Source of the DNA: Fictibacillus arsenicus
Lineage (GTDB): Bacteria > Bacillota > Bacilli > Bacillales > Fictibacillaceae
Direction of reading: 5' to 3'
Length of the DNA: 64,000 nucleotides
Assembly: GCF_001642935.1 (NCBI RefSeq)
Contig: NZ_CP016761.1
Coordinates: 3,906,001 to 3,970,000, forward strand
Under the pieces are notes generated by a model, which worked only from the letters and a program-made list of their open reading frames with translations, searched no databases and was not told where the DNA came from. Shown one piece after another: positions 1 to 64,000 of the stretch (the first letter of the stretch is position 1; each line of letters starts with the position of its first letter). The position numbers were made by a program, and so were the translations under genes.

Positions 1-30
1 ATTCCTAGGTATACATAACGGTTTTGGCGA

Positions 31-126
31 GTGACTCCAAAAGTTTTGGTTCTCAATCCAAAAATTTTGCTTCTTTATCCATGAGTTTAGGCCTTAAATC
101 CAAAAATTTTTGCCGTTTATCCACGA
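31..126. repeat. 21-bp phased degenerate tandem repeat, locus A (five units)
   Basis: TCC triplets recur at 36, 57, 78, 99 and 120, exactly 21 bp apart. Most units carry a core like ATCCAAAAATTTTG; the rest of each unit varies. This core is the reverse complement of the core at 26308-26394. The locus lies beyond the terminator of the oligoendopeptidase gene. An open frame through it is read as an accident of the 21-bp (seven-codon) period. No family recognised. Confidence 0.8.
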
Positions 127-179
127 GATGTCATTCCTCGACAAGTTCCGCACACTCCATACCCTGCACTCTCTCATAT

Positions 180-210
180 AAAAAAGAAAAAACCGGCACA
201 AAGCCGGTTT
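180..210 (-). terminator. Terminator of the M3 peptidase gene
   Basis: AAACCGGC and GCCGGTTT pair around a 5-nt loop (190-210). On the minus strand the stem is followed by a run of T, just past the stop of the peptidase gene. Confidence 0.85.
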
Positions 211-230
211 CCCCTCTCCTCCCTACTTAT

Positions 231-1934
231 TTAAGCTCTCGCAAACTGCTCCTCGTCAATTGTGGCAAGGAACTTCTCTACTTCTCCTACCACTGACGAT
301 ACACAGCCTTTTTCAAATGGCGAAATCAATCCTGCCTCTTCAACCAGCTTCGTGAATGGAAGGCTTCCTCCTTTTTGACAAAGAGCGAAATAGTCTTCCC
401 AAGCACTTTCACGGTTTTCAACAGAACGCTTCCAGAACTGAAGCGCACAAATTTGGGCCAGCGTATAGTCGATATAATAGAATGGTGAACGGAAAATGTG
501 ACCCTGTCTATGCCAGAATCCGCCGTTTTCCAAATACTCTAATCCATCATAATCACGGTGAGGCAAGTATGTTTTCTCGAGTTCTCTCCATTTCGAACGG
601 CGCTCTGCCGGCGTTGCGTCTGGATGGTCATACACAAAGTGCTGGAACTCATCCACTGCAACACCATATGGAATGAATTCTACAGCCCCAGTTAAATGGG
701 AGTATAGATACTTTTCCGTGTCTTTACCGAACAGTTCTTCAATCCATGGATATGTTAAAAACTCCATGCTCATTGAGTGGATTTCACAAGCTTCCAGTGT
801 CGGGAATTGATATTCCGGCACTTCGTATCCGCGGCTCGTGTACATCTGAAACGCATGGCCGATCTCATGCAGCAGCACGCGCACATCATTATCTGATCCG
901 TTAAAATTTGTAAAGATGAACGGAGCTTGATAATCCTGAAGATATGTACAATAACCGCCTGGAGCTTTACCTGCTTTGCTTTCAAGATCCATTAACTCAT
1001 CCTCAGCCATATAGTTGAAGAAAGCACCCGTTTCATGAGCGAGCCCAGCAAACACAAGCTTTGCCTTATCAACAATCCAGCCAGCATCACCTTGTGGCTT
1101 AGGGTTACCAGTTGTGAAGCTGAACGGCTCATCATAAAACTTCAGTTCATTTAATCCAATTCGTTTCTGCTGCTTGCCCCTTAATTTCGTGCAAAGTGGA
1201 ACAATAATTTCTTTTACTTGTTCACGGAACACCTTCACATCTGCCGCATTATAATCTGTTCTTCCCATGCGGTCATAAGCAAGCTCTGTAAAATTTTTAT
1301 AACCTAGTTTATGGGCGATCCCTGTACGCAACTTAACTAGCTCGTCATAAATAGTATCAAATTTTTCTTCGTTCAATTTCAAGAATGCATTTGCAGCTAA
1401 GCTTGCAGCTTTTCTTGTTTCGCGATCTGAAGACTGGCTGTACGGGGATAGTTGAGCAAGTGTCAGTTCTTTTTCATCAAACTCAATTTTTGCCGAAGCC
1501 ATTACCTTTACATATTCAGAGCTTAATTTATTTTCTAGTTTTAAATCTTCAAGTACAGCATCTGAATATGTTTTGACCTTTAATTCTGCCAGACGAAACA
1601 ACTGGCTGCCCCACTTCTTTTCTAACTCATCCTTATAAGGAGACTGTACAAGCGCCTCATGAAATGCCGTTACCATGCCTTGGTAGACAGGAAGATTTTC
1701 ATCCATAAATGCCTGTTCTTCTTTATAATAAGCGTCTTCCGTGTTAATCGTATGACGGATCTTCGCTAATCTCGCCTTTGACTCAAAGCTGTTGCGAAGT
1801 GAAACAACCTTTTTCATTGCTTCGTTCTGTTCATCTGCTGATGACGCATCACGAAAAATCTGTACTGCTTCTTCAAAAGCTTTTTTCAGTTCTTCCACAT
1901 TTGGTCTTTCATATGTAAATTCACTAAATTTCAT
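231..1934 (-). CDS. M3 family oligoendopeptidase (PepF-like)
   Basis: Zinc metallopeptidase of 567 residues that would cut short peptides in the cytoplasm. The HEIGH zinc motif sits at residues 356-360 and a glutamate near residue 384 (in EACEIHS) is the likely third metal ligand. There is no signal peptide. The length fits the M3B oligoendopeptidase subfamily. The ATG is preceded by AGGGGGC. The gene is transcribed alone, divergent from the AdeR-like regulator, and ends at a strong hairpin terminator. The substrate cannot be told from sequence; roles in nutrient peptide turnover are usual for the family. Confidence 0.93.
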   Translation of the reverse strand: MKFSEFTYERPNVEELKKAFEEAVQIFRDASSADEQNEAMKKVVSLRNSFESKARLAKIRHTINTEDAYYKEEQAFMDENLPVYQGMVTAFHEALVQSPYKDELEKKWGSQLFRLAELKVKTYSDAVLEDLKLENKLSSEYVKVMASAKIEFDEKELTLAQLSPYSQSSDRETRKAASLAANAFLKLNEEKFDTIYDELVKLRTGIAHKLGYKNFTELAYDRMGRTDYNAADVKVFREQVKEIIVPLCTKLRGKQQKRIGLNELKFYDEPFSFTTGNPKPQGDAGWIVDKAKLVFAGLAHETGAFFNYMAEDELMDLESKAGKAPGGYCTYLQDYQAPFIFTNFNGSDNDVRVLLHEIGHAFQMYTSRGYEVPEYQFPTLEACEIHSMSMEFLTYPWIEELFGKDTEKYLYSHLTGAVEFIPYGVAVDEFQHFVYDHPDATPAERRSKWRELEKTYLPHRDYDGLEYLENGGFWHRQGHIFRSPFYYIDYTLAQICALQFWKRSVENRESAWEDYFALCQKGGSLPFTKLVEEAGLISPFEKGCVSSVVGEVEKFLATIDEEQFARA

Positions 1935-2053
1935 GTCGATGCCCCCTATAAATTTTGCTTTATACCAATTTCTACAAACCGCTCCCTTTCTCCTGTAATA
2001 TCCCTTACTTTTTCGGTAGAATAAAGGCAGAAGAGTTTAAGGCGGGAGAACAG

Positions 2054-3286
2054 ATGAAAGAGTATCAGACAGATCCTTTTAAAGGGACATTCGGAAGTCT
2101 CGAAAATTTAGCTGATAAAATCAGTGATGTCTTGTCATGCCCTGTTACCATTGAAGATCAGAACCATCGTCTTCTTGCATACAGTACGCATGAAGACGGC
2201 ACAGACCCTGCACGAGTCGCAACAATTATCGGCCGGCGCGTTCCTGAAAAAGTCGTCAACAGCCTCTGGAAAGACGGAGTGATACCGAGGCTGCAGGAAA
2301 GTGATGATCCCGTGCGGGTAAGTTCCATTCAAAAAGTAGGGCTCGGAGACCGAGTTGCTGTATCCATCAGGAAAAACAGCGAGGTCCTCGGGTATATTTG
2401 GGTTCTTGAAGTGGAGAAAAAGTTAACCACAGATGACATGCATCTCTTAAAACTAGCTGCCGTATCCGCTAAAAGCCAGCTTCTTCAAATGCAGATCGGA
2501 ACAAAAAAGAAGGAAGAAAACCGCCAGGAGCTTTTTTGGAAGATGCTGACCGGTAACCTTCCTCAAGAAGAACGCATTCTTGAAAAACTGCATGAGCTTA
2601 ATATATTGCCGGTTCTCCCTGCTACCGTATTTATATTACAGCTGGAGGAAGAGATCACACCTGCCTTAGAAAAAGATATCTTGTACCTAGCTGCTGTTAA
2701 TCAAAAAATCAACGTCCTTTTATCTGCAGCCGATTCGAACCAAATGCTGCTGCTCGCTTCACCGGTCGGAAAAGAACAGCCGCTTGAACTGGCAAAATCT
2801 TTCGTTGAGTCATTTTTCACTCATATGAAAGAGCGATTTTCTGTCTCGGAAATCAAAGCAGCCTACGGAAGTCTAGTTACATCGTTCTCACAAGTAGAGA
2901 AAAGCTATAAAGAAGCATCGAGTGTTTTAGCTGTTCAAGAAAAGCTCGGTGGTGAAACACTTTCTTTAACCGGTTATCACGAACTTGGTATTTACCAATT
3001 TTTAGATACGATTTATGAAAAACAACAAAGACAAGGCTATCAGAACGAAATGCTTAGAACACTGCAGGAATATGACCGGCTTCACAAAACAGAGCTTTAT
3101 CACACATTAGAGACCTATCTGACAATGGATGAGAACTTAAATAAATCCTCAGAAGTACTTCATATCCATATGAATACACTGCTATACCGGTTAAAACGCA
3201 TCGGTGAAATCACGAACATCGATCTGAAAAGTCCTCATCAAAAGATCATGATCTACCTGGATTTTAAGATAAATAGGTTGTTTTAG
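2054..3286 (+). CDS. adeR: PucR/CdaR-type regulator, probable activator of ald (AdeR-like)
   Basis: Regulator of 410 residues. The N-terminal two thirds look like a PucR/GAF-type sensory region (CPVTIEDQNHRLLAYS near the start). The C-terminal 60 residues form the PucR helix-turn-helix (LETYLTMDENLNKSSEVL, then MNTLLYRLKRI). I chose ATG 2054, which follows GGCGGGAGAACAG, over an upstream in-frame ATG at 1955 that lies in the divergent promoter region. The gene directly precedes alanine dehydrogenase, as AdeR (YukF) does in Bacillus subtilis, where it activates ald. That it responds to alanine is inferred from this context. Confidence 0.85.
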   Translation: MKEYQTDPFKGTFGSLENLADKISDVLSCPVTIEDQNHRLLAYSTHEDGTDPARVATIIGRRVPEKVVNSLWKDGVIPRLQESDDPVRVSSIQKVGLGDRVAVSIRKNSEVLGYIWVLEVEKKLTTDDMHLLKLAAVSAKSQLLQMQIGTKKKEENRQELFWKMLTGNLPQEERILEKLHELNILPVLPATVFILQLEEEITPALEKDILYLAAVNQKINVLLSAADSNQMLLLASPVGKEQPLELAKSFVESFFTHMKERFSVSEIKAAYGSLVTSFSQVEKSYKEASSVLAVQEKLGGETLSLTGYHELGIYQFLDTIYEKQQRQGYQNEMLRTLQEYDRLHKTELYHTLETYLTMDENLNKSSEVLHIHMNTLLYRLKRIGEITNIDLKSPHQKIMIYLDFKINRLF

Positions 3287-3289
3287 AAG

Positions 3290-3572
3290 GTTTTGCGCAA
3301 TCTTTGTTGCTCTTGAATGAGGTTAATTTCCGCTGCAGGACTCGCTTTCCGCAGGGTGTGCGGTGAGCCCATTCGTCGCCTTGCGACATTGAATGGTCTC
3401 ACCTGTCCCACTCATCCTGCAGGACAAGGAAGGCTCCGGCAGCGATATATCGCACGAAGAAAATGTGATTTTCATTTTCGAGGAGTCTCACCCTTCCGCT
3501 CCAATTAACTTTTCAATGGAGAATTTTTCAAAATCTCTCTGTAGCAACAATCTTTTAGAAAAGAGACTGTTT
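3290..3572 (-). repeat. Intergenic hairpin repeat R1 (long form)
   Basis: Copy of the seven-member family, core 3322-3511, in reverse orientation relative to R2, R3, R5 and R6. Terminal arms GTTAATT and AATTAAC, nested arms GGTGAG and CTCACC, and a tip GTCGC/GCGAC flanked by CCATTC/GAATGG. Like R7 it holds about 60 extra bases (about 3423-3486). Outer flanks resemble those of the other copies (TTGTTGCTCTTGA; GTAGCAACAATCTTTTAG). It fills most of the 428-base gap between adeR and ald. Confidence 0.85.
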
Positions 3573-3577
3573 AGAAT

Positions 3578-3611
3578 AAGCGTTTGTGAATTATCACAAA
3601 TGCTTTTTTTG
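3578..3611 (+). terminator. Terminator between adeR and ald
   Basis: Stem AAGCGTTTGTGA / TCACAAATGCTT with one G-T wobble and a 4-base loop, followed by a T run. It follows repeat R1 and should separate adeR from ald. Confidence 0.8.
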
Positions 3612-3714
3612 TTTTTCTAGTTTCCTAACAATGAAAAGCTTTTCTCCTCCTTTTATACTGAAACCACAATTGAAAACGCACTCAACGAGTTTACTTATAT
3701 AGGAGGATTCACAA

Positions 3715-4845
3715 ATGATTATTGGAGTTCCAGCAGAAATTAAAAATAACGAAAACCGCGTTGCGATCACGCCATCAGGTGTAATGACGCTAACAGCGGC
3801 AGGCCACACTGTGTTAGTTGAAAACAATGCAGGTGTAGGAAGCGGATTTACAAATGAGGATTATGCAGCAGCAGGCGCGCAAATCTTAAAAGATGTTAAA
3901 GATGTATGGGCAGCAGAAATGGTAATGAAGGTTAAAGAACCTCTAGCTTCTGAATACAAGTACTTCCGTTCTGATCTTATTCTGTTTACATACCTTCACT
4001 TAGCAGCTGAGCCAGCATTGGCAAAAGCTCTAACTGAAAGAGGCGTAACAGCAATCGCTTATGAAACAGTTGAATTTAACCGCACTCTTCCATTATTAAC
4101 ACCAATGAGCGAAGTTGCAGGGCGTATGTCTGCACAAATCGGTGCACAATTCCTTGAGAAGCCAAAAGGCGGAAAAGGTATTCTTCTTGCAGGCGTTCCT
4201 GGAGTTCGCCGCGGTAAAGTTACAATCATCGGAGGCGGTGTTGTAGGTACAAACGCAGCTAAAGTTGCGATCGGACTTGGTGCTGATGTTACAATCATCG
4301 ATCTAAGCCCAGACCGACTTCGTCAATTAGATGATATTTTCGGAAACAGCATCCAAACATTAATGTCTAACCCATTAAATATCGCACAAGCAGTAGCTGA
4401 ATCTGATCTAGTAATTGGTGCTGTACTTATCCCAGGAGCAAAGGCACCTAAGCTTGTAACAGAAGAAATGATCAAAGCCATGACTCCAGGATCTGTTGTT
4501 GTTGACGTAGCGATCGACCAAGGCGGTATCTTTGAAACGGTTGACCGCATCACAACACACGACAACCCAACTTATGATAAGCACGGTGTTGTTCACTATG
4601 CAGTAGCGAACATGCCTGGTGCAGTGCCTCGTACTTCTACGATCGCACTTACAAACGTAACAGTACCTTATGCACTTCAAATCGCTAACAAGGGTGCACA
4701 AAAAGCAATCGCTGATAACCCATCTCTAAAAGCTGGTCTTAACACAGCTGGCGGTTATGTAACATATGAAGCAGTTGCAACTGACCTTGGCTACGATTAT
4801 GTTGCGCCTGAGGCAGCTCTAGAAAAAGCCGTTCAAACTGTATAA
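3715..4845 (+). CDS. ald: Alanine dehydrogenase
   Basis: 376 residues. Reversible oxidative deamination of L-alanine to pyruvate with NAD, used in alanine catabolism and in sporulating bacilli. The N-terminus [18 protein letters not shown] is the family signature, and the NAD-binding glycine motif [15 protein letters not shown] starts near residue 170. The length is typical. A TAGGAGG site precedes the ATG. The gene follows an AdeR-like activator, separated from it by repeat R1 and a terminator, so it has its own promoter in about 3612-3700. It ends in a strong terminator. Confidence 0.97.
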
Positions 4846-4858
4846 TAATTAAATTCCA

Positions 4859-4887
4859 AACCTCCCATCTTTTTTGGGAGGTTTTTT
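4859..4887 (+). terminator. ald terminator
   Basis: AACCTCCCA and TGGGAGGTT pair around a short loop and are followed by six T. The T run touches the PhoP box region of the next gene. Confidence 0.9.
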
Positions 4888-4891
4888 ACAT

Positions 4892-4945
4892 TTAATAAAA
4901 CCTTAACAATCAACTAACCTTTCCTTAATATTATCCAAATATAAT
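4892..4945 (+). promoter_or_regulatory. PhoP box (four 11-bp-phased repeats) and -10 of the alkaline phosphatase gene
   Basis: TTAATA at 4892, TTAACA at 4903, CTAACC at 4914 and TTAATA at 4925 are each exactly 11 bp apart. A perfect TATAAT follows at 4940-4945. TTAACA-like hexamers at 11-bp spacing are the known binding pattern of PhoP in Bacillus. The fit to a Pho-regulated phosphatase promoter is strong. Confidence 0.85.
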
Positions 4946-4983
4946 TTCCTAGAGTGACCAAAATCATTTCAGGAGGTTCTAGT

Positions 4984-6345
4984 ATGCAATTTTCTAAAAA
5001 GGCTTTAACCGTTGCACTTGCATCTACGCTTGCCGTAAGTGGCTTAGCTTTCAATAATGCTTCTGCAGAGAACCAAGACAAAAACGAAATCCGCAACGTT
5101 ATCTTTTTAATCGGTGATGGCATGGGTCCAACTTACACAACAGGATACCGCGCACTTAAAGATGACCCAAAAACACCAATGATGGAAGACACAGCGTTTG
5201 ATAAGCATTTGGTTGGTATGCAGTCAACATACTCTTCAGATGAAAAAGAGAGTATAACAGATTCAGCAGCTGCAGCAACATCCATGTCAGCAGGTATCAA
5301 GACATATAATGGTGCCATTGCAGTAGATATGGAAAAACAAGACGTAAAAACTGTTTTAGAGCAAGCAAAGGAAGATGGTAAGTCAACTGGATTAGTTGCT
5401 ACTTCTCAGATTAACCACGCTACTCCTGCTGCTTTCGGTTCTCATGATGAATCGCGTGAGAATTATAATGAAATTGCAAATGATTACTATGATGATATGA
5501 TTGACGGCAAGCATAAAGTCGATGTGTTATTAGGTGGCGGGACGAGCTATTTTGTTCGTAAAGACCGTGACATTACAAAAGAATTTAAAAAAGACGGCTA
5601 TTCTTATGTAACTTCTAAAAAAGAAATGCTCAATGATAAAAACGAACAAATTCTTGGTCTTTTTGCTCCTAAAGGCTTGGATAAAAAGATTGACCGTCCT
5701 GCAGAACAGCCTTCACTTAAAGAAATGACAAATTCTGCACTAGATCGTTTAAACAAGAATGATAAAGGTTTCTTCTTAATGGTTGAAGGTAGTCAAATCG
5801 ACTGGGCTGGACACGATAATGATGTAGTTGCAGCTATGAGCGACATGGAAGATTTTGAACAAGCTTACCAGTCTGCAATTGAATTTGCTAAAAAGGACAA
5901 GCACACATTAGTTATCGCTACAGCTGACCACTCAACAGGCGGTATGGCAATGGGCCGTGACGGTGAATACCAGTGGGATCCTTTAGCGATTAAAGCTGCT
6001 AAGAAAACACCTGACTTCATCGCAAAAGAAATTGCAGAAGGTGCACCAGTTGAAGAAACACTAAAGAAATATATTGATCTTGAGCTTACACCAGAAGAAG
6101 TTCAATCTGTAAAAGACGCTAAAGAAAAGAGCGGCGATGTATTAGAAATCGATAACGCTATTGAAAAAATCTTTGACCTTCGTACAGGTACAGGCTGGAC
6201 GACTGATGGACACACTGGCGAAGACGTAACAGTTTACGCTTATGGTCCTGGCATGGAGAACTTTACTGGTAAGATCGACAATACGGATACAGCTAAAGAA
6301 ATCTTTGCTATTCTTAAAGAGAGCAAATCTGCTATCCAAAAATAA
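4984..6345 (+). CDS. Secreted alkaline phosphatase
   Basis: 453 residues; releases phosphate from phosphomonoesters outside the cell. The signal peptide (KKALTVALASTLAVSGLAFNNASA) ends near residue 29. Metal-binding IGDGMGPTY follows soon after. The catalytic pair Asp93-Ser94 lies in DSAAAATSMSAG, and Asp315-His316 lies in ADHSTGG. A C-terminal HTGEDV supplies another metal histidine. ATG 4984 has AGGAGG seven bases upstream; an in-frame ATG at 4954 is rejected because it has no such site and would bury the signal peptide. The PhoP box upstream predicts induction by phosphate starvation. It resembles B. subtilis PhoA/PhoB; I cannot say which. Confidence 0.93.
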   Translation: MQFSKKALTVALASTLAVSGLAFNNASAENQDKNEIRNVIFLIGDGMGPTYTTGYRALKDDPKTPMMEDTAFDKHLVGMQSTYSSDEKESITDSAAAATSMSAGIKTYNGAIAVDMEKQDVKTVLEQAKEDGKSTGLVATSQINHATPAAFGSHDESRENYNEIANDYYDDMIDGKHKVDVLLGGGTSYFVRKDRDITKEFKKDGYSYVTSKKEMLNDKNEQILGLFAPKGLDKKIDRPAEQPSLKEMTNSALDRLNKNDKGFFLMVEGSQIDWAGHDNDVVAAMSDMEDFEQAYQSAIEFAKKDKHTLVIATADHSTGGMAMGRDGEYQWDPLAIKAAKKTPDFIAKEIAEGAPVEETLKKYIDLELTPEEVQSVKDAKEKSGDVLEIDNAIEKIFDLRTGTGWTTDGHTGEDVTVYAYGPGMENFTGKIDNTDTAKEIFAILKESKSAIQK

Positions 6346-6375
6346 ACTCAATTTTAATTGGGTAGTCTATTTAAA

Positions 6376-6405
6376 AAGCATCCCGTTCATTACTGCGGGA
6401 TGCTT
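6376..6405. terminator. Hairpin after the alkaline phosphatase gene
   Basis: AAGCATCCCG and CGGGATGCTT pair perfectly around a 10-base loop. The T run is poor on the plus strand but good on the minus strand (GCTTTTTAAA), so termination of plus-strand transcripts may be partial. Confidence 0.6.
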
Positions 6406-6426
6406 ATCTATTAGGAGGTGTTTTCC

Positions 6427-7104
6427 GTGCCTTTTAAAGGATGGATGATACTAGGGTTAACAGCAGCACTTATTATGGGTTGTTCTACCGATAATACAGA
6501 AAAGAATAAAGAAGAAAAAACACAGCAACAAGAATCTGAACAAAAAGAAACTGACAAAAATTCAGATAAAATGACATTCACAGACAGCTCTCAAGCTCCT
6601 GATGATACAAAACTTACGGAAATAAACAAATCTGTAGAAGATGCAGATGGGATTGTCACATTAAAGAAGTATAAGAAGTTAGATGAGGAACAAAAAGCTG
6701 ATTTAATCTCTCTTACCCTATCAGAGGTAAAAGTTTTGCAATATAAGCCTTCTGTAGACTTGATTGATTTTTTTCACAGTTACACACATGAGCAGAAAGA
6801 GTTTCCGTATGTGAGAGTAAATGTCCGAATTAAAAATAACGGAAACAAACCCGTCCACTTTGCTCCTGTATCTGAAATAAAGACCGACCAAGGAGAAAAA
6901 GTAACGTGGAAGGAAGATTTCTATTTAGAAAAACTAAATGGTGAAATCAAACCAGGTGAAATAAAAGTCGGAAGTCTAGGTTTTATATTAGAGGATACAG
7001 ATCCGGAGAGTATTAAGACTATAACAATTAAGTCTAGTGAAGTCATCAACAATGAGAAAAAGAAAATCTCAGATCCTCTTTCTTATGAGGTGAATTTTGA
7101 ATAA
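6427..7104 (+). CDS. Putative lipoprotein with an immunoglobulin-like (DUF4352-type) domain
   Basis: 225 residues. The N-terminus has a short hydrophobic segment ending in a lipobox (LIMGC), then about 40 Lys/Glu/Gln-rich linker residues. The C-terminal half (VRVNVRIKNNGNKPVHFAP, then GEIKPGEIKVGSLGF) looks like a beta-sandwich of the DUF4352/telokin type seen in surface lipoproteins. The GTG at 6427, eight bases after AGGAGGTG, is preferred to the in-frame GTG at 6418 that overlaps that site. It sits 81 bases after the phosphatase gene and may be partly co-transcribed. Function unknown; membrane-anchored on the outside. Confidence 0.7.
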   Translation: MPFKGWMILGLTAALIMGCSTDNTEKNKEEKTQQQESEQKETDKNSDKMTFTDSSQAPDDTKLTEINKSVEDADGIVTLKKYKKLDEEQKADLISLTLSEVKVLQYKPSVDLIDFFHSYTHEQKEFPYVRVNVRIKNNGNKPVHFAPVSEIKTDQGEKVTWKEDFYLEKLNGEIKPGEIKVGSLGFILEDTDPESIKTITIKSSEVINNEKKKISDPLSYEVNFE

Positions 7105-7111
7105 ATATATT

Positions 7112-7147
7112 ACCCGATTAATGGATAATTCCATAATCGGGTTTTTA
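7112..7147 (+). terminator. Terminator of the lipoprotein gene
   Basis: ACCCGATT pairs with AATCGGGT, with an inner ATGG/CCAT step, and is followed by TTTTT. Confidence 0.85.
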
Positions 7148-7210
7148 AATTTTAATTATCATTCATTTAATTTCATTTACATATATTTTGGAAAAGAATC
7201 CAAAAAATGA

Positions 7211-7239
7211 TTGCCATTGAAATATAATTAATTTATTAT
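7211..7239 (+). promoter_or_regulatory. Probable promoter of the ugp-type operon
   Basis: TTGCCA at 7211-7216 and TATTAT at 7234-7239 are separated by 17 bases. Transcription would start near 7246, ahead of the terminator-like leader at 7270-7372. Confidence 0.5.
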
Positions 7240-7269
7240 TATAAATAATCGGACAATTTAACAGGACAT

Positions 7270-7372
7270 TTATGGTCTTGGGGTAGAGATGAGGAGAACC
7301 CTGTGATCAATAAAATGTATTACATTTTTTGTAGTACTTTTTATTGCTCATGGGGATTTATTTATTTTTCTA
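7270..7372 (+). promoter_or_regulatory. GlpP-type terminator/antiterminator leader of the ugp-like operon
   Basis: GGTAGAGA, then GGAGAACCCTGTGA ending at 7306, matches the leader on the minus strand at 14150-14245 nearly base for base. ACCCTGTGA pairs with TCATGGGG at 7348-7355 (two G-U pairs), enclosing an AT-rich hairpin (7308-7346), and is followed by a U-rich stretch. This is a terminator whose 5' arm is part of the conserved motif. A GlpP-family antiterminator gene is nearby. GlpP is known to relieve such terminators in Bacillus glp leaders when glycerol 3-phosphate is present; the link here is inferred. Confidence 0.7.
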
Positions 7373-7400
7373 GAAAAAGCAACTATAAGGAGGAGTATGA

Positions 7401-8675
7401 ATGAAGTTCAAGGTTTTAGCACTGTTTACTGTATTACTGGTTTTTCTTGCAGCTTGCAGCAGCGGCGGATCAAAAGATGAAGTTACAGAAATAGACTTCT
7501 ATTTTCCTGTTGCAGTCGGTGGTGATGTCGCTAAGATTGTGGATGATTTAGTTGCAGATTTTGAAAAAGAAAATCCCGATATTAAAGTTAACGCTAGATA
7601 TGGAGGCAGTTATTCTGAAACAATGACTCAGGTTATGGCTGCCGTTCAAGGCGGAAACCCTCCTGAATTAGCAGTATTATTCTCCATTGACCTCTTCACC
7701 TTGTTGGAGAATGATGTCATTGAGGAAATGACTCCTTTGTTTGATGAAAAATATTTCAATGATTTTTATGATGCTTTTATGGCAAATTCCTCCATTGGCG
7801 ATAAGGTTTATAGCCTTCCTTTCCAAAGAAGTACAATTGTTCTCTACTACAACAAAGATGCTTTCAAAAAAGCTGGACTTAATCCAGACGCTCCTCCAAA
7901 AACATGGGATGAATTAGTCGATTACAGCAAAAAGCTAACGTTGAATGGCGGAAAGGATCAGTGGGGTCTAGAGATTCCTAGTACTGGTTATCAATATTGG
8001 ATGCTTCAAGCATTAGCACTGCAGACAAAGGAAAATATTATGTCCGAGGATGGAAAAGAGACGTATTTTAATGCACCGCATACGAAAGAGGCTATGCAAT
8101 TTTATGTTGATTTAAGTAAAAAACACAAGGTTATGCCTGAGGGTACAATCGAATGGGCAACGGTTCCATCTGACTTCTTAAGTGGGAGAACAGCAATGAT
8201 GTACCACACTACCGGTAACTTAACCAACGTAAAAACGAATGCGGAATTTGATTTTGGTGTAGCTTACCTCCCTTCTAATAATCAATATGGATCTCCTACG
8301 GGCGGCGGAAATATTTATATGTTCAAAGACATCCCTAAAGAAAATAAAGATGCAGCTATTAAATTCATGAAATTTTTAACAGAGCCTGAACGGGTTGCTC
8401 AATGGTCCATTGATACCGGTTATGTTGCTACAAGAAAATCTGCTTACGAGACGGACGCATTGAAAAAATATGTAGAAGAATTTCCACAGGCAATCATTGC
8501 CCGCGAACAATTAGAATACGCAGACAGTGAGTTAGCTACCTACCAAAACGGAGAAGTTCAAAAAATCTTCAATGATGCCATCCAGTCGATTTTAACCGGT
8601 AAAAGCAATGTAGATGAGAGTTTGGATAAAGCGCAGAAAGATGCCGAGAAGGTTTTAGAACCATTTAAGGAATAA
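7401..8675 (+). CDS. ABC importer solute-binding lipoprotein, glycerol-phosphate type (UgpB-like)
   Basis: 424 residues, family 1 extracellular solute-binding protein. The signal peptide ends in the lipobox LAACSSGG (Cys near residue 20), so it is lipid-anchored on the outer face. SYSETMTQVMAAVQGGNPPELA and PFQRSTIVLYYNKDAFKKAGL are typical of UgpB and sugar-binding relatives. It is first in a five-gene operon with two permeases and two hydrolases. No ATPase is encoded, so a shared ATPase elsewhere must power the importer. The ligand is inferred to be a glycerophosphodiester or glycerol 3-phosphate from the GlpP-type leader; a sugar is the alternative. Confidence 0.8.
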   Translation: MKFKVLALFTVLLVFLAACSSGGSKDEVTEIDFYFPVAVGGDVAKIVDDLVADFEKENPDIKVNARYGGSYSETMTQVMAAVQGGNPPELAVLFSIDLFTLLENDVIEEMTPLFDEKYFNDFYDAFMANSSIGDKVYSLPFQRSTIVLYYNKDAFKKAGLNPDAPPKTWDELVDYSKKLTLNGGKDQWGLEIPSTGYQYWMLQALALQTKENIMSEDGKETYFNAPHTKEAMQFYVDLSKKHKVMPEGTIEWATVPSDFLSGRTAMMYHTTGNLTNVKTNAEFDFGVAYLPSNNQYGSPTGGGNIYMFKDIPKENKDAAIKFMKFLTEPERVAQWSIDTGYVATRKSAYETDALKKYVEEFPQAIIAREQLEYADSELATYQNGEVQKIFNDAIQSILTGKSNVDESLDKAQKDAEKVLEPFKE

Positions 8676-8763
8676 ATGAGAACAATTGCCGGGAAGCTTA
8701 GATTAATAATCGTGTTAATTTGGGCTTCCTTTTCACTAAGGATAGGAGGTTGTCTTTTACCAA

Positions 8764-9666
8764 ATGGATAACACACAGAAAACGTCCAAGAAAAAGCTAA
8801 GTTTTAGCTTTAAGCAAAATATGTTTGCCTATTTACTGTTGCTGCCGTCATTTATCTTCCTATCGTTATTTACATTTTATCCAACACTTAAATCTATTCA
8901 TCTAAGCTTTTATAGTGGTCCAATGACTAGGCTTCAATTCTCTGGTTTGGATCAATACAAAGAAGTCTTCACAGATGAGATTTTTAAAAAAGTTATGATG
9001 AATAACATTATTTTTATAATCGGAACTGTTCCTACAAGTCTATTTTTAGCTATGTATTTAGCCATTTGGCTAAATAAAAAGATGAAAGGAAGCGCCTTAC
9101 TCAGAACATCATTTTTTTATCCAACCGTTATCCCTCTTATTGCAGTAGCGAATATATGGCTGTTCATATATACCCCTCAATATGGACTGCTGGCTAAATT
9201 CCTGCAGGCATTTGGTGAAAACGGTCCGAACTGGTTAGGAAATCAAAGTACAGTAATGATAGCTATGATTATTATGATCATATGGAAAGATACTGGATTC
9301 TTTATGATTTTTTATTTAGCCGGTTTGCAAAATTTGCCGAAAGATGTTTACGAAGCTGCCATTATGGAAGGAGCAAAACCATTTCAAATCTTTCGCCACA
9401 TCACCTTCCCTTTGCTTATGCCTACAACACTATTCGTTATGATTGTAGCCATCACAAATGCATTTAAAAATGTAGACCATTTATACATCATGACAAAGGG
9501 TGGTCCTGATAACGCAAGTAATTTATTACTCTATCATATTTATGAGGCTGCATTTACCAACTGGGATCTTGGCAAGGCTGCCGTACTAACCGTTGTGTTA
9601 ATTGTTGTTCTCTTAAGTATTACGGCATTCAATTATCTATTTTTAGATAAAAAAATTCATTACTAA
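8764..9666 (+). CDS. ABC importer permease (UgpA-like)
   Basis: 300 residues with six predicted membrane segments. The permease signature EAAIMEGAKPFQIFRHITFPLL near residue 200 contacts the ATPase. The first segment follows a basic N-terminus (KKKLSFSFKQN). The AGGAGG upstream lies about 14 bases from the ATG, unusually far, yet no other in-frame start is available. It follows the binding-protein gene by 88 bases and precedes the second permease by 17. It forms a heterodimer with the next gene product. Confidence 0.85.
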   Translation: MDNTQKTSKKKLSFSFKQNMFAYLLLLPSFIFLSLFTFYPTLKSIHLSFYSGPMTRLQFSGLDQYKEVFTDEIFKKVMMNNIIFIIGTVPTSLFLAMYLAIWLNKKMKGSALLRTSFFYPTVIPLIAVANIWLFIYTPQYGLLAKFLQAFGENGPNWLGNQSTVMIAMIIMIIWKDTGFFMIFYLAGLQNLPKDVYEAAIMEGAKPFQIFRHITFPLLMPTTLFVMIVAITNAFKNVDHLYIMTKGGPDNASNLLLYHIYEAAFTNWDLGKAAVLTVVLIVVLLSITAFNYLFLDKKIHY

Positions 9667-9683
9667 GAAAGGAGGGAGTTTCT

Positions 9684-10496
9684 TTGTATAAAAAGATTAA
9701 CTTTACAATCATTATTTTGTTAGGAATCGTATTTTTCATTCCTTTGTTATGGGTATTTATAACCTCCTTTTCTACAAGTAAAGAAGTAATAGGCAGTTCC
9801 TTTCCACTCTGGGTTTCGAATCCAACCTTTCAAAATTATATAGATGCCTGGAATGCTGCTCCCTTCCTTACTTATTATTTCAATACGTTTGTAATCGTAT
9901 TTGGTATTTTAATTGTTCAGTTATTTACTATTACTCTTGGTGCGTATGCTTTTGCAAGATTAAACTTCAAAGGAAAGAACGTCTTGTTTATCTTATTCTT
10001 GCTGCAATTGATGATTCAGCCCGAGATCCTGCTATTTCCAAACTATCAGATTATGAGTCAATTGGGATTAGTTGATTCAAAGCTAGCTGTCATGCTGCCT
10101 TACTGGGCATCAGCATTCGGTGTCTTCTTATTAAGACAAACATTTAAACAGGTCCCTTTTGATTTGGACGAAGCCTCTAGAATTGATGGTTGTAAATGGT
10201 GGCAAACGTTATGGCATGTCTATATTCCATCCGCAAAACCAACATATATAGCATTTGCACTTGTATCTGTAAGTCACCACTGGAGTAACTTTATGTGGCC
10301 ATTAATCATTACAAATTCAGATGAAAATCGGCCATTGACCGTCGGGTTAGCATTGTTTGCTCAATCCTACGAAACAGGGGCTCAATGGGGGATGGTAACA
10401 GCAGGAACCGTTCTGGTCATTTCTCCTTTATTAATTGCATTCTTTATTTTTCAAAAACAATTTGTATCAAGCTTCATGCATTCAGGAATTAAATAG
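9684..10496 (+). CDS. ABC importer permease (UgpE-like)
   Basis: 270 residues, six membrane segments. The EAA loop (DLDEASRIDGCKWWQTLWHVYIPSAKP) lies near residue 165. Translation starts at TTG 9684 behind GGAGGGAG. It is the second subunit of the channel, and its stop is only 12 bases from the next start. The family covers carbohydrate and glycerol-phosphate importers of the CUT1 class. Confidence 0.85.
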   Translation: MYKKINFTIIILLGIVFFIPLLWVFITSFSTSKEVIGSSFPLWVSNPTFQNYIDAWNAAPFLTYYFNTFVIVFGILIVQLFTITLGAYAFARLNFKGKNVLFILFLLQLMIQPEILLFPNYQIMSQLGLVDSKLAVMLPYWASAFGVFLLRQTFKQVPFDLDEASRIDGCKWWQTLWHVYIPSAKPTYIAFALVSVSHHWSNFMWPLIITNSDENRPLTVGLALFAQSYETGAQWGMVTAGTVLVISPLLIAFFIFQKQFVSSFMHSGIK

Positions 10497-10508
10497 GGCG
10501 GTGTAAAA

Positions 10509-11252
10509 ATGGAGATTCACTTTCTAGGTACCGGAAGTGCCTATCCAGGTAAAGAACGGGACAATACCTCAATCTGTATTTCCAGTAATGATTATCATGT
10601 GTTAATTGATGTGAGCGGTAATCCTTGCAGGAAACTGAAACAGATCAATGTAGCATTAGAAGACCTTGATTCGGTAATCTTCACTCATTTTCATATTGAT
10701 CATATATATGGGCTTCCTTCTTTATTATGGGGAATGTGGCTCGAAAACAGACAGAAACCACTGACGATTTATTGTCATGAGGAGAATCTAGCAAAGCTTA
10801 ATCAGTGGTTAAGTACGATGGAAGTATATGAATGGGGGATAAAATTTACGCTTCATATCAAAACGTTCAGCGGCGGATTCCCTGAAGAACTGCTAAAGAC
10901 TCGAGATATAAGTATTTCGGTATTTCCAGCCATCCATTCTGTACCGACCATTGGGTTAGAAGTAACGGGGGGAAATAAAACCATTGTCTATTCGAGTGAC
11001 AGTCAAGTAAACTCACATATCCGAACCTATCAGCATATTGATGTGTTAATTCATGAAGCAACATCAGCGATTAAATTAGAATCTAACCATACTAGCTTAA
11101 CTGAAATTGCGGAATCCTATGATTTAAACGCAATCGATAAAGTGATTTTGGTGCATTTAAGTGATCACCAGCCTTATGATGAAGAACTATCCAGATTAAA
11201 TCTGGATAATAAAATTCAAAAAGCTGAAGAAATGATGTGCATTTCTATATAA
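10509..11252 (+). CDS. Metallo-beta-lactamase-fold hydrolase (RNase Z/phosphodiesterase type)
   Basis: 247 residues. The fold signature HFHIDHIYGLP (residues about 60-70) gives the HxHxDH metal site. IHS near 140, SSDSQ near 165 and the late VHLSDHQ supply further ligands. The N-terminus MEIHFLGTGSAYPGKERDNTS is like RNase Z-type phosphodiesterases. It lacks the exosite arm of true tRNase Z as far as I can see. Its place inside an importer operon suggests it cleaves the imported compound, for example a glycerophosphodiester. That is inference. Confidence 0.8.
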   Translation: MEIHFLGTGSAYPGKERDNTSICISSNDYHVLIDVSGNPCRKLKQINVALEDLDSVIFTHFHIDHIYGLPSLLWGMWLENRQKPLTIYCHEENLAKLNQWLSTMEVYEWGIKFTLHIKTFSGGFPEELLKTRDISISVFPAIHSVPTIGLEVTGGNKTIVYSSDSQVNSHIRTYQHIDVLIHEATSAIKLESNHTSLTEIAESYDLNAIDKVILVHLSDHQPYDEELSRLNLDNKIQKAEEMMCISI

Positions 11253-11369
11253 CTAAATATGAAACAAGGATAGAGAACAGGAGAATCCCTTGGGCATTGA
11301 AAAATCCAATTATTAAAATTGGTTATTTCGTCAGGCTCAAGGGATTATTTTATTATAACGGAGGCAGAG

Positions 11370-12155
11370 ATGAAGGAAATCAAGGGATATATCTTTGACT
11401 TGGATGGGACGATTTATCTCGGAAATCAATTAATTAAAGAGGCGGACACTGTTATTAGAAACCTTCAAAAAGAAGGAAAGCAAATTTTGTTCCTGACGAA
11501 CAAAACGATTGAATCGAGACGAAAATATGTGGAAAAATTAAAGAATTTCAATATTAATGTGACCATAGACAATATCCTGAATCCAACCGTAACCTTAATA
11601 AACTATTTAAAAACGAATCATCTCCGATCAATGCTTTATATTATTGGTGAACAGATCATCAAAGATGAAATCGGACTTGAACGTTTTCCATTAGCTAATA
11701 CCCCTGAAGAGACAGATATAGTAATCATTTCTTGGGATCGGGATTTCCATTATGACCATTTGAATTTTGCTTATCAAGCGATTAAAAACGGTGCTTTAAC
11801 AATTGCGACCAATCCTGACCGAACTTGTCCTGTTGAATATGGAGAGGTTCCTGATTGCGCGGGAATGATTGGTGCTATAGAAAGTGTTACAGGAAAAAAG
11901 ATAGATATACAAATCGGAAAACCGTCTATTTTAACCATCGAGGCAGCCCTAAACATTCTTAACCTGGCACCAGAAGAATGCATCATGATTGGAGACCGCC
12001 TAGAAACTGATATTCGAATGGGAATAGAAGCAGGAATGAAAACAGCACTTGTACTTTCAGGGGTTACGCAAGCCAATGAAGTGCCTTCATCTGAATGGCA
12101 GCCGGATTATGTCTTCTCTTCAGTAAAAAGTCTATTATTTAATAAAGTACTATAA
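11370..12155 (+). CDS. HAD-IIA family phosphatase (NagD/AraL-like)
   Basis: 261 residues. Motif I FDLDGTIYLGN near the N-terminus, motif II TNKT, and motif IV IGDRLETDI near residue 210 with a large C2-type cap between. These are marks of sugar- or glycerol-phosphate phosphatases of the NagD class. ATG 11370 follows GGAGGCAGAG; the longer reading from 11319 has no ribosome site. It closes the importer operon, 117 bases after the MBL gene. A role in dephosphorylating the product, such as glycerol phosphate, is a guess from context. Confidence 0.82.
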   Translation: MKEIKGYIFDLDGTIYLGNQLIKEADTVIRNLQKEGKQILFLTNKTIESRRKYVEKLKNFNINVTIDNILNPTVTLINYLKTNHLRSMLYIIGEQIIKDEIGLERFPLANTPEETDIVIISWDRDFHYDHLNFAYQAIKNGALTIATNPDRTCPVEYGEVPDCAGMIGAIESVTGKKIDIQIGKPSILTIEAALNILNLAPEECIMIGDRLETDIRMGIEAGMKTALVLSGVTQANEVPSSEWQPDYVFSSVKSLLFNKVL

Positions 12156-12156
12156 C

Positions 12157-12186
12157 AAAAGGAGAACGGATATCCGTTCCCCTTTT
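12157..12186. terminator. Bidirectional terminator between convergent genes
   Basis: Thirty-base palindrome with one mismatch: AAAAGGAGAACGGAT against ATCCGTTCCCCTTTT. T runs occur on both strands. It serves both the HAD gene and the lamin-tail gene. Confidence 0.88.
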
Positions 12187-12190
12187 TGTT

Positions 12191-14104
12191 TTATTCAATA
12201 TCCCTGTCATCTTTCATTAATGTCTTTAAATCAATTTTCAGCATTCTGTCCATCGGGTAAGTTGTGGTATACCGGTATTTATTAGCTCCTGATTCAAAAA
12301 GAACATAAAGTTCTTTTTTCACCGTTACAATTCCCTCAGGCATTGGAATTGCTTCAATACTCGCCCGAGGTTTGGCCGTCGCTCCGTCAAGGAACCATAA
12401 AGGAACCTCTTTTCCATTCACCATAACCGAACTGTGTTGATCTTCTTTTAATGGATGTCCATAACGATAAAGGACACTATCATTTCCTCTGCCATAAGAG
12501 GTGCTCAGTGCGATTCCCATCTTTTGAACAATTGCACCTTGGACCTTACCCGTAGTCGATAAAACATAATCTGGTGTTGCTGTTTGAGAAGGATCTCCAT
12601 TCCAATGGTCTTTCGATAACATATCATTGTTTCGTTCAAGATCATACCCTACCATCCAGGCAAAGTGCATTTCACCGTCACGGTTCATAATGTGATGTGA
12701 TGGATCAGTAGGGTACGCACTTGCTTCATAAAACTCTCCTACCCACAGGATTCCTTCATCATATACATTATAAGCAGCTTCCACTGGCAGAGGGATCTGG
12801 TTGATGAACTGAATTTCAGCATTGTTTTCAGCTGTGACAAGGTCACTAATTTTTAATGGGAAAAGGAATTGCTCAGAAGCAATCCATACATGATCCCGGC
12901 TGACCGTAATTCCGCCTGCGTGGCCTGTGTAAGGCGTACCATCCGTATTATATAATAAGACGGATTTAATTAATTTTTCGCTCGTTGCATCAGTTACAGT
13001 AAGTGTTCCTGGCCTCCCATCATCTAAATAATTGACAGTCAGCAGCCAATCCTTTTTCTTATAATACGTAATTCCCTGTGGAACAAGATCCTGAACCAAT
13101 CCTGGAATGACTGGTCCGTCTTCACTTATATCCCAAAGTCCTTGATACTTAGGGTCTTTAATATGAGGTGACCGTTCTTCCTGTGTAATAATTTGATGGG
13201 TCGGTCTTGCCATAACAGGTTCTGACTTCTCAGATACATTTCCTGAAGTATCTTCTGCAGCTATTTGAAGCATATAATCCGTGTTCCCTATAAGAGAAGA
13301 AAGTGTAAATTTGTTGTCTGATGGAGCGACTGAGTACTCTAATACCCCATTTTTATAGATATGGTAACGGTAAATGTCAGACTCCGGGTTCAGATCCCAT
13401 GTCAGCGAAACTTCACCTGCCCCAGCATGAGAGGTAATATTTGACGGAGCCATTGGAGGCTCTTCATCTAAAACTGGTCTTGGCGGTGCCTGATCTGGAA
13501 CGATCCATCCTGGTGTCGGAATTTGGTTGCCACCCAATTTTTTCATAGTCAAACTTCCGTCTTCAGGGTAACCAAATGTGATTGATTTTTTTAAGGATAC
13601 ATCATCACCTGTATATATTGCCTTCACTACTTCCTTGCCTTGAGAGTCCAATACTGAAACTGTTTGAGTCCCGGAGTTAACCAATCCACTGATATCTTCT
13701 AGTACTCGCAGTTGATCTTCGCCAACATACTTATTTTTGTATGAAGAAAAATAGTTATGGTTGAAGGCTTCTAATGAGATCGGCTGAATTTCACCTCTCC
13801 TTGTCCAAAAAAGATGTGTTTCCCATGGTTCAATGATTAAGGAACTCTCAATCTCTTTGTCCCATCCTTTAGTTTTAATGCGATAGCCCTCTAAATCCAT
13901 CGTTTCACCACTATTATTATAGATTTCCAAATACTCAAACGCGTCCAAACCAGCATAATTATCCGTATTCGGTATTAACTCTGTAATTAACAATGATGGA
14001 CCCGTTTCTAAGGCATTAGACATCCTGGCCGGTGCTACTGAAAAAACACTCACAAAAACCATAAAAATCGCAACTGAATACATCCTCCAATTTTTACATT
14101 TCAC
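12191..14104 (-). CDS. Secreted lamin-tail and fibronectin III protein with a large unassigned C-terminal domain
   Basis: 637 residues. A signal peptide (about residues 1-32) is followed by a lamin-tail domain (about 36-170: ITELIPNTDNYAGLDAFEYL, later DLEGYRIKT). A fibronectin III domain follows (about 215-300: PPMAPSNITSHAGAGEVSLTW). The last 330 residues (LWDISEDGPVIPGLVQDLVP onward, with GHAGGITVSRDHVWIASEQ) suggest a beta-propeller-like fold that I cannot name. It starts at GTG 14104 behind AGGAGG. Its leader matches that of the ugp-like operon, so it is probably controlled by GlpP and released to act on a glycerol-phosphate compound such as teichoic acid. No enzyme activity can be assigned. 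Confidence 0.75.
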   Translation of the reverse strand: MKCKNWRMYSVAIFMVFVSVFSVAPARMSNALETGPSLLITELIPNTDNYAGLDAFEYLEIYNNSGETMDLEGYRIKTKGWDKEIESSLIIEPWETHLFWTRRGEIQPISLEAFNHNYFSSYKNKYVGEDQLRVLEDISGLVNSGTQTVSVLDSQGKEVVKAIYTGDDVSLKKSITFGYPEDGSLTMKKLGGNQIPTPGWIVPDQAPPRPVLDEEPPMAPSNITSHAGAGEVSLTWDLNPESDIYRYHIYKNGVLEYSVAPSDNKFTLSSLIGNTDYMLQIAAEDTSGNVSEKSEPVMARPTHQIITQEERSPHIKDPKYQGLWDISEDGPVIPGLVQDLVPQGITYYKKKDWLLTVNYLDDGRPGTLTVTDATSEKLIKSVLLYNTDGTPYTGHAGGITVSRDHVWIASEQFLFPLKISDLVTAENNAEIQFINQIPLPVEAAYNVYDEGILWVGEFYEASAYPTDPSHHIMNRDGEMHFAWMVGYDLERNNDMLSKDHWNGDPSQTATPDYVLSTTGKVQGAIVQKMGIALSTSYGRGNDSVLYRYGHPLKEDQHSSVMVNGKEVPLWFLDGATAKPRASIEAIPMPEGIVTVKKELYVLFESGANKYRYTTTYPMDRMLKIDLKTLMKDDRDIE

Positions 14105-14149
14105 TTTTTTTCCTCCTTAGATTAAGTTCTCAAACTCATTGATCTTGAA

Positions 14150-14245
14150 CTTTTCAAAACAAACAAACCCCATGACAATTAAAAGTATTACAAAAATGCA
14201 ATACAGATAATGTCACAGGGTTCTCCGCTTCTCTACCTGAGGACT
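14150..14245 (-). promoter_or_regulatory. GlpP-type terminator/antiterminator leader of the lamin-tail gene
   Basis: On the minus strand, GGTAGAGA and GGAGAACCCTGTGA (within 14213-14237) repeat the motif of the ugp-like leader. AACCCTGTGA pairs over ten bases with TCATGGGGTT (14164-14175), followed by TGTTTGTTTT. The inner hairpin GTATTGC/GTAATAC also matches its counterpart with compensating changes. This is a good intrinsic terminator whose 5' arm overlaps the shared motif. Confidence 0.72.
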
Positions 14246-14351
14246 ATTTTTTATATGTAATTATATGGTTATAATTTTATAATAATAGATTTAAAAACAC
14301 AATATAATATTTATAATTTTCAGTCTATTTACAGAAAATAGGAATCATTAC

Positions 14352-14918
14352 CTATAATTCTAAATTCCATAAGCTTGGATCGCCGGACGATACAGCTAAA
14401 GCCCCCGCTCTAAGTCCGTTTAAGATTTCCTCTTTATTACTAATTAACCCTCCTGCAATGATTGGCAGGTTTGTTATCTTCGTCAATTCGTCAATAACAG
14501 TTGGCATCAGACCTGGTAATACTTCAATGGCATCCGGCTTACAATTATGAGCAATTTCTATTCCTTTTTTTATTGCATTTCTATCGATAAGAAATATGCG
14601 CTGAATTGTCATTAACCCTTCTTCTTTTGCATATTTGATAAGATTGCTTTTTGTTGTAATAATGCCCTGTGGTTTCCAAACTTTTGCTATATATGTTATA
14701 GCACTTCTTGTATTCGCAAGTCCCTCAATAAAATCCATATGTACGAATGTCATTTTCCCGGCCCTTTTTAATTGTTCTATATAATCTTTTGTTGTAATAA
14801 TATCTCCAGTTAAAATAAAAGTAATATTTGCTGTTGAATCAATTGCCTTTCTTATATCTTTTTCATTTTTTATTGAGGAAATGACTTGTGATTGAACAAT
14901 ATCTACTATGTTAACCAT
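14352..14918 (-). CDS. glpP: GlpP-family glycerol-3-phosphate-responsive antiterminator
   Basis: 188 residues over one TIM-barrel-like domain. MTFVHMDFIEGLANTRSAI, the PQGIITTKSNLIKYAKEEGL stretch and the late DAIEVLPGLMP and IIAGGLISNKEEI match B. subtilis GlpP along the full length. GlpP binds glp mRNA leaders with glycerol 3-phosphate and prevents termination. ATG 14918, seven bases after GAGGGGG, is preferred; a longer start at 14933 would include that site. The gene lies upstream of the lamin-tail gene. Two leaders in this island (7270-7372, 14150-14245) are its likely targets. No glpF, glpK or glpD lies in the window, so it may be a second, dedicated GlpP. Confidence 0.88.
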   Translation of the reverse strand: MVNIVDIVQSQVISSIKNEKDIRKAIDSTANITFILTGDIITTKDYIEQLKRAGKMTFVHMDFIEGLANTRSAITYIAKVWKPQGIITTKSNLIKYAKEEGLMTIQRIFLIDRNAIKKGIEIAHNCKPDAIEVLPGLMPTVIDELTKITNLPIIAGGLISNKEEILNGLRAGALAVSSGDPSLWNLEL

Positions 14919-15091
14919 CTCTAACCCCCTCATATCTTTGCCTTCATCTTAATTTTTGTCCTCTTTATTAATTTGATTGTTATCTACTTATTCCTCTATT
15001 TTTCTAAATCCAATGAAGATCTAATTGACATCTTATTTCTCGGGAAATTTTTGTCGAAATTTTGTAACTGATAGTCTTTCTATAACGTTCT

Positions 15092-15310
15092 TTTCTAAAA
15101 GATTGCTGCTAAAGCGATTTTGGCAAAGTTCTTCTTTGAAAAGTTAATTGGAGTGGATGGGCGAGACTCCTGCAGGATGAGTGGGACAGGTGAGACCATT
15201 CAAAGTCGCAAGGCGACGAATGGGCTCACCGCACACCCTGCGGAAAGCGAGTCCTGTAACGGAAATTAACCTCTTACAAAGCAACAAAGTTTACGAAGAC
15301 AGTGTTCTAA
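15092..15310 (+). repeat. Intergenic hairpin repeat R2
   Basis: Core 15143-15270, forward orientation. Ends GTTAATT and AATTAAC are inverted. GGTGAG/CTCACC encloses CCATTC/GAATGG and the tip GTCGC/GCGAC. Outer flanks are TTCTAAAAGATTGCTGCT and AAGCAACAAAGTTTACGAAG. It lies in the 518-base gap between glpP and the queuosine transporter. Confidence 0.88.
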
Positions 15311-15338
15311 AAAAACCGCTTCAGGAACATTCTAGTGA

Positions 15339-15367
15339 TTGATTATTAACATAAACTGACTTATAAT
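15339..15367 (+). promoter_or_regulatory. Sigma-A promoter of the queuosine precursor transporter
   Basis: TTGATT at 15339-15344, a 17-base spacer, and TATAAT at 15362-15367, about 25 bases before the preQ1 riboswitch. Confidence 0.8.
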
Positions 15368-15390
15368 GGGAAACTGTTGAATTTATGTAT

Positions 15391-15430
15391 TTCGCGGTTC
15401 GAAAACTCCCGCGTTAACAAAACTAGGAGG
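15391..15430 (+). promoter_or_regulatory. preQ1-I riboswitch
   Basis: CGCGG at 15393 pairs with CCGCG ending at 15413, and the loop carries TTCGAAAACTC. The tail TTAACAAAACTAGGAGG matches the pseudoknot-forming A-rich tail of the small preQ1-I class, as in the Tte type. The tail includes the AGGAGG of the next gene, so binding of preQ1 should hide the ribosome site and block translation. Confidence 0.88.
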
Positions 15431-15436
15431 AATTTT

Positions 15437-16135
15437 ATGTTTAATTTTTATTTTGGTGTAGGTTTTGCACTTGTGAATTTTGTGCTTTTCTTACTGTGCT
15501 ATAAGTGGTTTGGGAAAGCAGGTTTATTCGCTTGGATCGCTGCCGCAACTATCTTAGCTAACTTACAGGTCGTAAAAACGATCGAGATGTTCGGTCTTGT
15601 TATGACACTCGGAAACGTTATTTACGGCACGATCTATTTAGCAACGGATTTGCTAAACGAAAAATACGGAGAAAAAGAAGCTAAAAAAGCAGTTTGGTTT
15701 GGATTCTTCACACTTGTTATGACGACAATTATCATGCAGCTCGTTCTTGTATTTGAACCGCATGAAAGTGATTTTGCTCAAACGCATCTTGAAGCTCTTT
15801 TCGGTCTCATGCCGCGTTTGGCACTAGGAAGCTTGACAGCTTATCTTATCAGCCAATACCTTGATGTTAAGCTATTCGCTAAACTAAGAGAGAAGTTTTC
15901 AAGACCTGATCAGCTTTGGATTCGAAACAACGGCAGCACGATGGTGAGCCAGCTGATCGACACATTTATCTTTTGTATGATTGCATTCGCTGGAGTCTTT
16001 TCTTGGGACGTATGGCTTCAAATCTTCTTCACAACGTATGTGATTAAGTTTTTCGTATCTGCGGCATCTACACCATTTATTTATATAGCAAGAGGCTTCA
16101 AACACCCAGAAGAAGCACAAAAACCAGGCAATTAA
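15437..16135 (+). CDS. Queuosine precursor transporter (YhhQ/VUT family)
   Basis: 232 residues with six or so membrane segments; imports a queuosine precursor such as preQ0/preQ1. YGTIYLATDLLNEKYGEKEAKKAVWFGF is the family signature. ATG 15437 follows AGGAGGAATTTT, which belongs to the preQ1 riboswitch tail; the longer reading from 15377 runs through the riboswitch and is rejected. The stop codon lies in a terminator hairpin. The riboswitch makes the substrate assignment firm. Confidence 0.93.
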   Translation: MFNFYFGVGFALVNFVLFLLCYKWFGKAGLFAWIAAATILANLQVVKTIEMFGLVMTLGNVIYGTIYLATDLLNEKYGEKEAKKAVWFGFFTLVMTTIIMQLVLVFEPHESDFAQTHLEALFGLMPRLALGSLTAYLISQYLDVKLFAKLREKFSRPDQLWIRNNGSTMVSQLIDTFIFCMIAFAGVFSWDVWLQIFFTTYVIKFFVSAASTPFIYIARGFKHPEEAQKPGN

Positions 16136-16147
16136 TCGCCTGGTTTT
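16121..16147. terminator. Bidirectional terminator of the transporter and HD genes
   Basis: AAACCAGGC and GCCTGGTTT pair around an 8-base loop, with T runs on both strands. It overlaps the transporter stop codon. Confidence 0.88.
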
Positions 16148-16149
16148 TT

Positions 16150-17115
16150 CTATATCACTTTTATATAACTACCTTTTAGAGCTTTTTCTTTCGCTCTTTC
16201 ATTCATCTCTTTTACTGCAGAAGAGATTTCGGATGCTGCTGCAATACCATTACTGTCAATTACCGTTGGATCAATCAAACGAGGTTTTCCTTTTAAATGA
16301 ATTTCATACTCTTTTTCATTTTCTTGAAGATTTACAGGCTTAATGATTTCCTCATATCGTCTATTCAATTCATATTCCCCAGATTGCCTGATTTTTTCTA
16401 GCACTTCTTCATCTGTGAGCAGGAAATCATCTTTAGTGATAACTTTAGCCCCCAAAGCCTGTTTCAGTAACTTAATCAATTTATCATAGCCGTATACATT
16501 GAGGGGATCCATAAAGAAATCCTGAACTTCTTTGTAATATGTTTGAACAAACCATTCTGCATGCTGTTTCCCTTTTATACAGATTACATCGTCCTTCACA
16601 TATAGACTCGGCAAAAATGCTTCTACTTCATCCTTTGTTATGTAGTTGTATCGATATAAGTCTCTGAGCGTATAATCTATTCGATCGGCGCAAAGAAGAG
16701 GAAGCGGCTGTTCTAGAAGCGGAAAATCTCCCTTAAAAATCATATCTATTGAATAGCCATGTTTTTTCAAGATCTGCGGCACCTCAGACTGCAAAAGTAT
16801 CTCTTCAAAGATTTCTTCGTGAAAGTCCTCGGACTCTTTCTCTAAAACAAAGTCGATTACATGAGAAAACGCTGTATGTGATACATCATGCAGCAATCCA
16901 GCGATTTGTTCTTCAATCGATCCACCCAGCCTGCGAATCAAAAGCATAACACCCACTGAATGTTCATAACGGGTTACATTCCATTTTGAATTAACCAAAT
17001 AGGAAGCCCCGCCTTGATGAATGCCTTTTAACCTCTGAACAGGCTTGGATTGAATAAGGTCTTGCAGCACAGCTTCAACTTCATACTCACCATAAATTGC
17101 ATCTTTAACAAGCAT
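16150..17115 (-). CDS. HD domain phosphohydrolase
   Basis: 321 residues. The HD metal site is seen in EHSVGV followed by LLHDVSHTAFSHVIDF within the first 100 residues. A later DRIDYTLRDLYRY supplies the distal Asp. The pattern is that of dGTPase-like HD proteins such as B. subtilis YdhJ. The nucleotide or phosphate substrate is unknown. The gene is alone on its strand, convergent with the transporter and divergent from glpQ. Confidence 0.85.
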   Translation of the reverse strand: MLVKDAIYGEYEVEAVLQDLIQSKPVQRLKGIHQGGASYLVNSKWNVTRYEHSVGVMLLIRRLGGSIEEQIAGLLHDVSHTAFSHVIDFVLEKESEDFHEEIFEEILLQSEVPQILKKHGYSIDMIFKGDFPLLEQPLPLLCADRIDYTLRDLYRYNYITKDEVEAFLPSLYVKDDVICIKGKQHAEWFVQTYYKEVQDFFMDPLNVYGYDKLIKLLKQALGAKVITKDDFLLTDEEVLEKIRQSGEYELNRRYEEIIKPVNLQENEKEYEIHLKGKPRLIDPTVIDSNGIAAASEISSAVKEMNERAKEKALKGSYIKVI

Positions 17116-17294
17116 TTATTTTAGCCCCCTTATGTCTTTGTCATCTTAACATAAATGAAACGTCATTCACCCCCTCTTTACAAAAGTAAGTTTTATTAAG
17201 ATTCCTGCTCTATAAGGCCTCTTTTTCTTTAGAATTGTAGGGAATATCTGACCATTCTTTTCCAAAGTGCCTTTGATAGCATAAGTCTTGTGAG

Positions 17295-17323
17295 TCCTGC
17301 CTGTTTGCATGAGGCAGGCAGGA
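17295..17323 (+). promoter_or_regulatory. Inverted repeat in the glpQ leader
   Basis: TCCTGCCTG and CAGGCAGGA form a 9-bp arm around an 11-base loop, 33 bases before the glpQ start. It has no T run and so is not a terminator. It could be an operator or an mRNA-stabilising hairpin. It does not resemble the GlpP-type leaders. Confidence 0.45.
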
Positions 17324-17356
17324 TACACACATAACCAGTGCAAAGGGGATGGAAAG

Positions 17357-18187
17357 ATGAACGTAAAGAAAATGACAGCCGCTTCACTTCTTTCAATGGG
17401 ACTTATCGGTTCATTATTCACTACCGCAACATTCGCTTATGAAGCATCAGATCAAGTGGAAACAGTTGCTCACCGTGGTGCGGCAGGATATGCACCAGAG
17501 AATACAATGGCTGCTTTTCAAAAAGGTGTCGATATGAAAGCAGATTATATTGAGATTGATGTACAGCAGACAAAAGATGGGGAACTTGTGGTCATCCATG
17601 ATGTGACACTTGATCGTACAACAAATGGCACTGGATATGTAAAAGATCATACGCTCGAAGAAATTCGCCAGCTGGATGCAGGAAGTTATTTCGCACCAGA
17701 ATTTGCTGGAGAAAAAGTTCCTACTTTTGAGGAAGTACTTGATGAATTCCGAGGTAAAACAGGTATTCTAATTGAATTAAAAGCTACTTATTATTATCCT
17801 GGCATTGAACAGAAAGTGACTGAAGCATTAAAGGAACGCAACATGCATCTTCCTAACAACGAGAAAATTATCGTTCAGTCTTTTGAATTTGAATCTATGA
17901 AAAAGATGGACGAGCTTTTGCCAACCGTCCCTGTTGGTGTGCTAACAGGACGTGCAACTGATTTAAGCGAAGAAAAACTGAATGAATTTGCGACATATGC
18001 GGAGTATGTGAACCCGAGCAAATCCCTAGTTAACTCTTCCCTTGTAAATGAAGTTCATGAGCGTGACATGGGTATCATGGCTTGGACTGTACGTAAAAAA
18101 GAAGAAGTTCAGCCTCTGCTTGATGCCGGCGTAGATGGTATTATTACAGATTATCCTGATTATCCTCCAGCACATAAAGCTGAATAA
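17357..18187 (+). CDS. glpQ: Secreted glycerophosphodiester phosphodiesterase
   Basis: 276 residues. A signal peptide ends near AFA at residue 28. The GDPD signature follows: VAHRGAAGYAPENTMAAFQKGVDMKADYIEIDVQQTKDGELVVIHD, with the catalytic histidines in HRG and IHD and the metal ligands in EIDVQ. The C-terminus GIITDYPD is also typical. ATG 17357 after GGGGATGGAAAG is chosen; the upstream in-frame start at 17309 lies inside the leader hairpin. The enzyme frees glycerol 3-phosphate from glycerophosphodiesters or teichoic acids outside the cell. This fits the import genes at 7.4-12 kb. Confidence 0.93.
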   Translation: MNVKKMTAASLLSMGLIGSLFTTATFAYEASDQVETVAHRGAAGYAPENTMAAFQKGVDMKADYIEIDVQQTKDGELVVIHDVTLDRTTNGTGYVKDHTLEEIRQLDAGSYFAPEFAGEKVPTFEEVLDEFRGKTGILIELKATYYYPGIEQKVTEALKERNMHLPNNEKIIVQSFEFESMKKMDELLPTVPVGVLTGRATDLSEEKLNEFATYAEYVNPSKSLVNSSLVNEVHERDMGIMAWTVRKKEEVQPLLDAGVDGIITDYPDYPPAHKAE

Positions 18188-18190
18188 AGA

Positions 18191-18227
18191 AAAGTGTTGA
18201 GGCGTTAGAAGCGCTTCAACACTTTTT
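18191..18227. terminator. Terminator between glpQ and the convergent gene
   Basis: AAAGTGTTGA pairs with TCAACACTTT, with an inner GCG/CGC, followed by T6. Confidence 0.85.
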
Positions 18228-18230
18228 TGT

Positions 18231-18731
18231 TTAATTGTATTGTTTTATGATCTCATCAAGTTTCTGAGATTTTTCACTAAGTTTGTTGTTTATCTTTTCA
18301 TTGATGCTCAGCCACTGTGTCATTTTTTCTTTTGCGAGTTTTTCATCATCGGCACGCATTGCTTCATGCATAGATTTTTTCGTATTGTGCGCTTCTTGAT
18401 TTAAGGCTTTCAAGTCTTTATGAATCTGTTTCATATCCTGCCAGATTGCCTCATTCCCGCTTCTTTTTTCTTTATTGCCACCTTCAGCAGCTTTTACATG
18501 AAGGCTGAACAGCTTATCCTTCTTTTCAACAATCTCTTTTTTTATTTCAAGCCGTTCTATTTTTAACTCATTCGCCTTATGTACCTCAGCTTCAAAGTTT
18601 TTCATGTGCCTGAAATGATGTTCTCTTTTCTCTTTTACGGCCTGAACGTTATCCGCCTGTTGGGCAAAAACTGTCACAGACCCACTGGATAATAACGCAA
18701 AAGCCAATGCTGCAGGTAAGATTTTTTTCAT
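18231..18731 (-). CDS. Secreted helical protein of unknown function
   Basis: 166 residues. A signal peptide (MKKILPAALAFALLSSGSVTVFAQQ) is followed by about 140 Lys/Glu-rich residues likely to be helical and coiled-coil. There are several histidines (EHHFRHMKNFEAEVHKAN) but no catalytic motif. It is exported and not lipid-anchored. It sits downstream of the Crp-type regulator on the same strand, with an 87-base gap. I do not recognise a family. Confidence 0.7.
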   Translation of the reverse strand: MKKILPAALAFALLSSGSVTVFAQQADNVQAVKEKREHHFRHMKNFEAEVHKANELKIERLEIKKEIVEKKDKLFSLHVKAAEGGNKEKRSGNEAIWQDMKQIHKDLKALNQEAHNTKKSMHEAMRADDEKLAKEKMTQWLSINEKINNKLSEKSQKLDEIIKQYN

Positions 18732-18818
18732 CTATATCACTCCTTAACTTTTATACTTGTATCATTTGTTAAAAGAGTAAATTTCTTGCGTTCACATGTA
18801 TGTAATTTCTTTGACACT

Positions 18819-19328
18819 TCACTTCAGCTTTTTTAAAACCCGGTTGACTGTTTCTCTTCTTAAGCCAATAAACTGACCGATTTCCTCCTGGGTCAGTACC
18901 TTTTCAACAGGCACTTCAGGAAAATAACTCGCAAACCATTTTTGAAGTTTCGCAACCTTTCCTTCAGGCGTTAACGTCGACATTTGATTAATCCTTTGCT
19001 GCATCATTCTTAGTTTTGTTTCTAAAAGATGCGCTACTTCTTTATACACATTAGGATCTTCCTCTAAAGACCTGTACCACTGTTCTGGGTCAATTCTTGT
19101 GACCTCTGAAGGCAAAAGTGCAATTGCCGAGCCATTGTATTCTTTATGGCTTGTAAGTGAATGATGCGGAATCATCTCACCTGGAACAATCAAATTTAAT
19201 AATAACTGGCTTCCATCCTCATGTACTCTGACTATTTTTAATAATCCTTTATCAAGTTTGAATAAAGGCCCTTCTTCCCCTTGCCTAAATAAAGTTTCTC
19301 CTTTTGCTATAAACATGAAGAACTTCAT
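18819..19328 (-). CDS. Short Crp/Fnr family regulator
   Basis: 169 residues. A cyclic-nucleotide-binding fold (KGETLFRQGEEGPLFKLDKGLLKIVRVHEDG) is followed by the Crp helix-turn-helix (LTQEEIGQFIGLRRETVNRVLKKLK at the end). It is about 50 residues shorter than usual and lacks the first helix of the sensor domain. No Cys cluster for an Fnr iron-sulfur centre is present. It is divergent from the AEC transporter gene, which it may regulate. Confidence 0.82.
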   Translation of the reverse strand: MKFFMFIAKGETLFRQGEEGPLFKLDKGLLKIVRVHEDGSQLLLNLIVPGEMIPHHSLTSHKEYNGSAIALLPSEVTRIDPEQWYRSLEEDPNVYKEVAHLLETKLRMMQQRINQMSTLTPEGKVAKLQKWFASYFPEVPVEKVLTQEEIGQFIGLRRETVNRVLKKLK

Positions 19329-19401
19329 CCCCCTTTTGCGTCAATCGTGTTCACCCATTTCACCCCATGCCCATACTCTTTTAATAGGAGGAGGAAACAA
19401 A

Positions 19402-20346
19402 ATGAACCAGTTCGCTCACTTCACACAGGAATTAACACTATTGTACAGCATTGCCTTGTTAGGTTACATGCTTCGAAAAAAAGAAATATTGCCGGAGGGC
19501 AGTGAAAAAGTTTTAACGGCCGTTATATTAAACGTTACTCTCCCTGCACTTATACTATTTGGTATGGATGTTGCGTTTTCAGTTGAAAATATAATTCAAT
19601 TTGGCTGGCTTTCTTTATTGTCAGCTTTTGTGCTCATCGTCTCATCTGTGATTTCCTCTTTAACCGTAAAAAAATTGAACATAGAGGTTAAAAAGAAAAA
19701 TGCCTTAGAAGGCATCATGATATTTGGCAATCAAGGCTTTCTTGGCATCGCGGTCTGTTATTTATTGTTTGGAAAAGAGGGAGTATTCTATGGTACTCTA
19801 TTTAATTTCGTTTATTTATTATATATCTGGACATATGCGATCTACCTTTTTGCAAGGAGCGCCGAAAGTGTCCAATGGCGGAAAGTCTTCTTGAATTCCG
19901 GGGTTATTGCTACCTTAGCCGGGCTATTATTAATGATTCTGCCAGGAACCCTTCCTGCCGTTTTATCCAATACGCTAGAACTGACAGGTAAACCTACTGT
20001 TCCGCTCTCCATGCTGTTGATCGGTTCTTTATTAGGCGGCATGCCTCTAGCTGATTTAAAGCTCTTTTTGAAAAATAAACACCTTTGGCTTGCTTCACTT
20101 TACAAATTAATTCTATTTCCGCTTCTATTACTGCCATTCTTACTTTTTCCATTGCCGATTCAGCTTTTCGCGGTCGCCTTTTTAGTAGCTGGGATGCCCT
20201 CAGCTCCGACAATCTCGATGTACGCTCAGCAATATGGAGAAGACGCTTCCTTCGCAGCAGCTGGAGTTGCTTTAAGCACTTTTCTTTCCTGTATAACCAT
20301 TCCAGCTTTATACAGCTTTCTTTTAGTAATCTCGTCCCTTGCCTGA
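19402..20346 (+). CDS. AEC family transporter (auxin efflux carrier superfamily)
   Basis: 314 residues, about ten membrane segments. GIMIFGNQGFLGIAVCYLLFG and GMPSAPTISMYAQQYGED are typical of the AEC halves. Members move organic acids such as malate. ATG 19402 follows AGGAGGAGG; the longer reading from 19258 has no ribosome site and overlaps the divergent Crp gene. Its 3' end overlaps the convergent DUF523 gene by 24 bases. Confidence 0.85.
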   Translation: MNQFAHFTQELTLLYSIALLGYMLRKKEILPEGSEKVLTAVILNVTLPALILFGMDVAFSVENIIQFGWLSLLSAFVLIVSSVISSLTVKKLNIEVKKKNALEGIMIFGNQGFLGIAVCYLLFGKEGVFYGTLFNFVYLLYIWTYAIYLFARSAESVQWRKVFLNSGVIATLAGLLLMILPGTLPAVLSNTLELTGKPTVPLSMLLIGSLLGGMPLADLKLFLKNKHLWLASLYKLILFPLLLLPFLLFPLPIQLFAVAFLVAGMPSAPTISMYAQQYGEDASFAAAGVALSTFLSCITIPALYSFLLVISSLA

Positions 20347-21288
20347 ATCAGAGATCTCGAGCAGGATTTCAGGATATGGAGCAAAGAATGTCTGCTGCAA
20401 TACCTCGTTATCGTCAAAACGGATAGCGTGTGATTTCAACAGTGTGGTAATACTTGAAAACGGCTCTTTCTTGTTGGCGTATTTCTGCAGGAGCTCTTTA
20501 AAAAAAGCCACTTCTCTTACGGATAGCTTGGATTCAAATCGATTGAATATTTCTTTTGCAACACTTCTATTTGAATCATTTCGGGCAGCCCGGTTAAACA
20601 ATTTGTGCAGTGCTCTTGCATAAAGCTCAACAGTCTTATCTTCACCATTCTCGTTAACATTTTTTAAGATCCGGTTCATCACCTTTAAAGTCGGCTTGCT
20701 GTATGCCATAAGTAAGTAATAATTCTTTTTATGAAAATCCTTAACAGCATCTAACCCCTTAGGCAGCAATCTGCGAAACGAGGCTAATGTGAAAAGTTTC
20801 GTATAAAACCGGTCCCGGATCGTAAAGTTATTAAGTCTTCCTTCCTCTTCAACTGCCAGATGTGAAAAGAGTTCCGTGACCTTTCCTCCGAAAACACCAC
20901 TGGCATGACCGATCGCTGGTCCTTTCTCAGTTGATGCATACACTTTTACTTCTTTTATTCCGCATGAAGGAGAACGAGTTTTCAATATAAAACCGTCTGT
21001 TTCTTTGACACCGGCTAAGTAATTTTCTGAGAACAGCCTCATTTCTTTTGTTACGTCTCTTTTTGTAGAGGGCTGAAGAAGCAAATGGTCTTCTCCTTGT
21101 TTTACAATTCTTATCGTCTCCCGCGGTGTTCCGAGGCCAATCTCTACTTCCGGACAAACAGGGACAAAATCTACGTATTCCATTAATTTTTTTATCACAT
21201 CATTATAGATCACATCACCGTTATAACGGCACGCGTCAAATTCCAAACACTTGCTGACAATGACTCTAGGTCTTGCATAAGCTTCCAT
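20323..21288 (-). CDS. DUF523 and DUF1722 protein (YbgA-like)
   Basis: 321 residues. The N-terminal part (about 1-150) is DUF523 (VIVSKCLEFDACRYNGD, FVPVCPEVEIGLGTPRE, RSPSCGIKEVKVY), whose conserved cysteines may bind a metal or cluster. The C-terminal part (about 190-310) is DUF1722 (AYSKPTLKVMNRILKN). The fusion occurs in many bacteria and has been linked to DNA repair and photoreactivation neighbourhoods. The exact role is unknown. Convergent overlap with the AEC gene. Confidence 0.85.
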   Translation of the reverse strand: MEAYARPRVIVSKCLEFDACRYNGDVIYNDVIKKLMEYVDFVPVCPEVEIGLGTPRETIRIVKQGEDHLLLQPSTKRDVTKEMRLFSENYLAGVKETDGFILKTRSPSCGIKEVKVYASTEKGPAIGHASGVFGGKVTELFSHLAVEEEGRLNNFTIRDRFYTKLFTLASFRRLLPKGLDAVKDFHKKNYYLLMAYSKPTLKVMNRILKNVNENGEDKTVELYARALHKLFNRAARNDSNRSVAKEIFNRFESKLSVREVAFFKELLQKYANKKEPFSSITTLLKSHAIRFDDNEVLQQTFFAPYPEILLEISDSGKGRDY

Positions 21289-21390
21289 CCATCCTGCTCC
21301 TCATTCATTGTTTTCTATCATTGTCTCCATTTTTAAGTGAAATTTTATCATCATTTCTGTAAAATGTTGGTTAACGAGAGGAGAGGTTCG

Positions 21391-21858
21391 ATGGCATATT
21401 ATGAGGATCTTCGAAAACACGTAGGAAGTGCACCGCTTATTTTACCCGGATCGGTTGTAATCATTGTAAACGAACAAGAAGAGATTCTTCTGCAGCACCG
21501 CAGAGATGGCGGCTGGGGACTGCCTGGAGGCTTAATGGAACTAGGTGAGAGTTTTGAAGAAACAGCAATTCGTGAAGTAAAAGAAGAAACAGGTCTCGAT
21601 ATTGATGGCCTGACACAGCTGCACGTATATTCAGGAGCAGATCATTATTTAAAAGTTCCAAATGGGGATGAACTCTATTGCGTAACTGCGGTATATACGG
21701 CAACAGACGTAAAAGGTAATATTTTAATAGATGAAGATGAATCTTATGAATTTCGCTACTTTCCAGCAGAACGGCTTCCAGACGGGATATTAAAGAGTGC
21801 TCAAAGATACATAAACGATTATCTCGGGCAAAAAGAAAAGAACAGAGCGTACCGGTAG
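21391..21858 (+). CDS. Nudix hydrolase
   Basis: 155 residues. The Nudix box GGLMELGESFEETAIREVKEETGLDID spans about residues 47-73 with the REVKEE metal ligands intact. ATG 21391 follows GAGAGGAGAGG; the longer reading from 21337 is not supported. It resembles MutT/ADP-ribose-type housecleaning enzymes. The substrate is unknown. The stop lies in a hairpin shared with the convergent GNAT gene. Confidence 0.88.
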   Translation: MAYYEDLRKHVGSAPLILPGSVVIIVNEQEEILLQHRRDGGWGLPGGLMELGESFEETAIREVKEETGLDIDGLTQLHVYSGADHYLKVPNGDELYCVTAVYTATDVKGNILIDEDESYEFRYFPAERLPDGILKSAQRYINDYLGQKEKNRAYR

Positions 21859-21887
21859 TTAAGCCGGTGTCTCTGCTCTTTTTTCGT
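21834..21887. terminator. Bidirectional terminator between Nudix and GNAT genes
   Basis: AAAGAACAGAG pairs with CTCTGCTCTTT, enclosing ACCGG/CCGGT, with T runs on the plus strand. Both stop codons lie inside. Confidence 0.75.
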
Positions 21888-22731
21888 TAAACTTAAATTC
21901 AACGAAATCACATACAGGTTGATATCCAATATTTTGATAGATTTTATTTGAAGTTGGATTCGCTAAATCAGTAAATAAAGAGCAAAATTCATATCCCTCT
22001 TGTAACAGATATTCACTTAATGCTGCAACACAGGCACTGGCGTAGCCTTTGCCTCTAAACTCTTTCGGCGTATAAACAAGATTTACCGCTACACCTTTAA
22101 TATTGGGTCTTGTTTTAGAAGCCATAGATACGGCTTTTCCTTCGTCTTCCCAAATAAAAAGGAAGCCATCTCGTACTCTTGTATTCGCATATTCCTCTGC
22201 TTCATCACGTGTCATCAGCTGATTAATTTCACCCGTTATCTCAACGATCCACTGCGGTAAAAACGTTAAGTCACTTTCGGTTGCTGGCCGTAATTTCCCT
22301 GGACGTACCGCCGGCTGTATAACAGACTGCAGCGTATACAAGCGCAAATCCATAAGCACTTTTTCTTCCAATTGATGTGCTGCTGTCCAATGCTTTGAAA
22401 AAGCTTTCCCAACTGCCTTTGGTGCATGTACTTTATGAATCGCGTAATTTTCTTTTATTAAATATTCGGCTAAATAGGGTGCAGCTGTAACGCCGTCTGA
22501 TTCTTCTTTTTCTAAAAGCAAGATGGCATACGGAGGAATCAGCATAGCTGCGAGCATGATCTTTCCGTCTTTTTTTACTGTCGCTAAGAATGGCTTTTCT
22601 GCCTCCCACACTCTATCTCTGTTTCGCAGGCAATTCCCCAGCATAATCTGCGCCCGGTCTTCCTGATCCAGCAAGAACGTTTCCACTTCATCATAAAATG
22701 CAGGAATAGATTCATAACGTGTTACTTCCAT
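21859..22731 (-). CDS. GNAT family N-acetyltransferase
   Basis: About 290 residues with two GNAT-like halves. The C-terminal half carries the acetyl-CoA motif VNLVYTPKEFRGKGYASACVAALSEYLL near residues 215-245. Start choice is uncertain: ATG 22731 lies nine bases after GAGAGGG, while the in-frame ATG 22737 is closer than usual. The acceptor is unknown. The gene is monocistronic and convergent with the Nudix gene. Confidence 0.82.
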   Translation of the reverse strand: MEVTRYESIPAFYDEVETFLLDQEDRAQIMLGNCLRNRDRVWEAEKPFLATVKKDGKIMLAAMLIPPYAILLLEKEESDGVTAAPYLAEYLIKENYAIHKVHAPKAVGKAFSKHWTAAHQLEEKVLMDLRLYTLQSVIQPAVRPGKLRPATESDLTFLPQWIVEITGEINQLMTRDEAEEYANTRVRDGFLFIWEDEGKAVSMASKTRPNIKGVAVNLVYTPKEFRGKGYASACVAALSEYLLQEGYEFCSLFTDLANPTSNKIYQNIGYQPVCDFVEFKFNEKRAETPA

Positions 22732-22886
22732 GACCATGACCCTCTCTTTATATAAAGTCTGTAATCCTATATATTTCAATTTTTACAAATCGATTCCCTC
22801 TTTTTCATAAAATCTTAAAGTCTTTATTTGATTAAAGGGTATTGAATTCTGTTATACTTACTACAACATAAAGGAAGGTGAACGGA

Positions 22887-23528
22887 ATGAGTACACATGT
22901 ATTTACAAAACGTGAAGAAATAGCGAACGCCATCACGCATGGCATAGGCGTCCTTCTAAGTGTTGCCGTTACTTCCATCCTGCTTGTGTTTGCAGTTTGG
23001 AAAGGAACAGCTGTTCATATTGTGAGCTTTGCTGTATTTGGTGGAACCATGCTGGCGCTTTATACCGCATCCACTCTCGTACACGCTTTTCCTAAAGGAC
23101 GGGTAAAAGATATATTTGAGATCATGGACCATGCCGCAATCTATTTGTTTATCGCTGGGACGTATACACCGATCGTATTGATCGTTGTCGGCGGTGCTCT
23201 AGGCTGGACATTATTTGGAGTGGTATGGGGACTTGCAGCCTTTGGAGTCTTGTTTAAAGTCTTTTTTACGAAAAAGTTTGTTGTGTTATCGACGCTTGGA
23301 TACGTAGCAATGGGCTGGCTGATCACATTTGCGCTACAAGATATTTCAGCTAACATGCCTCCTGAAGGAATTCAGCTCCTTGTCGCAGGCGGAATAATCT
23401 ATACGCTCGGAAGCATCTTTTATGTATGGCGCAGCTTTCCGTTCCACCACGCGGTTTGGCATCTGTTCGTTTTAGCTGGCAGTGTTTTACATTTTCTTAT
23501 GATGTTTTATGTGCTGCCTCTGTCATAG
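22887..23528 (+). CDS. Hemolysin III family membrane protein
   Basis: 213 residues with seven membrane segments. EEIANAITHGIGVLLSVAV, the MDHAAIYLFIAGTYTP stretch and the C-terminal FHHAVWHLFVLAGSVLHF are the conserved His/Asp/Ser positions of the PAQR/hemolysin III family. ATG 22887 follows AAGGAAGGTG; the GTG at 22878 overlaps that site. The family may be a zinc-dependent lipid hydrolase; function in Bacillus is unsettled. It probably forms a short operon with the next small gene. Confidence 0.9.
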   Translation: MSTHVFTKREEIANAITHGIGVLLSVAVTSILLVFAVWKGTAVHIVSFAVFGGTMLALYTASTLVHAFPKGRVKDIFEIMDHAAIYLFIAGTYTPIVLIVVGGALGWTLFGVVWGLAAFGVLFKVFFTKKFVVLSTLGYVAMGWLITFALQDISANMPPEGIQLLVAGGIIYTLGSIFYVWRSFPFHHAVWHLFVLAGSVLHFLMMFYVLPLS

Positions 23529-23549
23529 AATAGATAAGGGGTGACAAAA

Positions 23550-23732
23550 ATGAAAATCGTGCTGAGGATTGTTTTTGGAATTGCCTTTTTACTAGTAGCC
23601 TTTTTCGGACTTGGTCCGGTGTTGTTCGCAGACGGGATGCCTGGTGAACGGACGCTGACGTTGATAGTTGTTCTCGCGATATTTGCATTGTTGTATGTGG
23701 TATATAGATGGCTGATGAAGAGAGTTTCTTAA
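23550..23732 (+). CDS. Small two-helix membrane protein
   Basis: 60 residues with two membrane segments (IVFGIAFLLVAFFGLGPVLF and TLIVVLAIFALLYVVYRW). ATG 23550 follows AAGGGGTG; the GTG at 23541 overlaps it. It starts 22 bases after the hemolysin III gene and ends inside a terminator. No family recognised. Confidence 0.72.
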   Translation: MKIVLRIVFGIAFLLVAFFGLGPVLFADGMPGERTLTLIVVLAIFALLYVVYRWLMKRVS

Positions 23733-23760
23733 GAGCAGAGATCGCCTCTGCTCTTTTTTT
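23731..23760. terminator. Bidirectional terminator
   Basis: AAGAGCAGAG and CTCTGCTCTT pair around a 5-base loop with T8 on the plus strand. It overlaps the stop of the small membrane gene and abuts the stop of the MFS gene. Confidence 0.9.
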
Positions 23761-25021
23761 ATGCTGTTGTTTTTTCGATCCTTTGTTCTTCTTGTTCAGA
23801 TTGAAATAAAACATAATAGATGATTAAACTAATTGAACCCATAATGGTAAAGAGGAAGGTAATCATACCTGATGACAGGAACCCGCTTAACATCACGAAT
23901 AATGCAGCAATAATCCCTGAGAAATGAAAGGATAAACCATAAACAGCCATGTAAGAACCTCGTGCATCATCAGGTATTAAAGAAGCCACATAAGCTTGCT
24001 TAGCCGGAATATGTGCAAGTTCACCAATTGTTGCCACAAACATCGCTATTATGAGAACAACTGGAACACTGCTGTAACTGAGGACAATATAACCAAATGC
24101 ATAACAAAATCCTCCGCCAAGCATTAATAGGCGATCTTGATATTTTTTTAACAACTTTGCTATCACTAAGCTCAGCAGAACGACTAGGATCGTGTTTTCT
24201 GCTTTAAGCATTCCAATCAGCTGAAATCCATCTACATCAAAGATTGAAGTGAACGGAAGCAAAGATACAGGATCCTTAAATTGTTCGACAAGTTTTATAC
24301 CTATATATGTCGTTAGACTTTCTTCTAAGGAAATAAGGAACAAGCCAGCTATAGTAAAGAAGATAAATCGTTTATTCAATAAAATTTCCCTATAGTTCTT
24401 AATCCAGCTTTTAGTCTCTTGATGACTGATTTGAGCAGCAGCTACGGGAACATGAATGTCCTTCAGCCATATTTTCGTTACAATCCACGAGAGAAAAGCT
24501 ACAAGTGCAATTCCAATAAACATTTCATATGGATATTTTTTAAAAAGAAAAGCTCCAGTTATACCTCCTGCTGCAACAGCAAGATTATTTAGCCAATAAG
24601 AGACAGTATAAACAGCCTTCCTGTTTTCCTTTGTACTCGAATCAATAATGATCGCACCATAGGCAGGTCCTGCCATTCCAGTAAAAAACAAAATAATGAT
24701 AAATAAAACAAAGTTAGCGTTAGGCGATATCGAAAATATTAGATTACTAATTCCTGCTAAGAGATAACCTATTCCTATCATTCCTTCACATAATAAGATT
24801 GTATTTTTTCGTCCTATCCGATCAGCACGTCTCCCACCTAACAAAGCTCCTGTAATTCCTGATAAAATCACACCAATGTACATGAGCCCTGTTGCAAATT
24901 CACCTACTTGATTTGAAAAGAAAATCGCTAAGAAAGGGATTACAGCTGAGGAAGCAAGTGTGGTGAAAAATTGAAGAGCCAGCCTTAATTGAATGTTGCG
25001 ATGAAACGTAAAATAATTCAT
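23759..25021 (-). CDS. MFS transporter (drug-efflux type)
   Basis: 420 residues, twelve membrane segments. The loop motif GALLGGRRADRIGRKNTILLCEGM between segments 2 and 3 is the MFS signature. A long central loop (DIHVPVAAAQISHQETKSW) separates the halves. A TetR-type gene lies upstream on the same strand, and both have a near-identical palindrome in their promoters. Substrate unknown; drug or metabolite export is likely. Confidence 0.87.
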   Translation of the reverse strand: MNYFTFHRNIQLRLALQFFTTLASSAVIPFLAIFFSNQVGEFATGLMYIGVILSGITGALLGGRRADRIGRKNTILLCEGMIGIGYLLAGISNLIFSISPNANFVLFIIILFFTGMAGPAYGAIIIDSSTKENRKAVYTVSYWLNNLAVAAGGITGAFLFKKYPYEMFIGIALVAFLSWIVTKIWLKDIHVPVAAAQISHQETKSWIKNYREILLNKRFIFFTIAGLFLISLEESLTTYIGIKLVEQFKDPVSLLPFTSIFDVDGFQLIGMLKAENTILVVLLSLVIAKLLKKYQDRLLMLGGGFCYAFGYIVLSYSSVPVVLIIAMFVATIGELAHIPAKQAYVASLIPDDARGSYMAVYGLSFHFSGIIAALFVMLSGFLSSGMITFLFTIMGSISLIIYYVLFQSEQEEQRIEKTTA

Positions 25022-25041
25022 ATCTAGACCTCCAGTTTTAC

Positions 25042-25057
25042 GATTGATTAATCAATC
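25042..25057. promoter_or_regulatory. TetR-type operator before the MFS gene
   Basis: Perfect 16-bp palindrome GATTGATTAATCAATC, 21 bases upstream of the MFS start. It matches the operator before the TetR gene at 25714-25733. Confidence 0.78.
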
Positions 25058-25075
25058 ATTATAAGATTAAAAGTA

Positions 25076-25102
25076 ATCCGAAACACATTTAGCGTTTCGG
25101 AT
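25076..25102 (-). terminator. Hairpin at the end of the TetR gene
   Basis: ATCCGAAAC and GTTTCGGAT pair around a 9-base loop across the TetR stop codon. The T run is weak (TTACTTTTAA), so some read-through into the MFS gene is likely. Confidence 0.5.
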
Positions 25103-25691
25103 ATAGCAATTGAAAAGCCGGTATCTTGAGTTTTTCCCAGATGCGTGACACAGCATAGTCAGTAAATGTTAATCTGATTCCTAATAAAAAGCCCAAATAA
25201 GCAGTTGCTGTTAAATCAGCGTCAGAATCTTCAAGTACACATCTTCTTTGAGCATTCGTAATAATTAGAATGAGCTTTTGAATAAACTCGATGCTAAAAT
25301 CATCAAGCTCTTTAAATGGTTCAGGAAACTTAGTATGCTGTCCAATTACTTGAACTACTAATTGCAGATACGTACGCATCTCGATAAAAATACGAATATG
25401 GTTGTCTATCATACTTTTAATTTCAGCTAATAAGTCCTCAGCTTCAGGATCAAAATCTAGAAGGTCCACTTTAAAAACGGTATTTAGCGGCTCTGTAACA
25501 GCATGGTAAAAAAGCTGGTCTTTGTTTTCGAAGTATGTAAAAACACTGCCGAAGCTCACACCAGAAGCTTTAGCTACTTTAGCTATTGTTGTACTTTCAT
25601 AGCCTTGTTCAGCAAATAAGATGATTGCCTGCTGCAGGATTTTTTCACGTTTTTGTTCCATCGCTTTAATTTGTTTGTCTGATAAAGGCAA
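25089..25691 (-). CDS. TetR/AcrR family repressor
   Basis: 200 residues. The N-terminal HTH (ILQQAIILFAEQGYESTTIAKVAKASGVSFGSVFTYFENKDQLFYHAV) spans about residues 15-60, and the rest is an all-helical ligand domain. It probably represses itself and the downstream MFS gene through operators at 25714-25733 and 25042-25057. The inducer is unknown. Confidence 0.92.
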   Translation of the reverse strand: MPLSDKQIKAMEQKREKILQQAIILFAEQGYESTTIAKVAKASGVSFGSVFTYFENKDQLFYHAVTEPLNTVFKVDLLDFDPEAEDLLAEIKSMIDNHIRIFIEMRTYLQLVVQVIGQHTKFPEPFKELDDFSIEFIQKLILIITNAQRRCVLEDSDADLTATAYLGFLLGIRLTFTDYAVSRIWEKLKIPAFQLLYPKR

Positions 25692-25713
25692 AATAAATTT
25701 CTCCTTTTTACCG

Positions 25714-25733
25714 ATGATTGGTTAATCAATCAT
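25714..25733. promoter_or_regulatory. TetR-type operator before the tetR gene
   Basis: ATGATTGGTT and AATCAATCAT form a 20-bp palindrome with one mismatch, 22 bases upstream of the regulator start. The same core precedes the MFS gene. The divergent Nudix gene may share this control. Confidence 0.75.
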
Positions 25734-25787
25734 TATTATATGTGATATGTTAAAATTAGTAAACAACTTTTTAAGGAGTACATTATA

Positions 25788-26258
25788 ATGTCTGTTGAGC
25801 ACCGTCTTTTTACAATGTGTATGGTACAGGATAGTGATAAAGTTCTATTGATTAAGCGTCCCGACGAACGAGGATTTCCTGGTTATCTAGCTCCAGGAGG
25901 TAAAATTGACTTTCCTGAAATTTTAGTAGATGGGGCAATTAGAGAGGTAAAAGAGGAAACTGGGCTCGATGTTTCCAATCTCGTCTTTAAAGGAATCGAT
26001 GAGTATGTTAACCCGAAAGAGAACGTCAGATACATGGTTTTTAACTATTGGACTGATATGTTTTCTGGTGAATTGATGGAAGATCCACCTGAAGGAGAGC
26101 TTGTATGGGTGCCGATTTCTAAAGCTCTTGAACTGCCTATGCAAAGCTGGTTTAAAGAAAGGTTCCCTTTGTTCTTTGAAGCAGGCACTTTTGAAATACA
26201 GAGAGTGTGGGATGCTGATATAGATGAGCAGATCGAAGTAAAAATTTTAAAGACTTGA
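25788..26258 (+). CDS. Nudix hydrolase (8-oxo-dGTPase-like)
   Basis: 156 residues. The Nudix box GGKIDFPEILVDGAIREVKEETGLDVS spans about residues 36-62 with REVKEE intact. AAGGAGTACATTATA precedes the ATG. It is divergent from tetR. The overall shape (CMVQDSDKVLLIKRP at the start) matches MutT-type sanitation enzymes. Substrate unproven. Confidence 0.87.
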   Translation: MSVEHRLFTMCMVQDSDKVLLIKRPDERGFPGYLAPGGKIDFPEILVDGAIREVKEETGLDVSNLVFKGIDEYVNPKENVRYMVFNYWTDMFSGELMEDPPEGELVWVPISKALELPMQSWFKERFPLFFEAGTFEIQRVWDADIDEQIEVKILKT

Positions 26259-26298
26259 TTTAGCATATATGACCAATGTCTAACTATGTCTAGAAATG

Positions 26299-26402
26299 TA
26301 AACTCGTGGATAAACGGGTAAAACTTTTGGATTCAGGACCAAAACTCGTGGATTCAACACCTTTTTTTGTGGATTCACGCCCAAAACTTTTGGATTGGGT
26401 CT
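26299..26402. repeat. 21-bp phased degenerate tandem repeat, locus B (five units)
   Basis: GGA triplets recur at 26308, 26329, 26350, 26371 and 26392, exactly 21 bp apart. Cores AACTCGTGGAT, AACTTTTGGATT, AACTCGTGGATT, TTTTTGTGGATT and AACTTTTGGATT are the reverse complement of the locus A core. It lies between the convergent Nudix and M24 genes, in a gap of 253 bases. Confidence 0.82.
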
Positions 26403-26464
26403 CGCAGCACTACCGAAAACCGCTATCACACAGCCAAATCCCCCTCTAAAGACCTGTTAAAAAG

Positions 26465-26496
26465 GAAAGGATGACTCGATCACGAGCCATCCTTCT
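26465..26496 (-). terminator. Terminator of the M24 peptidase gene
   Basis: GAAAGGATG and CATCCTTC pair with an inner CTCG/CGAG around a 4-base loop. On the minus strand it is followed by TTTCCTTTTT. Confidence 0.85.
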
Positions 26497-26511
26497 TTCA
26501 TTTCATCTATT

Positions 26512-27615
26512 TTATTTAATTATCTGCAATTCTTTCGGGTATTTCGTCAATGTTTCATACCCAGCAGCGGTTACAACCACGTCATCTTCAATACGTACGC
26601 CGCCGATGTCATCGATATAGATTCCTGGTTCGATCGTGTACGTCATGCCTTCACGCAGCACGCCGTCATTGTTATCACTCATGGACGGGAACTCATGGAC
26701 ATCGATTCCCAAGCCATGCCCGATGCGGTGCGGGAAGTTGTCTCCATAGCCCGCTTCTGTAATATGGTTGCGCGCAATTACATCAAGGTCTCCGATGCGT
26801 GTACCTGGCTTTGATGCTTCCAACGCCTTCAGCTGCGCCTGCAAAACTGTATCATAAATCTCACGGCGTTTTTCATCCAGATCACCAAAAGCAACTGTAC
26901 GCGTGATGTCTGAACAATAGCCATCCAAGACAACACCTAAGTCAAACAATACAAAATCACCATGCTGCAGTTTTCTTAAGCCTGGCTTACCATGCGGCTG
27001 TCCTGCTTTCTCTCCAAACAGTACCATCGTCGAGAACGACATTTGGCTGATACCTTTTTTCTTCAGTTCGTACTCGATCTTCGCGAGTACTTCCATTTCT
27101 GTTACGCCTTCTTTAAGTGCTGCAACACCAACTTCAACGCCGTAGTCCGCCAAACGTGCCGCTTCACGAAGGGTCTCAAGCTCGCCTTCTTCTTTTATTA
27201 AACGAAGTTCGTTCAGCAGCTCTTCAGCCCCAACTAACTTCGTATTCTCAAACATACCAAGAAGCTTTTCACCGCGTGCATATGGAAGTGTTTCTTTTTC
27301 CACCGCAATCGAAGTTGCTGCTGTCACACCGCGCTCAGCCAAAGTCTCCTGCACCTTAGCCCATGGATCTTCAGAATCACTGTATCCTACGATCTCATAT
27401 GTCCAGCCTGCACCTTTTGCTTGTGAACGCTCCATTCCCGGGCAAATCATGAACGGTTCACCTTCTGGCAGTACAACAACACCAAGCACACGTTCATGCG
27501 GATCCGTGTAAAGTCCAGACAAATAGAATACATTCGCTGTCGTATGAATGAAGGCAAACGTTTGACCTTCTTCTTTTAACCAATCTTTAACCTTTTGAAT
27601 ACGTCCTTCGTTCAT
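26512..27615 (-). CDS. M24 family Xaa-Pro peptidase
   Basis: 367 residues; cuts proline-containing peptides in the cytoplasm. The creatinase-like N-domain runs to about residue 130. The C-domain carries the metal ligands: LFDLGVVLDGYCSDITR (two Asp), IGHGLGIDVHE (His), TIEPGIYI (Glu) and GVRIEDDVVV (Glu). ATG 27615 follows GGAGGTATACAT; the longer start at 27666 has no ribosome site. It resembles B. subtilis YqhT-type aminopeptidases or PepQ. The gene is monocistronic. Confidence 0.9.
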   Translation of the reverse strand: MNEGRIQKVKDWLKEEGQTFAFIHTTANVFYLSGLYTDPHERVLGVVVLPEGEPFMICPGMERSQAKGAGWTYEIVGYSDSEDPWAKVQETLAERGVTAATSIAVEKETLPYARGEKLLGMFENTKLVGAEELLNELRLIKEEGELETLREAARLADYGVEVGVAALKEGVTEMEVLAKIEYELKKKGISQMSFSTMVLFGEKAGQPHGKPGLRKLQHGDFVLFDLGVVLDGYCSDITRTVAFGDLDEKRREIYDTVLQAQLKALEASKPGTRIGDLDVIARNHITEAGYGDNFPHRIGHGLGIDVHEFPSMSDNNDGVLREGMTYTIEPGIYIDDIGGVRIEDDVVVTAAGYETLTKYPKELQIIK

Positions 27616-27702
27616 ATGTATACCTCCAATAAAAGCCTCATTCGGCATTAAAAATTTTTCTCTCACTATCTATTGTAGTAGAAACCTCTAAAAAAAAACA
27701 GA

Positions 27703-27732
27703 AGCACACATTGCAAACCGCAAATGTGTGCT
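27703..27732 (-). terminator. Terminator downstream of glyQS and repeat R3
   Basis: AGCACACATT and AATGTGTGCT pair, with TTGC/GCAA inside. A T-rich tail (CTGTTTTTTTTT) follows on the minus strand. It separates glyQS from the M24 gene. Confidence 0.85.
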
Positions 27733-27782
27733 CTATTTTTCTGTTAGGCTTTTGAACATGTTAGTGAGTACACTTCATTGAA

Positions 27783-27950
27783 AGTTGATTGGAGCGCAAG
27801 GTGCGAGACTCCTGCGGGATCAGCGGGACAGGTGAGACCATTCAATGTCGCAAAGCGACGAGTGGGCTCACCGCACGCCCCGCGGAAAGCGAGCATCCTG
27901 GAGCGGAAATCAACCACCCACAAGAACAACGAAGATAGCGAAAACAGCCC
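27783..27950 (+). repeat. Intergenic hairpin repeat R3
   Basis: Core 27784-27915, forward orientation. Ends GTTGATT and AATCAAC are inverted. GCGGG/CCCGC, GGTGAG/CTCACC and the tip GTCGC-AAA-GCGAC can pair. The right flank runs to AGCGAAAACAGC just before the glyQS stop. A reading frame crossing it (LTCPADPAGVSHLALQS) also appears in R5 and is not taken as a gene. Confidence 0.88.
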
Positions 27951-27954
27951 TTAA

Positions 27955-29337
27955 TTAAAACTGTACTGTTTCCTCGATAAAGCTCTTAAGGTCTGCAATC
28001 TTCACACGTGTTTGTTCCATCGTGTCACGGTCACGAACAGTCACCATGCCATCTTCTTTTGAATCAAAGTCATACGTGATACAGAACGGCGTACCGATCT
28101 CATCTTGACGGCGGTAACGTTTACCTATTGATCCTGTTTCGTCATAATCTACATTGAAGTCTTTAGCTAATGAGCTGAACACTTCAGTTGCTTCTTCAGA
28201 TAGTTTCTTAGACAATGGCAGGATTGCCGCTTTATACGGCGCCAAAGCTGGGTGCAAATGCATGACCGTTCTGCTTGTGCCGTCTTCTAATTCCTCATCC
28301 TCATAAGCATCGATTAAGAACGCCAGCGTTACGCGGTCAGCACCTAGAGAAGGCTCGATGCAATACGGGATGTAGCGCTCGTTTGTCTCTTGATCGATAT
28401 AGTTGAAATCTTCACCGGAGAACTCCATGTGACGCTTTAAGTCAAAGTCTGTACGGGATGCAACCCCCCAAAGTTCGCCCCATCCGAACGGGAACTTGTA
28501 TTCAAAGTCAGTTGTCGCGTTAGAGTAGTGAGAAAGCTCATCTTCATTATGGTCGCGAAGACGAAGGTTTTCTTCTGTCATACCTAATGACTTAAGCCAG
28601 TTTTCAGCTGTATCTTTCCAATAGTTGAACCACTCGATCTCGCTTCCAGGCTTGCAGAAGAACTCAAGCTCCATTTGCTCAAACTCACGCGTACGGAATG
28701 TAAAGTTACCCGGCGTGATCTCGTTACGGAAACTCTTACCGATCTGTGCGATACCAAATGGAAGCTTTTTACGCATGGTGCGCTGAACATTTTTAAAGTT
28801 AACGAAAATCCCTTGTGCTGTTTCCGGACGCATGTAGATTTCGTTTGAACTTGATTCTGTTACACCTTGGTGAGTTTTGAACATCAAGTTGAACTGGCGG
28901 ATGCTTGTAAAGTCGTGGCTTCCACACTCAGGACATGCAATGTTGTACTCTTTCACTAACTCTTCCATCTTCTCGAACGGAAGACCGTCTACGATGATCT
29001 CTTTACCTGCTTGATCTGCTGCATCTTCAATCAGCTTATCAGCACGGTGACGCGCTTTACAGTTTTTGCAGTCCATCATCGGATCGTTGAAGTTGCCGAT
29101 GTGACCTGAGGCTTCCCACGTACGAGGGTTCATAAGGATTGCTGCATCCAAACCTACGTTATAAGGGGACTCTTGAACAAACTTTTTCCACCATGCTTTT
29201 TTCACGTTGTTCTTCAGTTCAACACCAAGCGGACCGTAATCCCACGTGTTTGCAAGACCTCCATAAATTTCAGATCCCGGAAATACAAAACCGCGATGTT
29301 TCGCATGATTTGTGATGGTTTCCATGTTTTTTGACAT
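27955..29337 (-). CDS. glyQS: Glycyl-tRNA synthetase, single-chain class II
   Basis: 460 residues; charges tRNA-Gly. [30 protein letters not shown] at the N-terminus and [41 protein letters not shown] carry motif 2. [19 protein letters not shown] is motif 3, and the C-terminal anticodon domain starts near residue 355. A CPECGSH-type zinc pair (CKNCKAR, CPECGSH) is present. ATG 29337 after GGGAGG is preferred to 29352. A T-box leader controls it. Confidence 0.97.
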
Positions 29338-29384
29338 TGTAATTCCTCCCATTCGGATTATGCCTTATGGACCGTTCGTCTTTT

Positions 29385-29622
29385 ATAAAAAAATAAAAAA
29401 CTCCCGTCCCAAGGCGCTATGCCCAGGGACGAGAGTTGTATCTCCCGCGGTTCCACCCTAGTTGATCCGTCCGTATGTAAAACGAATCCTCTTTTCAAAA
29501 ACAGCTCCGGATTGCCGTTTCACTAATGTCTCTTACCGGGCTTCCACCGCCCCCGGCTCGCTTTAAAGAGTGTCAGATTAGCTACTATTCATCCTTCACG
29601 GCTGCATATCATGTTTTATAAT
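29385..29622 (-). promoter_or_regulatory. T-box leader of glyQS
   Basis: On the minus strand, AGGGTGGAACCGCG (29446-29459) is the T-box antiterminator sequence. The terminator CTCTCGTCCC/GGGACGGGAG follows (29401-29435) with TTTTTT. The leader reads uncharged tRNA-Gly. A GGC triplet in the GC-rich part around 29540-29560 is a possible specifier, but I cannot fix it from sequence alone. Confidence 0.93.
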
Positions 29623-29628
29623 AAAGTA

Positions 29629-29658
29629 ATATTACCAAAAAACAAAAACATTAGTCAA
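29629..29658 (-). promoter_or_regulatory. Promoter of the glyQS T-box transcript
   Basis: On the minus strand TTGACT (29653-29658), an 18-base spacer and TAATAT (29629-29634), just ahead of the T-box. Confidence 0.65.
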
Positions 29659-29683
29659 AATATTTTCCTATTATATGCTTTTA

Positions 29684-30640
29684 TTACTTCAATTGTGCAA
29701 GTTCCTCTTTAACTTGTTCCAAAGTTGGAAGAGATGTCATTGCACCTTTACTCGATACCGTTAGAGCCCCTGAAATACTGCCGAAAACCGCCATATCGGC
29801 TGCTTCATCGAGCGTAAGTTCATCAAGTGTCCCCTTGTATTCATTTAACAGATGCAATACCGCTGAAACATATGCATCTCCCGCTCCCGTCGTATCAATA
29901 GCTGTAACACCTTTTGCAGGAATATACTCACCGCCATCTTTCGTTACCACATAGCTGCCGTCATCTCCCAGGGTGATAAAAAGTAAGGGAATATCGTATT
30001 GCTGAAGGACTTTAATACCTTCCTCTACCTTTTTTAATCCTGTAATAAATTCTAGTTCCTCTTCTGAGAGTTTAACTATATCTGCATGAGGGAGCATGGA
30101 AATAATGGTTTCACGTGCCAAAGCAGGTGTTTTCCATAGCGAAAGCCTTAAGTTCGGGTCAAAAGAAACCCACATGTCGTTCTCTTTTGCGAGTTTAACG
30201 GCTTTTTCCGTCGCACTTTTGGATGGTTCCGCAATCAAGGAAATAGATCCGAAATGAAAGATTTTTTTATCTTTGAAAAGACTAGGCTGTATATTCTTTT
30301 CTTCTAAGAAGCGATCGGCACTCGGATCAATGTAAAAGTCAAAAGACCTTTCTCCTTTTTCAGATAAGGTTACAAAAACAGCTCCCGTGCGCACTGCATC
30401 GGTTTTATAGACATGGAACGCATTTACACCGTAACTTTTCAAAGTATCGATTATAAAATCACCTAGTACATCTTCCCCAACTTTACCTAAAAAAACCGCA
30501 TCTGACCCAAGGCGCGCTACACCTACTGCTACATTAGCGGGAGCACCGCCCGGACGTTTATAATACATCGAATTCGTTTCATCGGTTGGAATAAAATCAA
30601 CAAGCGCTTCACCTAAAGAGATAATTCCTTTTTTCATCAT
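29684..30640 (-). CDS. PfkB family sugar kinase (fructokinase-like)
   Basis: 318 residues. PfkB signature 1 (GGAPANVAVGVARLGSDAVFLGKVGEDVLGDF) lies near residue 35, and signature 2 (DTTGAGDAYVSAVLHLL) near 250 holds the catalytic Asp. It phosphorylates fructose or a related sugar with ATP. ATG 30640 follows GGGGGAGGCA; the reading that starts further upstream passes through repeat R4 and is rejected. It follows the EIIA gene on the same strand, with R4 between them. Confidence 0.88.
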   Translation of the reverse strand: MMKKGIISLGEALVDFIPTDETNSMYYKRPGGAPANVAVGVARLGSDAVFLGKVGEDVLGDFIIDTLKSYGVNAFHVYKTDAVRTGAVFVTLSEKGERSFDFYIDPSADRFLEEKNIQPSLFKDKKIFHFGSISLIAEPSKSATEKAVKLAKENDMWVSFDPNLRLSLWKTPALARETIISMLPHADIVKLSEEELEFITGLKKVEEGIKVLQQYDIPLLFITLGDDGSYVVTKDGGEYIPAKGVTAIDTTGAGDAYVSAVLHLLNEYKGTLDELTLDEAADMAVFGSISGALTVSSKGAMTSLPTLEQVKEELAQLK

Positions 30641-30666
30641 TGCCTCCCCCTTTGTTTTATTAAAAA

Positions 30667-30871
30667 GGCTGTTTTCGTAAAATTTGTTGCTTTTGAATGA
30701 GTTAATTTCCGCTGCAGGACTCGCTTTCCGCAGGGTGTGCGGTGAGCCCAATCGTCGCATAGCGACATTGATTGGTCTCTCCTGTCCCACTTATCCTGCA
30801 GGAGTCTCGCCCTTCCGCTCCAATTAACTGTTCGATGAAGAAATTCTTCAAAATCTCTCAGTAGCAACAAT
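30667..30871 (-). repeat. Intergenic hairpin repeat R4
   Basis: Core 30701-30830, reverse orientation. The tip arms are CCAATC and GATTGG around GTCGC-ATA-GCGAC, where R1 and R2 have CCATTC and GAATGG, a paired change. Flanks are CTGTTTTCGTAAAATTTGTTGC and TCTCAGTAGCAACAATG. It fills the gap between EIIA and the kinase gene. Confidence 0.88.
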
Positions 30872-30894
30872 GTATAGAAAAAAGAACCTTTTAA

Positions 30895-30925
30895 AAAAAT
30901 CAGGCCAAATAAGCCTGATTTTTTT
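30895..30925 (-). terminator. Terminator of the EIIA-Glc gene
   Basis: AAAAATCAGGC and GCCTGATTTTT pair around a short loop, with T runs on both strands, right after the EIIA stop. Confidence 0.88.
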
Positions 30926-30927
30926 CT

Positions 30928-31425
30928 CTATTTCATCTTAATCTGCAGCAGAGATGTTGCACCTTTTGTCGCTTCTGAAGCAGCACGTTTATCCAGAGAT
31001 TCAACGGCATCTCCATTTGTGATAACAATCGGTGTCACCGTACTTGCTGCTTTCTCTTTAATAAGATCTAAATTAAAAGTCAGAAGTTTATCGCCTGCTT
31101 TTACTTTATCTCCGACATTGACGTGTCCTTCAAAGCCTTCGCCGTTCATGTTCACCGTCTCAAGCCCCACATGAATTAAAATTTCAGCGCCAGATTCAGA
31201 CTGAATGCCAATCGCATGCTTAGTGTGGAAAAACTGCACAATTTCACCGTCAACAGGTGATACGACAACACCTTCTGTTGGCTCTATCGCAATCCCGTCT
31301 CCCATCATTTTTTGAGAGAATGTTGGGTCTGGCACTTCTTCTATTGATACGATTTTACCCGTTAAAGGAGCAACAATCGTCTCTTCTTTTTTCACTTCTT
31401 TTTTTCCGAACAATTTATTAAACAT
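30928..31425 (-). CDS. Stand-alone PTS EIIA, glucose type
   Basis: 165 residues, one IIA-Glc domain. FFHTKHAIGIQS holds the supporting His and ILIHVGLETVNMNGEGF holds the phosphorylated His-85. It receives phosphate from HPr and passes it to IIB. The linker (FGKKEVKKEE) at the N-terminus is charged. There is no attached IIB or IIC. The IICB protein at 35.6 kb lacks a IIA domain and is a natural partner, as in Bacillus where free or borrowed IIA-Glc serves several IICBs. A cre-like site may lie upstream. Confidence 0.93.
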   Translation of the reverse strand: MFNKLFGKKEVKKEETIVAPLTGKIVSIEEVPDPTFSQKMMGDGIAIEPTEGVVVSPVDGEIVQFFHTKHAIGIQSESGAEILIHVGLETVNMNGEGFEGHVNVGDKVKAGDKLLTFNLDLIKEKAASTVTPIVITNGDAVESLDKRAASEATKGATSLLQIKMK

Positions 31426-31472
31426 AACACTTCACTCACCTTTCCATCTGCTTATCTTATAATTTACACTTG

Positions 31473-31487
31473 TGGGAACGCTTTAAA
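31473..31487 (-). promoter_or_regulatory. Possible cre (CcpA) site before the EIIA gene
   Basis: On the minus strand TTTAAAGCGTTCCCA differs at one position from the relaxed consensus WTGNAANCGNWNNCW. It lies about 50 bases upstream of the EIIA start. A weak call. Confidence 0.35.
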
Positions 31488-31519
31488 ACATTCGACTATA
31501 AAAATAACGATACAAAAGA

Positions 31520-31571
31520 AGACCAAAGAACAGGGAAAGCAATGTTTCGATGTTCTTCAGGTCTCTTTTTT
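31520..31571. terminator. Terminator downstream of the M14 peptidase gene
   Basis: AGACC with AGAACA pairs with TGTTCT and GGTCT. T runs occur on both strands (TCTTTTTT on plus, TTCTTTTG on minus). It separates the M14 gene from the EIIA gene. Confidence 0.72.
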
Positions 31572-31646
31572 GTCAATTCTCTCAGCAAACTTTACATATA
31601 AAAATAATGCAGTATTTGCATGAATGTCAATTAGAAAGGTCTCACT

Positions 31647-34016
31647 TTATTGATAAAGCGCATTAGATAGCAGACGGAATAAGTAATCCGTATGGTCACG
31701 GAAACCTGCTTCAAGTCCGATCAGTGTCACATCTTCATCTGTTTCTTCGACGATAACTGCTTGTCCTGCTGCAAGCTCATTATCTTTCCAATGTCCTGCT
31801 ACAAAGAAGTCTCCAGATTTAAACGTAGCAACAGCTTTAGCGTCACCAAGCTCTGTGAACCAAACCGGCTTGTAGACAAAGCCTAGATCATTTACTTTAT
31901 AGCCTTTGCTTAGCTCGTCTTCACCGTATGCAACTTCCACGATTCCATTGCTGTCGGAACCGCCGGTGTTCACTTTAACATCCGTCAGTCCAAGCATGCT
32001 GGATGCCTTTGCACCGCCTGCACCTACCGCGATAAATTTACCGCCGCCGTCTACAAATGCCTGAACATTCTCTGCAAATTTGTCATACACTTCTTTTGTT
32101 CCTACAACAAAAGGCTTGTTCGCTTCTCTAACTTTTTCATATTGAAGCATCATTTCTGTTCCGCTGTAAATAAACGCATCAAAGGTTAAAATGCCGTTTT
32201 CAGCCACCTCTTTTGGTGTTACTTCCGTCACAGAAAAACCAAGACGTTCTAAGGCAAGCTTTGTGCCAGCATGTGTTTGTGCTTTATTAATACCGCCGTC
32301 TTTTAAAACCGCGACATCAATGGAAGAAATCTTTTCTTTTTCTGCCGGGATCGCTGCTGTTTCCACCTTTAATCCTGATTCTTTTACAAGAGATTTACTC
32401 TTTGATGGAATGTTCTCCAGATAAAAGTTGCCGTCTTCGCCTTTATAAACCGTCGTACCAGCTTGCAGCAAGTCATTCACTAAACCTACAGCTTCCACTG
32501 AGCTGTTTTCAATTACAAAAGGACCTTTTCCATTCAAAGAGCCATGGAAATCAGCGCTCTTTACTGGTGAGGTTTTAGCGTTTAATTCAGACTTCACTTC
32601 AACGGCTTCAAAGCCCCAAAGTTCTGGCAAGCTCCACGCTGAAATGTCATACATAGCCGGTGTATCATTCGTGATGTCTTCACCGTTCCAAAGCATCGTG
32701 TTCGCGAGTCCTGCTTTTGCCTGATCCATCGGTACAACAAAAGTTCCTTTAGTGTAAGTTACTCCTTCTGCTGTGAAAGGCTTATTCGCTTTTTCAACAG
32801 AAATGTCGTTATCAAGGAGATGGTTGACCGCTTTCTCTGTAACAGTCGGGTCTTTTTCATCTACAGGAAGCACATACGCATTCGGGAAGAACCCTTCTTC
32901 ATGGTAAGGGTGGTCAAAATTAATTCCGCGTTTAAAAATTTCAATCTGATCCGTCAGCATGCCCTGCTTATTTTCTGTTGAAAACTTAAGAGCTCCCATT
33001 ACCGCATCATTAGCCCATTTCACGCCATCCCACGTATTTGTCGGCGCTTCTAATGTATAGCCATAAGCCCCATGATACATGGCATACATAGGGGTAAAGA
33101 TTGGCGGATAGTCGTCCCAGCCAAAGCTATCATCACGCTGAGGAATGTATGTCCCGCTCATATTTTGATAGGTTTCACTTTCATATTCTGCTTTATTGCC
33201 TACAATCTCAGCTTCCATCGCTTCCGCTTGGTCTAACGCCCACTTGGAAAAAAGATCATACTCATAGTTAGGGTTATGCGGCGGTGTACAAGGCTCGATC
33301 AAGCCCGGCTTATTTTCCATCCAGTTCACGTATCCATGAAGATCTAAAAAGACCATCGGATTCCATTCTGTTATAAGATCGACCGTTTGCTTTGTTTCGG
33401 GCTGAGACTGCGTAATGAAATCACGGTTCAAGTCGATTCCCTCACCGTTAAAACGAGTGCCGTCCACACGTCCATCAGGATTTGCAGATACGTTGAAGAT
33501 TAATATATTGCTAGCCAAAATATCCTTTGTTGTTTCATCGTTCTCAAACGCAAAACGTTCAATCAGCTGAAGAACAGCATCAGAGCCTATGTATTCCGTT
33601 CCATGAATGGACCCGTTAATCATAACCGGCACTTTAAAATCGTCATTTTCTGCAACCCATTTTTGTGCTTTTTCAGGATTTTTGATCATCTGTTTGCGGA
33701 GTTTTTTATAATGACCATACTTTCCTTTGTCTTCAGGATTTGAGATCGTGATTGCATATAATGGATGTCCATCTGCCGAATGACCTGTAACCTCTAACGA
33801 TACACGTTCACTTTCCTTATCAATCTTCTTAAGTATTTCATCAAACTTAGAATACTTTACGAAATCATAATGCTCAGAGTTAAAAGGACTTCCATTTGCC
33901 TCTTCACTCACATTTACATTCTTCCAATGTTTCTGTGGTGCTTCAGCTGTAACTGCATAAGGTGTCGAAGCTAGTAAACTGACACTTAACACCCCGGCAA
34001 ACCATTGTTTTTTCAT
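31647..34016 (-). CDS. Secreted M14 family zinc carboxypeptidase
   Basis: 789 residues. A signal peptide (about 1-24) is followed by the M14 domain. The zinc site is HGTEYIGSD (His and Glu) near residue 138 and LDLHGY (His) near 225, with SANPDGR between. The active-site Glu is probably in YTLEAPTNTWDG near 320. The last 400 residues include a GATase-like domain (KPFVVGTKEVYDKF, GGGKFIAVGAGG). The protein trims peptides outside the cell. It is the first gene of its own unit, with a terminator after it. Confidence 0.9.
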   Translation of the reverse strand: MKKQWFAGVLSVSLLASTPYAVTAEAPQKHWKNVNVSEEANGSPFNSEHYDFVKYSKFDEILKKIDKESERVSLEVTGHSADGHPLYAITISNPEDKGKYGHYKKLRKQMIKNPEKAQKWVAENDDFKVPVMINGSIHGTEYIGSDAVLQLIERFAFENDETTKDILASNILIFNVSANPDGRVDGTRFNGEGIDLNRDFITQSQPETKQTVDLITEWNPMVFLDLHGYVNWMENKPGLIEPCTPPHNPNYEYDLFSKWALDQAEAMEAEIVGNKAEYESETYQNMSGTYIPQRDDSFGWDDYPPIFTPMYAMYHGAYGYTLEAPTNTWDGVKWANDAVMGALKFSTENKQGMLTDQIEIFKRGINFDHPYHEEGFFPNAYVLPVDEKDPTVTEKAVNHLLDNDISVEKANKPFTAEGVTYTKGTFVVPMDQAKAGLANTMLWNGEDITNDTPAMYDISAWSLPELWGFEAVEVKSELNAKTSPVKSADFHGSLNGKGPFVIENSSVEAVGLVNDLLQAGTTVYKGEDGNFYLENIPSKSKSLVKESGLKVETAAIPAEKEKISSIDVAVLKDGGINKAQTHAGTKLALERLGFSVTEVTPKEVAENGILTFDAFIYSGTEMMLQYEKVREANKPFVVGTKEVYDKFAENVQAFVDGGGKFIAVGAGGAKASSMLGLTDVKVNTGGSDSNGIVEVAYGEDELSKGYKVNDLGFVYKPVWFTELGDAKAVATFKSGDFFVAGHWKDNELAAGQAVIVEETDEDVTLIGLEAGFRDHTDYLFRLLSNALYQ

Positions 34017-34252
34017 CTTTTTGCTTTCTCCCCTTCCTTCAATCCGGAAATAATTATACTTATTTATGAATATTTATTCAATTTTTATTTATCAACTTTT
34101 ACACATTTGTTTCTAAACATCTTTATTCAATAAACAACCATCAAAAGCCTCCGCAACTTTGTATGATGTATAAAAATAAGAAAATACTCATGGTTCTTTA
34201 ATCACATAATTTAAAAATGGTATAATTTAGGTGGATATATTTTTGAAGGGAG

Positions 34253-35215
34253 ATGAGCGTCTTGAAACGAACTACGCCATGGTTTGATGTTTCACGCATA
34301 GCACTAGGAACACATCTAGGTGAAATGAATGAAGCAGATTCAGCGTTATATCAGGAATCTATTGAATTTGCTTTATGCAATGGCATCAATTTCATAGATA
34401 CTGCACTTAACTACCGGGGAATGAGATCGGAAAGAGATGTTGGAGCTGTGTTATCTAAATTATTTAAGAAAGACAGAATTAATAGAGATGATATTGTTGT
34501 TTCGACGAAAGCAGGAATCATTCCAGGAGATATCGATCTGCAGCTTCGCCCTGAAAACTACTTAAAAGAAAAACTTCTTCAAACAGGAATATTGCAGGAG
34601 ACAGATCTACAAATCGTTGATCAGCACAAACATGTATTAGCTCCTTGCTATTATGAGTTTGCTATTGAACAAAGCTTAAAGCACCTTAATATGGACACCA
34701 TCGATATCCACTATATCCATAACCCTGAAATCTCAATGAAAGTACTAGGGGAAGAAAGGTTTTATAAAAATTTAGAGCAGTTATTTAGTTTCTACGAAGA
34801 TCAAGTGCTCGCTGGCAAAATCCGATTTTACGGCATGGCTGCTTGGACAGCATTTACCGTATCGCCTGGCGATACAGGATACATATCACTTGAAAAAGTC
34901 ATAGAAACAGCGAAAAACACGGCCGGTTCATCACATCATTACCGTTTTATCCAAACTCCTTTTAACTTTTATAATCAAATAGCAGCCACAGACCAAAATC
35001 AACAAGTTCAAGGTAAATGGCGGACTTTATTCCAAGCAGCAGAGGAACTAGACATATACGTTACAACGAGTGCACCGTTGGATTGCGGGAGGTTGAAGAA
35101 TCATCAAAATTCGAAAAAACTGATTCGTTTTGTTCTTGATACTCCTGGTGTGTTGTCAACAATGATCGGCATGCGAACAATTCAAACTGTAAAACGTAAC
35201 CTAGCACTTATTTAA
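34253..35215 (+). CDS. Aldo/keto reductase
   Basis: 320 residues of the NADPH-dependent AKR family. INFIDTALNYRGMRSERDVGAVL holds the catalytic Asp-Tyr region, followed by VVSTKAGI. DIHYIHNPE is the later strand motif. The start is uncertain: the ATG at 34253 abuts GAAGGGAG, whereas the TTG at 34262 (giving MKRTTPWF) has a better nine-base spacing. TATAAT at 34221-34226 is a likely -10. The substrate is unknown. The gene is monocistronic. Confidence 0.85.
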   Translation: MSVLKRTTPWFDVSRIALGTHLGEMNEADSALYQESIEFALCNGINFIDTALNYRGMRSERDVGAVLSKLFKKDRINRDDIVVSTKAGIIPGDIDLQLRPENYLKEKLLQTGILQETDLQIVDQHKHVLAPCYYEFAIEQSLKHLNMDTIDIHYIHNPEISMKVLGEERFYKNLEQLFSFYEDQVLAGKIRFYGMAAWTAFTVSPGDTGYISLEKVIETAKNTAGSSHHYRFIQTPFNFYNQIAATDQNQQVQGKWRTLFQAAEELDIYVTTSAPLDCGRLKNHQNSKKLIRFVLDTPGVLSTMIGMRTIQTVKRNLALI

Positions 35216-35295
35216 TAGAGCTGGCTCAACTTGGCACGCTCTTTTTACGGTACGTGTTTTTATATTTATTACACGTTCGCACAAAAACAGGCTAG

Positions 35296-35401
35296 TTTCA
35301 CCCGTAAACACGCCGGTTCCACCCCGAATCTTTGTCGAACCACCCATAAACTCGTTCATTTCACCCCAAAATGTCCCGGTTTCACCCCCTGCGTCCACTG
35401 G
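35296..35401. repeat. 21-bp phased degenerate tandem repeat, locus C (five units)
   Basis: CACCC recurs at 35299, 35320, 35341, 35362 and 35383, exactly 21 bp apart. Cores are TTTCACCC, TTCCACCCC, AACCACCC, TTTCACCCC and TTTCACCCCC. The core is unrelated to loci A, B and D. It lies 84 bases beyond the aldo/keto reductase gene and before the maltose-type operon. Confidence 0.82.
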
Positions 35402-35470
35402 AAAAACTTTTATACACTTTTTTAGATGAATTGCTTGTAAATGAAACCGTTTTATTTTACAATCCATTTA

Positions 35471-35484
35471 TGCAAACGATTGCA
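35471..35484. promoter_or_regulatory. cre/LacI-type operator O1 of the maltose operon
   Basis: TGCAAACGATTGCA is a near palindrome around CG. With the preceding A it fits the relaxed cre consensus WTGNAANCGNWNNCW. First of three such sites, at centre-to-centre steps of about 34 bp. Confidence 0.65.
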
Positions 35485-35503
35485 CCTACTTGCATATACA
35501 AAT

Positions 35504-35520
35504 TTGTAAGCGATTCACAA
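35504..35520. promoter_or_regulatory. LacI-type operator O2 of the maltose operon
   Basis: TTGTAAGCGATTCACAA, palindromic arms TTGT/ACAA around a central CG. It is a typical binding shape for LacI/GalR-family repressors or CcpA. Confidence 0.6.
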
Positions 35521-35538
35521 ATAATTTTTGCAATCTAA

Positions 35539-35552
35539 TGAATGCGATTTCA
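35539..35552. promoter_or_regulatory. LacI-type operator O3 of the maltose operon
   Basis: TGAATGCGATTTCA, arms TGAA/TTCA around CG, 42 bases before the IICB start. Its spacing from O2 equals that of O2 from O1. Confidence 0.5.
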
Positions 35553-35593
35553 AAAACGCAGCGAAAGATATATACTTAAAGGAGGAAATCGTT

Positions 35594-37258
35594 TTGAAAC
35601 AACGTGGAAAACTCATTTCGTTTGATTTCTGGCAAAAGCTTGGTAAAGCACTGCTCGTAGTAGTAGCCGTTATGCCAGCTGCCGGTTTAATGATATCACT
35701 AGGTAAGGTTATTGCTATGTCAGGTGGCGACATCACTTTGGTGCAAACGATTGCCCGAGTAATGGAAGACATCGGATGGGCAATCATCACGAACTTGCAC
35801 ATATTATTTGCAGTAGCTATTGGTGGTTCGTGGGCTAAAGAACGGGCTGGCGGTGCATTTGCAGCTGTCATCGCTTTTATCCTCATTAACCGTATTACTG
35901 GTGCTATCTTTGGTGTAAACAGTGCAATGATGCTTGAAGAAGGGGCAAAAGTAAAATCCCTTTTTGGTAGTGAACTGATCGTTGGAGATTACTTCACATC
36001 TGTTCTAGGAGCTCCTGCTCTTAACATGGGAGTTTTTATTGGTATCATATCCGGTTTCCTAGGTGCCGTTTTATTTAATAAGTATTACAACTACAACAAG
36101 CTTCCAAATGCTTTAGCATTCTTTAACGGAAAGCGTTTTGTACCATTCGCCGTTATTTTATGGTCTGTCATTACGGCACTGATTCTTGCATTAGTTTGGC
36201 CGTTTATCCAAGGACTTTTGAATGACTTTGGTAAGTGGATCGCAACATCACGAAATACTGCTCCAGTTATCGCACCTTTTGTTTTCGGTACACTAGAGCG
36301 TCTATTATTGCCGTTTGGTCTTCACCACATGTTAACGGTGCCGATCAACTATACAGAACTTGGCGGAACATACCAAATCATGACTGGTTCTGGTGCTGGC
36401 TCATCTGTAGCCGGACAAGATCCGTTATGGCTTGCTTGGATCAATGACTTGAACAACTTCTTGCAAGCTGGAGATACAAAAGCTTACCAAGCACTATTGA
36501 ACGATGTTGTACCTGCCCGATTTAAAATGGGACAAGTTGTACTTTCAACAGCTTCTCTAGTAGCAATCGCACTCGCGATGTACATGAACGTTGATAAAGA
36601 TAAGCGTAAGAAGTACAAGTCTATGTTCTTATCTGCAGCACTTGCTGTATTTTTAACAGGTGTTACAGAGCCGATCGAATTCATGTTCATGTTCGCTGCA
36701 CCTCTGCTTTATGTGGTGTACGCGATCACAACGGGTCTTGCATTTGCAGTAGCTGACTTAATTCACGTGCGTGTTCATGCATTCGGTTTTATTGAATTAT
36801 TAACACGGACACCATTGCTTGTTAAAGCAGGATTAACTCGAGACTTAATCAACTTTGCACTTACTTGTATCGTATTCTTTGGACTAAACTTCTCAATCTT
36901 CTATGTATTGATTAAAAAGTTCAACCTGCCTACTCCAGGACGTGCAGGTAACTATATCGAAACAACGGAAGGTGAATCTGCTTCACCTGCTAAAAATGAT
37001 GCAGCAACAGGATCAGACAACTCTCAAGCATCTGCAATCATCGGTCTTTTAGGCGGAGCTGATAACATTGAAGACGTTGATGCATGTATGACTCGCCTTC
37101 GTGTAACGGTTAAAGACACTGCAGGTGTTGCAACGGAAAAAGAATGGAAAGATAACGGCGCACTTGGTCTTATTATCAAAGATAAAGGTGTTCAAGCGAT
37201 TTACGGACCAAAAGCGGACGTATTGAAATCTGATATTCAAGATCGTTTGGGGATGTAA
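35594..37258 (+). CDS. PTS IICB transporter, maltose/alpha-glucoside type (MalT-like)
   Basis: 554 residues. The IIC channel spans about residues 20-440 (AAGLMISLGKVIA, PFGLHHMLTVPINYTELGG, GVTEPIEFMFMFAAPLLYVVYA). After a Ser/Ala linker the IIB domain (about 475-554) carries the phosphorylated Cys in DVDACMTRLRVTVKD. There is no IIA domain. It starts at TTG 35594 behind GGAGGAAATCG; the longer reading runs through operator O3. The order IIC-IIB and the neighbours point to maltose or another alpha-glucoside, taken in as the 6-phosphate. Confidence 0.9.
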   Translation: MKQRGKLISFDFWQKLGKALLVVVAVMPAAGLMISLGKVIAMSGGDITLVQTIARVMEDIGWAIITNLHILFAVAIGGSWAKERAGGAFAAVIAFILINRITGAIFGVNSAMMLEEGAKVKSLFGSELIVGDYFTSVLGAPALNMGVFIGIISGFLGAVLFNKYYNYNKLPNALAFFNGKRFVPFAVILWSVITALILALVWPFIQGLLNDFGKWIATSRNTAPVIAPFVFGTLERLLLPFGLHHMLTVPINYTELGGTYQIMTGSGAGSSVAGQDPLWLAWINDLNNFLQAGDTKAYQALLNDVVPARFKMGQVVLSTASLVAIALAMYMNVDKDKRKKYKSMFLSAALAVFLTGVTEPIEFMFMFAAPLLYVVYAITTGLAFAVADLIHVRVHAFGFIELLTRTPLLVKAGLTRDLINFALTCIVFFGLNFSIFYVLIKKFNLPTPGRAGNYIETTEGESASPAKNDAATGSDNSQASAIIGLLGGADNIEDVDACMTRLRVTVKDTAGVATEKEWKDNGALGLIIKDKGVQAIYGPKADVLKSDIQDRLGM

Positions 37259-37261
37259 TTA

Positions 37262-38065
37262 ATGAAACTTCTAACGTTGAATGTCCATGGCTGGCAAGAA
37301 GAGAACCAGATGGAAAAGTTAAAAATGCTTGCTCGCGATATTGCGAACGAGCGTTATGATGTAATCGCACTTCAGGAAGTCATGCAATCGATCGACTCAC
37401 CTGTTGTCAAAGGTAACATTAAACAAAATAATTATGCATTGGTGTTAATCCAGCTGTTACAGGAACTTGACGTTCACGATTATGATTTTGTTTGGGACAT
37501 GGCTCACTATGGTTTTGAAACGTATGAAGAAGGTCTGGCCATTTTAAGCCGTCATCCCATCAAGTCAAACAATAGCTTTTTTGTTACAGAACTTCAGGAC
37601 ATGAACAACTGGAAAACAAGAAAAATCGTTTCAGCTGTGATCACTTATGAAGGAAACGACCTAAACTTTTTCTCTGGTCACTTTGGCTGGTGGAACGATG
37701 AAACAGCACCATTTAAAGAACAAATTGACGCATTCTTTAAGCATGTGCCAGAAAGCGGATTATCCTTCTTAATGGGCGATTTAAACAATGATGCTAACGT
37801 GAGAGACGAAGGATTTGATTATGTAAAATCAAACCGCTTTTACGATACGTATGAAATGGCTGAGAAAAAAGATGATGGAATAACCATCAAAGGTGCAATC
37901 GCCGGGTGGAACCAAAACGGTAAAGAAGACGGACGAAGAATCGATTATATTTTATGCAGCAAACCGCTTAACGTAAAAAGTTCTTACGTTCGTTTTAACG
38001 GAAAAGAAACGCCGATGGTCTCAGATCACGCTGGTGTAACCGTAACTTTAGAATTAGAAAACTAA
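37262..38065 (+). CDS. EEP-superfamily phosphatase, probable maltose 6'-phosphate phosphatase (MapP-like)
   Basis: 267 residues of the endonuclease/exonuclease/phosphatase fold. LTLNVHGWQEENQ (Asn) and ALQEVMQS (Glu) are the metal site. SGHFGWWND, LMGDLNND and a late SDHAGV (Asp-His) complete the active centre. It starts three bases after the PTS gene and precedes a glucosidase. Enterococcus MapP, of this superfamily, removes phosphate from maltose 6'-phosphate brought in by a PTS. The context here is the same, so sugar phosphatase is much likelier than nuclease. Confidence 0.8.
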   Translation: MKLLTLNVHGWQEENQMEKLKMLARDIANERYDVIALQEVMQSIDSPVVKGNIKQNNYALVLIQLLQELDVHDYDFVWDMAHYGFETYEEGLAILSRHPIKSNNSFFVTELQDMNNWKTRKIVSAVITYEGNDLNFFSGHFGWWNDETAPFKEQIDAFFKHVPESGLSFLMGDLNNDANVRDEGFDYVKSNRFYDTYEMAEKKDDGITIKGAIAGWNQNGKEDGRRIDYILCSKPLNVKSSYVRFNGKETPMVSDHAGVTVTLELEN

Positions 38066-38132
38066 CAGACTATGGGGAGCCGTTTTTTCGGTATCCCCTG
38101 CCCTGTTGTTAAGAGATGATGGAGGTAACATT

Positions 38133-39797
38133 ATGGAAAAAGTTTGGTGGAAAGAAGCCGTTGGCTATCAAATTTACCCTCGCAGCTTCCAAGATTCAAA
38201 TGGAGATGGAATCGGTGATTTAAAAGGAATCATCCAGCGCTTGGATTACATTAAAGATTTAGGGATTGATGTCATCTGGATCTGTCCGATGTACAAATCT
38301 CCCAATGATGATAACGGGTATGACATCTCAGACTATCAGGACATTATGGAAGACTTCGGAACAATGGAAGATTTTGATGCGCTTTTAAACGAAGTGCATA
38401 AGCGAGATATGAAGCTGATCATTGACCTCGTTCTTAACCATACAAGTGATGAGCATCAATGGTTCATCGAGTCCCGCTCATCAAAGGACAACCCGAAGCG
38501 TGATTGGTACATTTGGAGAGACGGCAAAGACGGTAAAGAGCCAAACAACTGGGAAAGCATTTTCTCAGGCTCTGCTTGGGAATATGACGAAAAAACAGAC
38601 CAATATTACCTTCATGTTTTCTCAACAAAACAGCCTGACGTGAACTGGGAAAATCCTGAAGTTCGGGAAGCTCTTTACGATACAGTAAACTGGTGGCTTG
38701 ATAAAGGAATCGATGGTTTCCGAATCGATGCGATCAGCCATATTAAGAAACGCGAAGGCTTCCCGGATATGCCGAATCCGAAGAACGAAAAGTATGTATC
38801 TTCGTTCGATATGCATATGAACCAAAAAGGCATCCATACGTTCCTTCAAGAGTTCAAAGACCGCACATACGCGAACTACGATGTAATGACAGTTGGTGAA
38901 GCAAACGGAGTAAAAATCGATGAAGCAGACCTTTGGGTTGGTAAAGAACAAGGAAAGATGGACATGATCTTCCAATTCGAACACCTTGGCCTTTGGGATG
39001 CTGAAACGAATCCGGAGCTGGATATCGTGGAGTTAAAGAAAGTACTGACGCGCTGGCAGAAAGGTCTTGAAAAAGAAGGCTGGAACGCTCTATTCATAGA
39101 GAACCATGATAAGGCTCGTGTCGTTTCCACTTGGGGCAACGACGAAGAGTTCTGGTATCAAAGTGCAACAAGCATGGGTGCAATGTACTTCCTTATGCAA
39201 GGAACGCCGTTTATCTATCAAGGTCAGGAGATCGGAATGACGAACGTTCAGTTTGATTCAATTGACGATTATGATGATGTAGCGGTTAAAAACATGTATC
39301 GTATCAAGCGCGAAGAAGGCGTTTCACACGAAGACATCATGGCTGTGATCTGGGCGTCTTCCCGTGATAACAGCCGTACACCCATGCAATGGAACAGCGC
39401 TGAAAATGCTGGATTTACAAGCGGAACACCTTGGATGAAAGTGAATCCTAACTATACAGAGATTAACGTAGAAAAACAGGAACAAGACAAAAATTCGATC
39501 CTGAACTTCTACAAAAAGATGATCTCACTAAAGAAAGAGAACGAGATCTTTACGTATGGAACGTATGATTTATTGCTCGAAGACGACAAGCAAATCTACG
39601 CATACACACGTACACTAGGTGAAGAACAAGTAGTTGTTATTACGAACCTTTCTAAAAAGGAAGCTACATTTGAATCGACACTTACTCTAAATGCTGAAAA
39701 CTTACTGCTTGCGAATGAAGAAGTCGAAGCACATGTCGATATGACTACTATTTCACTAAACCCTTATGAAGCTCGTGTTTACCGAGTTAAGGCTTAA
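38133..39797 (+). CDS. GH13 alpha-glucosidase (oligo-1,6-glucosidase/MalL type)
   Basis: 554 residues, cytoplasmic. VGYQIYPRSFQDSNGDGIGDLKGI and LVLNHTSDEHQWF are family signatures. The catalytic triad is Asp199 (GFRIDAI), Glu256 (TVGEANG) and Asp326 (ENHDKAR). ATG 38133 follows GGAGGTAACATT. The enzyme cuts terminal glucose from maltose or isomaltose-type sugars. It acts on unphosphorylated sugars, so the phosphatase encoded before it makes the pathway work. A phosphotrehalase (TreC) is the alternative, but the neighbours do not favour it. Confidence 0.88.
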   Translation: MEKVWWKEAVGYQIYPRSFQDSNGDGIGDLKGIIQRLDYIKDLGIDVIWICPMYKSPNDDNGYDISDYQDIMEDFGTMEDFDALLNEVHKRDMKLIIDLVLNHTSDEHQWFIESRSSKDNPKRDWYIWRDGKDGKEPNNWESIFSGSAWEYDEKTDQYYLHVFSTKQPDVNWENPEVREALYDTVNWWLDKGIDGFRIDAISHIKKREGFPDMPNPKNEKYVSSFDMHMNQKGIHTFLQEFKDRTYANYDVMTVGEANGVKIDEADLWVGKEQGKMDMIFQFEHLGLWDAETNPELDIVELKKVLTRWQKGLEKEGWNALFIENHDKARVVSTWGNDEEFWYQSATSMGAMYFLMQGTPFIYQGQEIGMTNVQFDSIDDYDDVAVKNMYRIKREEGVSHEDIMAVIWASSRDNSRTPMQWNSAENAGFTSGTPWMKVNPNYTEINVEKQEQDKNSILNFYKKMISLKKENEIFTYGTYDLLLEDDKQIYAYTRTLGEEQVVVITNLSKKEATFESTLTLNAENLLLANEEVEAHVDMTTISLNPYEARVYRVKA

Positions 39798-39803
39798 TAT
39801 AAG

Positions 39804-39841
39804 AAAGCGTGCTTTCCGAATACGGAGAGCACGCTTTTTTT
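39804..39841. terminator. Terminator of the maltose operon
   Basis: AAAGCGTGCTTTCCG pairs with CGGAGAGCACGCTTT around a 4-base loop, followed by T7. It also serves the convergent small membrane gene. Confidence 0.92.
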
Positions 39842-40157
39842 AAAGGGACAGCTTTTTTTCAAAACGAATAAACGAATATAAACGCATAAGTACAATAAAT
39901 ACACAAACAACCGTTAATCCCCAAGTAACATCCGTAAACAACGGAATCCACGCTAATATAAAAGCCACAAAGGCCGTGAAATTTCCCGAAAACCCGTTTA
40001 TCGGCTGGTTACCTACAAAAAGTGCAGCCCCTTTTAACGAATTCTCATAACAGGATCTATGATAGGGCCGAACTTTAAAAAATGCCCATACAGTAATCAA
40101 ATCATCCCTTGTCTTAATCGGCATCAAACAGCTCTCACAATGCATTTCTTTTTTCAA
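39840..40157 (-). CDS. Small membrane protein with a paired-cysteine N-terminus
   Basis: 105 residues. CESCLMPI near residue 7 and a later HRSCYEN may form a zinc site. Two membrane segments follow (FTAFVAFILAWIPLF and GLTVVCVFIVLMRLY). No family recognised. It shares its 3' hairpin with the glucosidase gene. The nucleotidyltransferase gene upstream ends 37 bases before it. Confidence 0.65.
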   Translation of the reverse strand: MKKEMHCESCLMPIKTRDDLITVWAFFKVRPYHRSCYENSLKGAALFVGNQPINGFSGNFTAFVAFILAWIPLFTDVTWGLTVVCVFIVLMRLYSFIRFEKKLSL

Positions 40158-40193
40158 ATTGTTCCCCTCAATCTTACTCTATATTTCTAGTTA

Positions 40194-40994
40194 TTAGGCT
40201 TTTTGAAGCTTGTAGGTCTCATTGCAGTACGTAATAACATACTCAACAAACCGCTTCATATCCTCTTTTCGGACTTCTTTTGAGTGATAGTAAGACTCGG
40301 ACTCCGGATTTGTTTTTATTCTCTGGCCCTCCAGCAAAATCGGATGATACCTTGCAGGTAATAACATTCTCGCTTTACCAACAGCTTCTTTCTTGCTAAA
40401 AATTTTTCGATATTCCAGCGACAATAAAATTCTGCATAACGTAATGATACCAAATTCAATCCAGTCGTCATAAAAGAAACACATGTCACGATCTAATTTT
40501 TCATTCCAATATGTATTAACATTATAGTTCAAAGTCTTTTGAACATCTTCCCACTTCATATCTAAATTTAGAGAAGAAATGGGTTCACCGTAAACGACGA
40601 CGCCTTTGTTCTGAAGTGTCCACCAGGTTATGTAGTTTAATTCATAGTGCCCTTTGTGAAGTTTCCCATCAGCAAAGAACGGATATTCCTCTATTTCGCG
40701 ATATACCTTCCCCGCTTGATCAAGCGTGACATAGCAGCCATCCATCCTCGAACCAAAAGGATGTGAATTGCTTCTTAAATGAACTAGATTCAATAATTCC
40801 TCTGTCTTCTTTCCAATCCGCCCTTTAATCACCGTAACGAAATCAATATCACTCGTATCCGGATCAAATGCATCAAGTGCTAAAGAACCGTACAAATAAA
40901 TGCCATGAACACGTTCAGCAGGCAGAACTTCTAATAAGAATTCCTTGTAAAACTCTAAAAACTCTCGAATATCTTCCTGTAAATTTTTCAACAT
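40194..40994 (-). CDS. Nucleotidyltransferase (aminoglycoside adenylyltransferase-like, DUF4111)
   Basis: 266 residues. The nucleotidyltransferase site YGSLALDAFDPDTSDIDFVTVI lies near residues 35-60, with Gly-Ser and the two metal Asp residues in DIDF. The C-terminal helical domain resembles the AadA/ANT(9) family. A chromosomal copy may give low-level spectinomycin or streptomycin resistance or may act on another substrate. ATG 40994 follows GGGGGGAAAG; the start at 41009 lacks such a site. Confidence 0.82.
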   Translation of the reverse strand: MLKNLQEDIREFLEFYKEFLLEVLPAERVHGIYLYGSLALDAFDPDTSDIDFVTVIKGRIGKKTEELLNLVHLRSNSHPFGSRMDGCYVTLDQAGKVYREIEEYPFFADGKLHKGHYELNYITWWTLQNKGVVVYGEPISSLNLDMKWEDVQKTLNYNVNTYWNEKLDRDMCFFYDDWIEFGIITLCRILLSLEYRKIFSKKEAVGKARMLLPARYHPILLEGQRIKTNPESESYYHSKEVRKEDMKRFVEYVITYCNETYKLQKA

Positions 40995-41048
40995 CTTTCC
41001 CCCCTGCATTCATTATAAATGAGTTTTACAGTTAATTGGAAAAAGAAA

Positions 41049-41076
41049 AAAGCACCCAAATTAATGGATGCTTTTA
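41049..41076 (-). terminator. Terminator of the desaturase gene
   Basis: AAAAGCACCC and GGATGCTTTT pair with one mismatch. On the minus strand a T run (TTTTTTCTTTTT) follows. It overlaps the end of the gene. Confidence 0.8.
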
Positions 41077-42164
41077 GGAGTTCCTTTTGGAGAATTCATT
41101 TCTCGATCTGATGCTTCGCCTTTTTGATAAGATATACGGTCAGGATCCAGACCATGTCCAAGCGATTGATATAAATTGCCTGGTGCAGGATCTACGAATT
41201 GATGCTGATTGAAGTATACACGAGGCGTTTTCCATAACGTCACTAATGCTTTCCAATGCGGCATTTCGTGATAGCGCTCAGGCCACATTTCTTTAATATG
41301 CTTTTTAACGAGCGGATAATATTTTGGACTCATACCCGGAAACAAATGATGTTCCGTATGATATGAGAAATTAAAATGAAGCACGTCCACCCATTTCGGA
41401 ACGGTAACCGTTAAGCTGTTTGCCAGCGGATCGTTCACGTCAGTCATTGGATTAAGACGATGGTTTGTTGAAATATAGCTCATTACAATCGCATTCGCAA
41501 TTAATAGCGGAAGCAATACCGCAAAGAACCATTTAACAGGACCAAGCCATACTAAGAGTCCGAGCCACGTTGCCCAAGGCAGTAATAGCTGAAGCCACAC
41601 AGACGGACGTTTGCTTGGCTTAAATTCCTTAATAAAGCGCTTGAACATGAAAAGTCCATGCGTTGTAAATGAAATCGATAGAAAAGCGAAACTTACAATG
41701 GAACGCATCCACATTGGTAGCTTGTACACTTTTTGTAAGAGTGGCTTATGTGACAAGTTTTCTAATGTCGGCCACGCATCAGGGTCTTCCCCGTCCTCTT
41801 GTGTGTGAACATGATGTGTTGTGTTATGCCATTTACGCCAAAGCTTTGGTCCAACACTTAACGGCCAGAATGCCACAGCTCCTAAAAAGTCACGCAGCCA
41901 AGGCTTGCGAATTACAGTTCCGTGCAAGATCTCATGTCCTAAAAAGCCCATCCCTGCGAAACATGTCCCCAAAATTACGGCAATACCAATTCCTAACCAA
42001 GGATGCAGATTATTTAATAAACCGATAACCAAAATACCGGCGATTGCAATCAATAAGTAGACAAGTCCTCCCCATAACCGTGATGGTACCGGTTTGAAAG
42101 CCTCTTTCGGCAGCTTGGGAGCGATTTTTGCTGCATACCAGCCAAACGATTGTAGATCTTTCAT
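41061..42164 (-). CDS. Fatty acid desaturase
   Basis: 367 residues. The three histidine boxes are present: HEILHG near residue 88, HNTTHH near 122 and HTEHHLFPG near 270, between membrane segments. It introduces a double bond in membrane phospholipid acyl chains, adjusting fluidity. It is larger than B. subtilis Des but has the same box pattern. Upstream lie two palindromes (42247-42281), one like a FapR site. The gene is monocistronic. Confidence 0.9.
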   Translation of the reverse strand: MKDLQSFGWYAAKIAPKLPKEAFKPVPSRLWGGLVYLLIAIAGILVIGLLNNLHPWLGIGIAVILGTCFAGMGFLGHEILHGTVIRKPWLRDFLGAVAFWPLSVGPKLWRKWHNTTHHVHTQEDGEDPDAWPTLENLSHKPLLQKVYKLPMWMRSIVSFAFLSISFTTHGLFMFKRFIKEFKPSKRPSVWLQLLLPWATWLGLLVWLGPVKWFFAVLLPLLIANAIVMSYISTNHRLNPMTDVNDPLANSLTVTVPKWVDVLHFNFSYHTEHHLFPGMSPKYYPLVKKHIKEMWPERYHEMPHWKALVTLWKTPRVYFNQHQFVDPAPGNLYQSLGHGLDPDRISYQKGEASDREMNSPKGTPKSIH

Positions 42165-42246
42165 TTGCTCAACTCCTCTAAATCTGACTCTTTTGATTCT
42201 TGTACTACATCATCGTAACAAGGTTTATTTTATGAAGCAACTATTT

Positions 42247-42263
42247 TTATTACCAGGTAATAA
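42247..42263. promoter_or_regulatory. FapR-like palindrome before the desaturase gene
   Basis: TTATTACC-A-GGTAATAA is a perfect 17-bp inverted repeat, 83 bases upstream of the start. It resembles FapR sites of Bacillus (TTAGTACC-type arms). A second inverted repeat, GGTAT-TAT-ATACC at 42269-42281, holds TATAAT on the minus strand, a likely -10 of the desaturase promoter. The first palindrome would then lie just past the transcription start. Confidence 0.55.
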
Positions 42264-42288
42264 TAGTTGGTATTATATACCCACAAAA

Positions 42289-42321
42289 AAAACGGGTCCC
42301 CCTGAAGGATTACCCGTTTTT
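42289..42321. terminator. Terminator of the frameshifted membrane gene
   Basis: AACGGGT and ACCCGTT pair around a 15-base loop, with T and A runs on both sides. Confidence 0.7.
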
Positions 42322-42338
42322 AATAAATTTATTACTAG

Positions 42339-43345
42339 TTAAATCACATTTTTTTCTTTAAAATCTATGGATTGCTGATCCGCTTCTCTTTCCGGAACTC
42401 TTATCATATAGTGCAGAGTAAATGACCAGATGGTGCTCAATACAATTGCACCCGTCCACAGTTCAGGATCCCAACCCATGCCTTCAAAATTCCAACATAA
42501 AAAACTACCCAGATAAAAAGAGGGAGAACAACTGCTAGGGCAGTAAATTTCTTGTGTTGAATAAATATATCCGCAAGCAGCCCTGCAACTACCCCAATAC
42601 CTATTACTTCAGCATTCTCAAAACCTCTTATAATTGTCATCAGTACAAAATTCACCGTATAAAAAAGTGTGATAGAACCAAACGGCAGTGTCCATCTTTT
42701 CAGCAAGAAATAAACTGGAACCATTAAAAAAGTTGTCGTAATGATCGTGTTGCTTATACCCATTCTTATGATATTTTGAAAGGCAGTGTCATCTGTAATA
42801 AAAAGAGCCGTCGCTTTCGCCGCAACCCAGCCATGGTTAAACGCCCACGTGTACATCATAAAAAAGCTCAAAACAGCTACTGATAGTGTGTAAGAGAGAA
42901 GAGTCGAAAAGAACTCTTTAAAACTTGGGCTATGCTTTAATTCTTTTTCACCCATCCTATAAGGACTCGTAATGATTAATAGTACACCAATTAGCAATAA
43001 AAGGTGTGAAGGACTAAGAAGTGCAGCAATATCTTCTTCAATCCCAAAAATGATGTGCCATGTCATGTCACAAACACCGCCAATAAAAAACAGCACGACA
43101 CCTAAAATACCAAGGCCATAACCAGTTGGAATCCCTTTCTTAAAAGGCACACCTATCTTCTTGGCATTCTGATATGTAATCCAGATCATCCACAGTGCTG
43201 TTGCGAGGAAACCTGAGTACAAAATAGCATGCCAAGGTGAAAAGAAAGTCTCCGGCTTATTATGCGTATGAGCAAACCCATCCACGAAAATACCGACAAT
43301 CAGCCATGCCCCAAGTAAAATCGTCACTAAATTTTTTGCTGTCAT
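42339..43345 (-). pseudogene. Polytopic membrane protein interrupted by a single-base frameshift
   Basis: The first reading frame (43345 to 42437, 302 residues, about seven membrane segments) ends GILKAWVGILNCG and stops. A one-base shift at the AAAA run 42486-42489 restores a sensible ending: EGMGWDPELWTGAIVLSTI, then SFTLHYMIRVPEREADQQSI, to a stop at 42339. The whole would be 335 residues. The restored end is a further membrane segment with a charged tail, as expected. This is either a real frameshift or a homopolymer read error. Family not recognised. The hydrophobic, His-rich first loops hint at a transporter. Confidence 0.78.
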
Positions 43346-43440
43346 ACTATCACCCGATTCTTATAGAATACATGCAGTCACACCTATTCCATAATATGGG
43401 GTTACTTTCTTTTTATGAAGGTGGATTTAATGTATAAATT

Positions 43441-44556
43441 CTATAAATATTCGAGTTTCAGAGCTTTTAATCTCTGATTTGTCTCTCGTTCGATCATCTG
43501 AAGCAGCCTGCGATCCTTTTGTGCCACAAATGTCACAGCTAAACCTTTCCCTCCAGCACGTCCGGTTCTGCCGATTCTATGAATGTAGCTTTCCGTATCA
43601 AGGGCGATATCATAGTTAAAAACATGTGTAACGCCTTCAACGTCCAGTCCACGTGCTGCCACGTCTGTTGCCACAAGAAACTGAATCTCGCCTTCTCGGA
43701 AACGTTTCATGACATCTTCTCTTTTGGCTTGTGAAAGGTCGCCATGCAGTTCATCTGAGTTATACCCCATATTTTGCAGCGCCTCATTTAATTTGCTTAC
43801 TCTCCGCTTTGTCCTGCAAAATATAATAGCTAAATAAGGACGCAATAATCGGATGGTTTGAACGAGATCGTTCTGCTTTCCTCGATCCGTCGTTTCAACG
43901 ACACGCTGACGGATTTCCTTTAGTGTCACCTGTTTCGTCTTTATATAAATATCCCGGGGATCTTGTGTGTAAGTCTGAGCCAATTTCTTTACTTCATCTG
44001 GCATTGTTGCTGAAAAAAGCAAAGTCTGGCGAGATTCCGGGACTTGTTCCATGATGTCCTCAATGTCCGTTAAAAAACCAATATGCAGCATCTGATCGGC
44101 TTCATCAAGCACAAATGTTGAGACTTTAGATAAATCAATCGTTTCACGGCGAATGTGATCAAGCAGTCTGCCCGGCGTCCCTACTACAAGATGCACCTTC
44201 CCTTCCAGCTTGTGCATCTGTGCGATAACATCCTGTCCACCATATACGGCAAGGACGTTAATCTCATTTAAAGGCTCAGTAAGTTTTCTAACTTCCGCTG
44301 TAATCTGGATGGCAAGCTCTCTTGTCGGAGCTACAATCAAACCTTGAATGTATGGATTCTCACTATCTATTTTTTGAAGTATCGGCAGCACAAAGGCTAG
44401 TGTTTTCCCCGTTCCTGTCTGTGCCTGCCCAACAACATCTTTTCCATCTAAAATAATGGGAATCGTTTCTTTTTGAATCGGTGTCGGTTCCCCTATTCCG
44501 TTCTGTAATAAAACACCTACAAGAGCATCTGATATTCCTAATTCTTTAAAGCTCAT
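43441..44556 (-). CDS. DEAD-box RNA helicase (YfmL-like)
   Basis: 371 residues. Q motif ([28 protein letters not shown]), motif I AQTGTGKT, motif [11 protein letters not shown], motif III SATMP, and [10 protein letters not shown] near the C-terminus are all present. There is no C-terminal RNA-binding extension, as in YfmL of B. subtilis, which assists ribosome maturation. Its start overlaps the proC stop by one base (TAATG), so the two are translationally coupled. Confidence 0.92.
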
Positions 44557-45365
44557 TATTTTTTCCCCAATTCCTTTACTTTCGCAGTACAGCTGTCCAT
44601 CGCAGCTAATATTGCTCCGCGGAAGCGTTCTTGTTCCAGCGTCGAAACCGCAGCGATCGTTGCCCCGCCTGGTGATGTCACTTGGTCTTTTAACTCGCCA
44701 GGGTGCTTTCCTGTCTCAAGAACCATCTGTGCTGCTCCCAGCACGGCCTGAGCGGCCAAACGGTAGGACTGATCACGCGAGAGACCCTGCCTTACCCCGC
44801 CATCTGCCATCGCTTCAATCATCATATAAACATACGCAGGCGAAGAACCGCTGATCGCCGGGATCGCATCCATTTGCGCTTCTGCAATAATCTCTACTTT
44901 TCCAAAACTGCTTAATAATTTTTCGACTGATACCAGGTCTTCATCTGTAATTTCGCTGTTCACCGAAACAGCGGTCATACCCGCTCCTACAAGAGAAGGT
45001 GTATTCGGCATCGTACGTACCACTTTTATCTTGTTACCGAACGCGTTCTCTACATCTGACGCCGTAATACCCGCTGCAATCGTAATAATAATAGCATCAG
45101 GTTTGATGTTATCTTTTATTTCTTCTATCACTTCAAAATAAGTATAAGGAGCAACCGCCAGGAACAAAACATCTGCGAATGCCGCTATATCACGGTTAGA
45201 AGCTGATACTTTTATTCGGAACTGTTCGGCTGCAAGCGTTCTTGAATTCTCCGTGCGCATGCTCGCCATCATCTGATCCGCTCTGATTAATCCAGAATGG
45301 ATCATGCCGCCTGCCATCGCCTGTGCCATTTTTCCAAAACCAATGAAACCTATTATTTTATTCAA
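44556..45365 (-). CDS. proC: Pyrroline-5-carboxylate reductase
   Basis: 269 residues; reduces P5C to proline with NAD(P)[21 protein letters not shown] is the dinucleotide-binding N-terminus. [18 protein letters not shown] and a C-terminal [23 protein letters not shown] are P5CR signatures. One of several P5CR paralogues (ProH, ProI, ProG, ComER) known in bacilli. Coupled to the helicase gene downstream. Confidence 0.95.
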
Positions 45366-45482
45366 TGCGTCTACACTTCTTTCTATCTAAACTTTTAAGA
45401 GGGATATGTTCACTTATACAGAATACCTTTATCGTTAGCTTTACCTTTAGTAAACCACAAATACATAAGGTGTGTGAAATGG

Positions 45483-45950
45483 ATGGACAAGTTTACAAAA
45501 GATAAATGGCATCGCAAACAAGCTGTAGAAAATTTTAATAAAACGTGGGATCTCATCGAAAAGAAGGATCGTACGAAAGAGGAAGACCTCGAGATGATCC
45601 ATACCGCGCATGCTTCCCGTTTTCATTGGGGTTTAGCTGGAACCCCGCTGAACTACGCACGTGGAGAATGGCAGATTTCTAGAGTCTATTCTCTGTTAAA
45701 AATGGGTGATTCAGCATTGCTTCATGGTGAACGATCTCTGGATCTCTGTCTTCAAAACAACTTCGGAGATTTTGACTTAGCTTTTGCCTATGAAGCGGTT
45801 GCCCGGGCGTATATGGTTATAGGTGAAGAGGCAAAGATGGAGGAGTACATTTCACTTGCGTCTAAATCCGCTGAAAACATCGCCAAAAAAGACGATAAAG
45901 AATATTTCATTTCCGAGCTGAACTCTATTAAACTAAGAAGTAAAGCGTAA
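45483..45950 (+). CDS. Helical repeat-like protein of unknown function
   Basis: 155 residues, mostly helical. YARGEWQISRVYSLLKMGDSALLHGERSL followed by FGDFDLAFAYEAVARAYMVIGEEAKMEEYI looks like two TPR-like hairpins. No signal or membrane segment. ATG 45483 lies ten bases after AAGGTG; the GTG at 45474 is too close. It precedes the dipeptidase gene by 22 bases and is probably co-transcribed with it. Family not recognised. Confidence 0.72.
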   Translation: MDKFTKDKWHRKQAVENFNKTWDLIEKKDRTKEEDLEMIHTAHASRFHWGLAGTPLNYARGEWQISRVYSLLKMGDSALLHGERSLDLCLQNNFGDFDLAFAYEAVARAYMVIGEEAKMEEYISLASKSAENIAKKDDKEYFISELNSIKLRSKA

Positions 45951-45972
45951 CCATACATAAGGAGGACTTTAG

Positions 45973-47367
45973 ATGACAGAACAGATTAAGAGTTATTTAA
46001 AAGAAAACCGGGATACCCATTTAAAAGAGTTAACGGACTGGCTTGCTGTACCAAGTGTGAGCGCACTGCCTGAACATAAAGAAGACGTTAGAAAAGGCGC
46101 CCAATGGATCGCAGACGAACTTTCTAAAATCGGGATGAATAACATAGAAATTTACGAGACAGATGGACACCCTGTTGTTTATGCGGACTGGCTGAAAGCA
46201 GAAGGAAAACCGACTGTGCTCGTTTATGGACATTATGATGTTCAGCCTGTTGATCCGCTTGAGCTTTGGGAGACGCCTCCTTATGAGGCAACGATTCGAG
46301 ACAACAAACTGTATGCGCGCGGTGCATCTGACGATAAAGGTCAAACTTTCATGCATTTGAAAGTTTTGCAGGCTATTTTAGAAACAGAAGGAACCCTCCC
46401 TCTTAACTTTAAGTTTTGTATCGAAGGGGAAGAAGAAATCGGCAGCCCGAGCCTTCCGAAGTTTATCGAGAACAACAAAGAACTTTTAGAAGCGGATGTG
46501 ATCGTGATCTCTGATACAGGGATGCTTGACCGCGGAAAACCTGCGATCTGCTACGGTCTGCGCGGCATGTGTGCGATGCAGGTTGACGTAACAGGACCAA
46601 ACAGCGACCTTCACTCAGGTCTTTATGGCGGAGCGGTTCAAAATCCATTGCATGCGATTACAGAGCTTCTGCAATCCTTCCGTGACGATAACGGACGTAT
46701 TTTAATTGATGGCTTTTACGATAACGTTCAAGAGCTAACTGAAAAAGAAAGAGAAGCGTTCCGTGCTCTTCCGTTAACAGAAGAAGCACTTAAACAGCAG
46801 CTTGGCGTGACAGAGCTTACAGGTGAAGAAGGCTATTCTCACATCGAACGCACATGGGCACGCCCGACATTGGAGCATAATGGTATCTGGGGAGGCTTTC
46901 AGGGTGAGGGTATCAAGACAGTCATCCCTGCAGAAGCTCATGCGAAAATCAGTTGCCGCCTTGTACCAAACCAAGAGCCGGACGAGATCATTGAAAAAGT
47001 AAAAGCTCACATTGAAAAGCATAAGCCTGTTGGCATTGACGTTAAGGTCACTCTTTTTGATAAAGGAGCACCTTATGTAACACCGTTTGACCATCCTGCA
47101 ATTCAGGCTGCTGCACGTTCTTATGAAAAAGTGTACGGCGTACCGACAGCCTTCACTCGCGGCGGGGGATCCATTCCAATCGTTGCAACGTTCGATCAAA
47201 TGTTAAACATCCCTGTTGTTTTAATGGGCTTTGGTCTCTCAACAGAAAACTTCCATGCACCAAACGAACACTTCCATCTTGAAAACTTCGATAAAGGGAT
47301 GGAAACACTCGCTGACTATTGGTTTGAGCTGGAGAAATCCATCAAGAAAGAACCGTCTGCCTTATAA
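45973..47367 (+). CDS. M20 family dipeptidase
   Basis: 464 residues. Metal sites VYGHYDVQPVDP (His, Asp) near residue 85, GASDDKGQ near 118, and EGEEEIGSP near 155 hold the di-zinc ligands and the general base. HSGLYGG near 215 belongs to the lid domain, and GGGSIPIVATF near the C-terminus is also typical. It is of the CNDP-like dipeptidase class, longer than PepT. It acts in the cytoplasm on small peptides. GGAGGACTTTAG precedes the ATG. Confidence 0.92.
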   Translation: MTEQIKSYLKENRDTHLKELTDWLAVPSVSALPEHKEDVRKGAQWIADELSKIGMNNIEIYETDGHPVVYADWLKAEGKPTVLVYGHYDVQPVDPLELWETPPYEATIRDNKLYARGASDDKGQTFMHLKVLQAILETEGTLPLNFKFCIEGEEEIGSPSLPKFIENNKELLEADVIVISDTGMLDRGKPAICYGLRGMCAMQVDVTGPNSDLHSGLYGGAVQNPLHAITELLQSFRDDNGRILIDGFYDNVQELTEKEREAFRALPLTEEALKQQLGVTELTGEEGYSHIERTWARPTLEHNGIWGGFQGEGIKTVIPAEAHAKISCRLVPNQEPDEIIEKVKAHIEKHKPVGIDVKVTLFDKGAPYVTPFDHPAIQAAARSYEKVYGVPTAFTRGGGSIPIVATFDQMLNIPVVLMGFGLSTENFHAPNEHFHLENFDKGMETLADYWFELEKSIKKEPSAL

Positions 47368-47375
47368 AAGTGACA

Positions 47376-47412
47376 AAGAAGGAGCTGACTCATTGATGTC
47401 GGCTTCTTTTTT
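47376..47412 (+). terminator. Terminator of the dipeptidase operon
   Basis: AAGAAG with CTGAC pairs imperfectly with GTCGGCTTCTT, followed by T6. Confidence 0.65.
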
Positions 47413-47429
47413 AAGCAAAATTATCTTTC

Positions 47430-47541
47430 TTGAGCGGAAATGGGAGAATTTGAGCGAAACTATATCAAGTTTGAGCGTACGGAATATATCTTGAGCGTAA
47501 ATTCATCATTTTGAGCGTAAATCGGAATTCTTGAGCTAACG
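47430..47541. repeat. 20-21-bp phased degenerate tandem repeat, locus D (six units)
   Basis: GAGC recurs at 47432, 47452, 47473, 47493, 47513 and 47533, at steps of 20, 21, 20, 20 and 20. The core TTGAGCGTAA, or close to it, begins each unit. It is unrelated in sequence to loci A, B and C but the same in period and unit number. It lies 18 bases past the dipeptidase terminator, in a 323-base gap. Confidence 0.8.
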
Positions 47542-47644
47542 TGTAATACTTAAAGGAACACGTACCGTAAAATTACCGTTAGCAGTGTAAAAATGAAGTT
47601 GTTCCACATTGTTCAACAGGTATTTTCGTTTTAATCTTTTGGTA

Positions 47645-47653
47645 TGATATAAT
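47645..47653 (+). promoter_or_regulatory. Extended -10 promoter of the 47691 gene
   Basis: TGATATAAT (TGN followed by TATAAT) 38 bases upstream of the start, with no clear -35. Confidence 0.55.
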
Positions 47654-47690
47654 CAACCAATCACAATAAAAGAAACGGAGAGTATAAAAA

Positions 47691-48185
47691 ATGCTTTCAT
47701 TTGAAGATAAAATTGCTTTAATTCAAGAGAATTTCCCAGAGCTGGACATGCATGAAGTGTCACTTGGCCGTTTAAATTTTCACTATGAGGAAAGTGTACA
47801 GGACAAGAAAATCGTCGTATACCACCTTCACCCAAACGGCAACGGTTTTGTATATGGCGGACACCTTCCGCAAAGCGTAAAGAACGACAAAGGCTACGTG
47901 AACATTCGTGACTATGAAGCGGATGAGCTAATCGCGCTTATTAAGGAATCTATGGAGTTCCTTTCAAAAACACACGGATGGCAGCAGCCGAAGAAAGACC
48001 GTACAGATGATGGTGAACGCAAGGAAGAACACTGGTTTAGCCATAGTCATGAAAAAATTAGACTTGTTGGTGAAGATGGTATGTGGTTTATCTTTGATGA
48101 GGATGATGCACTTGAGGCAGCATTTGAAACATACGCAGAAGCAGAAGGCTATTTAAAAGAAGCAGACTTTAAAAAGAAAAAATAA
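47691..48185 (+). CDS. Hypothetical cytoplasmic protein
   Basis: 164 residues, no signal or membrane segment. IVVYHLHPNGNGFVYGGHLPQSV and YVNIRDYEADELIALIKESMEFL suggest a small alpha/beta domain. The C-terminus is charged. Start ATG 47691 has AACGGAGAG upstream. It leads a short operon with two tiny genes. I do not recognise a family. Confidence 0.8.
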   Translation: MLSFEDKIALIQENFPELDMHEVSLGRLNFHYEESVQDKKIVVYHLHPNGNGFVYGGHLPQSVKNDKGYVNIRDYEADELIALIKESMEFLSKTHGWQQPKKDRTDDGERKEEHWFSHSHEKIRLVGEDGMWFIFDEDDALEAAFETYAEAEGYLKEADFKKKK

Positions 48186-48203
48186 ATTATAGAGGTGACA
48201 AAA

Positions 48204-48380
48204 ATGGCAGAGGAGAAAAAGAAATTAAGCTTTCAAGAAATTGCAAAGCAGCGTCTTGCTGAAAAGAAGGCACAGCAATCAGTCGGATCATTCAGTAAAG
48301 GACCTGTTAAAGTAGCAAACCAGCTAAAGAATCAGCAAACGAAAAAAGCGAACAATCAGGCACGGAGAACCGGCGTATAA
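48204..48380 (+). CDS. Small basic protein
   Basis: 58 residues, Lys/Gln-rich (AEEKKKLSFQEIAKQRLAEKKAQQ). It could bind nucleic acid or be disordered. ATG 48204 follows AGAGGTG; the GTG at 48195 overlaps that site. Its stop overlaps the next start (TAATG). Confidence 0.7.
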   Translation: MAEEKKKLSFQEIAKQRLAEKKAQQSVGSFSKGPVKVANQLKNQQTKKANNQARRTGV

Positions 48381-48574
48381 TGCATCGCAAACGCTCCAAC
48401 ATCACGCCTGGACTTCCCGTTAATGTTATTTTAAAAGCAGATCAGCGTTCCGGGAAGAAAACAAAAGGAATCGTTAAAGATATCCTGACGAACTCGCCCA
48501 ATCATCCGCACGGTATTAAAGTAAGACTAGAGGACGGTCAGGTTGGCCGTGTGATCGACATACTAAGTGAATAA
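48380..48574 (+). CDS. ywbE: YwbE family protein
   Basis: 64 residues. GLPVNVILKADQRSGKKTKGIVKDILTNSPNHPHGIKVRLEDGQVGRV matches the YwbE family throughout. This small beta-barrel-like protein is widespread and its function is unknown. It overlaps the upstream small gene by one base, and a terminator follows. Confidence 0.87.
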   Translation: MHRKRSNITPGLPVNVILKADQRSGKKTKGIVKDILTNSPNHPHGIKVRLEDGQVGRVIDILSE

Positions 48575-48580
48575 CATACA

Positions 48581-48613
48581 AAAACGGTCTCTTATAATAG
48601 GGACCGTTTTTCT
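48581..48613 (+). terminator. Terminator after ywbE
   Basis: AAAACGGTC and GACCGTTTT pair around a 12-base loop, followed by T and TCTTTT. Confidence 0.85.
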
Positions 48614-48687
48614 TTTGGTTTCTATAATGAATAAGATCGATTTTTCATATACTAGTTGGTATATTTTGCTCTTAAGGAGATCAGATC

Positions 48688-49464
48688 ATGGACCAATATT
48701 CTCTAAAACGACGAATTGATGTGAGCACGAAAAGAGTTCCGGCAGATATCGTCATCAAGAACGGCAAGATCATTGATGTATTTAATCTTGAAATCATCAG
48801 TGGAGATGTCGCTATTGTTGACGGCTTTTTTGCTGGCATTGGAGAATATGAAGGGCGTGAAACGATCGATGCTGCCGACCGCTATATTTGCCCTGCTTTT
48901 ATAGATGGCCATGTTCATATTGAATCATCGATGGTAACTCCTGCTGAATTCACCAAAGTCCTTCTCGCTCATGGAGTGACGACCGTTATCACAGATCCGC
49001 ATGAGATCGGGAACGTTTCAGGAAAAGATGGGCTCACATTTATGTTGGATCAATCAGAAGGTTTGCCGTTAGATGTTCGTGTTATGCTCCCTTCCTCTGT
49101 TCCTGCCACACCATTTGAAAATGCTGGTGCTGTTCTCACCGTCAAAGACCTTGAACCGTTTTATAAACACCCCCGTGTTAAAGGATTAGCAGAAGTAATG
49201 GATTTTCCCGCTGTATTTAACGGGGATGAAGATATGCTTAATAAGATAGCCTCTGCCAATAGACATGACCGCCCTTTCGAAAAAGTAAATGAAGAAATAA
49301 TCAGGTTAAAGGATAAGCTGAAAGACCTTGGCTTTAAAGGCGATTTTGATCCGTTCCTAACCCTGTCATTTTTGACACTGCCTGTTATTCCGGAAATTAA
49401 ACTCACCGACTTAGGACTTTTTGATTTTAAAACGTTTCAGCACATTTCTGTAAAAGCTAATTAG
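48688..49464 (+). CDS. Adenine deaminase with a large internal deletion
   Basis: 258 residues, under half of the usual 570-590. The first 190 residues match the N-terminus of adenine deaminase ([37 protein letters not shown], then [16 protein letters not shown]). The last 60 match the C-terminus ([28 protein letters not shown]). The frame is kept across the join near 49270-49282, so the middle of the protein is missing, including active-site histidines beyond HVH. The product is unlikely to deaminate adenine. Start and stop are intact, and it overlaps liaR by 8 bases. Confidence 0.85.
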
Positions 49465-50098
49465 ATTCTTTTACGAGCGAGTGGTTAAACGCATAGATAA
49501 CAGCTTGTGTACGGTCCTGCACGTCCAGTTTGCTTAAAATATTACTCACATGAACTTTTACTGTTTTTAGAGCGATAAACAGATCATCAGCGATTTCCTG
49601 ATTGGTTTTGCCTTTTGTCATGAGTAATAAGATTTCCATCTCACGCGCAGTCAGCTCTTCATGTGGCTCGCGCGTTTGTTTTTGCCTCATCTTGGTCATC
49701 ATCTTGCCTGTTACTTCAGGTTCTAATACAGACTTTCCGTGATAGGTGTCGCGAACAGCCTGCGCGATATCACTTGCCTTGGACGTTTTCAGCATATAGC
49801 TTGAAGCACCCGCTTCGAGTGCAGGATACACTTTTTCATCATCTAAAAAGCTCGTTACCACGATAATTCTCGCTTCTGGCCAAGATTGTGTAATCAAACG
49901 AGTTGCTTCAATTCCGTCCATTTCGTCCATCACAAGATCCATTAAAATGATATCCGGTTTCATTTCTAAAGCTTTCTCAACTGCAATCTTCCCATTTTCA
50001 GCCTCAGCAGTTACTTCTATATCCGGCTGTGCAGAAAGATAAGCGGAAACCCCAATTCGGACCATTTCGTGATCATCAACTAACAATACTTTTATCAT
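49457..50098 (-). CDS. liaR: LiaR-type response regulator
   Basis: 213 residues. The receiver domain has the phosphorylated Asp in [14 protein letters not shown] near residue 54. The C-terminal LuxR-type helix-turn-helix is [40 protein letters not shown]. It is paired with LiaS by an ATGA overlap and closes the lia operon. It answers cell-envelope stress in bacilli. Confidence 0.93.
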
Positions 50099-51135
50099 GC
50101 TTTTTCCTCTCCCGCTGATAAAATCGGAACTTTAACTTCTAGGCGCGTCCCCTCGCCTGGCAAACTCACTATTTTAAGCGTGCCGCCAATTTCAGCAGCC
50201 CGTTCATGCATATTCTGCAGTCCGTACGAACCGGTTTTTTCCTGTTCCATTTTAAAGCCAATACCATCATCCTCTATGCGCAGAATGATAAGATCATCGC
50301 GCTGGACAAGCAGGATTTGCGCTTTATTTGCCTGTGCATGCCTGAGAATATTAGACACAGACTCTTGTAAAATACGAAACAGATGATCTTCTACACCTTT
50401 ATCAAGAGGTATGGTTTCGATCTTCCATTTTAGTTCGATCGGAACTTTTTGCAGAAGCTCTTGCAGCAGTTCTTCCATCCCTTTTTGGAGTGATTTTCCG
50501 TTTAGTGCAGCAGGGCGCAGATGCAAGAGAAGTGCTCTCATCTCTAGCTGTGTCTGGTGAATCGTCTCCTCAACGAGCTTTAATTGCTTTGATTCACGCG
50601 TCTCTGATTCTTCCCGTACTTCATTTACAGCAGACATGATCATACTTGCCGCAAAAAGCTGCTGAGAAACAGAATCATGCAGCTCTCTAGCCAAACGATT
50701 TCTTTCTTGAGATATGATTTCCTGAATGCGTTTTTCCTGATCCACTGCCTTCTCAGTCGCCATTTTTTGTGACTGGCGGATCTTTTCCCCTAATTGCTGC
50801 TGGATACCCTCCATGCGTTTCGAGATCGCTTTTAACTCCAGGTTCGAAACCTCTTTCATATTAACTTGCCGGCCGTCTTCAATCGATTTTAACGTTCGGT
50901 CTATGAGGTTTAATTGCTTTCGAGCGGTGATGCCAGAATTCAATCCGAAAAATGCTCCCATGATGAAGACAAGAAATGGAACCACAAACGCTATTGGAAA
51001 GTCTAATAACTGTTCTTCTAGCAAAAAATTCCAATCGCTGATAGGGAAAAGTGTATACACGACAGATCCTAAAAGAATGGTCACGGCAAACGCTAATGAG
51101 ATGCCAGAAAACATATGGCGCAAAACGGTACTCAT
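50095..51135 (-). CDS. liaS: LiaS-type sensor histidine kinase
   Basis: 346 residues. Two membrane segments frame a short outside loop (near 15-65), followed by a HAMP-like stretch. The His-kinase DHp is [25 protein letters not shown] near residue 165. The ATPase motifs DDGIGF and GTRLEV follow. This is the NarL-type intramembrane sensor of cell-wall stress. It overlaps liaF and liaR by four bases each. Confidence 0.93.
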
Positions 51136-51869
51136 ACCCGCTTCACCTCCAAGCTTCCCGCAAATAAGCTTGTCATGACTTTTACTTTTTTGTCAGATTC
51201 ATTGTAGTTTTTTGTTCGATAGGATACCGCCTGATTAAACATCTTGGAATCCTGGTAATCAAAGATCACCGTATTGCCTGCAAAGACAGAATGTTTTACG
51301 GCAACTTCTATCTCATAAGGAACAAAAATCGTAATATTGCCAATGAGTCCACGAATAAAAATAACAGATTCCCCTGAAGGCAAAAGAGTTTCACTCAAAT
51401 CTATGATTGTATCCCCTGCACCGCATTGAATGTTAATATCGTTCCATTCATAGACATGATCAGGTGTCTGCTGCGTTCCAAAAGCGATATTTTTCAAAAG
51501 AGATTCTTTCTTATATAAATCTTCTGATGAATGCGTTACTTCATCATTCACTTGCGGTTTAATAACAAACGGATTCTGTTTAGATTGATAGAATTGCACA
51601 ACAATATAGACCACTAGTGCAACTAAAATTAATTTAAACGTATACATGCTTAAGATCGTAATGATGGCTATGACTACTCCAGCCCAGAACATGACTTTCC
51701 CTGAACGTTTCGGCATTCTTTTACGGCCAAAATACATAAGGGCTGCACAGATGATAAGAGTGAATACAATACCCTCTCCATTAATAGTTGCTTCTAAAAG
51801 CACCATGACACATGCAATTAAAAGCATCCAGCTGATAAAATCATTTTTCTTCCTAATCGGCATCTGCAT
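51132..51869 (-). CDS. liaF: LiaF-type inhibitor membrane protein
   Basis: 245 residues. Four membrane segments fill the first 100 residues. The C-terminal half (VYEWNDINIQCGAGDTIIDLSETLLPSGESVIFIRGLIGNITIFVPYEIEV) is the LiaF/YvqF beta-helix-like domain. It inhibits LiaS in the absence of stress. It lies between liaH and liaS in the usual order. Confidence 0.92.
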   Translation of the reverse strand: MQMPIRKKNDFISWMLLIACVMVLLEATINGEGIVFTLIICAALMYFGRKRMPKRSGKVMFWAGVVIAIITILSMYTFKLILVALVVYIVVQFYQSKQNPFVIKPQVNDEVTHSSEDLYKKESLLKNIAFGTQQTPDHVYEWNDINIQCGAGDTIIDLSETLLPSGESVIFIRGLIGNITIFVPYEIEVAVKHSVFAGNTVIFDYQDSKMFNQAVSYRTKNYNESDKKVKVMTSLFAGSLEVKRV

Positions 51870-51955
51870 TCACTCACTTTCTGTCTGTCATAAAACGGCG
51901 TAAAAGGCGCAGGAAATATGCGCCTCTGTCTTTCATAATCGTATCATATACTGAA

Positions 51956-52600
51956 TTAAACTGTAGTAGGAGTTTCTTCTTTTTTCCAATCTTTTTCTAA
52001 CTTTGCGAGTTTTGCTTCCATAGAGCTCGCATAATAATCAGCGTTTACTTTCTGCTCAAGACGGTCCATGTAATTTTCAAGCTCATCAAATTTGAAAGCT
52101 GTATTCTTCAATACATTAGAAGGCTCAATTACACGATCCATCTTTCGGTGAGCTCTAGCTACATTCTCACGACCCATTAATTCCATACGTTTAATTTGCA
52201 TATCCTTCAGCTTATGTTTCATTTGTTCATATTTTTGCTCCAGTTCTGTAAGATCTTTTTCCGTTTGTGCTGCGGATTCTTTCAGCTTGCCCGCACGTGC
52301 TTCATGCTGCTCTTTTTCTTGAATAGCAAACTGGTAAAGCTCTTGTTCATTAGCTTGTTGAGCTAATTCTGCCTGGTGACTGCGCTTAGCTGCTTTTGCC
52401 TCTGCTTCTTGAATTTCACGAACAAATTGATCTTTCAAAAGCTGCTGGCGCTCAACAAGCTTACGCGCCTTGTTCACCTCTTGCTCGCATTGTCTTAAAT
52501 ATTGATTCAAGAGAGAAAGAGGATTCTTTTCCTCTTTTTGATCTAAAAGTTCGTGAACATCTGCTGTGATTGAGTTTTTGATTCTTTCAAATAAGTTCAT
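51956..52600 (-). CDS. liaH: LiaH, PspA/IM30 family protein
   Basis: 214 residues, almost all coiled-coil. MNLFERIKNSITADVHELLDQKEEKNPLSLLNQYLRQCEQEV is the family start. It forms oligomers on the inner face of the membrane under envelope stress. The stretch upstream (52601-52859) contains repeat R5, which separates it from the lmo0954-like gene. Confidence 0.93.
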   Translation of the reverse strand: MNLFERIKNSITADVHELLDQKEEKNPLSLLNQYLRQCEQEVNKARKLVERQQLLKDQFVREIQEAEAKAAKRSHQAELAQQANEQELYQFAIQEKEQHEARAGKLKESAAQTEKDLTELEQKYEQMKHKLKDMQIKRMELMGRENVARAHRKMDRVIEPSNVLKNTAFKFDELENYMDRLEQKVNADYYASSMEAKLAKLEKDWKKEETPTTV

Positions 52601-52636
52601 ATTTATTAGCTCCTTTGTATTTGTTTTTTAGCTCAT

Positions 52637-52853
52637 TTCTAAAAGATTGTTGCTTTCGAACATTTTTGTTGAGTAGGCTACTTTGACTAGTTGATTGGAG
52701 AGCAAGGTGCGAGACTCCTGCGGGATCAGCGGGACAAGTGAGACTCCTAAAGGCGCAAAGCGCGAGGAGGCTCACCGCACGCCCCGCGGAAAGCGAGCAT
52801 ACTGGAGCGGAAATCAACATCGTCTAATTACAATAATGTTTACGAAAACAGCT
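52637..52853 (+). repeat. Intergenic hairpin repeat R5
   Basis: Core 52690-52818, forward. Here the tip arms are GACTCC/GGAGGC around GCGC-AAA-GCGC, differing from R2 and R3 but still paired. Flanks are TTCTAAAAGATTGTTGC and ATGTTTACGAAAACAGC. It is inserted between the lmo0954-like gene and liaH. Confidence 0.88.
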
Positions 52854-52868
52854 TGTTTTTTAGCTGTT
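52843..52868 (-). terminator. Hairpin at the end of the lmo0954-like gene
   Basis: AAAACAGCT and AGCTGTTTTT pair around an 8-base loop. The minus-strand T run is short, so termination before repeat R5 is probably partial. Confidence 0.45.
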
Positions 52869-53207
52869 TTTAAGTTTTGCCCATTCTTTTTCAAAGTTTG
52901 TGAATGGATCATTTTCTGTGTGCTTATTCATAGATTCTTTTTCGTTCCATTTTTTGTACACCACATAGAGTACATAAATGGCAACTGCACCTAAGATCGC
53001 TGGGATGTTTGCTACGGATACACAAAGTCCAATAACGGAAAGTGCTCCCCACCAAAATTTCTTACCGCCGGTTTCTGCAGTTATGCATTTTTTATATGCG
53101 TAGTACATAACAGCAAGACCGATCGCGAGTCCAACCATCGGACCTAAGTTAGCTATCAATACGATAGCAGCAATTCCTCCAACAACAAGCAAGCCTAATT
53201 TTTTCAT
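52860..53207 (-). CDS. lmo0954-like membrane protein
   Basis: 115 residues, about three membrane segments (LLVVGGIAAIVLIANLGPMVG, LSVIGLCVSVANIPAILG). The last 25 residues are charged (FTNFEKEWAKLKN). Proteins of this type precede liaH-like genes in Listeria and other firmicutes, in the place of LiaI. ATG 53207 follows AGGAGGCAGCCACT; an upstream start at 53249 is not supported. Its link with liaH is broken up by repeat R5. Confidence 0.78.
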   Translation of the reverse strand: MKKLGLLVVGGIAAIVLIANLGPMVGLAIGLAVMYYAYKKCITAETGGKKFWWGALSVIGLCVSVANIPAILGAVAIYVLYVVYKKWNEKESMNKHTENDPFTNFEKEWAKLKNS

Positions 53208-53304
53208 AGTGGCTGCCTCCTTTCGTATCTTTAGCTTACCTCGCTGCAAGATTTCTCAAAACTGACCTTGGCTGTATTTTCCAATAAGACTTGAGGCGTA
53301 GATG

Positions 53305-53326
53305 GGGACAGACCCGGGTCTGTCCC
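53305..53326. repeat. Perfect 22-bp palindrome (REP-like)
   Basis: GGGACAGACCC is followed at once by its reverse complement, with no loop, and lies between the lmo0954-like gene and the Nudix terminator. Similar GGGGACAGACC palindromes are scattered in many Bacillus genomes; I see this one only once here. It has no T run, so a terminator is unlikely. Confidence 0.72.
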
Positions 53327-53338
53327 TATCCACAAAAC

Positions 53339-53378
53339 AAAAAAAGAGAAGCAGCTCATACAGCCGCCTCTCTTTATT
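53339..53378 (-). terminator. Terminator of the Nudix gene at 53404
   Basis: AAAGAGAAGC and GCCTCTCTTT pair with small mismatches, and the minus strand ends in TTTTTTTG. Confidence 0.72.
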
Positions 53379-53403
53379 CGTTTAAACGCTGTTTATTATT
53401 TTC

Positions 53404-53883
53404 TTATACATTCTGCAGATCATTCACGAAAAAATAATCAGACGTAAAACAATAGGTCATTAACTTGTTCTTTATTACTTCTGGATACAATTTATAATCT
53501 CCGAGGTCTTTCAAAGGTACCCATTTAAAAACAAGTCTTTCTGCCTCTTCAACCGTAAATTCTTCCCCGTTATGAAGAGATAAGGGATGCCGTGCATGCA
53601 TTTCAAAGTATAGTCCAACTTCATGAATGTTTTTTTCGTTGTATGTAAAAAAGTTTTCAATCGTACAAAGGTGATTTAGAGCTTCCACATCTAATGCTAA
53701 TTCCTCTACCATCTCACGCTTCAAGCTAGTTCTCGCATCTTCTCCCAGCTTTACCCTGCCACCTGGCAATGACCAGTGTGATTCTAACTTTGAACGGTGA
53801 ATTAATACATATCCATCTTGTATTAAACCCCCTGCTACTCGGTAGTTAAAGACCTGATGTTCCACATGAAACACTGCATCCAT
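53404..53883 (-). CDS. Nudix hydrolase
   Basis: 159 residues. The Nudix box [27 protein letters not shown] spans about residues 38-64, with REMVEE intact. ATG 53883 lies nine bases after AAGGGGG, closer to ideal than the ATG at 53892. It is divergent from glutathione peroxidase. Substrate unknown. Confidence 0.85.
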
Positions 53884-53995
53884 TTTTTCCATCCCCCTTT
53901 TAATTATCCTTATTCTACCATTAAGAGCATTTTTCATGAAAGCCATTCCAAATACCGTTAAACTAAAAGAAATGAAACGAAAAGGAGACATTAAA

Positions 53996-54472
53996 ATGTC
54001 AATCTATGATTTTCCTGTTGAAACGATAAAAGGTGATCAAACAAGTCTCGAGCCTTATAAAGGCAATGTCATATTAATTGTAAATACGGCAAGCAAGTGC
54101 GGATTTACGCCGCAATATCAAGGGCTTCAATCAATCTATGAGGCAAATAAGGATAGGGGATTCACAATTCTTGGGTTTCCTTGTAACCAATTTGGTGCAC
54201 AAGAGCCTGGGACAAGCGATGAAATACAAGAGTTTTGTGAGTTGAACTACGGAGTAAACTTCCCAATGTTTGCGAAAGTGAACGTGAATGGAGACGATGC
54301 GCATCCTCTTTTTAAACATTTAACAGCTGAAGCTCCAGGTATACTAGGTTCCAAAGCAATTAAATGGAACTTTACGAAGTTCCTTGTGGATCGTGATGGC
54401 CGCGTCGTAAAACGATATGCACCAACTGACAAACCTGAAACCATCGAAAAAGACATACAAGATTTGCTTTAA
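53996..54472 (+). CDS. Glutathione peroxidase family (BsaA-like) thiol peroxidase
   Basis: 158 residues. The catalytic Cys is in [12 protein letters not shown] near residue 36, followed by [14 protein letters not shown] with the Gln. [14 protein letters not shown] supplies the Trp-Asn. It reduces peroxides with thioredoxin or bacillithiol in bacilli rather than glutathione, by family knowledge. ATG 53996 follows AAAGGAGACATTAAA. A strong terminator follows. Confidence 0.93.
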
Positions 54473-54474
54473 AA

Positions 54475-54522
54475 AAAGCTGTTCAAAGGAAAATTCCTCT
54501 GAACAGCTTCTTCTATTTTTTA
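54475..54522 (+). terminator. Terminator of the glutathione peroxidase gene
   Basis: AAGCTGTTCA and TGAACAGCTT pair with an inner AGGA/TCCT, followed by TCTTCTATTTTTT. Confidence 0.9.
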
Positions 54523-54532
54523 AAAGGCCTTT

Positions 54533-54752
54533 ATCTAAAAGATTGTTGCTTTTGGGTCATTTTTTTCTTCTCTTCATTGGTAGTTGATTGGAGTGCAAGG
54601 TGCGAGACTCCTGCGGGATCAGCGGGACAGGTGAGACTCCTAATGGTGCAAAGCGCCAAGGAGGCTCACCGCACGCCCCGCGGAAAGCGAGCATCCTGGA
54701 ACGGAAATTAACCACTTTCAAGAGCAACAAAGTTTGCGAAAACAGTCTTTTA
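54533..54752 (+). repeat. Intergenic hairpin repeat R6
   Basis: Core 54582-54713, forward, tip GGTGC-AAA-GCGCC flanked by CTCCT/AGGAG. Flanks ATCTAAAAGATTGTTGC and CAACAAAGTTTGCGAAAACAGTC are well kept. The right end (TCTTTTAAA) overlaps the stop codon of the YjiH-like gene, so the element reaches into its 3' end. Confidence 0.88.
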
Positions 54753-56120
54753 AAATAATAAATGCGCCATTCCTACAACGATCGGCAGGGAAATGAAAGT
54801 ACGCAAGAAAAAGATAATTACTAGATCTTTAAAGTTAACCGGTACTTTAGATGCTAATAACAGTCCGCCTACTTCAGACATATAGATTAACTGTACGACT
54901 GACATTGCCGCAATAACAAAACGCGTTAACTCACTTTCGATACCTGCACCAATAATGGACGGAAGGAACATGTCTGCAAATCCAATAACAATCGTCTGAG
55001 CTGCCTCAGATGCTTGCGGAACCTGCAGAAGTTCTAAAATCGGTACAAACGGAGCTCCAAGATATGAAAAGAATGGTGTGAACTCAGCAACGATCAGTGC
55101 TGATGTACCAATTGCCATTACAATCGGAACAACTCCCATCCACATATCGAGAACGTTTTGAATGCCTTCTTTTACTAAAGGTGCTGCTTTTCTGTTTTGA
55201 TGTGCACGATCTAATGCTTTTTTAAGACCAAAGCTAAACGGTGTTTCACCGCGAGGAATCACTTCATCTGCAACGTTTTCTTTCGCACCTTCATAGTACG
55301 TATCCGCTTTTCTTGATAGCGGCGGGATGCGGGGGATAATAATCGCACATGCTAACCCAGCTAAAACTACCGTTAAATAATAAGGAACGATCATATGAGC
55401 CAAATCTACCTGTGCAAGTACTACAATCGCAAAAGTAATTGATACAACCGAAAAGGTCGTTCCGATTACCGCTGCCTCACGCTTCGTATAATACCCTTCT
55501 TCATACTGCTTGTTCGTTAAAAGAACACCAATCGTTCCGTCTCCAAGCCAAGATGCCAAACAATCAATAGACGAACGGCCAGGAAGCTTAAACACGGGGC
55601 GCATAATTTTTACAAGCAATGCTCCGCAAAATTCAAGTAATCCAAAGTTAAATAATAATGGCAAGAATAACCCTGCAAATAAGAACACAGAAAATAATAC
55701 AGGGATTAGATCATACAGCAATAATTGTCCTGTGTTTTCTGACCAAACTGCTTCCGGTCCAAGCTTAAATAATGTCATCACCGCAAAGATCAACCCAAGA
55801 ACACGGATCAATTGCCATGCGATATTAACATTAAATAATGTGTTTAAAAAGGGGTTTCTGACGATCCCTTTTGGTTTTGCAAAGTACGTAATCAACGAAC
55901 CTAAAACTGTTATTGCAATAATAGCAGTCATGATTTGAGGAATAAAATCACCAATAGCATCTTGCAAGATTCCTGCAAGTATAGCTACGGGGATCGTAAT
56001 TTCCCCTTGATAAGAGATAGGAATCATAAATAGGAAGATACCAATTAAAGATGGAACGATAAACTTGCTATAGCTCTTCTGATTCATCTGGTTGTTAGAT
56101 TGCTGTTTTTGTAATTCCAT
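54750..56120 (-). CDS. YjiH-like nucleoside-recognition membrane protein
   Basis: 456 residues with about ten membrane segments. A nucleoside-recognition (Gate) domain lies near LASWLGDGTIGVLLTNKQYEEGYYTKREAAVIGTTFSVVS, and a second one near the C-terminus. Homologues are linked to transport but the substrate is unsettled. A cre-like site lies just upstream (56145-56161). The stop codon lies within the end of repeat R6. Confidence 0.82.
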   Translation of the reverse strand: MELQKQQSNNQMNQKSYSKFIVPSLIGIFLFMIPISYQGEITIPVAILAGILQDAIGDFIPQIMTAIIAITVLGSLITYFAKPKGIVRNPFLNTLFNVNIAWQLIRVLGLIFAVMTLFKLGPEAVWSENTGQLLLYDLIPVLFSVFLFAGLFLPLLFNFGLLEFCGALLVKIMRPVFKLPGRSSIDCLASWLGDGTIGVLLTNKQYEEGYYTKREAAVIGTTFSVVSITFAIVVLAQVDLAHMIVPYYLTVVLAGLACAIIIPRIPPLSRKADTYYEGAKENVADEVIPRGETPFSFGLKKALDRAHQNRKAAPLVKEGIQNVLDMWMGVVPIVMAIGTSALIVAEFTPFFSYLGAPFVPILELLQVPQASEAAQTIVIGFADMFLPSIIGAGIESELTRFVIAAMSVVQLIYMSEVGGLLLASKVPVNFKDLVIIFFLRTFISLPIVVGMAHLLF

Positions 56121-56144
56121 GATGCAGTGCCTCTCTTTCTAAAA

Positions 56145-56161
56145 TGTAAAGCGCTTTCATA
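56145..56161 (-). promoter_or_regulatory. cre-like site before the YjiH-like gene
   Basis: On the minus strand ATGAAAGCGCTTTACA carries the strong cre core AAAGCGCTTT and fits TGNAARCGNWWW perfectly on its left. CcpA control is likely. It lies about 25 bases upstream of the start. Confidence 0.55.
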
Positions 56162-56267
56162 TACTTTCCATTACCAAGTATATGTGGTTTTGATAGTTTT
56201 CGCAAATTTATAAATAATCTAAAGACTTATAGAATTGTATACAATGAACGTAGATTTTTTCCCGTTT

Positions 56268-56963
56268 TCATGAAAGATCTAAACCCTTTTTTAACTCTAG
56301 AAGCTCGTCAGGCTTAAGTTCTCTCCACTTTCCAGCTTCCAATGTATGAAGATGTATATTCATAATGCGTATACGTTCCAGTTTCTCTACTTCATATCCG
56401 AGGGTCTTGCACATTCTTCTGATCTGCCGGTTCAACCCTTGAGTAAGAGTTATTCGAAACACATATTTACTGACAAACATTGTTTTTGCCGGTCTTGTTA
56501 TTGTGTTAAGAACAGGAACACCCTCTCCCAATTTTTGAAGAAAAAGCTCCGTTACAGGCTGATTCAGAGTCACTTCATACTCTTTTTCATGACCAAAGTC
56601 AGATTGGGAGATACGATTTGCAAACTCCCCGTCATTTGTAAGCAGAATCAACCCTTGAGAAGCTTTATCTAACCGTCCAACCGGAAAAACACGGTCAGGC
56701 ACTTTTACACACTCCAGGATATTTCCTTTTATATCAGGGTTAGCTGTACATGTAATGCCAACTGGCTTATTAAAAGCGAGATATATTGAAGCTTTTTTTG
56801 TAGGAATAGGCTTATGATCAATTAGTACTGTATCGCCTTCATCTACTTCTGTATCTTTATTGCAAACAACGCCATTCACCGTAATACGGCCGTTTTCTAA
56901 AAGACGCTTAACTTCCCGCCTGGAACAATATCCTGTCAAACTTATATACTTTTGAATTCGCAT
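56268..56963 (-). CDS. rluF: 23S rRNA pseudouridine synthase, RluF/RsuA family
   Basis: 231 residues. An S4 domain at the N-terminus (MRIQKYISLTGYCSRREVKRLLENGRITVNG) is followed by the catalytic domain with the Asp in VGRLDKASQGLILLTNDGE near residue 105. GLNRQIRRMCKTLGYEVEKLERIRI is the family motif III. It modifies uridine in 23S rRNA, as in RluF, or perhaps as RluB. ATG 56963 follows GAGGACATTC. Confidence 0.88.
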   Translation of the reverse strand: MRIQKYISLTGYCSRREVKRLLENGRITVNGVVCNKDTEVDEGDTVLIDHKPIPTKKASIYLAFNKPVGITCTANPDIKGNILECVKVPDRVFPVGRLDKASQGLILLTNDGEFANRISQSDFGHEKEYEVTLNQPVTELFLQKLGEGVPVLNTITRPAKTMFVSKYVFRITLTQGLNRQIRRMCKTLGYEVEKLERIRIMNIHLHTLEAGKWRELKPDELLELKKGLDLS

Positions 56964-57042
56964 GAATGTCCTCACTTCATCGTTGCTTTATGCACAACAG
57001 TTTATAATTATAACTGTAATTGAATATATTTTCGATACTTTT

Positions 57043-57080
57043 TATAAATATCCAATATTTTTCTCTAATTATAAATATCC
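57043..57080. repeat. Two direct copies of TATAAATATCC
   Basis: TATAAATATCC occurs at 57043-57053 and 57070-57080, in an AT-rich stretch between the pseudouridine synthase and acetyltransferase genes. A nearby TTATAATTATAA (57002-57013) is palindromic. Possibly regulatory; no factor recognised. Confidence 0.35.
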
Positions 57081-57179
57081 TATCACGGATAGTGCTTTTT
57101 ATCAGAATATTACTATAAATAACTTTTCAAGTTTCTTCTTTAACTTGTAAAATGTAGATTGAAAGGGAGGCTGTACAGT

Positions 57180-58331
57180 ATGCAATTAAGAAAAATAAAA
57201 GAAGAAGAATTTGATAAAGCTATCCAACTCTCTGAATACGCATTTCAATACAAAGTAAAAAAAGAGGATCTGCCTAAACGATATGAGATGCTGAAGCGGC
57301 ATGAAATTTGGGGAGAATTTGAAAACGAAGAATTAATATCGAAGTTGCATATTCTTTCCCTGGAAATAATCATAGAAAATTGTCGATTCTCCATGGGAGG
57401 ATTAGCAGGAGTTGCTACATGGCCTGAGCATAGAAGAAAAGGTTCTGTAACACGCCTGCTAAATAAAGCACTACTCGCGATGAAGGATAAAGGGCAGACA
57501 ATCAGCTTGCTGCATCCTTTTAACATTCCGTTTTATCGCAGGTTCGGATGGGAACTGACAGCTTCAGTTAATAAGTATACGATCGAAAAAAATGATTTAT
57601 ATCGTTATGAGGATGTTCCAGGGATTGTATTCAGGCTTAACCAAGAAGACGGGAACTCTCTTTTAAATACGGTTTATGAGAAATGGTTTGCGAAATACAA
57701 TCATTTACTGATTCGTCCTGACTATTGGTGGAATAATTACGTATTCACAGATGGATACAACCGAATCGTTTATAAAGATGAAAAGGGAGAACCTCAAGGC
57801 TATTTATGCTGTAAGGCTGCAGACAAATTGCTGGATGTTCAAGAGTTTGTGTATGTAACTGAAGACGCCAGACGAGCTCTATGGAACTTTATCTGTCAGC
57901 ATGATTCAATGGTTGATAAAGTGAAAATCATTGCACCAGCACATGACCAGCTTCCTTATTTATTGAATAACCCAAGGATTCATCAAGAGCATTATCCTTA
58001 TTTTATGGCTCGAATTGTGGATGTTGAAGAATTTTTAAAACAGTATCCTTTTATAATAATAGATTCCCCTCTATCTATTACGGTTACCGATGAAAAAGCA
58101 GAGTGGAATAACAGAACCTATTTCATTTCTCAAAATGGGATTGCTTCTCAACCAAGAAGCGAGAAAGGCAAGCTCAGCATGGATGTACAAACGCTGACAG
58201 CAGTCTTTCTAGGTTCTCAAAAACCTGCCTTTTTACATGAATGTGGCAAGATAAAAGGTAAAGAGGAAGACGTTATCCAACTCGAAAAGAGCATCACAAA
58301 GCTTCCTGCAGCCTTTATTGATTTCTTTTAA
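57180..58331 (+). CDS. Eis-like GNAT acetyltransferase
   Basis: 383 residues. The N-terminal GNAT half contains the acetyl-CoA motif GVATWPEHRRKGSVTRLLNKALLAMKD near residue 75. A second GNAT half and an SCP2-like C-terminal domain (LSITVTDEKAEWNNRTYFIS, LTAVFLGSQKPAFL) follow. This domain order is that of the Eis family, which acetylates aminoglycosides or protein lysines. ATG 57180, ten bases after GGGAGG, is chosen over a start at 57159 that lies before that site. Function here is unknown. Confidence 0.85.
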   Translation: MQLRKIKEEEFDKAIQLSEYAFQYKVKKEDLPKRYEMLKRHEIWGEFENEELISKLHILSLEIIIENCRFSMGGLAGVATWPEHRRKGSVTRLLNKALLAMKDKGQTISLLHPFNIPFYRRFGWELTASVNKYTIEKNDLYRYEDVPGIVFRLNQEDGNSLLNTVYEKWFAKYNHLLIRPDYWWNNYVFTDGYNRIVYKDEKGEPQGYLCCKAADKLLDVQEFVYVTEDARRALWNFICQHDSMVDKVKIIAPAHDQLPYLLNNPRIHQEHYPYFMARIVDVEEFLKQYPFIIIDSPLSITVTDEKAEWNNRTYFISQNGIASQPRSEKGKLSMDVQTLTAVFLGSQKPAFLHECGKIKGKEEDVIQLEKSITKLPAAFIDFF

Positions 58332-58380
58332 TAACATTCACGCCTCATCCTCCATGGGATGGGGCTTTCATATTTGAGAT

Positions 58381-58405
58381 GTTTCAGGTTAATACTATAG
58401 GGAAT
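58381..58405 (+). promoter_or_regulatory. Sigma-B-type promoter of the small protein gene
   Basis: GTTTCA at 58381-58386, a 13-base spacer and GGGAAT at 58400-58405, close to the GTTTAA-N12-14-GGGTAT consensus, 70 bases upstream of the gene. Confidence 0.6.
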
Positions 58406-58474
58406 TGAAATATACCGGTCATTTCCGGCTGATCATCATGAATTTTTGTTATTTTTAAAGGAGGCTAAAATCTT

Positions 58475-58648
58475 ATGAGCGATAAAAATAAACAATCCGA
58501 AAAAGTAGCTGAAGTAAATTATGAGCCTAATAAGAAAAATAAATCAGACACAGAGAAAAACTTAGAAACTGTCCATGAGCAAATCAATGATACTTTTAAT
58601 CAAGGAACAATTGATGAAAAGAAAAAACAAGAGAAGAAAAAAGATTGA
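58475..58648 (+). CDS. Small charged hydrophilic protein
   Basis: 57 residues. About one third of residues are Lys or Glu (SDKNKQSEKVAEVNYEPNKK and EKKKQEKKKD), with no hydrophobic core, and it is likely disordered. ATG 58475 follows AAAGGAGG at a good distance, and a strong terminator follows. The upstream promoter has the sigma-B pattern, so this may be a general stress peptide. Family not recognised. Confidence 0.72.
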   Translation: MSDKNKQSEKVAEVNYEPNKKNKSDTEKNLETVHEQINDTFNQGTIDEKKKQEKKKD

Positions 58649-58659
58649 CCAAACTATAA

Positions 58660-58694
58660 ATGACCTGCTTGATCGTTAAGCGGGTCATTTTTTT
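58660..58694 (+). terminator. Terminator of the small protein gene
   Basis: AATGACCTGCTT and AAGCGGGTCATT pair with one G-T wobble around a short loop, followed by T7. Confidence 0.85.
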
Positions 58695-58788
58695 ATTAGA
58701 AATATGCGTTTGTACCCCGTCATCAATCCATACGAAACCTGGCAGTTGTTAATACAATAAAGTATTACACACCAGGAAGGATGTCAGG

Positions 58789-60057
58789 ATGACCCAAATT
58801 AAAAGACAAGCTTCAATTACAATCCTTGGCAGTGGTGGTGGTGTTGCAAAAGCAATATTATCGATTTTGAACCATGCTGTAAAAGATAATAAAGACCCAT
58901 TATATGAGTTGCTTAAGACCTCAGAAATTCATCTGATTGATATCGAACAAAAGACACTGTATTATTATCAAAATCTATTTCCTAACTTAAGCAATAAAAT
59001 TTATTTATACGAACAAGATTTAAAGGACTTAACCTTGTTCAAAGAACATCTGCAGAAGACAAAGGCTACGATTGTTATCGATGCCTCATGGGCTGATACG
59101 ATTGAGATGCTTACTTGCTGTAACGAGTTAGGAGTTTCTTATGTTAATTCTGCATTAGAAAACGTAGAAGTTGATGAAGATGAGACTCTCTACGGATTCC
59201 CATTATCCGAACGCTTTAACCGATTTGAAGATAAAAAAGAACAATTCAACAACACAAAAGCAATTGTTGGCTCAGGAATGAACCCGGGCGTTGTCCAATG
59301 GATGGCTCACGAGCTTATTAAGAAACACGTGGACAACCCTCCACTAGCCTGTTATATTGTCGAGCACGACACTTCATTTTTCAGCGATAAAAACTTAGTA
59401 AAAAAGGACACCATTTATACTTCATGGTCTGTTGAATGTTTTCTTGATGAAGCCATACTAAGCTATCCGATGTTTGTTTCACATCATCTGCCACTATATA
59501 TGTATGATGAAGTTTACAATACAGAATTCACAGTCAAACTAGGCAATAAAAAGTTTCAAGGCTGCCTTATGCCTCACGAAGAAGTGCTTTCTCTTGGTAA
59601 ACTCTACGATATGGAACTCGGTTTTATTTATCGTGTAAGTGAACATACAACAAAACTCATAAGGGACAACCTTTACCGGGTAGATGACTTATGGGAATGG
59701 GAACATCAGCTTTTGGACCCTGAAATCGGGCAAATAGACGGCGAGGATCTTATCGGTGTTCTTCTCGTTTTTGAAGACCATGAAGAATATATCTATAACG
59801 TAATGAATACAAAACAGATCTACCCAATATACAAAACGAATGCCACGTACTTTCAAGTAGCCTGCGGTCTATACGGAGGATTGGCCAGCCTGCTGTTAGA
59901 TCCCATCCCTAATGGTGCTCATTACGTGGATGAGCTCCTGTTGCATTCAAACATCAAATATGGAGAATATTTGTCTTATTACATGCAGGATTTTGTTACA
60001 GGTAAAAATGAAACCTCTGATGGGTTGCTTCATCAGCGGATTAAAAGAATAACGTAA
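58789..60057 (+). CDS. Saccharopine dehydrogenase-like NAD(P)-binding protein
   Basis: 422 residues. ITILGSGGGVAKAIL opens a Rossmann domain. VIDASWADTIEMLTCCNELGVSYVNSA and then IVGSGMNPGVVQWMA continue the saccharopine dehydrogenase/homospermidine synthase type. It lacks no obvious domain. The substrate is unknown: homospermidine synthase and lysine-catabolic enzymes share the fold. The start follows AGGAAGGATGTCAGG. Monocistronic. Confidence 0.82.
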   Translation: MTQIKRQASITILGSGGGVAKAILSILNHAVKDNKDPLYELLKTSEIHLIDIEQKTLYYYQNLFPNLSNKIYLYEQDLKDLTLFKEHLQKTKATIVIDASWADTIEMLTCCNELGVSYVNSALENVEVDEDETLYGFPLSERFNRFEDKKEQFNNTKAIVGSGMNPGVVQWMAHELIKKHVDNPPLACYIVEHDTSFFSDKNLVKKDTIYTSWSVECFLDEAILSYPMFVSHHLPLYMYDEVYNTEFTVKLGNKKFQGCLMPHEEVLSLGKLYDMELGFIYRVSEHTTKLIRDNLYRVDDLWEWEHQLLDPEIGQIDGEDLIGVLLVFEDHEEYIYNVMNTKQIYPIYKTNATYFQVACGLYGGLASLLLDPIPNGAHYVDELLLHSNIKYGEYLSYYMQDFVTGKNETSDGLLHQRIKRIT

Positions 60058-60060
60058 TGA

Positions 60061-60096
60061 TAGAAGCCTCCCTTCATGAAGAGAGGTTTCTTTTAA
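60061..60096. terminator. Bidirectional terminator
   Basis: GAAGCCTCCCTTC and GAAGAGAGGTTTC pair with small mismatches, with TTTTA on the plus strand. Confidence 0.75.
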
Positions 60097-60100
60097 TGAT

Positions 60101-60754
60101 TTAGTTTCTAAACTGATGAGGGAACTGCTTCATAATACCGTTCGTAATTTCGTCTCCAAGCATAACGATATGATTTTTCCCTTTATCAAAAACAACAATT
60201 TCCCCAGCCCAGTCTTTATTTAAAAAGGCTGCAACCTCATCCGTTAAAAGCTGTAAATGCATATACAGCAGATCTTTTATCTCTTGCTCTGCCCAGTTGG
60301 GGTTTGCCTTACTTAAAAACTTTGCGATATCATCAGCGTTTCGGTACCATTCTTTATTGTACTTTTCTGCATTAACTTTATCGCCTTTACTTAAAGCATC
60401 TACCAGTTGTCCTGCAATAACAATATGTTCTGTAAGTAATTTAGTCAGCTGATTTCCTGCTGCATCGCCATAATAAGGTTTTATTGAATTACCGATATCA
60501 GCTTGGTTTTGCAATAATCTTTTCAAAACGGCATCTTTATTTGGATGTCCAGACAAAGCACTTTGAATATAGCTTCTTGTCCAATAAACATGATCTTTCC
60601 AAAGTCTTCTTTGGGTAGAATACAGATTCATTGCATTCTGGCTATAGCAAGGTCCCTGGTCGCGTTTTGCTTTTGCATCTGCTTGAAGCGGTGTTGAAAA
60701 TACAGGGAATGCTATTGCTAACACCATAATTATTGATATGATTTTTTTCCTCAT
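60101..60754 (-). CDS. Secreted helical protein of unknown function
   Basis: 217 residues. The signal peptide ends near ADAKA at residue 29. The rest is a helical bundle (MNLYSTQRRLWKDHVYWTRSY, then TKLLTEHIVIAGQLVDALSKG, then LYMHLQLLTDEVAAFL). Repeated His and Glu spacing in the helices (DHVYW, EHIV, MHLQ) might bind a metal, in the manner of a four-helix bundle. No family recognised. It lies alone between a terminator and repeat R7. Confidence 0.7.
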   Translation of the reverse strand: MRKKIISIIMVLAIAFPVFSTPLQADAKAKRDQGPCYSQNAMNLYSTQRRLWKDHVYWTRSYIQSALSGHPNKDAVLKRLLQNQADIGNSIKPYYGDAAGNQLTKLLTEHIVIAGQLVDALSKGDKVNAEKYNKEWYRNADDIAKFLSKANPNWAEQEIKDLLYMHLQLLTDEVAAFLNKDWAGEIVVFDKGKNHIVMLGDEITNGIMKQFPHQFRN

Positions 60755-60823
60755 AAAATCTCTCCTTAAATTTTAATCCTACATAGGTAGTTTGGATAAA
60801 TCTTTTCATTTCATTCTTTTGAC

Positions 60824-61080
60824 AAGACTGTTTTCGTAAAATGGTTGCTAGTGGAAGTAGTTGATTTCCGCTCCAAGTTGCTCGCTTTCTGCGAGGGGTA
60901 AGGTGAGCTAGCTTCTGAGCCTGTGGAGTCTCCCTGTCCCGCTGATCCCTCAGGACAAGGAAGGCTTCAACAGCGTTACATCGCACGAAGAAAATGTGAT
61001 TTTCATTTTCGAGGAGTCTCGCACCTTCCACTCCAAACAACTTGTCAATGAAGTGTCTTCACAAAAAAGAATAATACGCA
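60824..61080 (-). repeat. Intergenic hairpin repeat R7 (long, divergent form)
   Basis: Core 60858-61044, reverse orientation. The tip has diverged (GTGAGCTAGCTTCTGAGCC), but the ends and the extra block of about 60 bases found in R1 (CGCACGAAGAAAATGTGATT and onward to CGAGGAGTCTCGC) are kept. It fills the gap before the catalase gene. Confidence 0.82.
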
Positions 61081-61103
61081 AAAATCTTTTAAGATCCTTT
61101 GAC

Positions 61104-61132
61104 ATAAAAAAAACAGCTCCATAATTGAAGCT
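61104..61132 (-). terminator. Catalase gene terminator
   Basis: CAGCT and AGCTG form a short stem. On the minus strand T8 follows. Confidence 0.65.
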
Positions 61133-61150
61133 GCCATCATCTCTTTAATT

Positions 61151-63196
61151 TTACATAATCTTTCTGTCCCAATGACGATGAGCTGCAATAGCATCAGCAA
61201 ATCGTTCTGCGAAGTCATTCATGTCATCACTGCTTACTACTCCTGCATCATCCATTATTTCGGCTTCTTTCAGCAATAAAGCACCTTCGTGTGTAGCTCC
61301 GATCGGTTTATAGTGTGCGTACGCTTCGTTAATAAAGTGCATTGCATTCTTCTTGAATTTGGCATCCGTACTGCCGCCTGCAAGATAAATCGCGTCAAAC
61401 AATACCGAGGATGCAGTCAAAAATGTATGCTTGACTTCGATTTCGGCATCATCACCAGCCATTGGTTTCCCTAATTTATCACTAATGCACTCTGCCTGAA
61501 TCCCTTTAGCTTTTAAAGCTTTTAGTACAGCAGAGACTTCTTTAGCGTTCATTTCATTGCCAACAATAACTCCAACTTTACGTGTGCTTGGGTTCTTCTT
61601 CGTATTAAGCTGGCTTAATGCAGGGGAAGATTTCGTAACTTCGGACTCTTTACCTGCAGGTGGTTCTGCTCCAATTGCTTCAGCAAATGTTGCTGCAAGT
61701 TCTGAGCTGACGTTCGCAAACATGTCAACAACTTGCTGCCGAACGGATTTGCTCTTTACTTTCCCTAGTTCAAAGCTAAACGCATTTTTTAAATGCTGTT
61801 TCTCTGGTTCACTCATACTGTTCCAGAAAAGTGTAGCTTGAGAGAAGTGATCTTTAAAGCTTTCACTTCTGCTGCGTACCTTTCTGCCTTCTATTTTTTC
61901 TTGGTAATGAACATATCCCCCTTCCTCTTCGGTTGCCGGTGACGGCGTGTTAGCGGCCAGGGAGTTTTTGTGGTAGCTTACTTGCCCTCTATTTATTGTC
62001 TGACGCCCAAAACCATCCCTTTGATTGTTATGAAACGGACAAACCGGACGATTGATTGGGAGTTCATGAAAATTCGGACCGCCAAGACGAAGTAATTGTG
62101 TATCAGTATAGGAAAATAAACGCCCCTGAAGCAGAGGGTCATTTGAAAAATCGATACCCGGCACTACATGACCAGGATGGAAAGCAACCTGTTCCGTTTC
62201 CGCAAATACATTATCTACGTTTCGGTTCAAGGTCATTTTCCCAACTATTTTTACCGGAACATCTTCTTCCGGCCATAATTTCGTAGGATCAAGAATATCA
62301 AAATCAAAATTGAACTCATCTTCTTCCGCGATTATTTGCAGTCCTAATTCATACTCCGGATAATCACCGTTTTCAATCGATTCCCAGAGGTCACGTCGGT
62401 GGAAGTCAGCATCCTTTCCTGATATTTTTTGAGCTTCATCCCATACCAGAGAATGTGTGCCTAGTACAGGCTTCCAGTGGAATTTTACAAAATGAGCTTT
62501 TCCTTGATCGTTAACAAGACGGAACGTATGTACACCGAACCCTTCCATCATGCGAAAACTTCTCGGAATAGCGCGATCAGACATCGCCCACATAACCATA
62601 TGTGCAGATTCTTGATTGTTCGCAACAAAATCCCAGAACGTGTCATGAGCGCTTGCTGCTTGCGGCATCTCATTATGCGGCTCTGGTTTTAACGCATGAA
62701 CCAAATCTGGAAATTTTATAGCATCCTGTATAAAAAAGACTGGGATATTATTGCCGACAAGGTCATAATTCCCTTCTTCTGTATAAAATTTCGTTGCGAA
62801 GCCGCGGGCATCACGCACTGTTTCAGCAGAGCCGCGTGAACCAGCAACAGTTGAAAAACGGACAAAAGTTGATGTCTTTTTAGAAGTATCCTGCAGAAAA
62901 TTCGCCTTAGTAAATTCCTTTAAAGACTCATATAGTTCAAATTCTCCATGAGCTGCAAAGCCCCGCGCATGTACAATTCTTTCTGGAATTCGTTCATGGT
63001 CAAAGTGTGTCATTTTTTCCCGGAAGTGAAAATCCTCCATTAAAGTTGGTCCACGTTCACCCGCTTTAAGAGAAAACTCATCCTCCGATACTTTTAAACC
63101 TTGATTTGTCGTCAGCTTCTTGCCTTCATCATCTACACGAAATTGTTCCAGTTGTTCGTCCTTAGTGTTTCCACTCATTTTACTCTTTTCGCTCAT
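61151..63196 (-). CDS. katE: Large-subunit catalase (clade 2, KatE type)
   Basis: 681 residues. The catalase core has the catalytic His in RIVHARGFAAHGEFE near residue 78, the Asn in NNIPVFFIQDA, and the heme Tyr in GRLFSYTDTQLLRLGG near 370. The C-terminal 150 residues form the DJ-1/PfpI-like domain of large catalases (VGVIVGNEMNAKEVSAVLKAL, AIYLAGGSTDAKF). It destroys hydrogen peroxide, mainly in stationary phase or stress. The promoter 63241-63266 is of sigma-B type, as for B. subtilis katE. It is monocistronic. Confidence 0.95.
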   Translation of the reverse strand: MSEKSKMSGNTKDEQLEQFRVDDEGKKLTTNQGLKVSEDEFSLKAGERGPTLMEDFHFREKMTHFDHERIPERIVHARGFAAHGEFELYESLKEFTKANFLQDTSKKTSTFVRFSTVAGSRGSAETVRDARGFATKFYTEEGNYDLVGNNIPVFFIQDAIKFPDLVHALKPEPHNEMPQAASAHDTFWDFVANNQESAHMVMWAMSDRAIPRSFRMMEGFGVHTFRLVNDQGKAHFVKFHWKPVLGTHSLVWDEAQKISGKDADFHRRDLWESIENGDYPEYELGLQIIAEEDEFNFDFDILDPTKLWPEEDVPVKIVGKMTLNRNVDNVFAETEQVAFHPGHVVPGIDFSNDPLLQGRLFSYTDTQLLRLGGPNFHELPINRPVCPFHNNQRDGFGRQTINRGQVSYHKNSLAANTPSPATEEEGGYVHYQEKIEGRKVRSRSESFKDHFSQATLFWNSMSEPEKQHLKNAFSFELGKVKSKSVRQQVVDMFANVSSELAATFAEAIGAEPPAGKESEVTKSSPALSQLNTKKNPSTRKVGVIVGNEMNAKEVSAVLKALKAKGIQAECISDKLGKPMAGDDAEIEVKHTFLTASSVLFDAIYLAGGSTDAKFKKNAMHFINEAYAHYKPIGATHEGALLLKEAEIMDDAGVVSSDDMNDFAERFADAIAAHRHWDRKIM

Positions 63197-63240
63197 TCAA
63201 CTGTTCCTCTCTGTAAGTTTTTTAACTTCACATAAGAACC

Positions 63241-63266
63241 CTTCCCTTCAGAGACAGTTAACAAAC
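63241..63266 (-). promoter_or_regulatory. Sigma-B-type promoter of katE
   Basis: On the minus strand GTTTGT (63261-63266), a 14-base spacer and GGGAAG (63241-63246), near the GTTTAA-N12-14-GGGTAT consensus. It is 45 bases from the start. Confidence 0.65.
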
Positions 63267-63277
63267 TGAAATTTTCG

Positions 63278-63308
63278 CAAAAAAAACGCAGCTATAAGCT
63301 CAGCTGCG
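63278..63308 (-). terminator. Terminator of the ParR-like gene
   Basis: CGCAGCT and AGCTGCG pair, with T8 on the minus strand. Confidence 0.85.
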
Positions 63309-63315
63309 CCTTCCA

Positions 63316-63903
63316 TTACTTATTCATATGTGCTAGGAAATCTCCTAATAAATCTTCCATTTCTTTTTCAGGATCTTTTGGCTCCTCTTTTGGTTCGTCT
63401 TCCTCACGTTTAGCGTTATCCCAATCAAATTGACTTAAATCATCATCATCTAAATCATCAATTGTATCAAGATTAACTGTTTCATCATCATAAACATCTA
63501 AAGTAACCTCATCATTCTGCTCTTCTTCTTGGAGATATAAAGCTTGATCAATATCCGTAGAATTGCTGTTTAAGGCTGCGAGTAATGAAGAGGTTCTAAC
63601 AGGATTCGATATAAGCTGATACATAATATTGCCTAATAAGGCTTCAGAATGCTCATGCTTAAGCCAATCCCTTTGCATTTTACTAAGATTTTTTGGGAGC
63701 GGGATGGTGATTGTCTCTCTATCTTTTTGAATGGTTTGTCCAACACCCTGCATGACGAACTCTGAAATCCTGCTCGAAAAGTTGCGTCTTTCCGTCTCTT
63801 TAAGCTTTTGAAGCTGCTTTAAGACGTGATCAGGGGTATCAGAGGGTATACGAAAAGCAATCGTTTTGCCTCTGGTTATTTCATTGGCAGCTTTTTTATC
63901 CAT
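63316..63903 (-). CDS. ParR-like DNA segregation adaptor
   Basis: 195 residues. KGKTIAFRIPSDTPDHVLKQLQKLKETERRNFSSRISEFVMQGV (about 10-55) resembles the ribbon-helix-helix N-terminus of ParR proteins. The last 65 residues are very acidic (YDDETVNLDTIDDLDDDDLS, ending DLLGDFLAHMNK), like the ParM-binding tails of ParRs. It follows by 13 bases the tail of another gene cut by the window edge, possibly an actin-like ParM. The match is to form, not close sequence. Confidence 0.6.
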   Translation of the reverse strand: MDKKAANEITRGKTIAFRIPSDTPDHVLKQLQKLKETERRNFSSRISEFVMQGVGQTIQKDRETITIPLPKNLSKMQRDWLKHEHSEALLGNIMYQLISNPVRTSSLLAALNSNSTDIDQALYLQEEEQNDEVTLDVYDDETVNLDTIDDLDDDDLSQFDWDNAKREEDEPKEEPKDPEKEMEDLLGDFLAHMNK

Positions 63904-63916
63904 TTCATCACCCTAC

Positions 63917-64000
63917 TTAAGCTTTAACGGCTTTTTTCTCTTTGTCCTCACTCTTTTGGTCTTTCGTTGTTCTCTTAAGGTGATCAGAAATCAGCTTATA
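63917..64000 (-). CDS. C-terminal fragment of a gene running off the right edge
   Basis: The last 27 codons read in frame to a TAA at 63917-63919 (YKLISDHLKR, then a Lys-rich tail). The rest lies beyond the window. It is probably co-transcribed with the ParR-like gene. A ParM/StbA actin is expected from context but cannot be checked here. Confidence 0.65.
   Translation of the reverse strand, partial: YKLISDHLKRTTKDQKSEDKEKKAVKA

Follow-up and report, generated by a model that had tools for sequence, protein, structure and literature searches.

Three leaders with competing terminator and candidate antiterminator hairpins beside a diverged GlpP paralogue in Fictibacillus arsenicus

GlpP antitermination at the glycerol genes of B. 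subtilis has been known since the 1990s. The 64,000-nt stretch of Fictibacillus arsenicus DNA analyzed here (the window; assembly GCF_001642935.1, contig NZ_CP016761.1, 3,906,001-3,970,000 of the forward strand) carries a GlpP-family gene in a neighborhood where only the Ugp-like gene by itself hints at glycerol phosphate. An initial annotation had described two near-identical leaders with shared motifs and a glpP-like gene lying between them. Both leaders are real and have the quoted motifs in common (79% identity between A and B across 90 alignment columns); a third, leader C, had been overlooked, and the glpP-like gene, here glpP2, actually lies beyond leader B (Table 1). The gene precedes leader B in the same orientation, and the leader B loop begins 118 nt past the glpP2 stop. 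The listed reading frame of the HAD-IIA gene opens at TTG 11319, which falls within leader C. Of 36 relatives, 8 keep the complete set of seven genes (GlpP2, LTD, HAD, MBL, two permeases and SBP), and other genera carry leader elements at these three sites too; at 7 of the 36 GlpP2 loci, one of them a contig end, no leader was seen in the examined DNA.

Table 1. Positions of the leaders, their elements and the surrounding genes, numbered within the window
Feature	Position	Strand	Description
Leader A candidate promoter	7211..7239	+	TTGCCA-17-TATTAT, 10/12 consensus matches
Leader A	7279..7366	+	putative conditional terminator ahead of Ugp-like ABC operon
Leader A antiterminator hairpin	7279..7303	+	TGGGGT / loop AGAGATGAGGAGA (7285-7297) / ACCCTG
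Leader A terminator	7298..7372	+	ACCCTGTG ... CATGGGG (7349-7355), then U-rich tail
ABC substrate-binding protein (SBP), nearest UgpB	7401..8675	+	UgpB model 187 bits, below cut-off 411
ABC permease, nearest UgpA	8764..9666	+	below model cut-off
ABC permease, nearest UgpE	9684..10496	+	below model cut-off
MBL-fold hydrolase	10509..11252	+	RNase Z / PhnP-like; possibly phosphodiesterase
Leader C	11265..11355	+	between MBL and HAD genes; terminator 3' arm 11338-11345
Leader C antiterminator	within 11265..11355	+	CAAGGAT / loop AGAGAACAGGAGA (11272-11284) / ATCCCTTG
HAD-IIA phosphatase	11370..12155	+	likelier start ATG 11370 after GGAGG
LTD protein, secreted-type (by eye)	12191..14104	-	lamin-tail and fibronectin III domains
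Leader B	14157..14241	-	putative conditional terminator, flanked by glpP2 and LTD gene; loop AGAGAAGCGGAGA at 14234-14222
GlpP2, paralogous GlpP antiterminator (putative)	14352..14933	-	PF04309

In each of A, B and C an intrinsic terminator precedes the gene, and its 5' arm lies inside the conserved motif, as had been claimed for A and B. The terminators of A and B fold with -30.9 and -33.0 kcal/mol, and none of 200 shuffles was equally stable; z against shuffles is -6.4, -5.8 and -5.2 for A, B and C. Across genera the terminator stem also carries compensatory changes. Leader A is the only one of the three with a promoter-like site upstream on the right strand; this is a consensus match at chance level, the scanned stretch holding two such sites against a mean of 2.3 in shuffles. 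For leaders B and C, scans gave no correctly oriented promoter of their own beyond the leader itself. An extra 5' hairpin was seen by eye upstream of some SBP leaders, and leader B is without it.

The initial annotation had the terminator and missed an alternative hairpin that uses the same arm. In most leaders, a loop of the form RGAGA-N3-RGAGA, only 13 nt long, is closed by a short stem, and the 3' arm of this stem doubles as the terminator 5' arm. The 5' fragments of leader A (-4.9 kcal/mol) and leader C fold into this antiterminator hairpin; that of leader B is weak, with four pairs (CAGG/CCTG) possible, but its 5' fragment folds otherwise by energy. Covariation was assessed in 96 leaders chosen by loop and terminator, leaving aside those with T first in both pentamers, a spacer other than 3 nt (hence the absence of this genome's own glpF leader), a terminator weaker than -22 kcal/mol, or an exact duplicate in the set. 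At least three Watson-Crick pairs form in the antiterminator stem of 89 of the 96, against 60% when partners are exchanged, and the mean is 3.71 pairs against 2.80 (0/5000 permutations). Because the profile of one covariance model, R1, covers the upstream arm and thereby preselects loci, the test was repeated without the loci found with it: 69 of 75 leaders reach three pairs or more, with means of 3.83 and 2.71 (0/5000 permutations). A control arm shifted by 4 nt gave no significant excess (510/5000 permutations). Fewer than three pairs were counted by this simple test in seven leaders (L021 (16179), L049, L050, L065, L084, L094 and L101). Among AGAGA-first leaders alone the excess is small (99/5000 permutations as high) because most of them carry GGG/CCC. 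Concerted stem changes include GGGT/ACCC, CAAGGA/TCCTTG, CTATGGCT/AGCCATAG and TGGTC/GACCA; the Oceanobacillus leaders (loop AGAAA) were no part of the permutation test, and inspection by eye pairs them as AACTCTAT/ATAGAGTT. In another set of 28 loci, 15 had a candidate; of these 17 candidates, 14 have at least three pairs. The L194 match and the second L198 match resemble chance matches, and the L079 leader recurs in L198. The covariation of this stem is evident in the sequences.

To relate these leaders to others, two covariance models were used. R1 comprised 26 of the 33 leaders of a first set; R2 comprised 21 of the 33 plus the L022 HAD and L032 SBP leaders, contained no Fictibacillus leaders, and, with only 7 predicted pairs, works mainly by sequence. 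Against the 4.06 Mb genome, R2 returned C, B and A as the sole strong matches (rough E-values of 3.2e-11, 1.5e-10 and 1.1e-16, respectively); the next best, E 0.03, is the antisense strand of leader A, and the following one has E 1.7. Exact motifs were less discriminating. TAGAGA-N1-10-GGAGA gave 12 genome matches, nine of which were dropped (weak folds of -11.6 to -25.1 kcal/mol, no terminator by eye), and among 23 matches to GGAGA-N3-4-GGAGA a terminator below -22 kcal/mol was present only at glpD and glpF. The search of other genomes proposed in the initial annotation gave, with R1, 22 leader matches in 20 other Bacilli genomes: 18 lie at most 160 nt and 20 within 5.3 kb from a GlpP-family gene, and 13 precede glpD. 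In other genera the element stands directly beside GlpP genes and ahead of glpD, glpF, GDPD, HAD and ABC-transporter genes, so that the motif does occur before transport and glycerol-phosphate genes in genomes with GlpP. Leader matches were found in 21 of 398 genomes, every one with a GlpP match too, and in none of the 107 genomes lacking a GlpP match at E 1e-20, under strict filters that lose weak matches. The genome specificity, the proximity to GlpP and the placement at glpD therefore identify the element as a GlpP-type leader, and the earlier reading of the leaders as GlpP targets is supported, at the level of sequence, in that form. One R1 match (L074) precedes an apparently unrelated gene, locus L070 has no GlpP nearby, and pattern and model searches found no leader at the clostridial loci L053-L055. 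In a set of 102 leaders, from loci picked near GlpP, GlpD or model matches, 52 precede GlpD, GlpF, GlpK, GlpT-like or GDPD genes, and for 11 the gene that follows encodes a Ugp-like binding protein. The lack of unassigned leaders is partly circular, since five reference proteins (GlpT-like, second SBP, MFS, GDPD and MgtC-like) came from genes already behind leaders.

The protein itself belongs to the GlpP family, as had been proposed. GlpP2 matches PF04309 with 217.7 bits (cut-off 27) over positions 1-173 of 173, and this was the sole Pfam match, with no PRD domain; it also matches the solved GlpP structures 3kts (E 7e-33) and 1vkf (E 6.1e-22). The same genome encodes a canonical-type GlpP, GlpP1, beside glpF, glpK and glpD. 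The two are 37% identical and split deeply in a tree (2 of 86 rows left out: L080, a copy of the window protein, and L028, a short ORF). Residues specific to the GlpP2 clade were also listed. The presumptive regulator is thus a diverged paralogue, which qualifies the reading of the leaders as GlpP targets.

We propose, with a probability of about 0.82, that A, B and C are GlpP-type protein-dependent antitermination switches, with the neighboring GlpP2 most likely serving as the regulator dedicated to them. Without inducer, the arm ACCCUGUG (A and B) or AUCCCUUG (C) would pair downstream to form the intrinsic terminator, and the gene would be off. GlpP2 carrying a glycerol phosphate, probably sn-glycerol 3-phosphate, would most likely bind the antiterminator hairpin at the tandem purine pentamers AGAGA-N3-GGAGA, which form its loop. 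Binding would keep the shared arm in the antiterminator and bar the second pentamer from lengthening the terminator stem, so that transcription would continue. Leader A would govern the Ugp-like ABC uptake system and the MBL-fold hydrolase, leader C the HAD phosphatase, perhaps as a second gate within one gene string, and leader B the secreted-type LTD protein. GlpP1 would drive glpF-glpK and glpD via related leaders that have GGAGA as their first pentamer. From these sequences we infer the protein-RNA contact, the ligand and the assignment of paralogues to leaders.

That assignment has a competitor, which we consider unlikely, in which GlpP1 or both paralogues read the leaders and GlpP2 is redundant or otherwise employed. 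GlpP1 is encoded in the same genome, the architecture is common to both leader classes, and AGAGA-first leaders occur at the GlpP1-side loci L101, L103 and L104. However, glpP2 adjoins leader B, and the glpP2 neighborhood of relatives has the three leaders. Furthermore, the first pentamer of the nearest leader begins with A or T in 34 of 38 cases on the GlpP2 side, whereas it begins with G in 10 of 13 on the GlpP1 side, and the A-type pattern also appears where one GlpP match alone was found (for example genomes G285 and G040). The loops at the own-genome glpF and glpD leaders are G-type. Exceptions on both sides weaken the idea that the first pentamer strictly sets which paralogue acts; since it separates the paralogues imperfectly, cross-talk from GlpP1 is possible.

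The ligand of GlpP2 might be glycerol 2-phosphate, cyclic glycerol phosphate or an imported glycerophosphodiester instead of sn-glycerol 3-phosphate, an option to which we assign similarly low odds. The regulated genes, an uptake system, an MBL-fold hydrolase and a HAD phosphatase, are not those of glycerol 3-phosphate oxidation, and the split from GlpP1 is deep. Against this, GlpP1 and GlpP2 have 24 near-invariant residues in common, including glycines near the C-terminus, and in family f37 GlpP2-side homologues stand ahead of glpD. A bolder extension of our proposal, possible in our view but doubtful, is that the GlpP family shares a single RNA code, in which a pair of RGAGA pentamers with a 3-nt spacer sits in the loop of a covarying antiterminator hairpin, and that GlpP duplication created an insulated GlpP2/AGAGA-first channel, with another glycerol-phosphate ligand than GlpP1, that runs its own scavenging regulon within one cell.

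It is very improbable that the leaders act as ligand-binding riboswitches or that some unrelated protein reads them. The conserved loop could bind something else, and GlpP2 is linked to the leaders by sequence; yet a loop of this size, matches that adjoin GlpP genes and their absence from the 107 genomes lacking a GlpP match all speak against these readings, and Rfam 15 has no family at A, B and C (E up to 1) or at the leaders of six further loci (E up to 0.1). Plain constitutive terminators retained from a recent duplication, as the identity of A and B might suggest, are less probable still, given that the elements recur at all three sites in other genera and that both stems show compensatory changes.

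The competing antiterminator hairpin common to most leaders is new here. In the open literature we found no paper that gives the GlpP antiterminator hairpin sequence, describes a GlpP paralogue that has a regulon to itself, or describes a role of GlpP in Ugp-like transporters; subscription papers of the 1990s may contain parts of this. The covarying hairpin offers a precise recognition site for mutation, with both paralogues present in a single genome RNA-protein specificity can be tested directly, and vaguely named genes gain predicted roles in glycerophosphate scavenging.

The closest known system is B. subtilis GlpP with its glpD, glpFK and glpT leaders. As judged via this genome's glpD and glpF leaders, which adjoin GlpP genes, the loop and stem design is the same, and leaders ahead of glpF, glpD and a GlpT-like gene show this loop mostly as GGAGA-N3-GGAGA. 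In contrast, the window has a second, diverged GlpP with three leaders of its own; these stand before genes for a Ugp-like transporter, for hydrolases and for a secreted-type protein, their first pentamer is AGAGA and not GGAGA, and one of them lies within a gene string. Antiterminators of the BglG/LicT/SacY kind act through RAT hairpins, and HutP and TRAP recognize short repeated purine-rich RNA motifs. A review (PMC7430163) treats GlcT, SacY, SacT and LicT, treats HutP and TRAP as RNA-binding regulators, and states that GlpP binds 'the antiterminator'. The likeness to the BglG group is a protein that stabilizes a hairpin overlapping the terminator 5' arm, whereas GlpP2 has PF04309 as its sole Pfam match and is not a CAT-PRD protein, and loop sequence and signal differ. 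Similarly, short repeated purine-rich motifs link the leaders to HutP and TRAP; here, however, two pentamers stand 3 nt apart in a hairpin loop, and the protein is unrelated.

Three putative GlpP-type terminator leaders, A, B and C, lie in the window together with glpP2, which encodes a PF04309 protein, GlpP2. Leaders A and B, noticed in the initial annotation, are 79% identical over 90 alignment columns, and leader C, found later, is 62-63% identical to them. The annotated terminator arms were borne out (ACCCTGTG on the 5′ side and CATGGGG on the 3′ side), and none of 200 dinucleotide shuffles folded as strongly as the terminator of A or of B. The glpP-like gene had been placed between A and B but lies outside this interval; on the minus strand the order is glpP2, leader B and a gene for a secreted-type lamin-tail-domain (LTD) protein.

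Features of the leader cluster and its surroundings
Feature	Position in window	Strand	Remark
Alkaline phosphatase	4954-6345	+	flanks cluster
Leader A	7279-7366	+	strong terminator fold
ABC operon	7401-12155	+	substrate-binding protein (SBP) and two permeases
Leader C	11265-11355	+	between MBL-fold hydrolase gene and HAD phosphatase gene
Leader B	14157-14241	-	strong terminator fold
GlpP-family gene (glpP2)	14352-14933	-	upstream of leader B, codirectional
Vut_1-family transporter gene	15377-16135		listed TTG start overlaps riboswitch
PreQ1 riboswitch (RF00522)	15388-15432	+	precedes Vut_1-family gene; 40.1 bits, gathering score 39
Glycerophosphodiester phosphodiesterase (GDPD)	17309-18187	+	flanks cluster

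Two genes in the genome pass the PF04309 cut-off; a further weak match falls short of it. GlpP2 is 37% identical to the canonical-type paralogue, GlpP1, whose downstream genes are, judging by their sequences, presumably glpF, glpK and glpD. A branch supported at 100/100 separates the two in the tree of 84 GlpP sequences. The closest named relative of GlpP2 is from Fictibacillus phosphorivorans (93% identity). One protein in this tree, from locus L032, is labelled Chryseobacterium and groups with Mesobacillus; that genome is probably mislabelled. Because GlpP2 retains 24 residues that are near-invariant across 31 GlpP1 and 30 GlpP2 sequences, its sequence favours a related phosphate compound as ligand.

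The leaders stand out within the 4.06 Mb genome. An exact search for TAGAGA-N1-10-GGAGA returned 12 sites. A terminator is present at three of these (A, B and C); the other nine were judged by eye to fold weakly and were rejected. A covariance model built on 23 leaders, none from Fictibacillus (R2), recovered A, C and B with E-values of 1.1e-16, 3.2e-11 and 1.5e-10, followed by the antisense strand of A (0.03) and then a site at 1.7. Of 23 GGAGA-N3-4-GGAGA sites, a strong terminator accompanies just two, the glpD and glpF leaders. By these searches the genome thus shows two GGAGA-first and three AGAGA-first leaders.

Upstream of the loop AGAGATGAGGAGA in leader A, TGGGGT can pair with ACCCTG on the 3′ side, which is also the 5′ arm of the terminator. 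We examined this pairing in 96 leaders from fetched loci having a terminator and a loop of the form [AGT]GAGA-N3-[AGT]GAGA. At least three Watson-Crick pairs form in 89 of the 96, versus 60% with the arms swapped among leaders, and the mean of 3.71 pairs (2.80 swapped) was reached by 0/5000 permutations, a test that takes no account of relatedness. The same holds for 65 coarse-unique leaders (3.63 versus 2.68; 0/5000), and the excess disappears when the upstream arm is shifted by 4 nt (510/5000). A second model, R1, includes the upstream arm in its profile; without the loci it had found, 69 of 75 leaders have at least three pairs (3.83 versus 2.71; 0/5000). From one genus or gene class to another, both arms of the stem change in concert (CAAGGA/TCCTTG, CTATGGCT/AGCCATAG, TGTGA/TCACA, TGGTC/GACCA and, by eye, AACTCTAT/ATAGAGTT in Oceanobacillus), and candidates were found at 15 of another 28 GlpP loci sampled across the class, with stems such as TAATGG/CCATTA. 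The terminator stem shows double changes at 3 of 10 pairs. Against the antiterminator hairpin, however, AGAGA-first leaders alone give a small excess (99/5000), folding energy does not favour it in leader B, and seven of the 96 leaders form fewer than three pairs (L021 (16179), L049, L050, L065, L084, L094 and L101).

Folded as antiterminator, the 5′ fragment reaches -4.9 kcal/mol in A and -1.5 to -4.4 kcal/mol in C, depending on where the fragment ends, versus -28 to -33 kcal/mol for leaders including the terminator. At these energies the antiterminator should depend on a protein. When the whole leader is folded, the second pentamer is paired to the U-rich tail, so that a loop-bound protein would also shorten the terminator.

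A scan of relatives with GlpP2 yielded 36 loci; in eight, the full set of seven genes (GlpP2, LTD, HAD, MBL, two permeases and SBP) is present in the DNA examined. The strict motif occurs in 33 leaders, including the window's three, each before an SBP, HAD or LTD gene. Counting all scans, 29 of the 36 loci have a leader candidate, those at L040 and L049-L051 with weak E-values (0.16 to 0.47), and none was found in L026 (contig end), L035, L037, L038, L053, L054 or L055. At L043-L048 (Oceanobacillus) and L049-L051 (other Fictibacillus), with GlpP2-side regulators, candidates with diverged loops (AGAAA or AGAGA-CCA-TGAGA) precede the gene of another binding protein, and in L043, L046 and L049 an ABC ATPase-like gene comes next (by eye).

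R1, built from 26 leaders, gave 25 matches in 21 of 398 Bacilli genomes, including three in the genome of the window; all 21 are among the 291 genomes with a GlpP2 protein match at E 1e-20. The motif occurs elsewhere beside GlpP genes: 18 of the 22 outside matches lie within 160 nt of one and 20 within 5.3 kb (the distance for L075 taken from locus coordinates). L070 has no GlpP gene nearby, and L074, with an apparently unrelated gene downstream, is probably a chance match. The loop with tandem pentamers is present in 21 of the 22, which precede glpD (13), HAD (2), Ugp-like SBP (2), glpF, GDPD, GlpP and an MgtC-like gene (one each), the last followed by glpD. Across all loci, 102 leaders precede genes for GlpD (41), LTD (16), Ugp-like SBP (11), HAD (11), another SBP (8), GlpF (7), MFS (2), GlpK (2) and GlpT-like, MgtC-like, GlpP and GDPD proteins (one each), the GlpT-like, MFS and MgtC-like names being presumptive; since loci were picked around GlpP, GlpD or model matches, which also supplied five of the reference proteins, this tally describes exact placement rather than an unbiased genome census. 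At L068 (1514, +), a GGAGA-type leader precedes a GlpP gene, which suggests autoregulation; a HAD-like gene comes next (by eye).

The best NCBI models for the SBP and permeases are UgpB, UgpA and UgpE, all scoring under cut-offs. The MBL protein is RNase Z- and PhnP-like, and the HAD phosphatase is a HAD-IIA member. Together these proteins most likely import and cleave glycerophosphodiesters or related glycerol phosphates. As no ATPase gene is among those listed for the ABC operon, the system may use a shared ATPase. The flanking phosphodiesterase and alkaline phosphatase would fit glycerophosphate scavenging; the R2 genome search gave no leader match before either. A Virgibacillus protein (L035, 790-4842, -) related to the LTD protein at 29% identity has a calcineurin-like phosphoesterase domain, which hints at what LTD proteins do in this setting.

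At the sites tested, no Rfam 15 family corresponds to these leaders, and our literature search, which fell short of older subscription work, found no published account of a GlpP paralogue that has three leaders of its own or of a family-wide covarying hairpin. Leader control of the GlpP type is itself of a kind already known.
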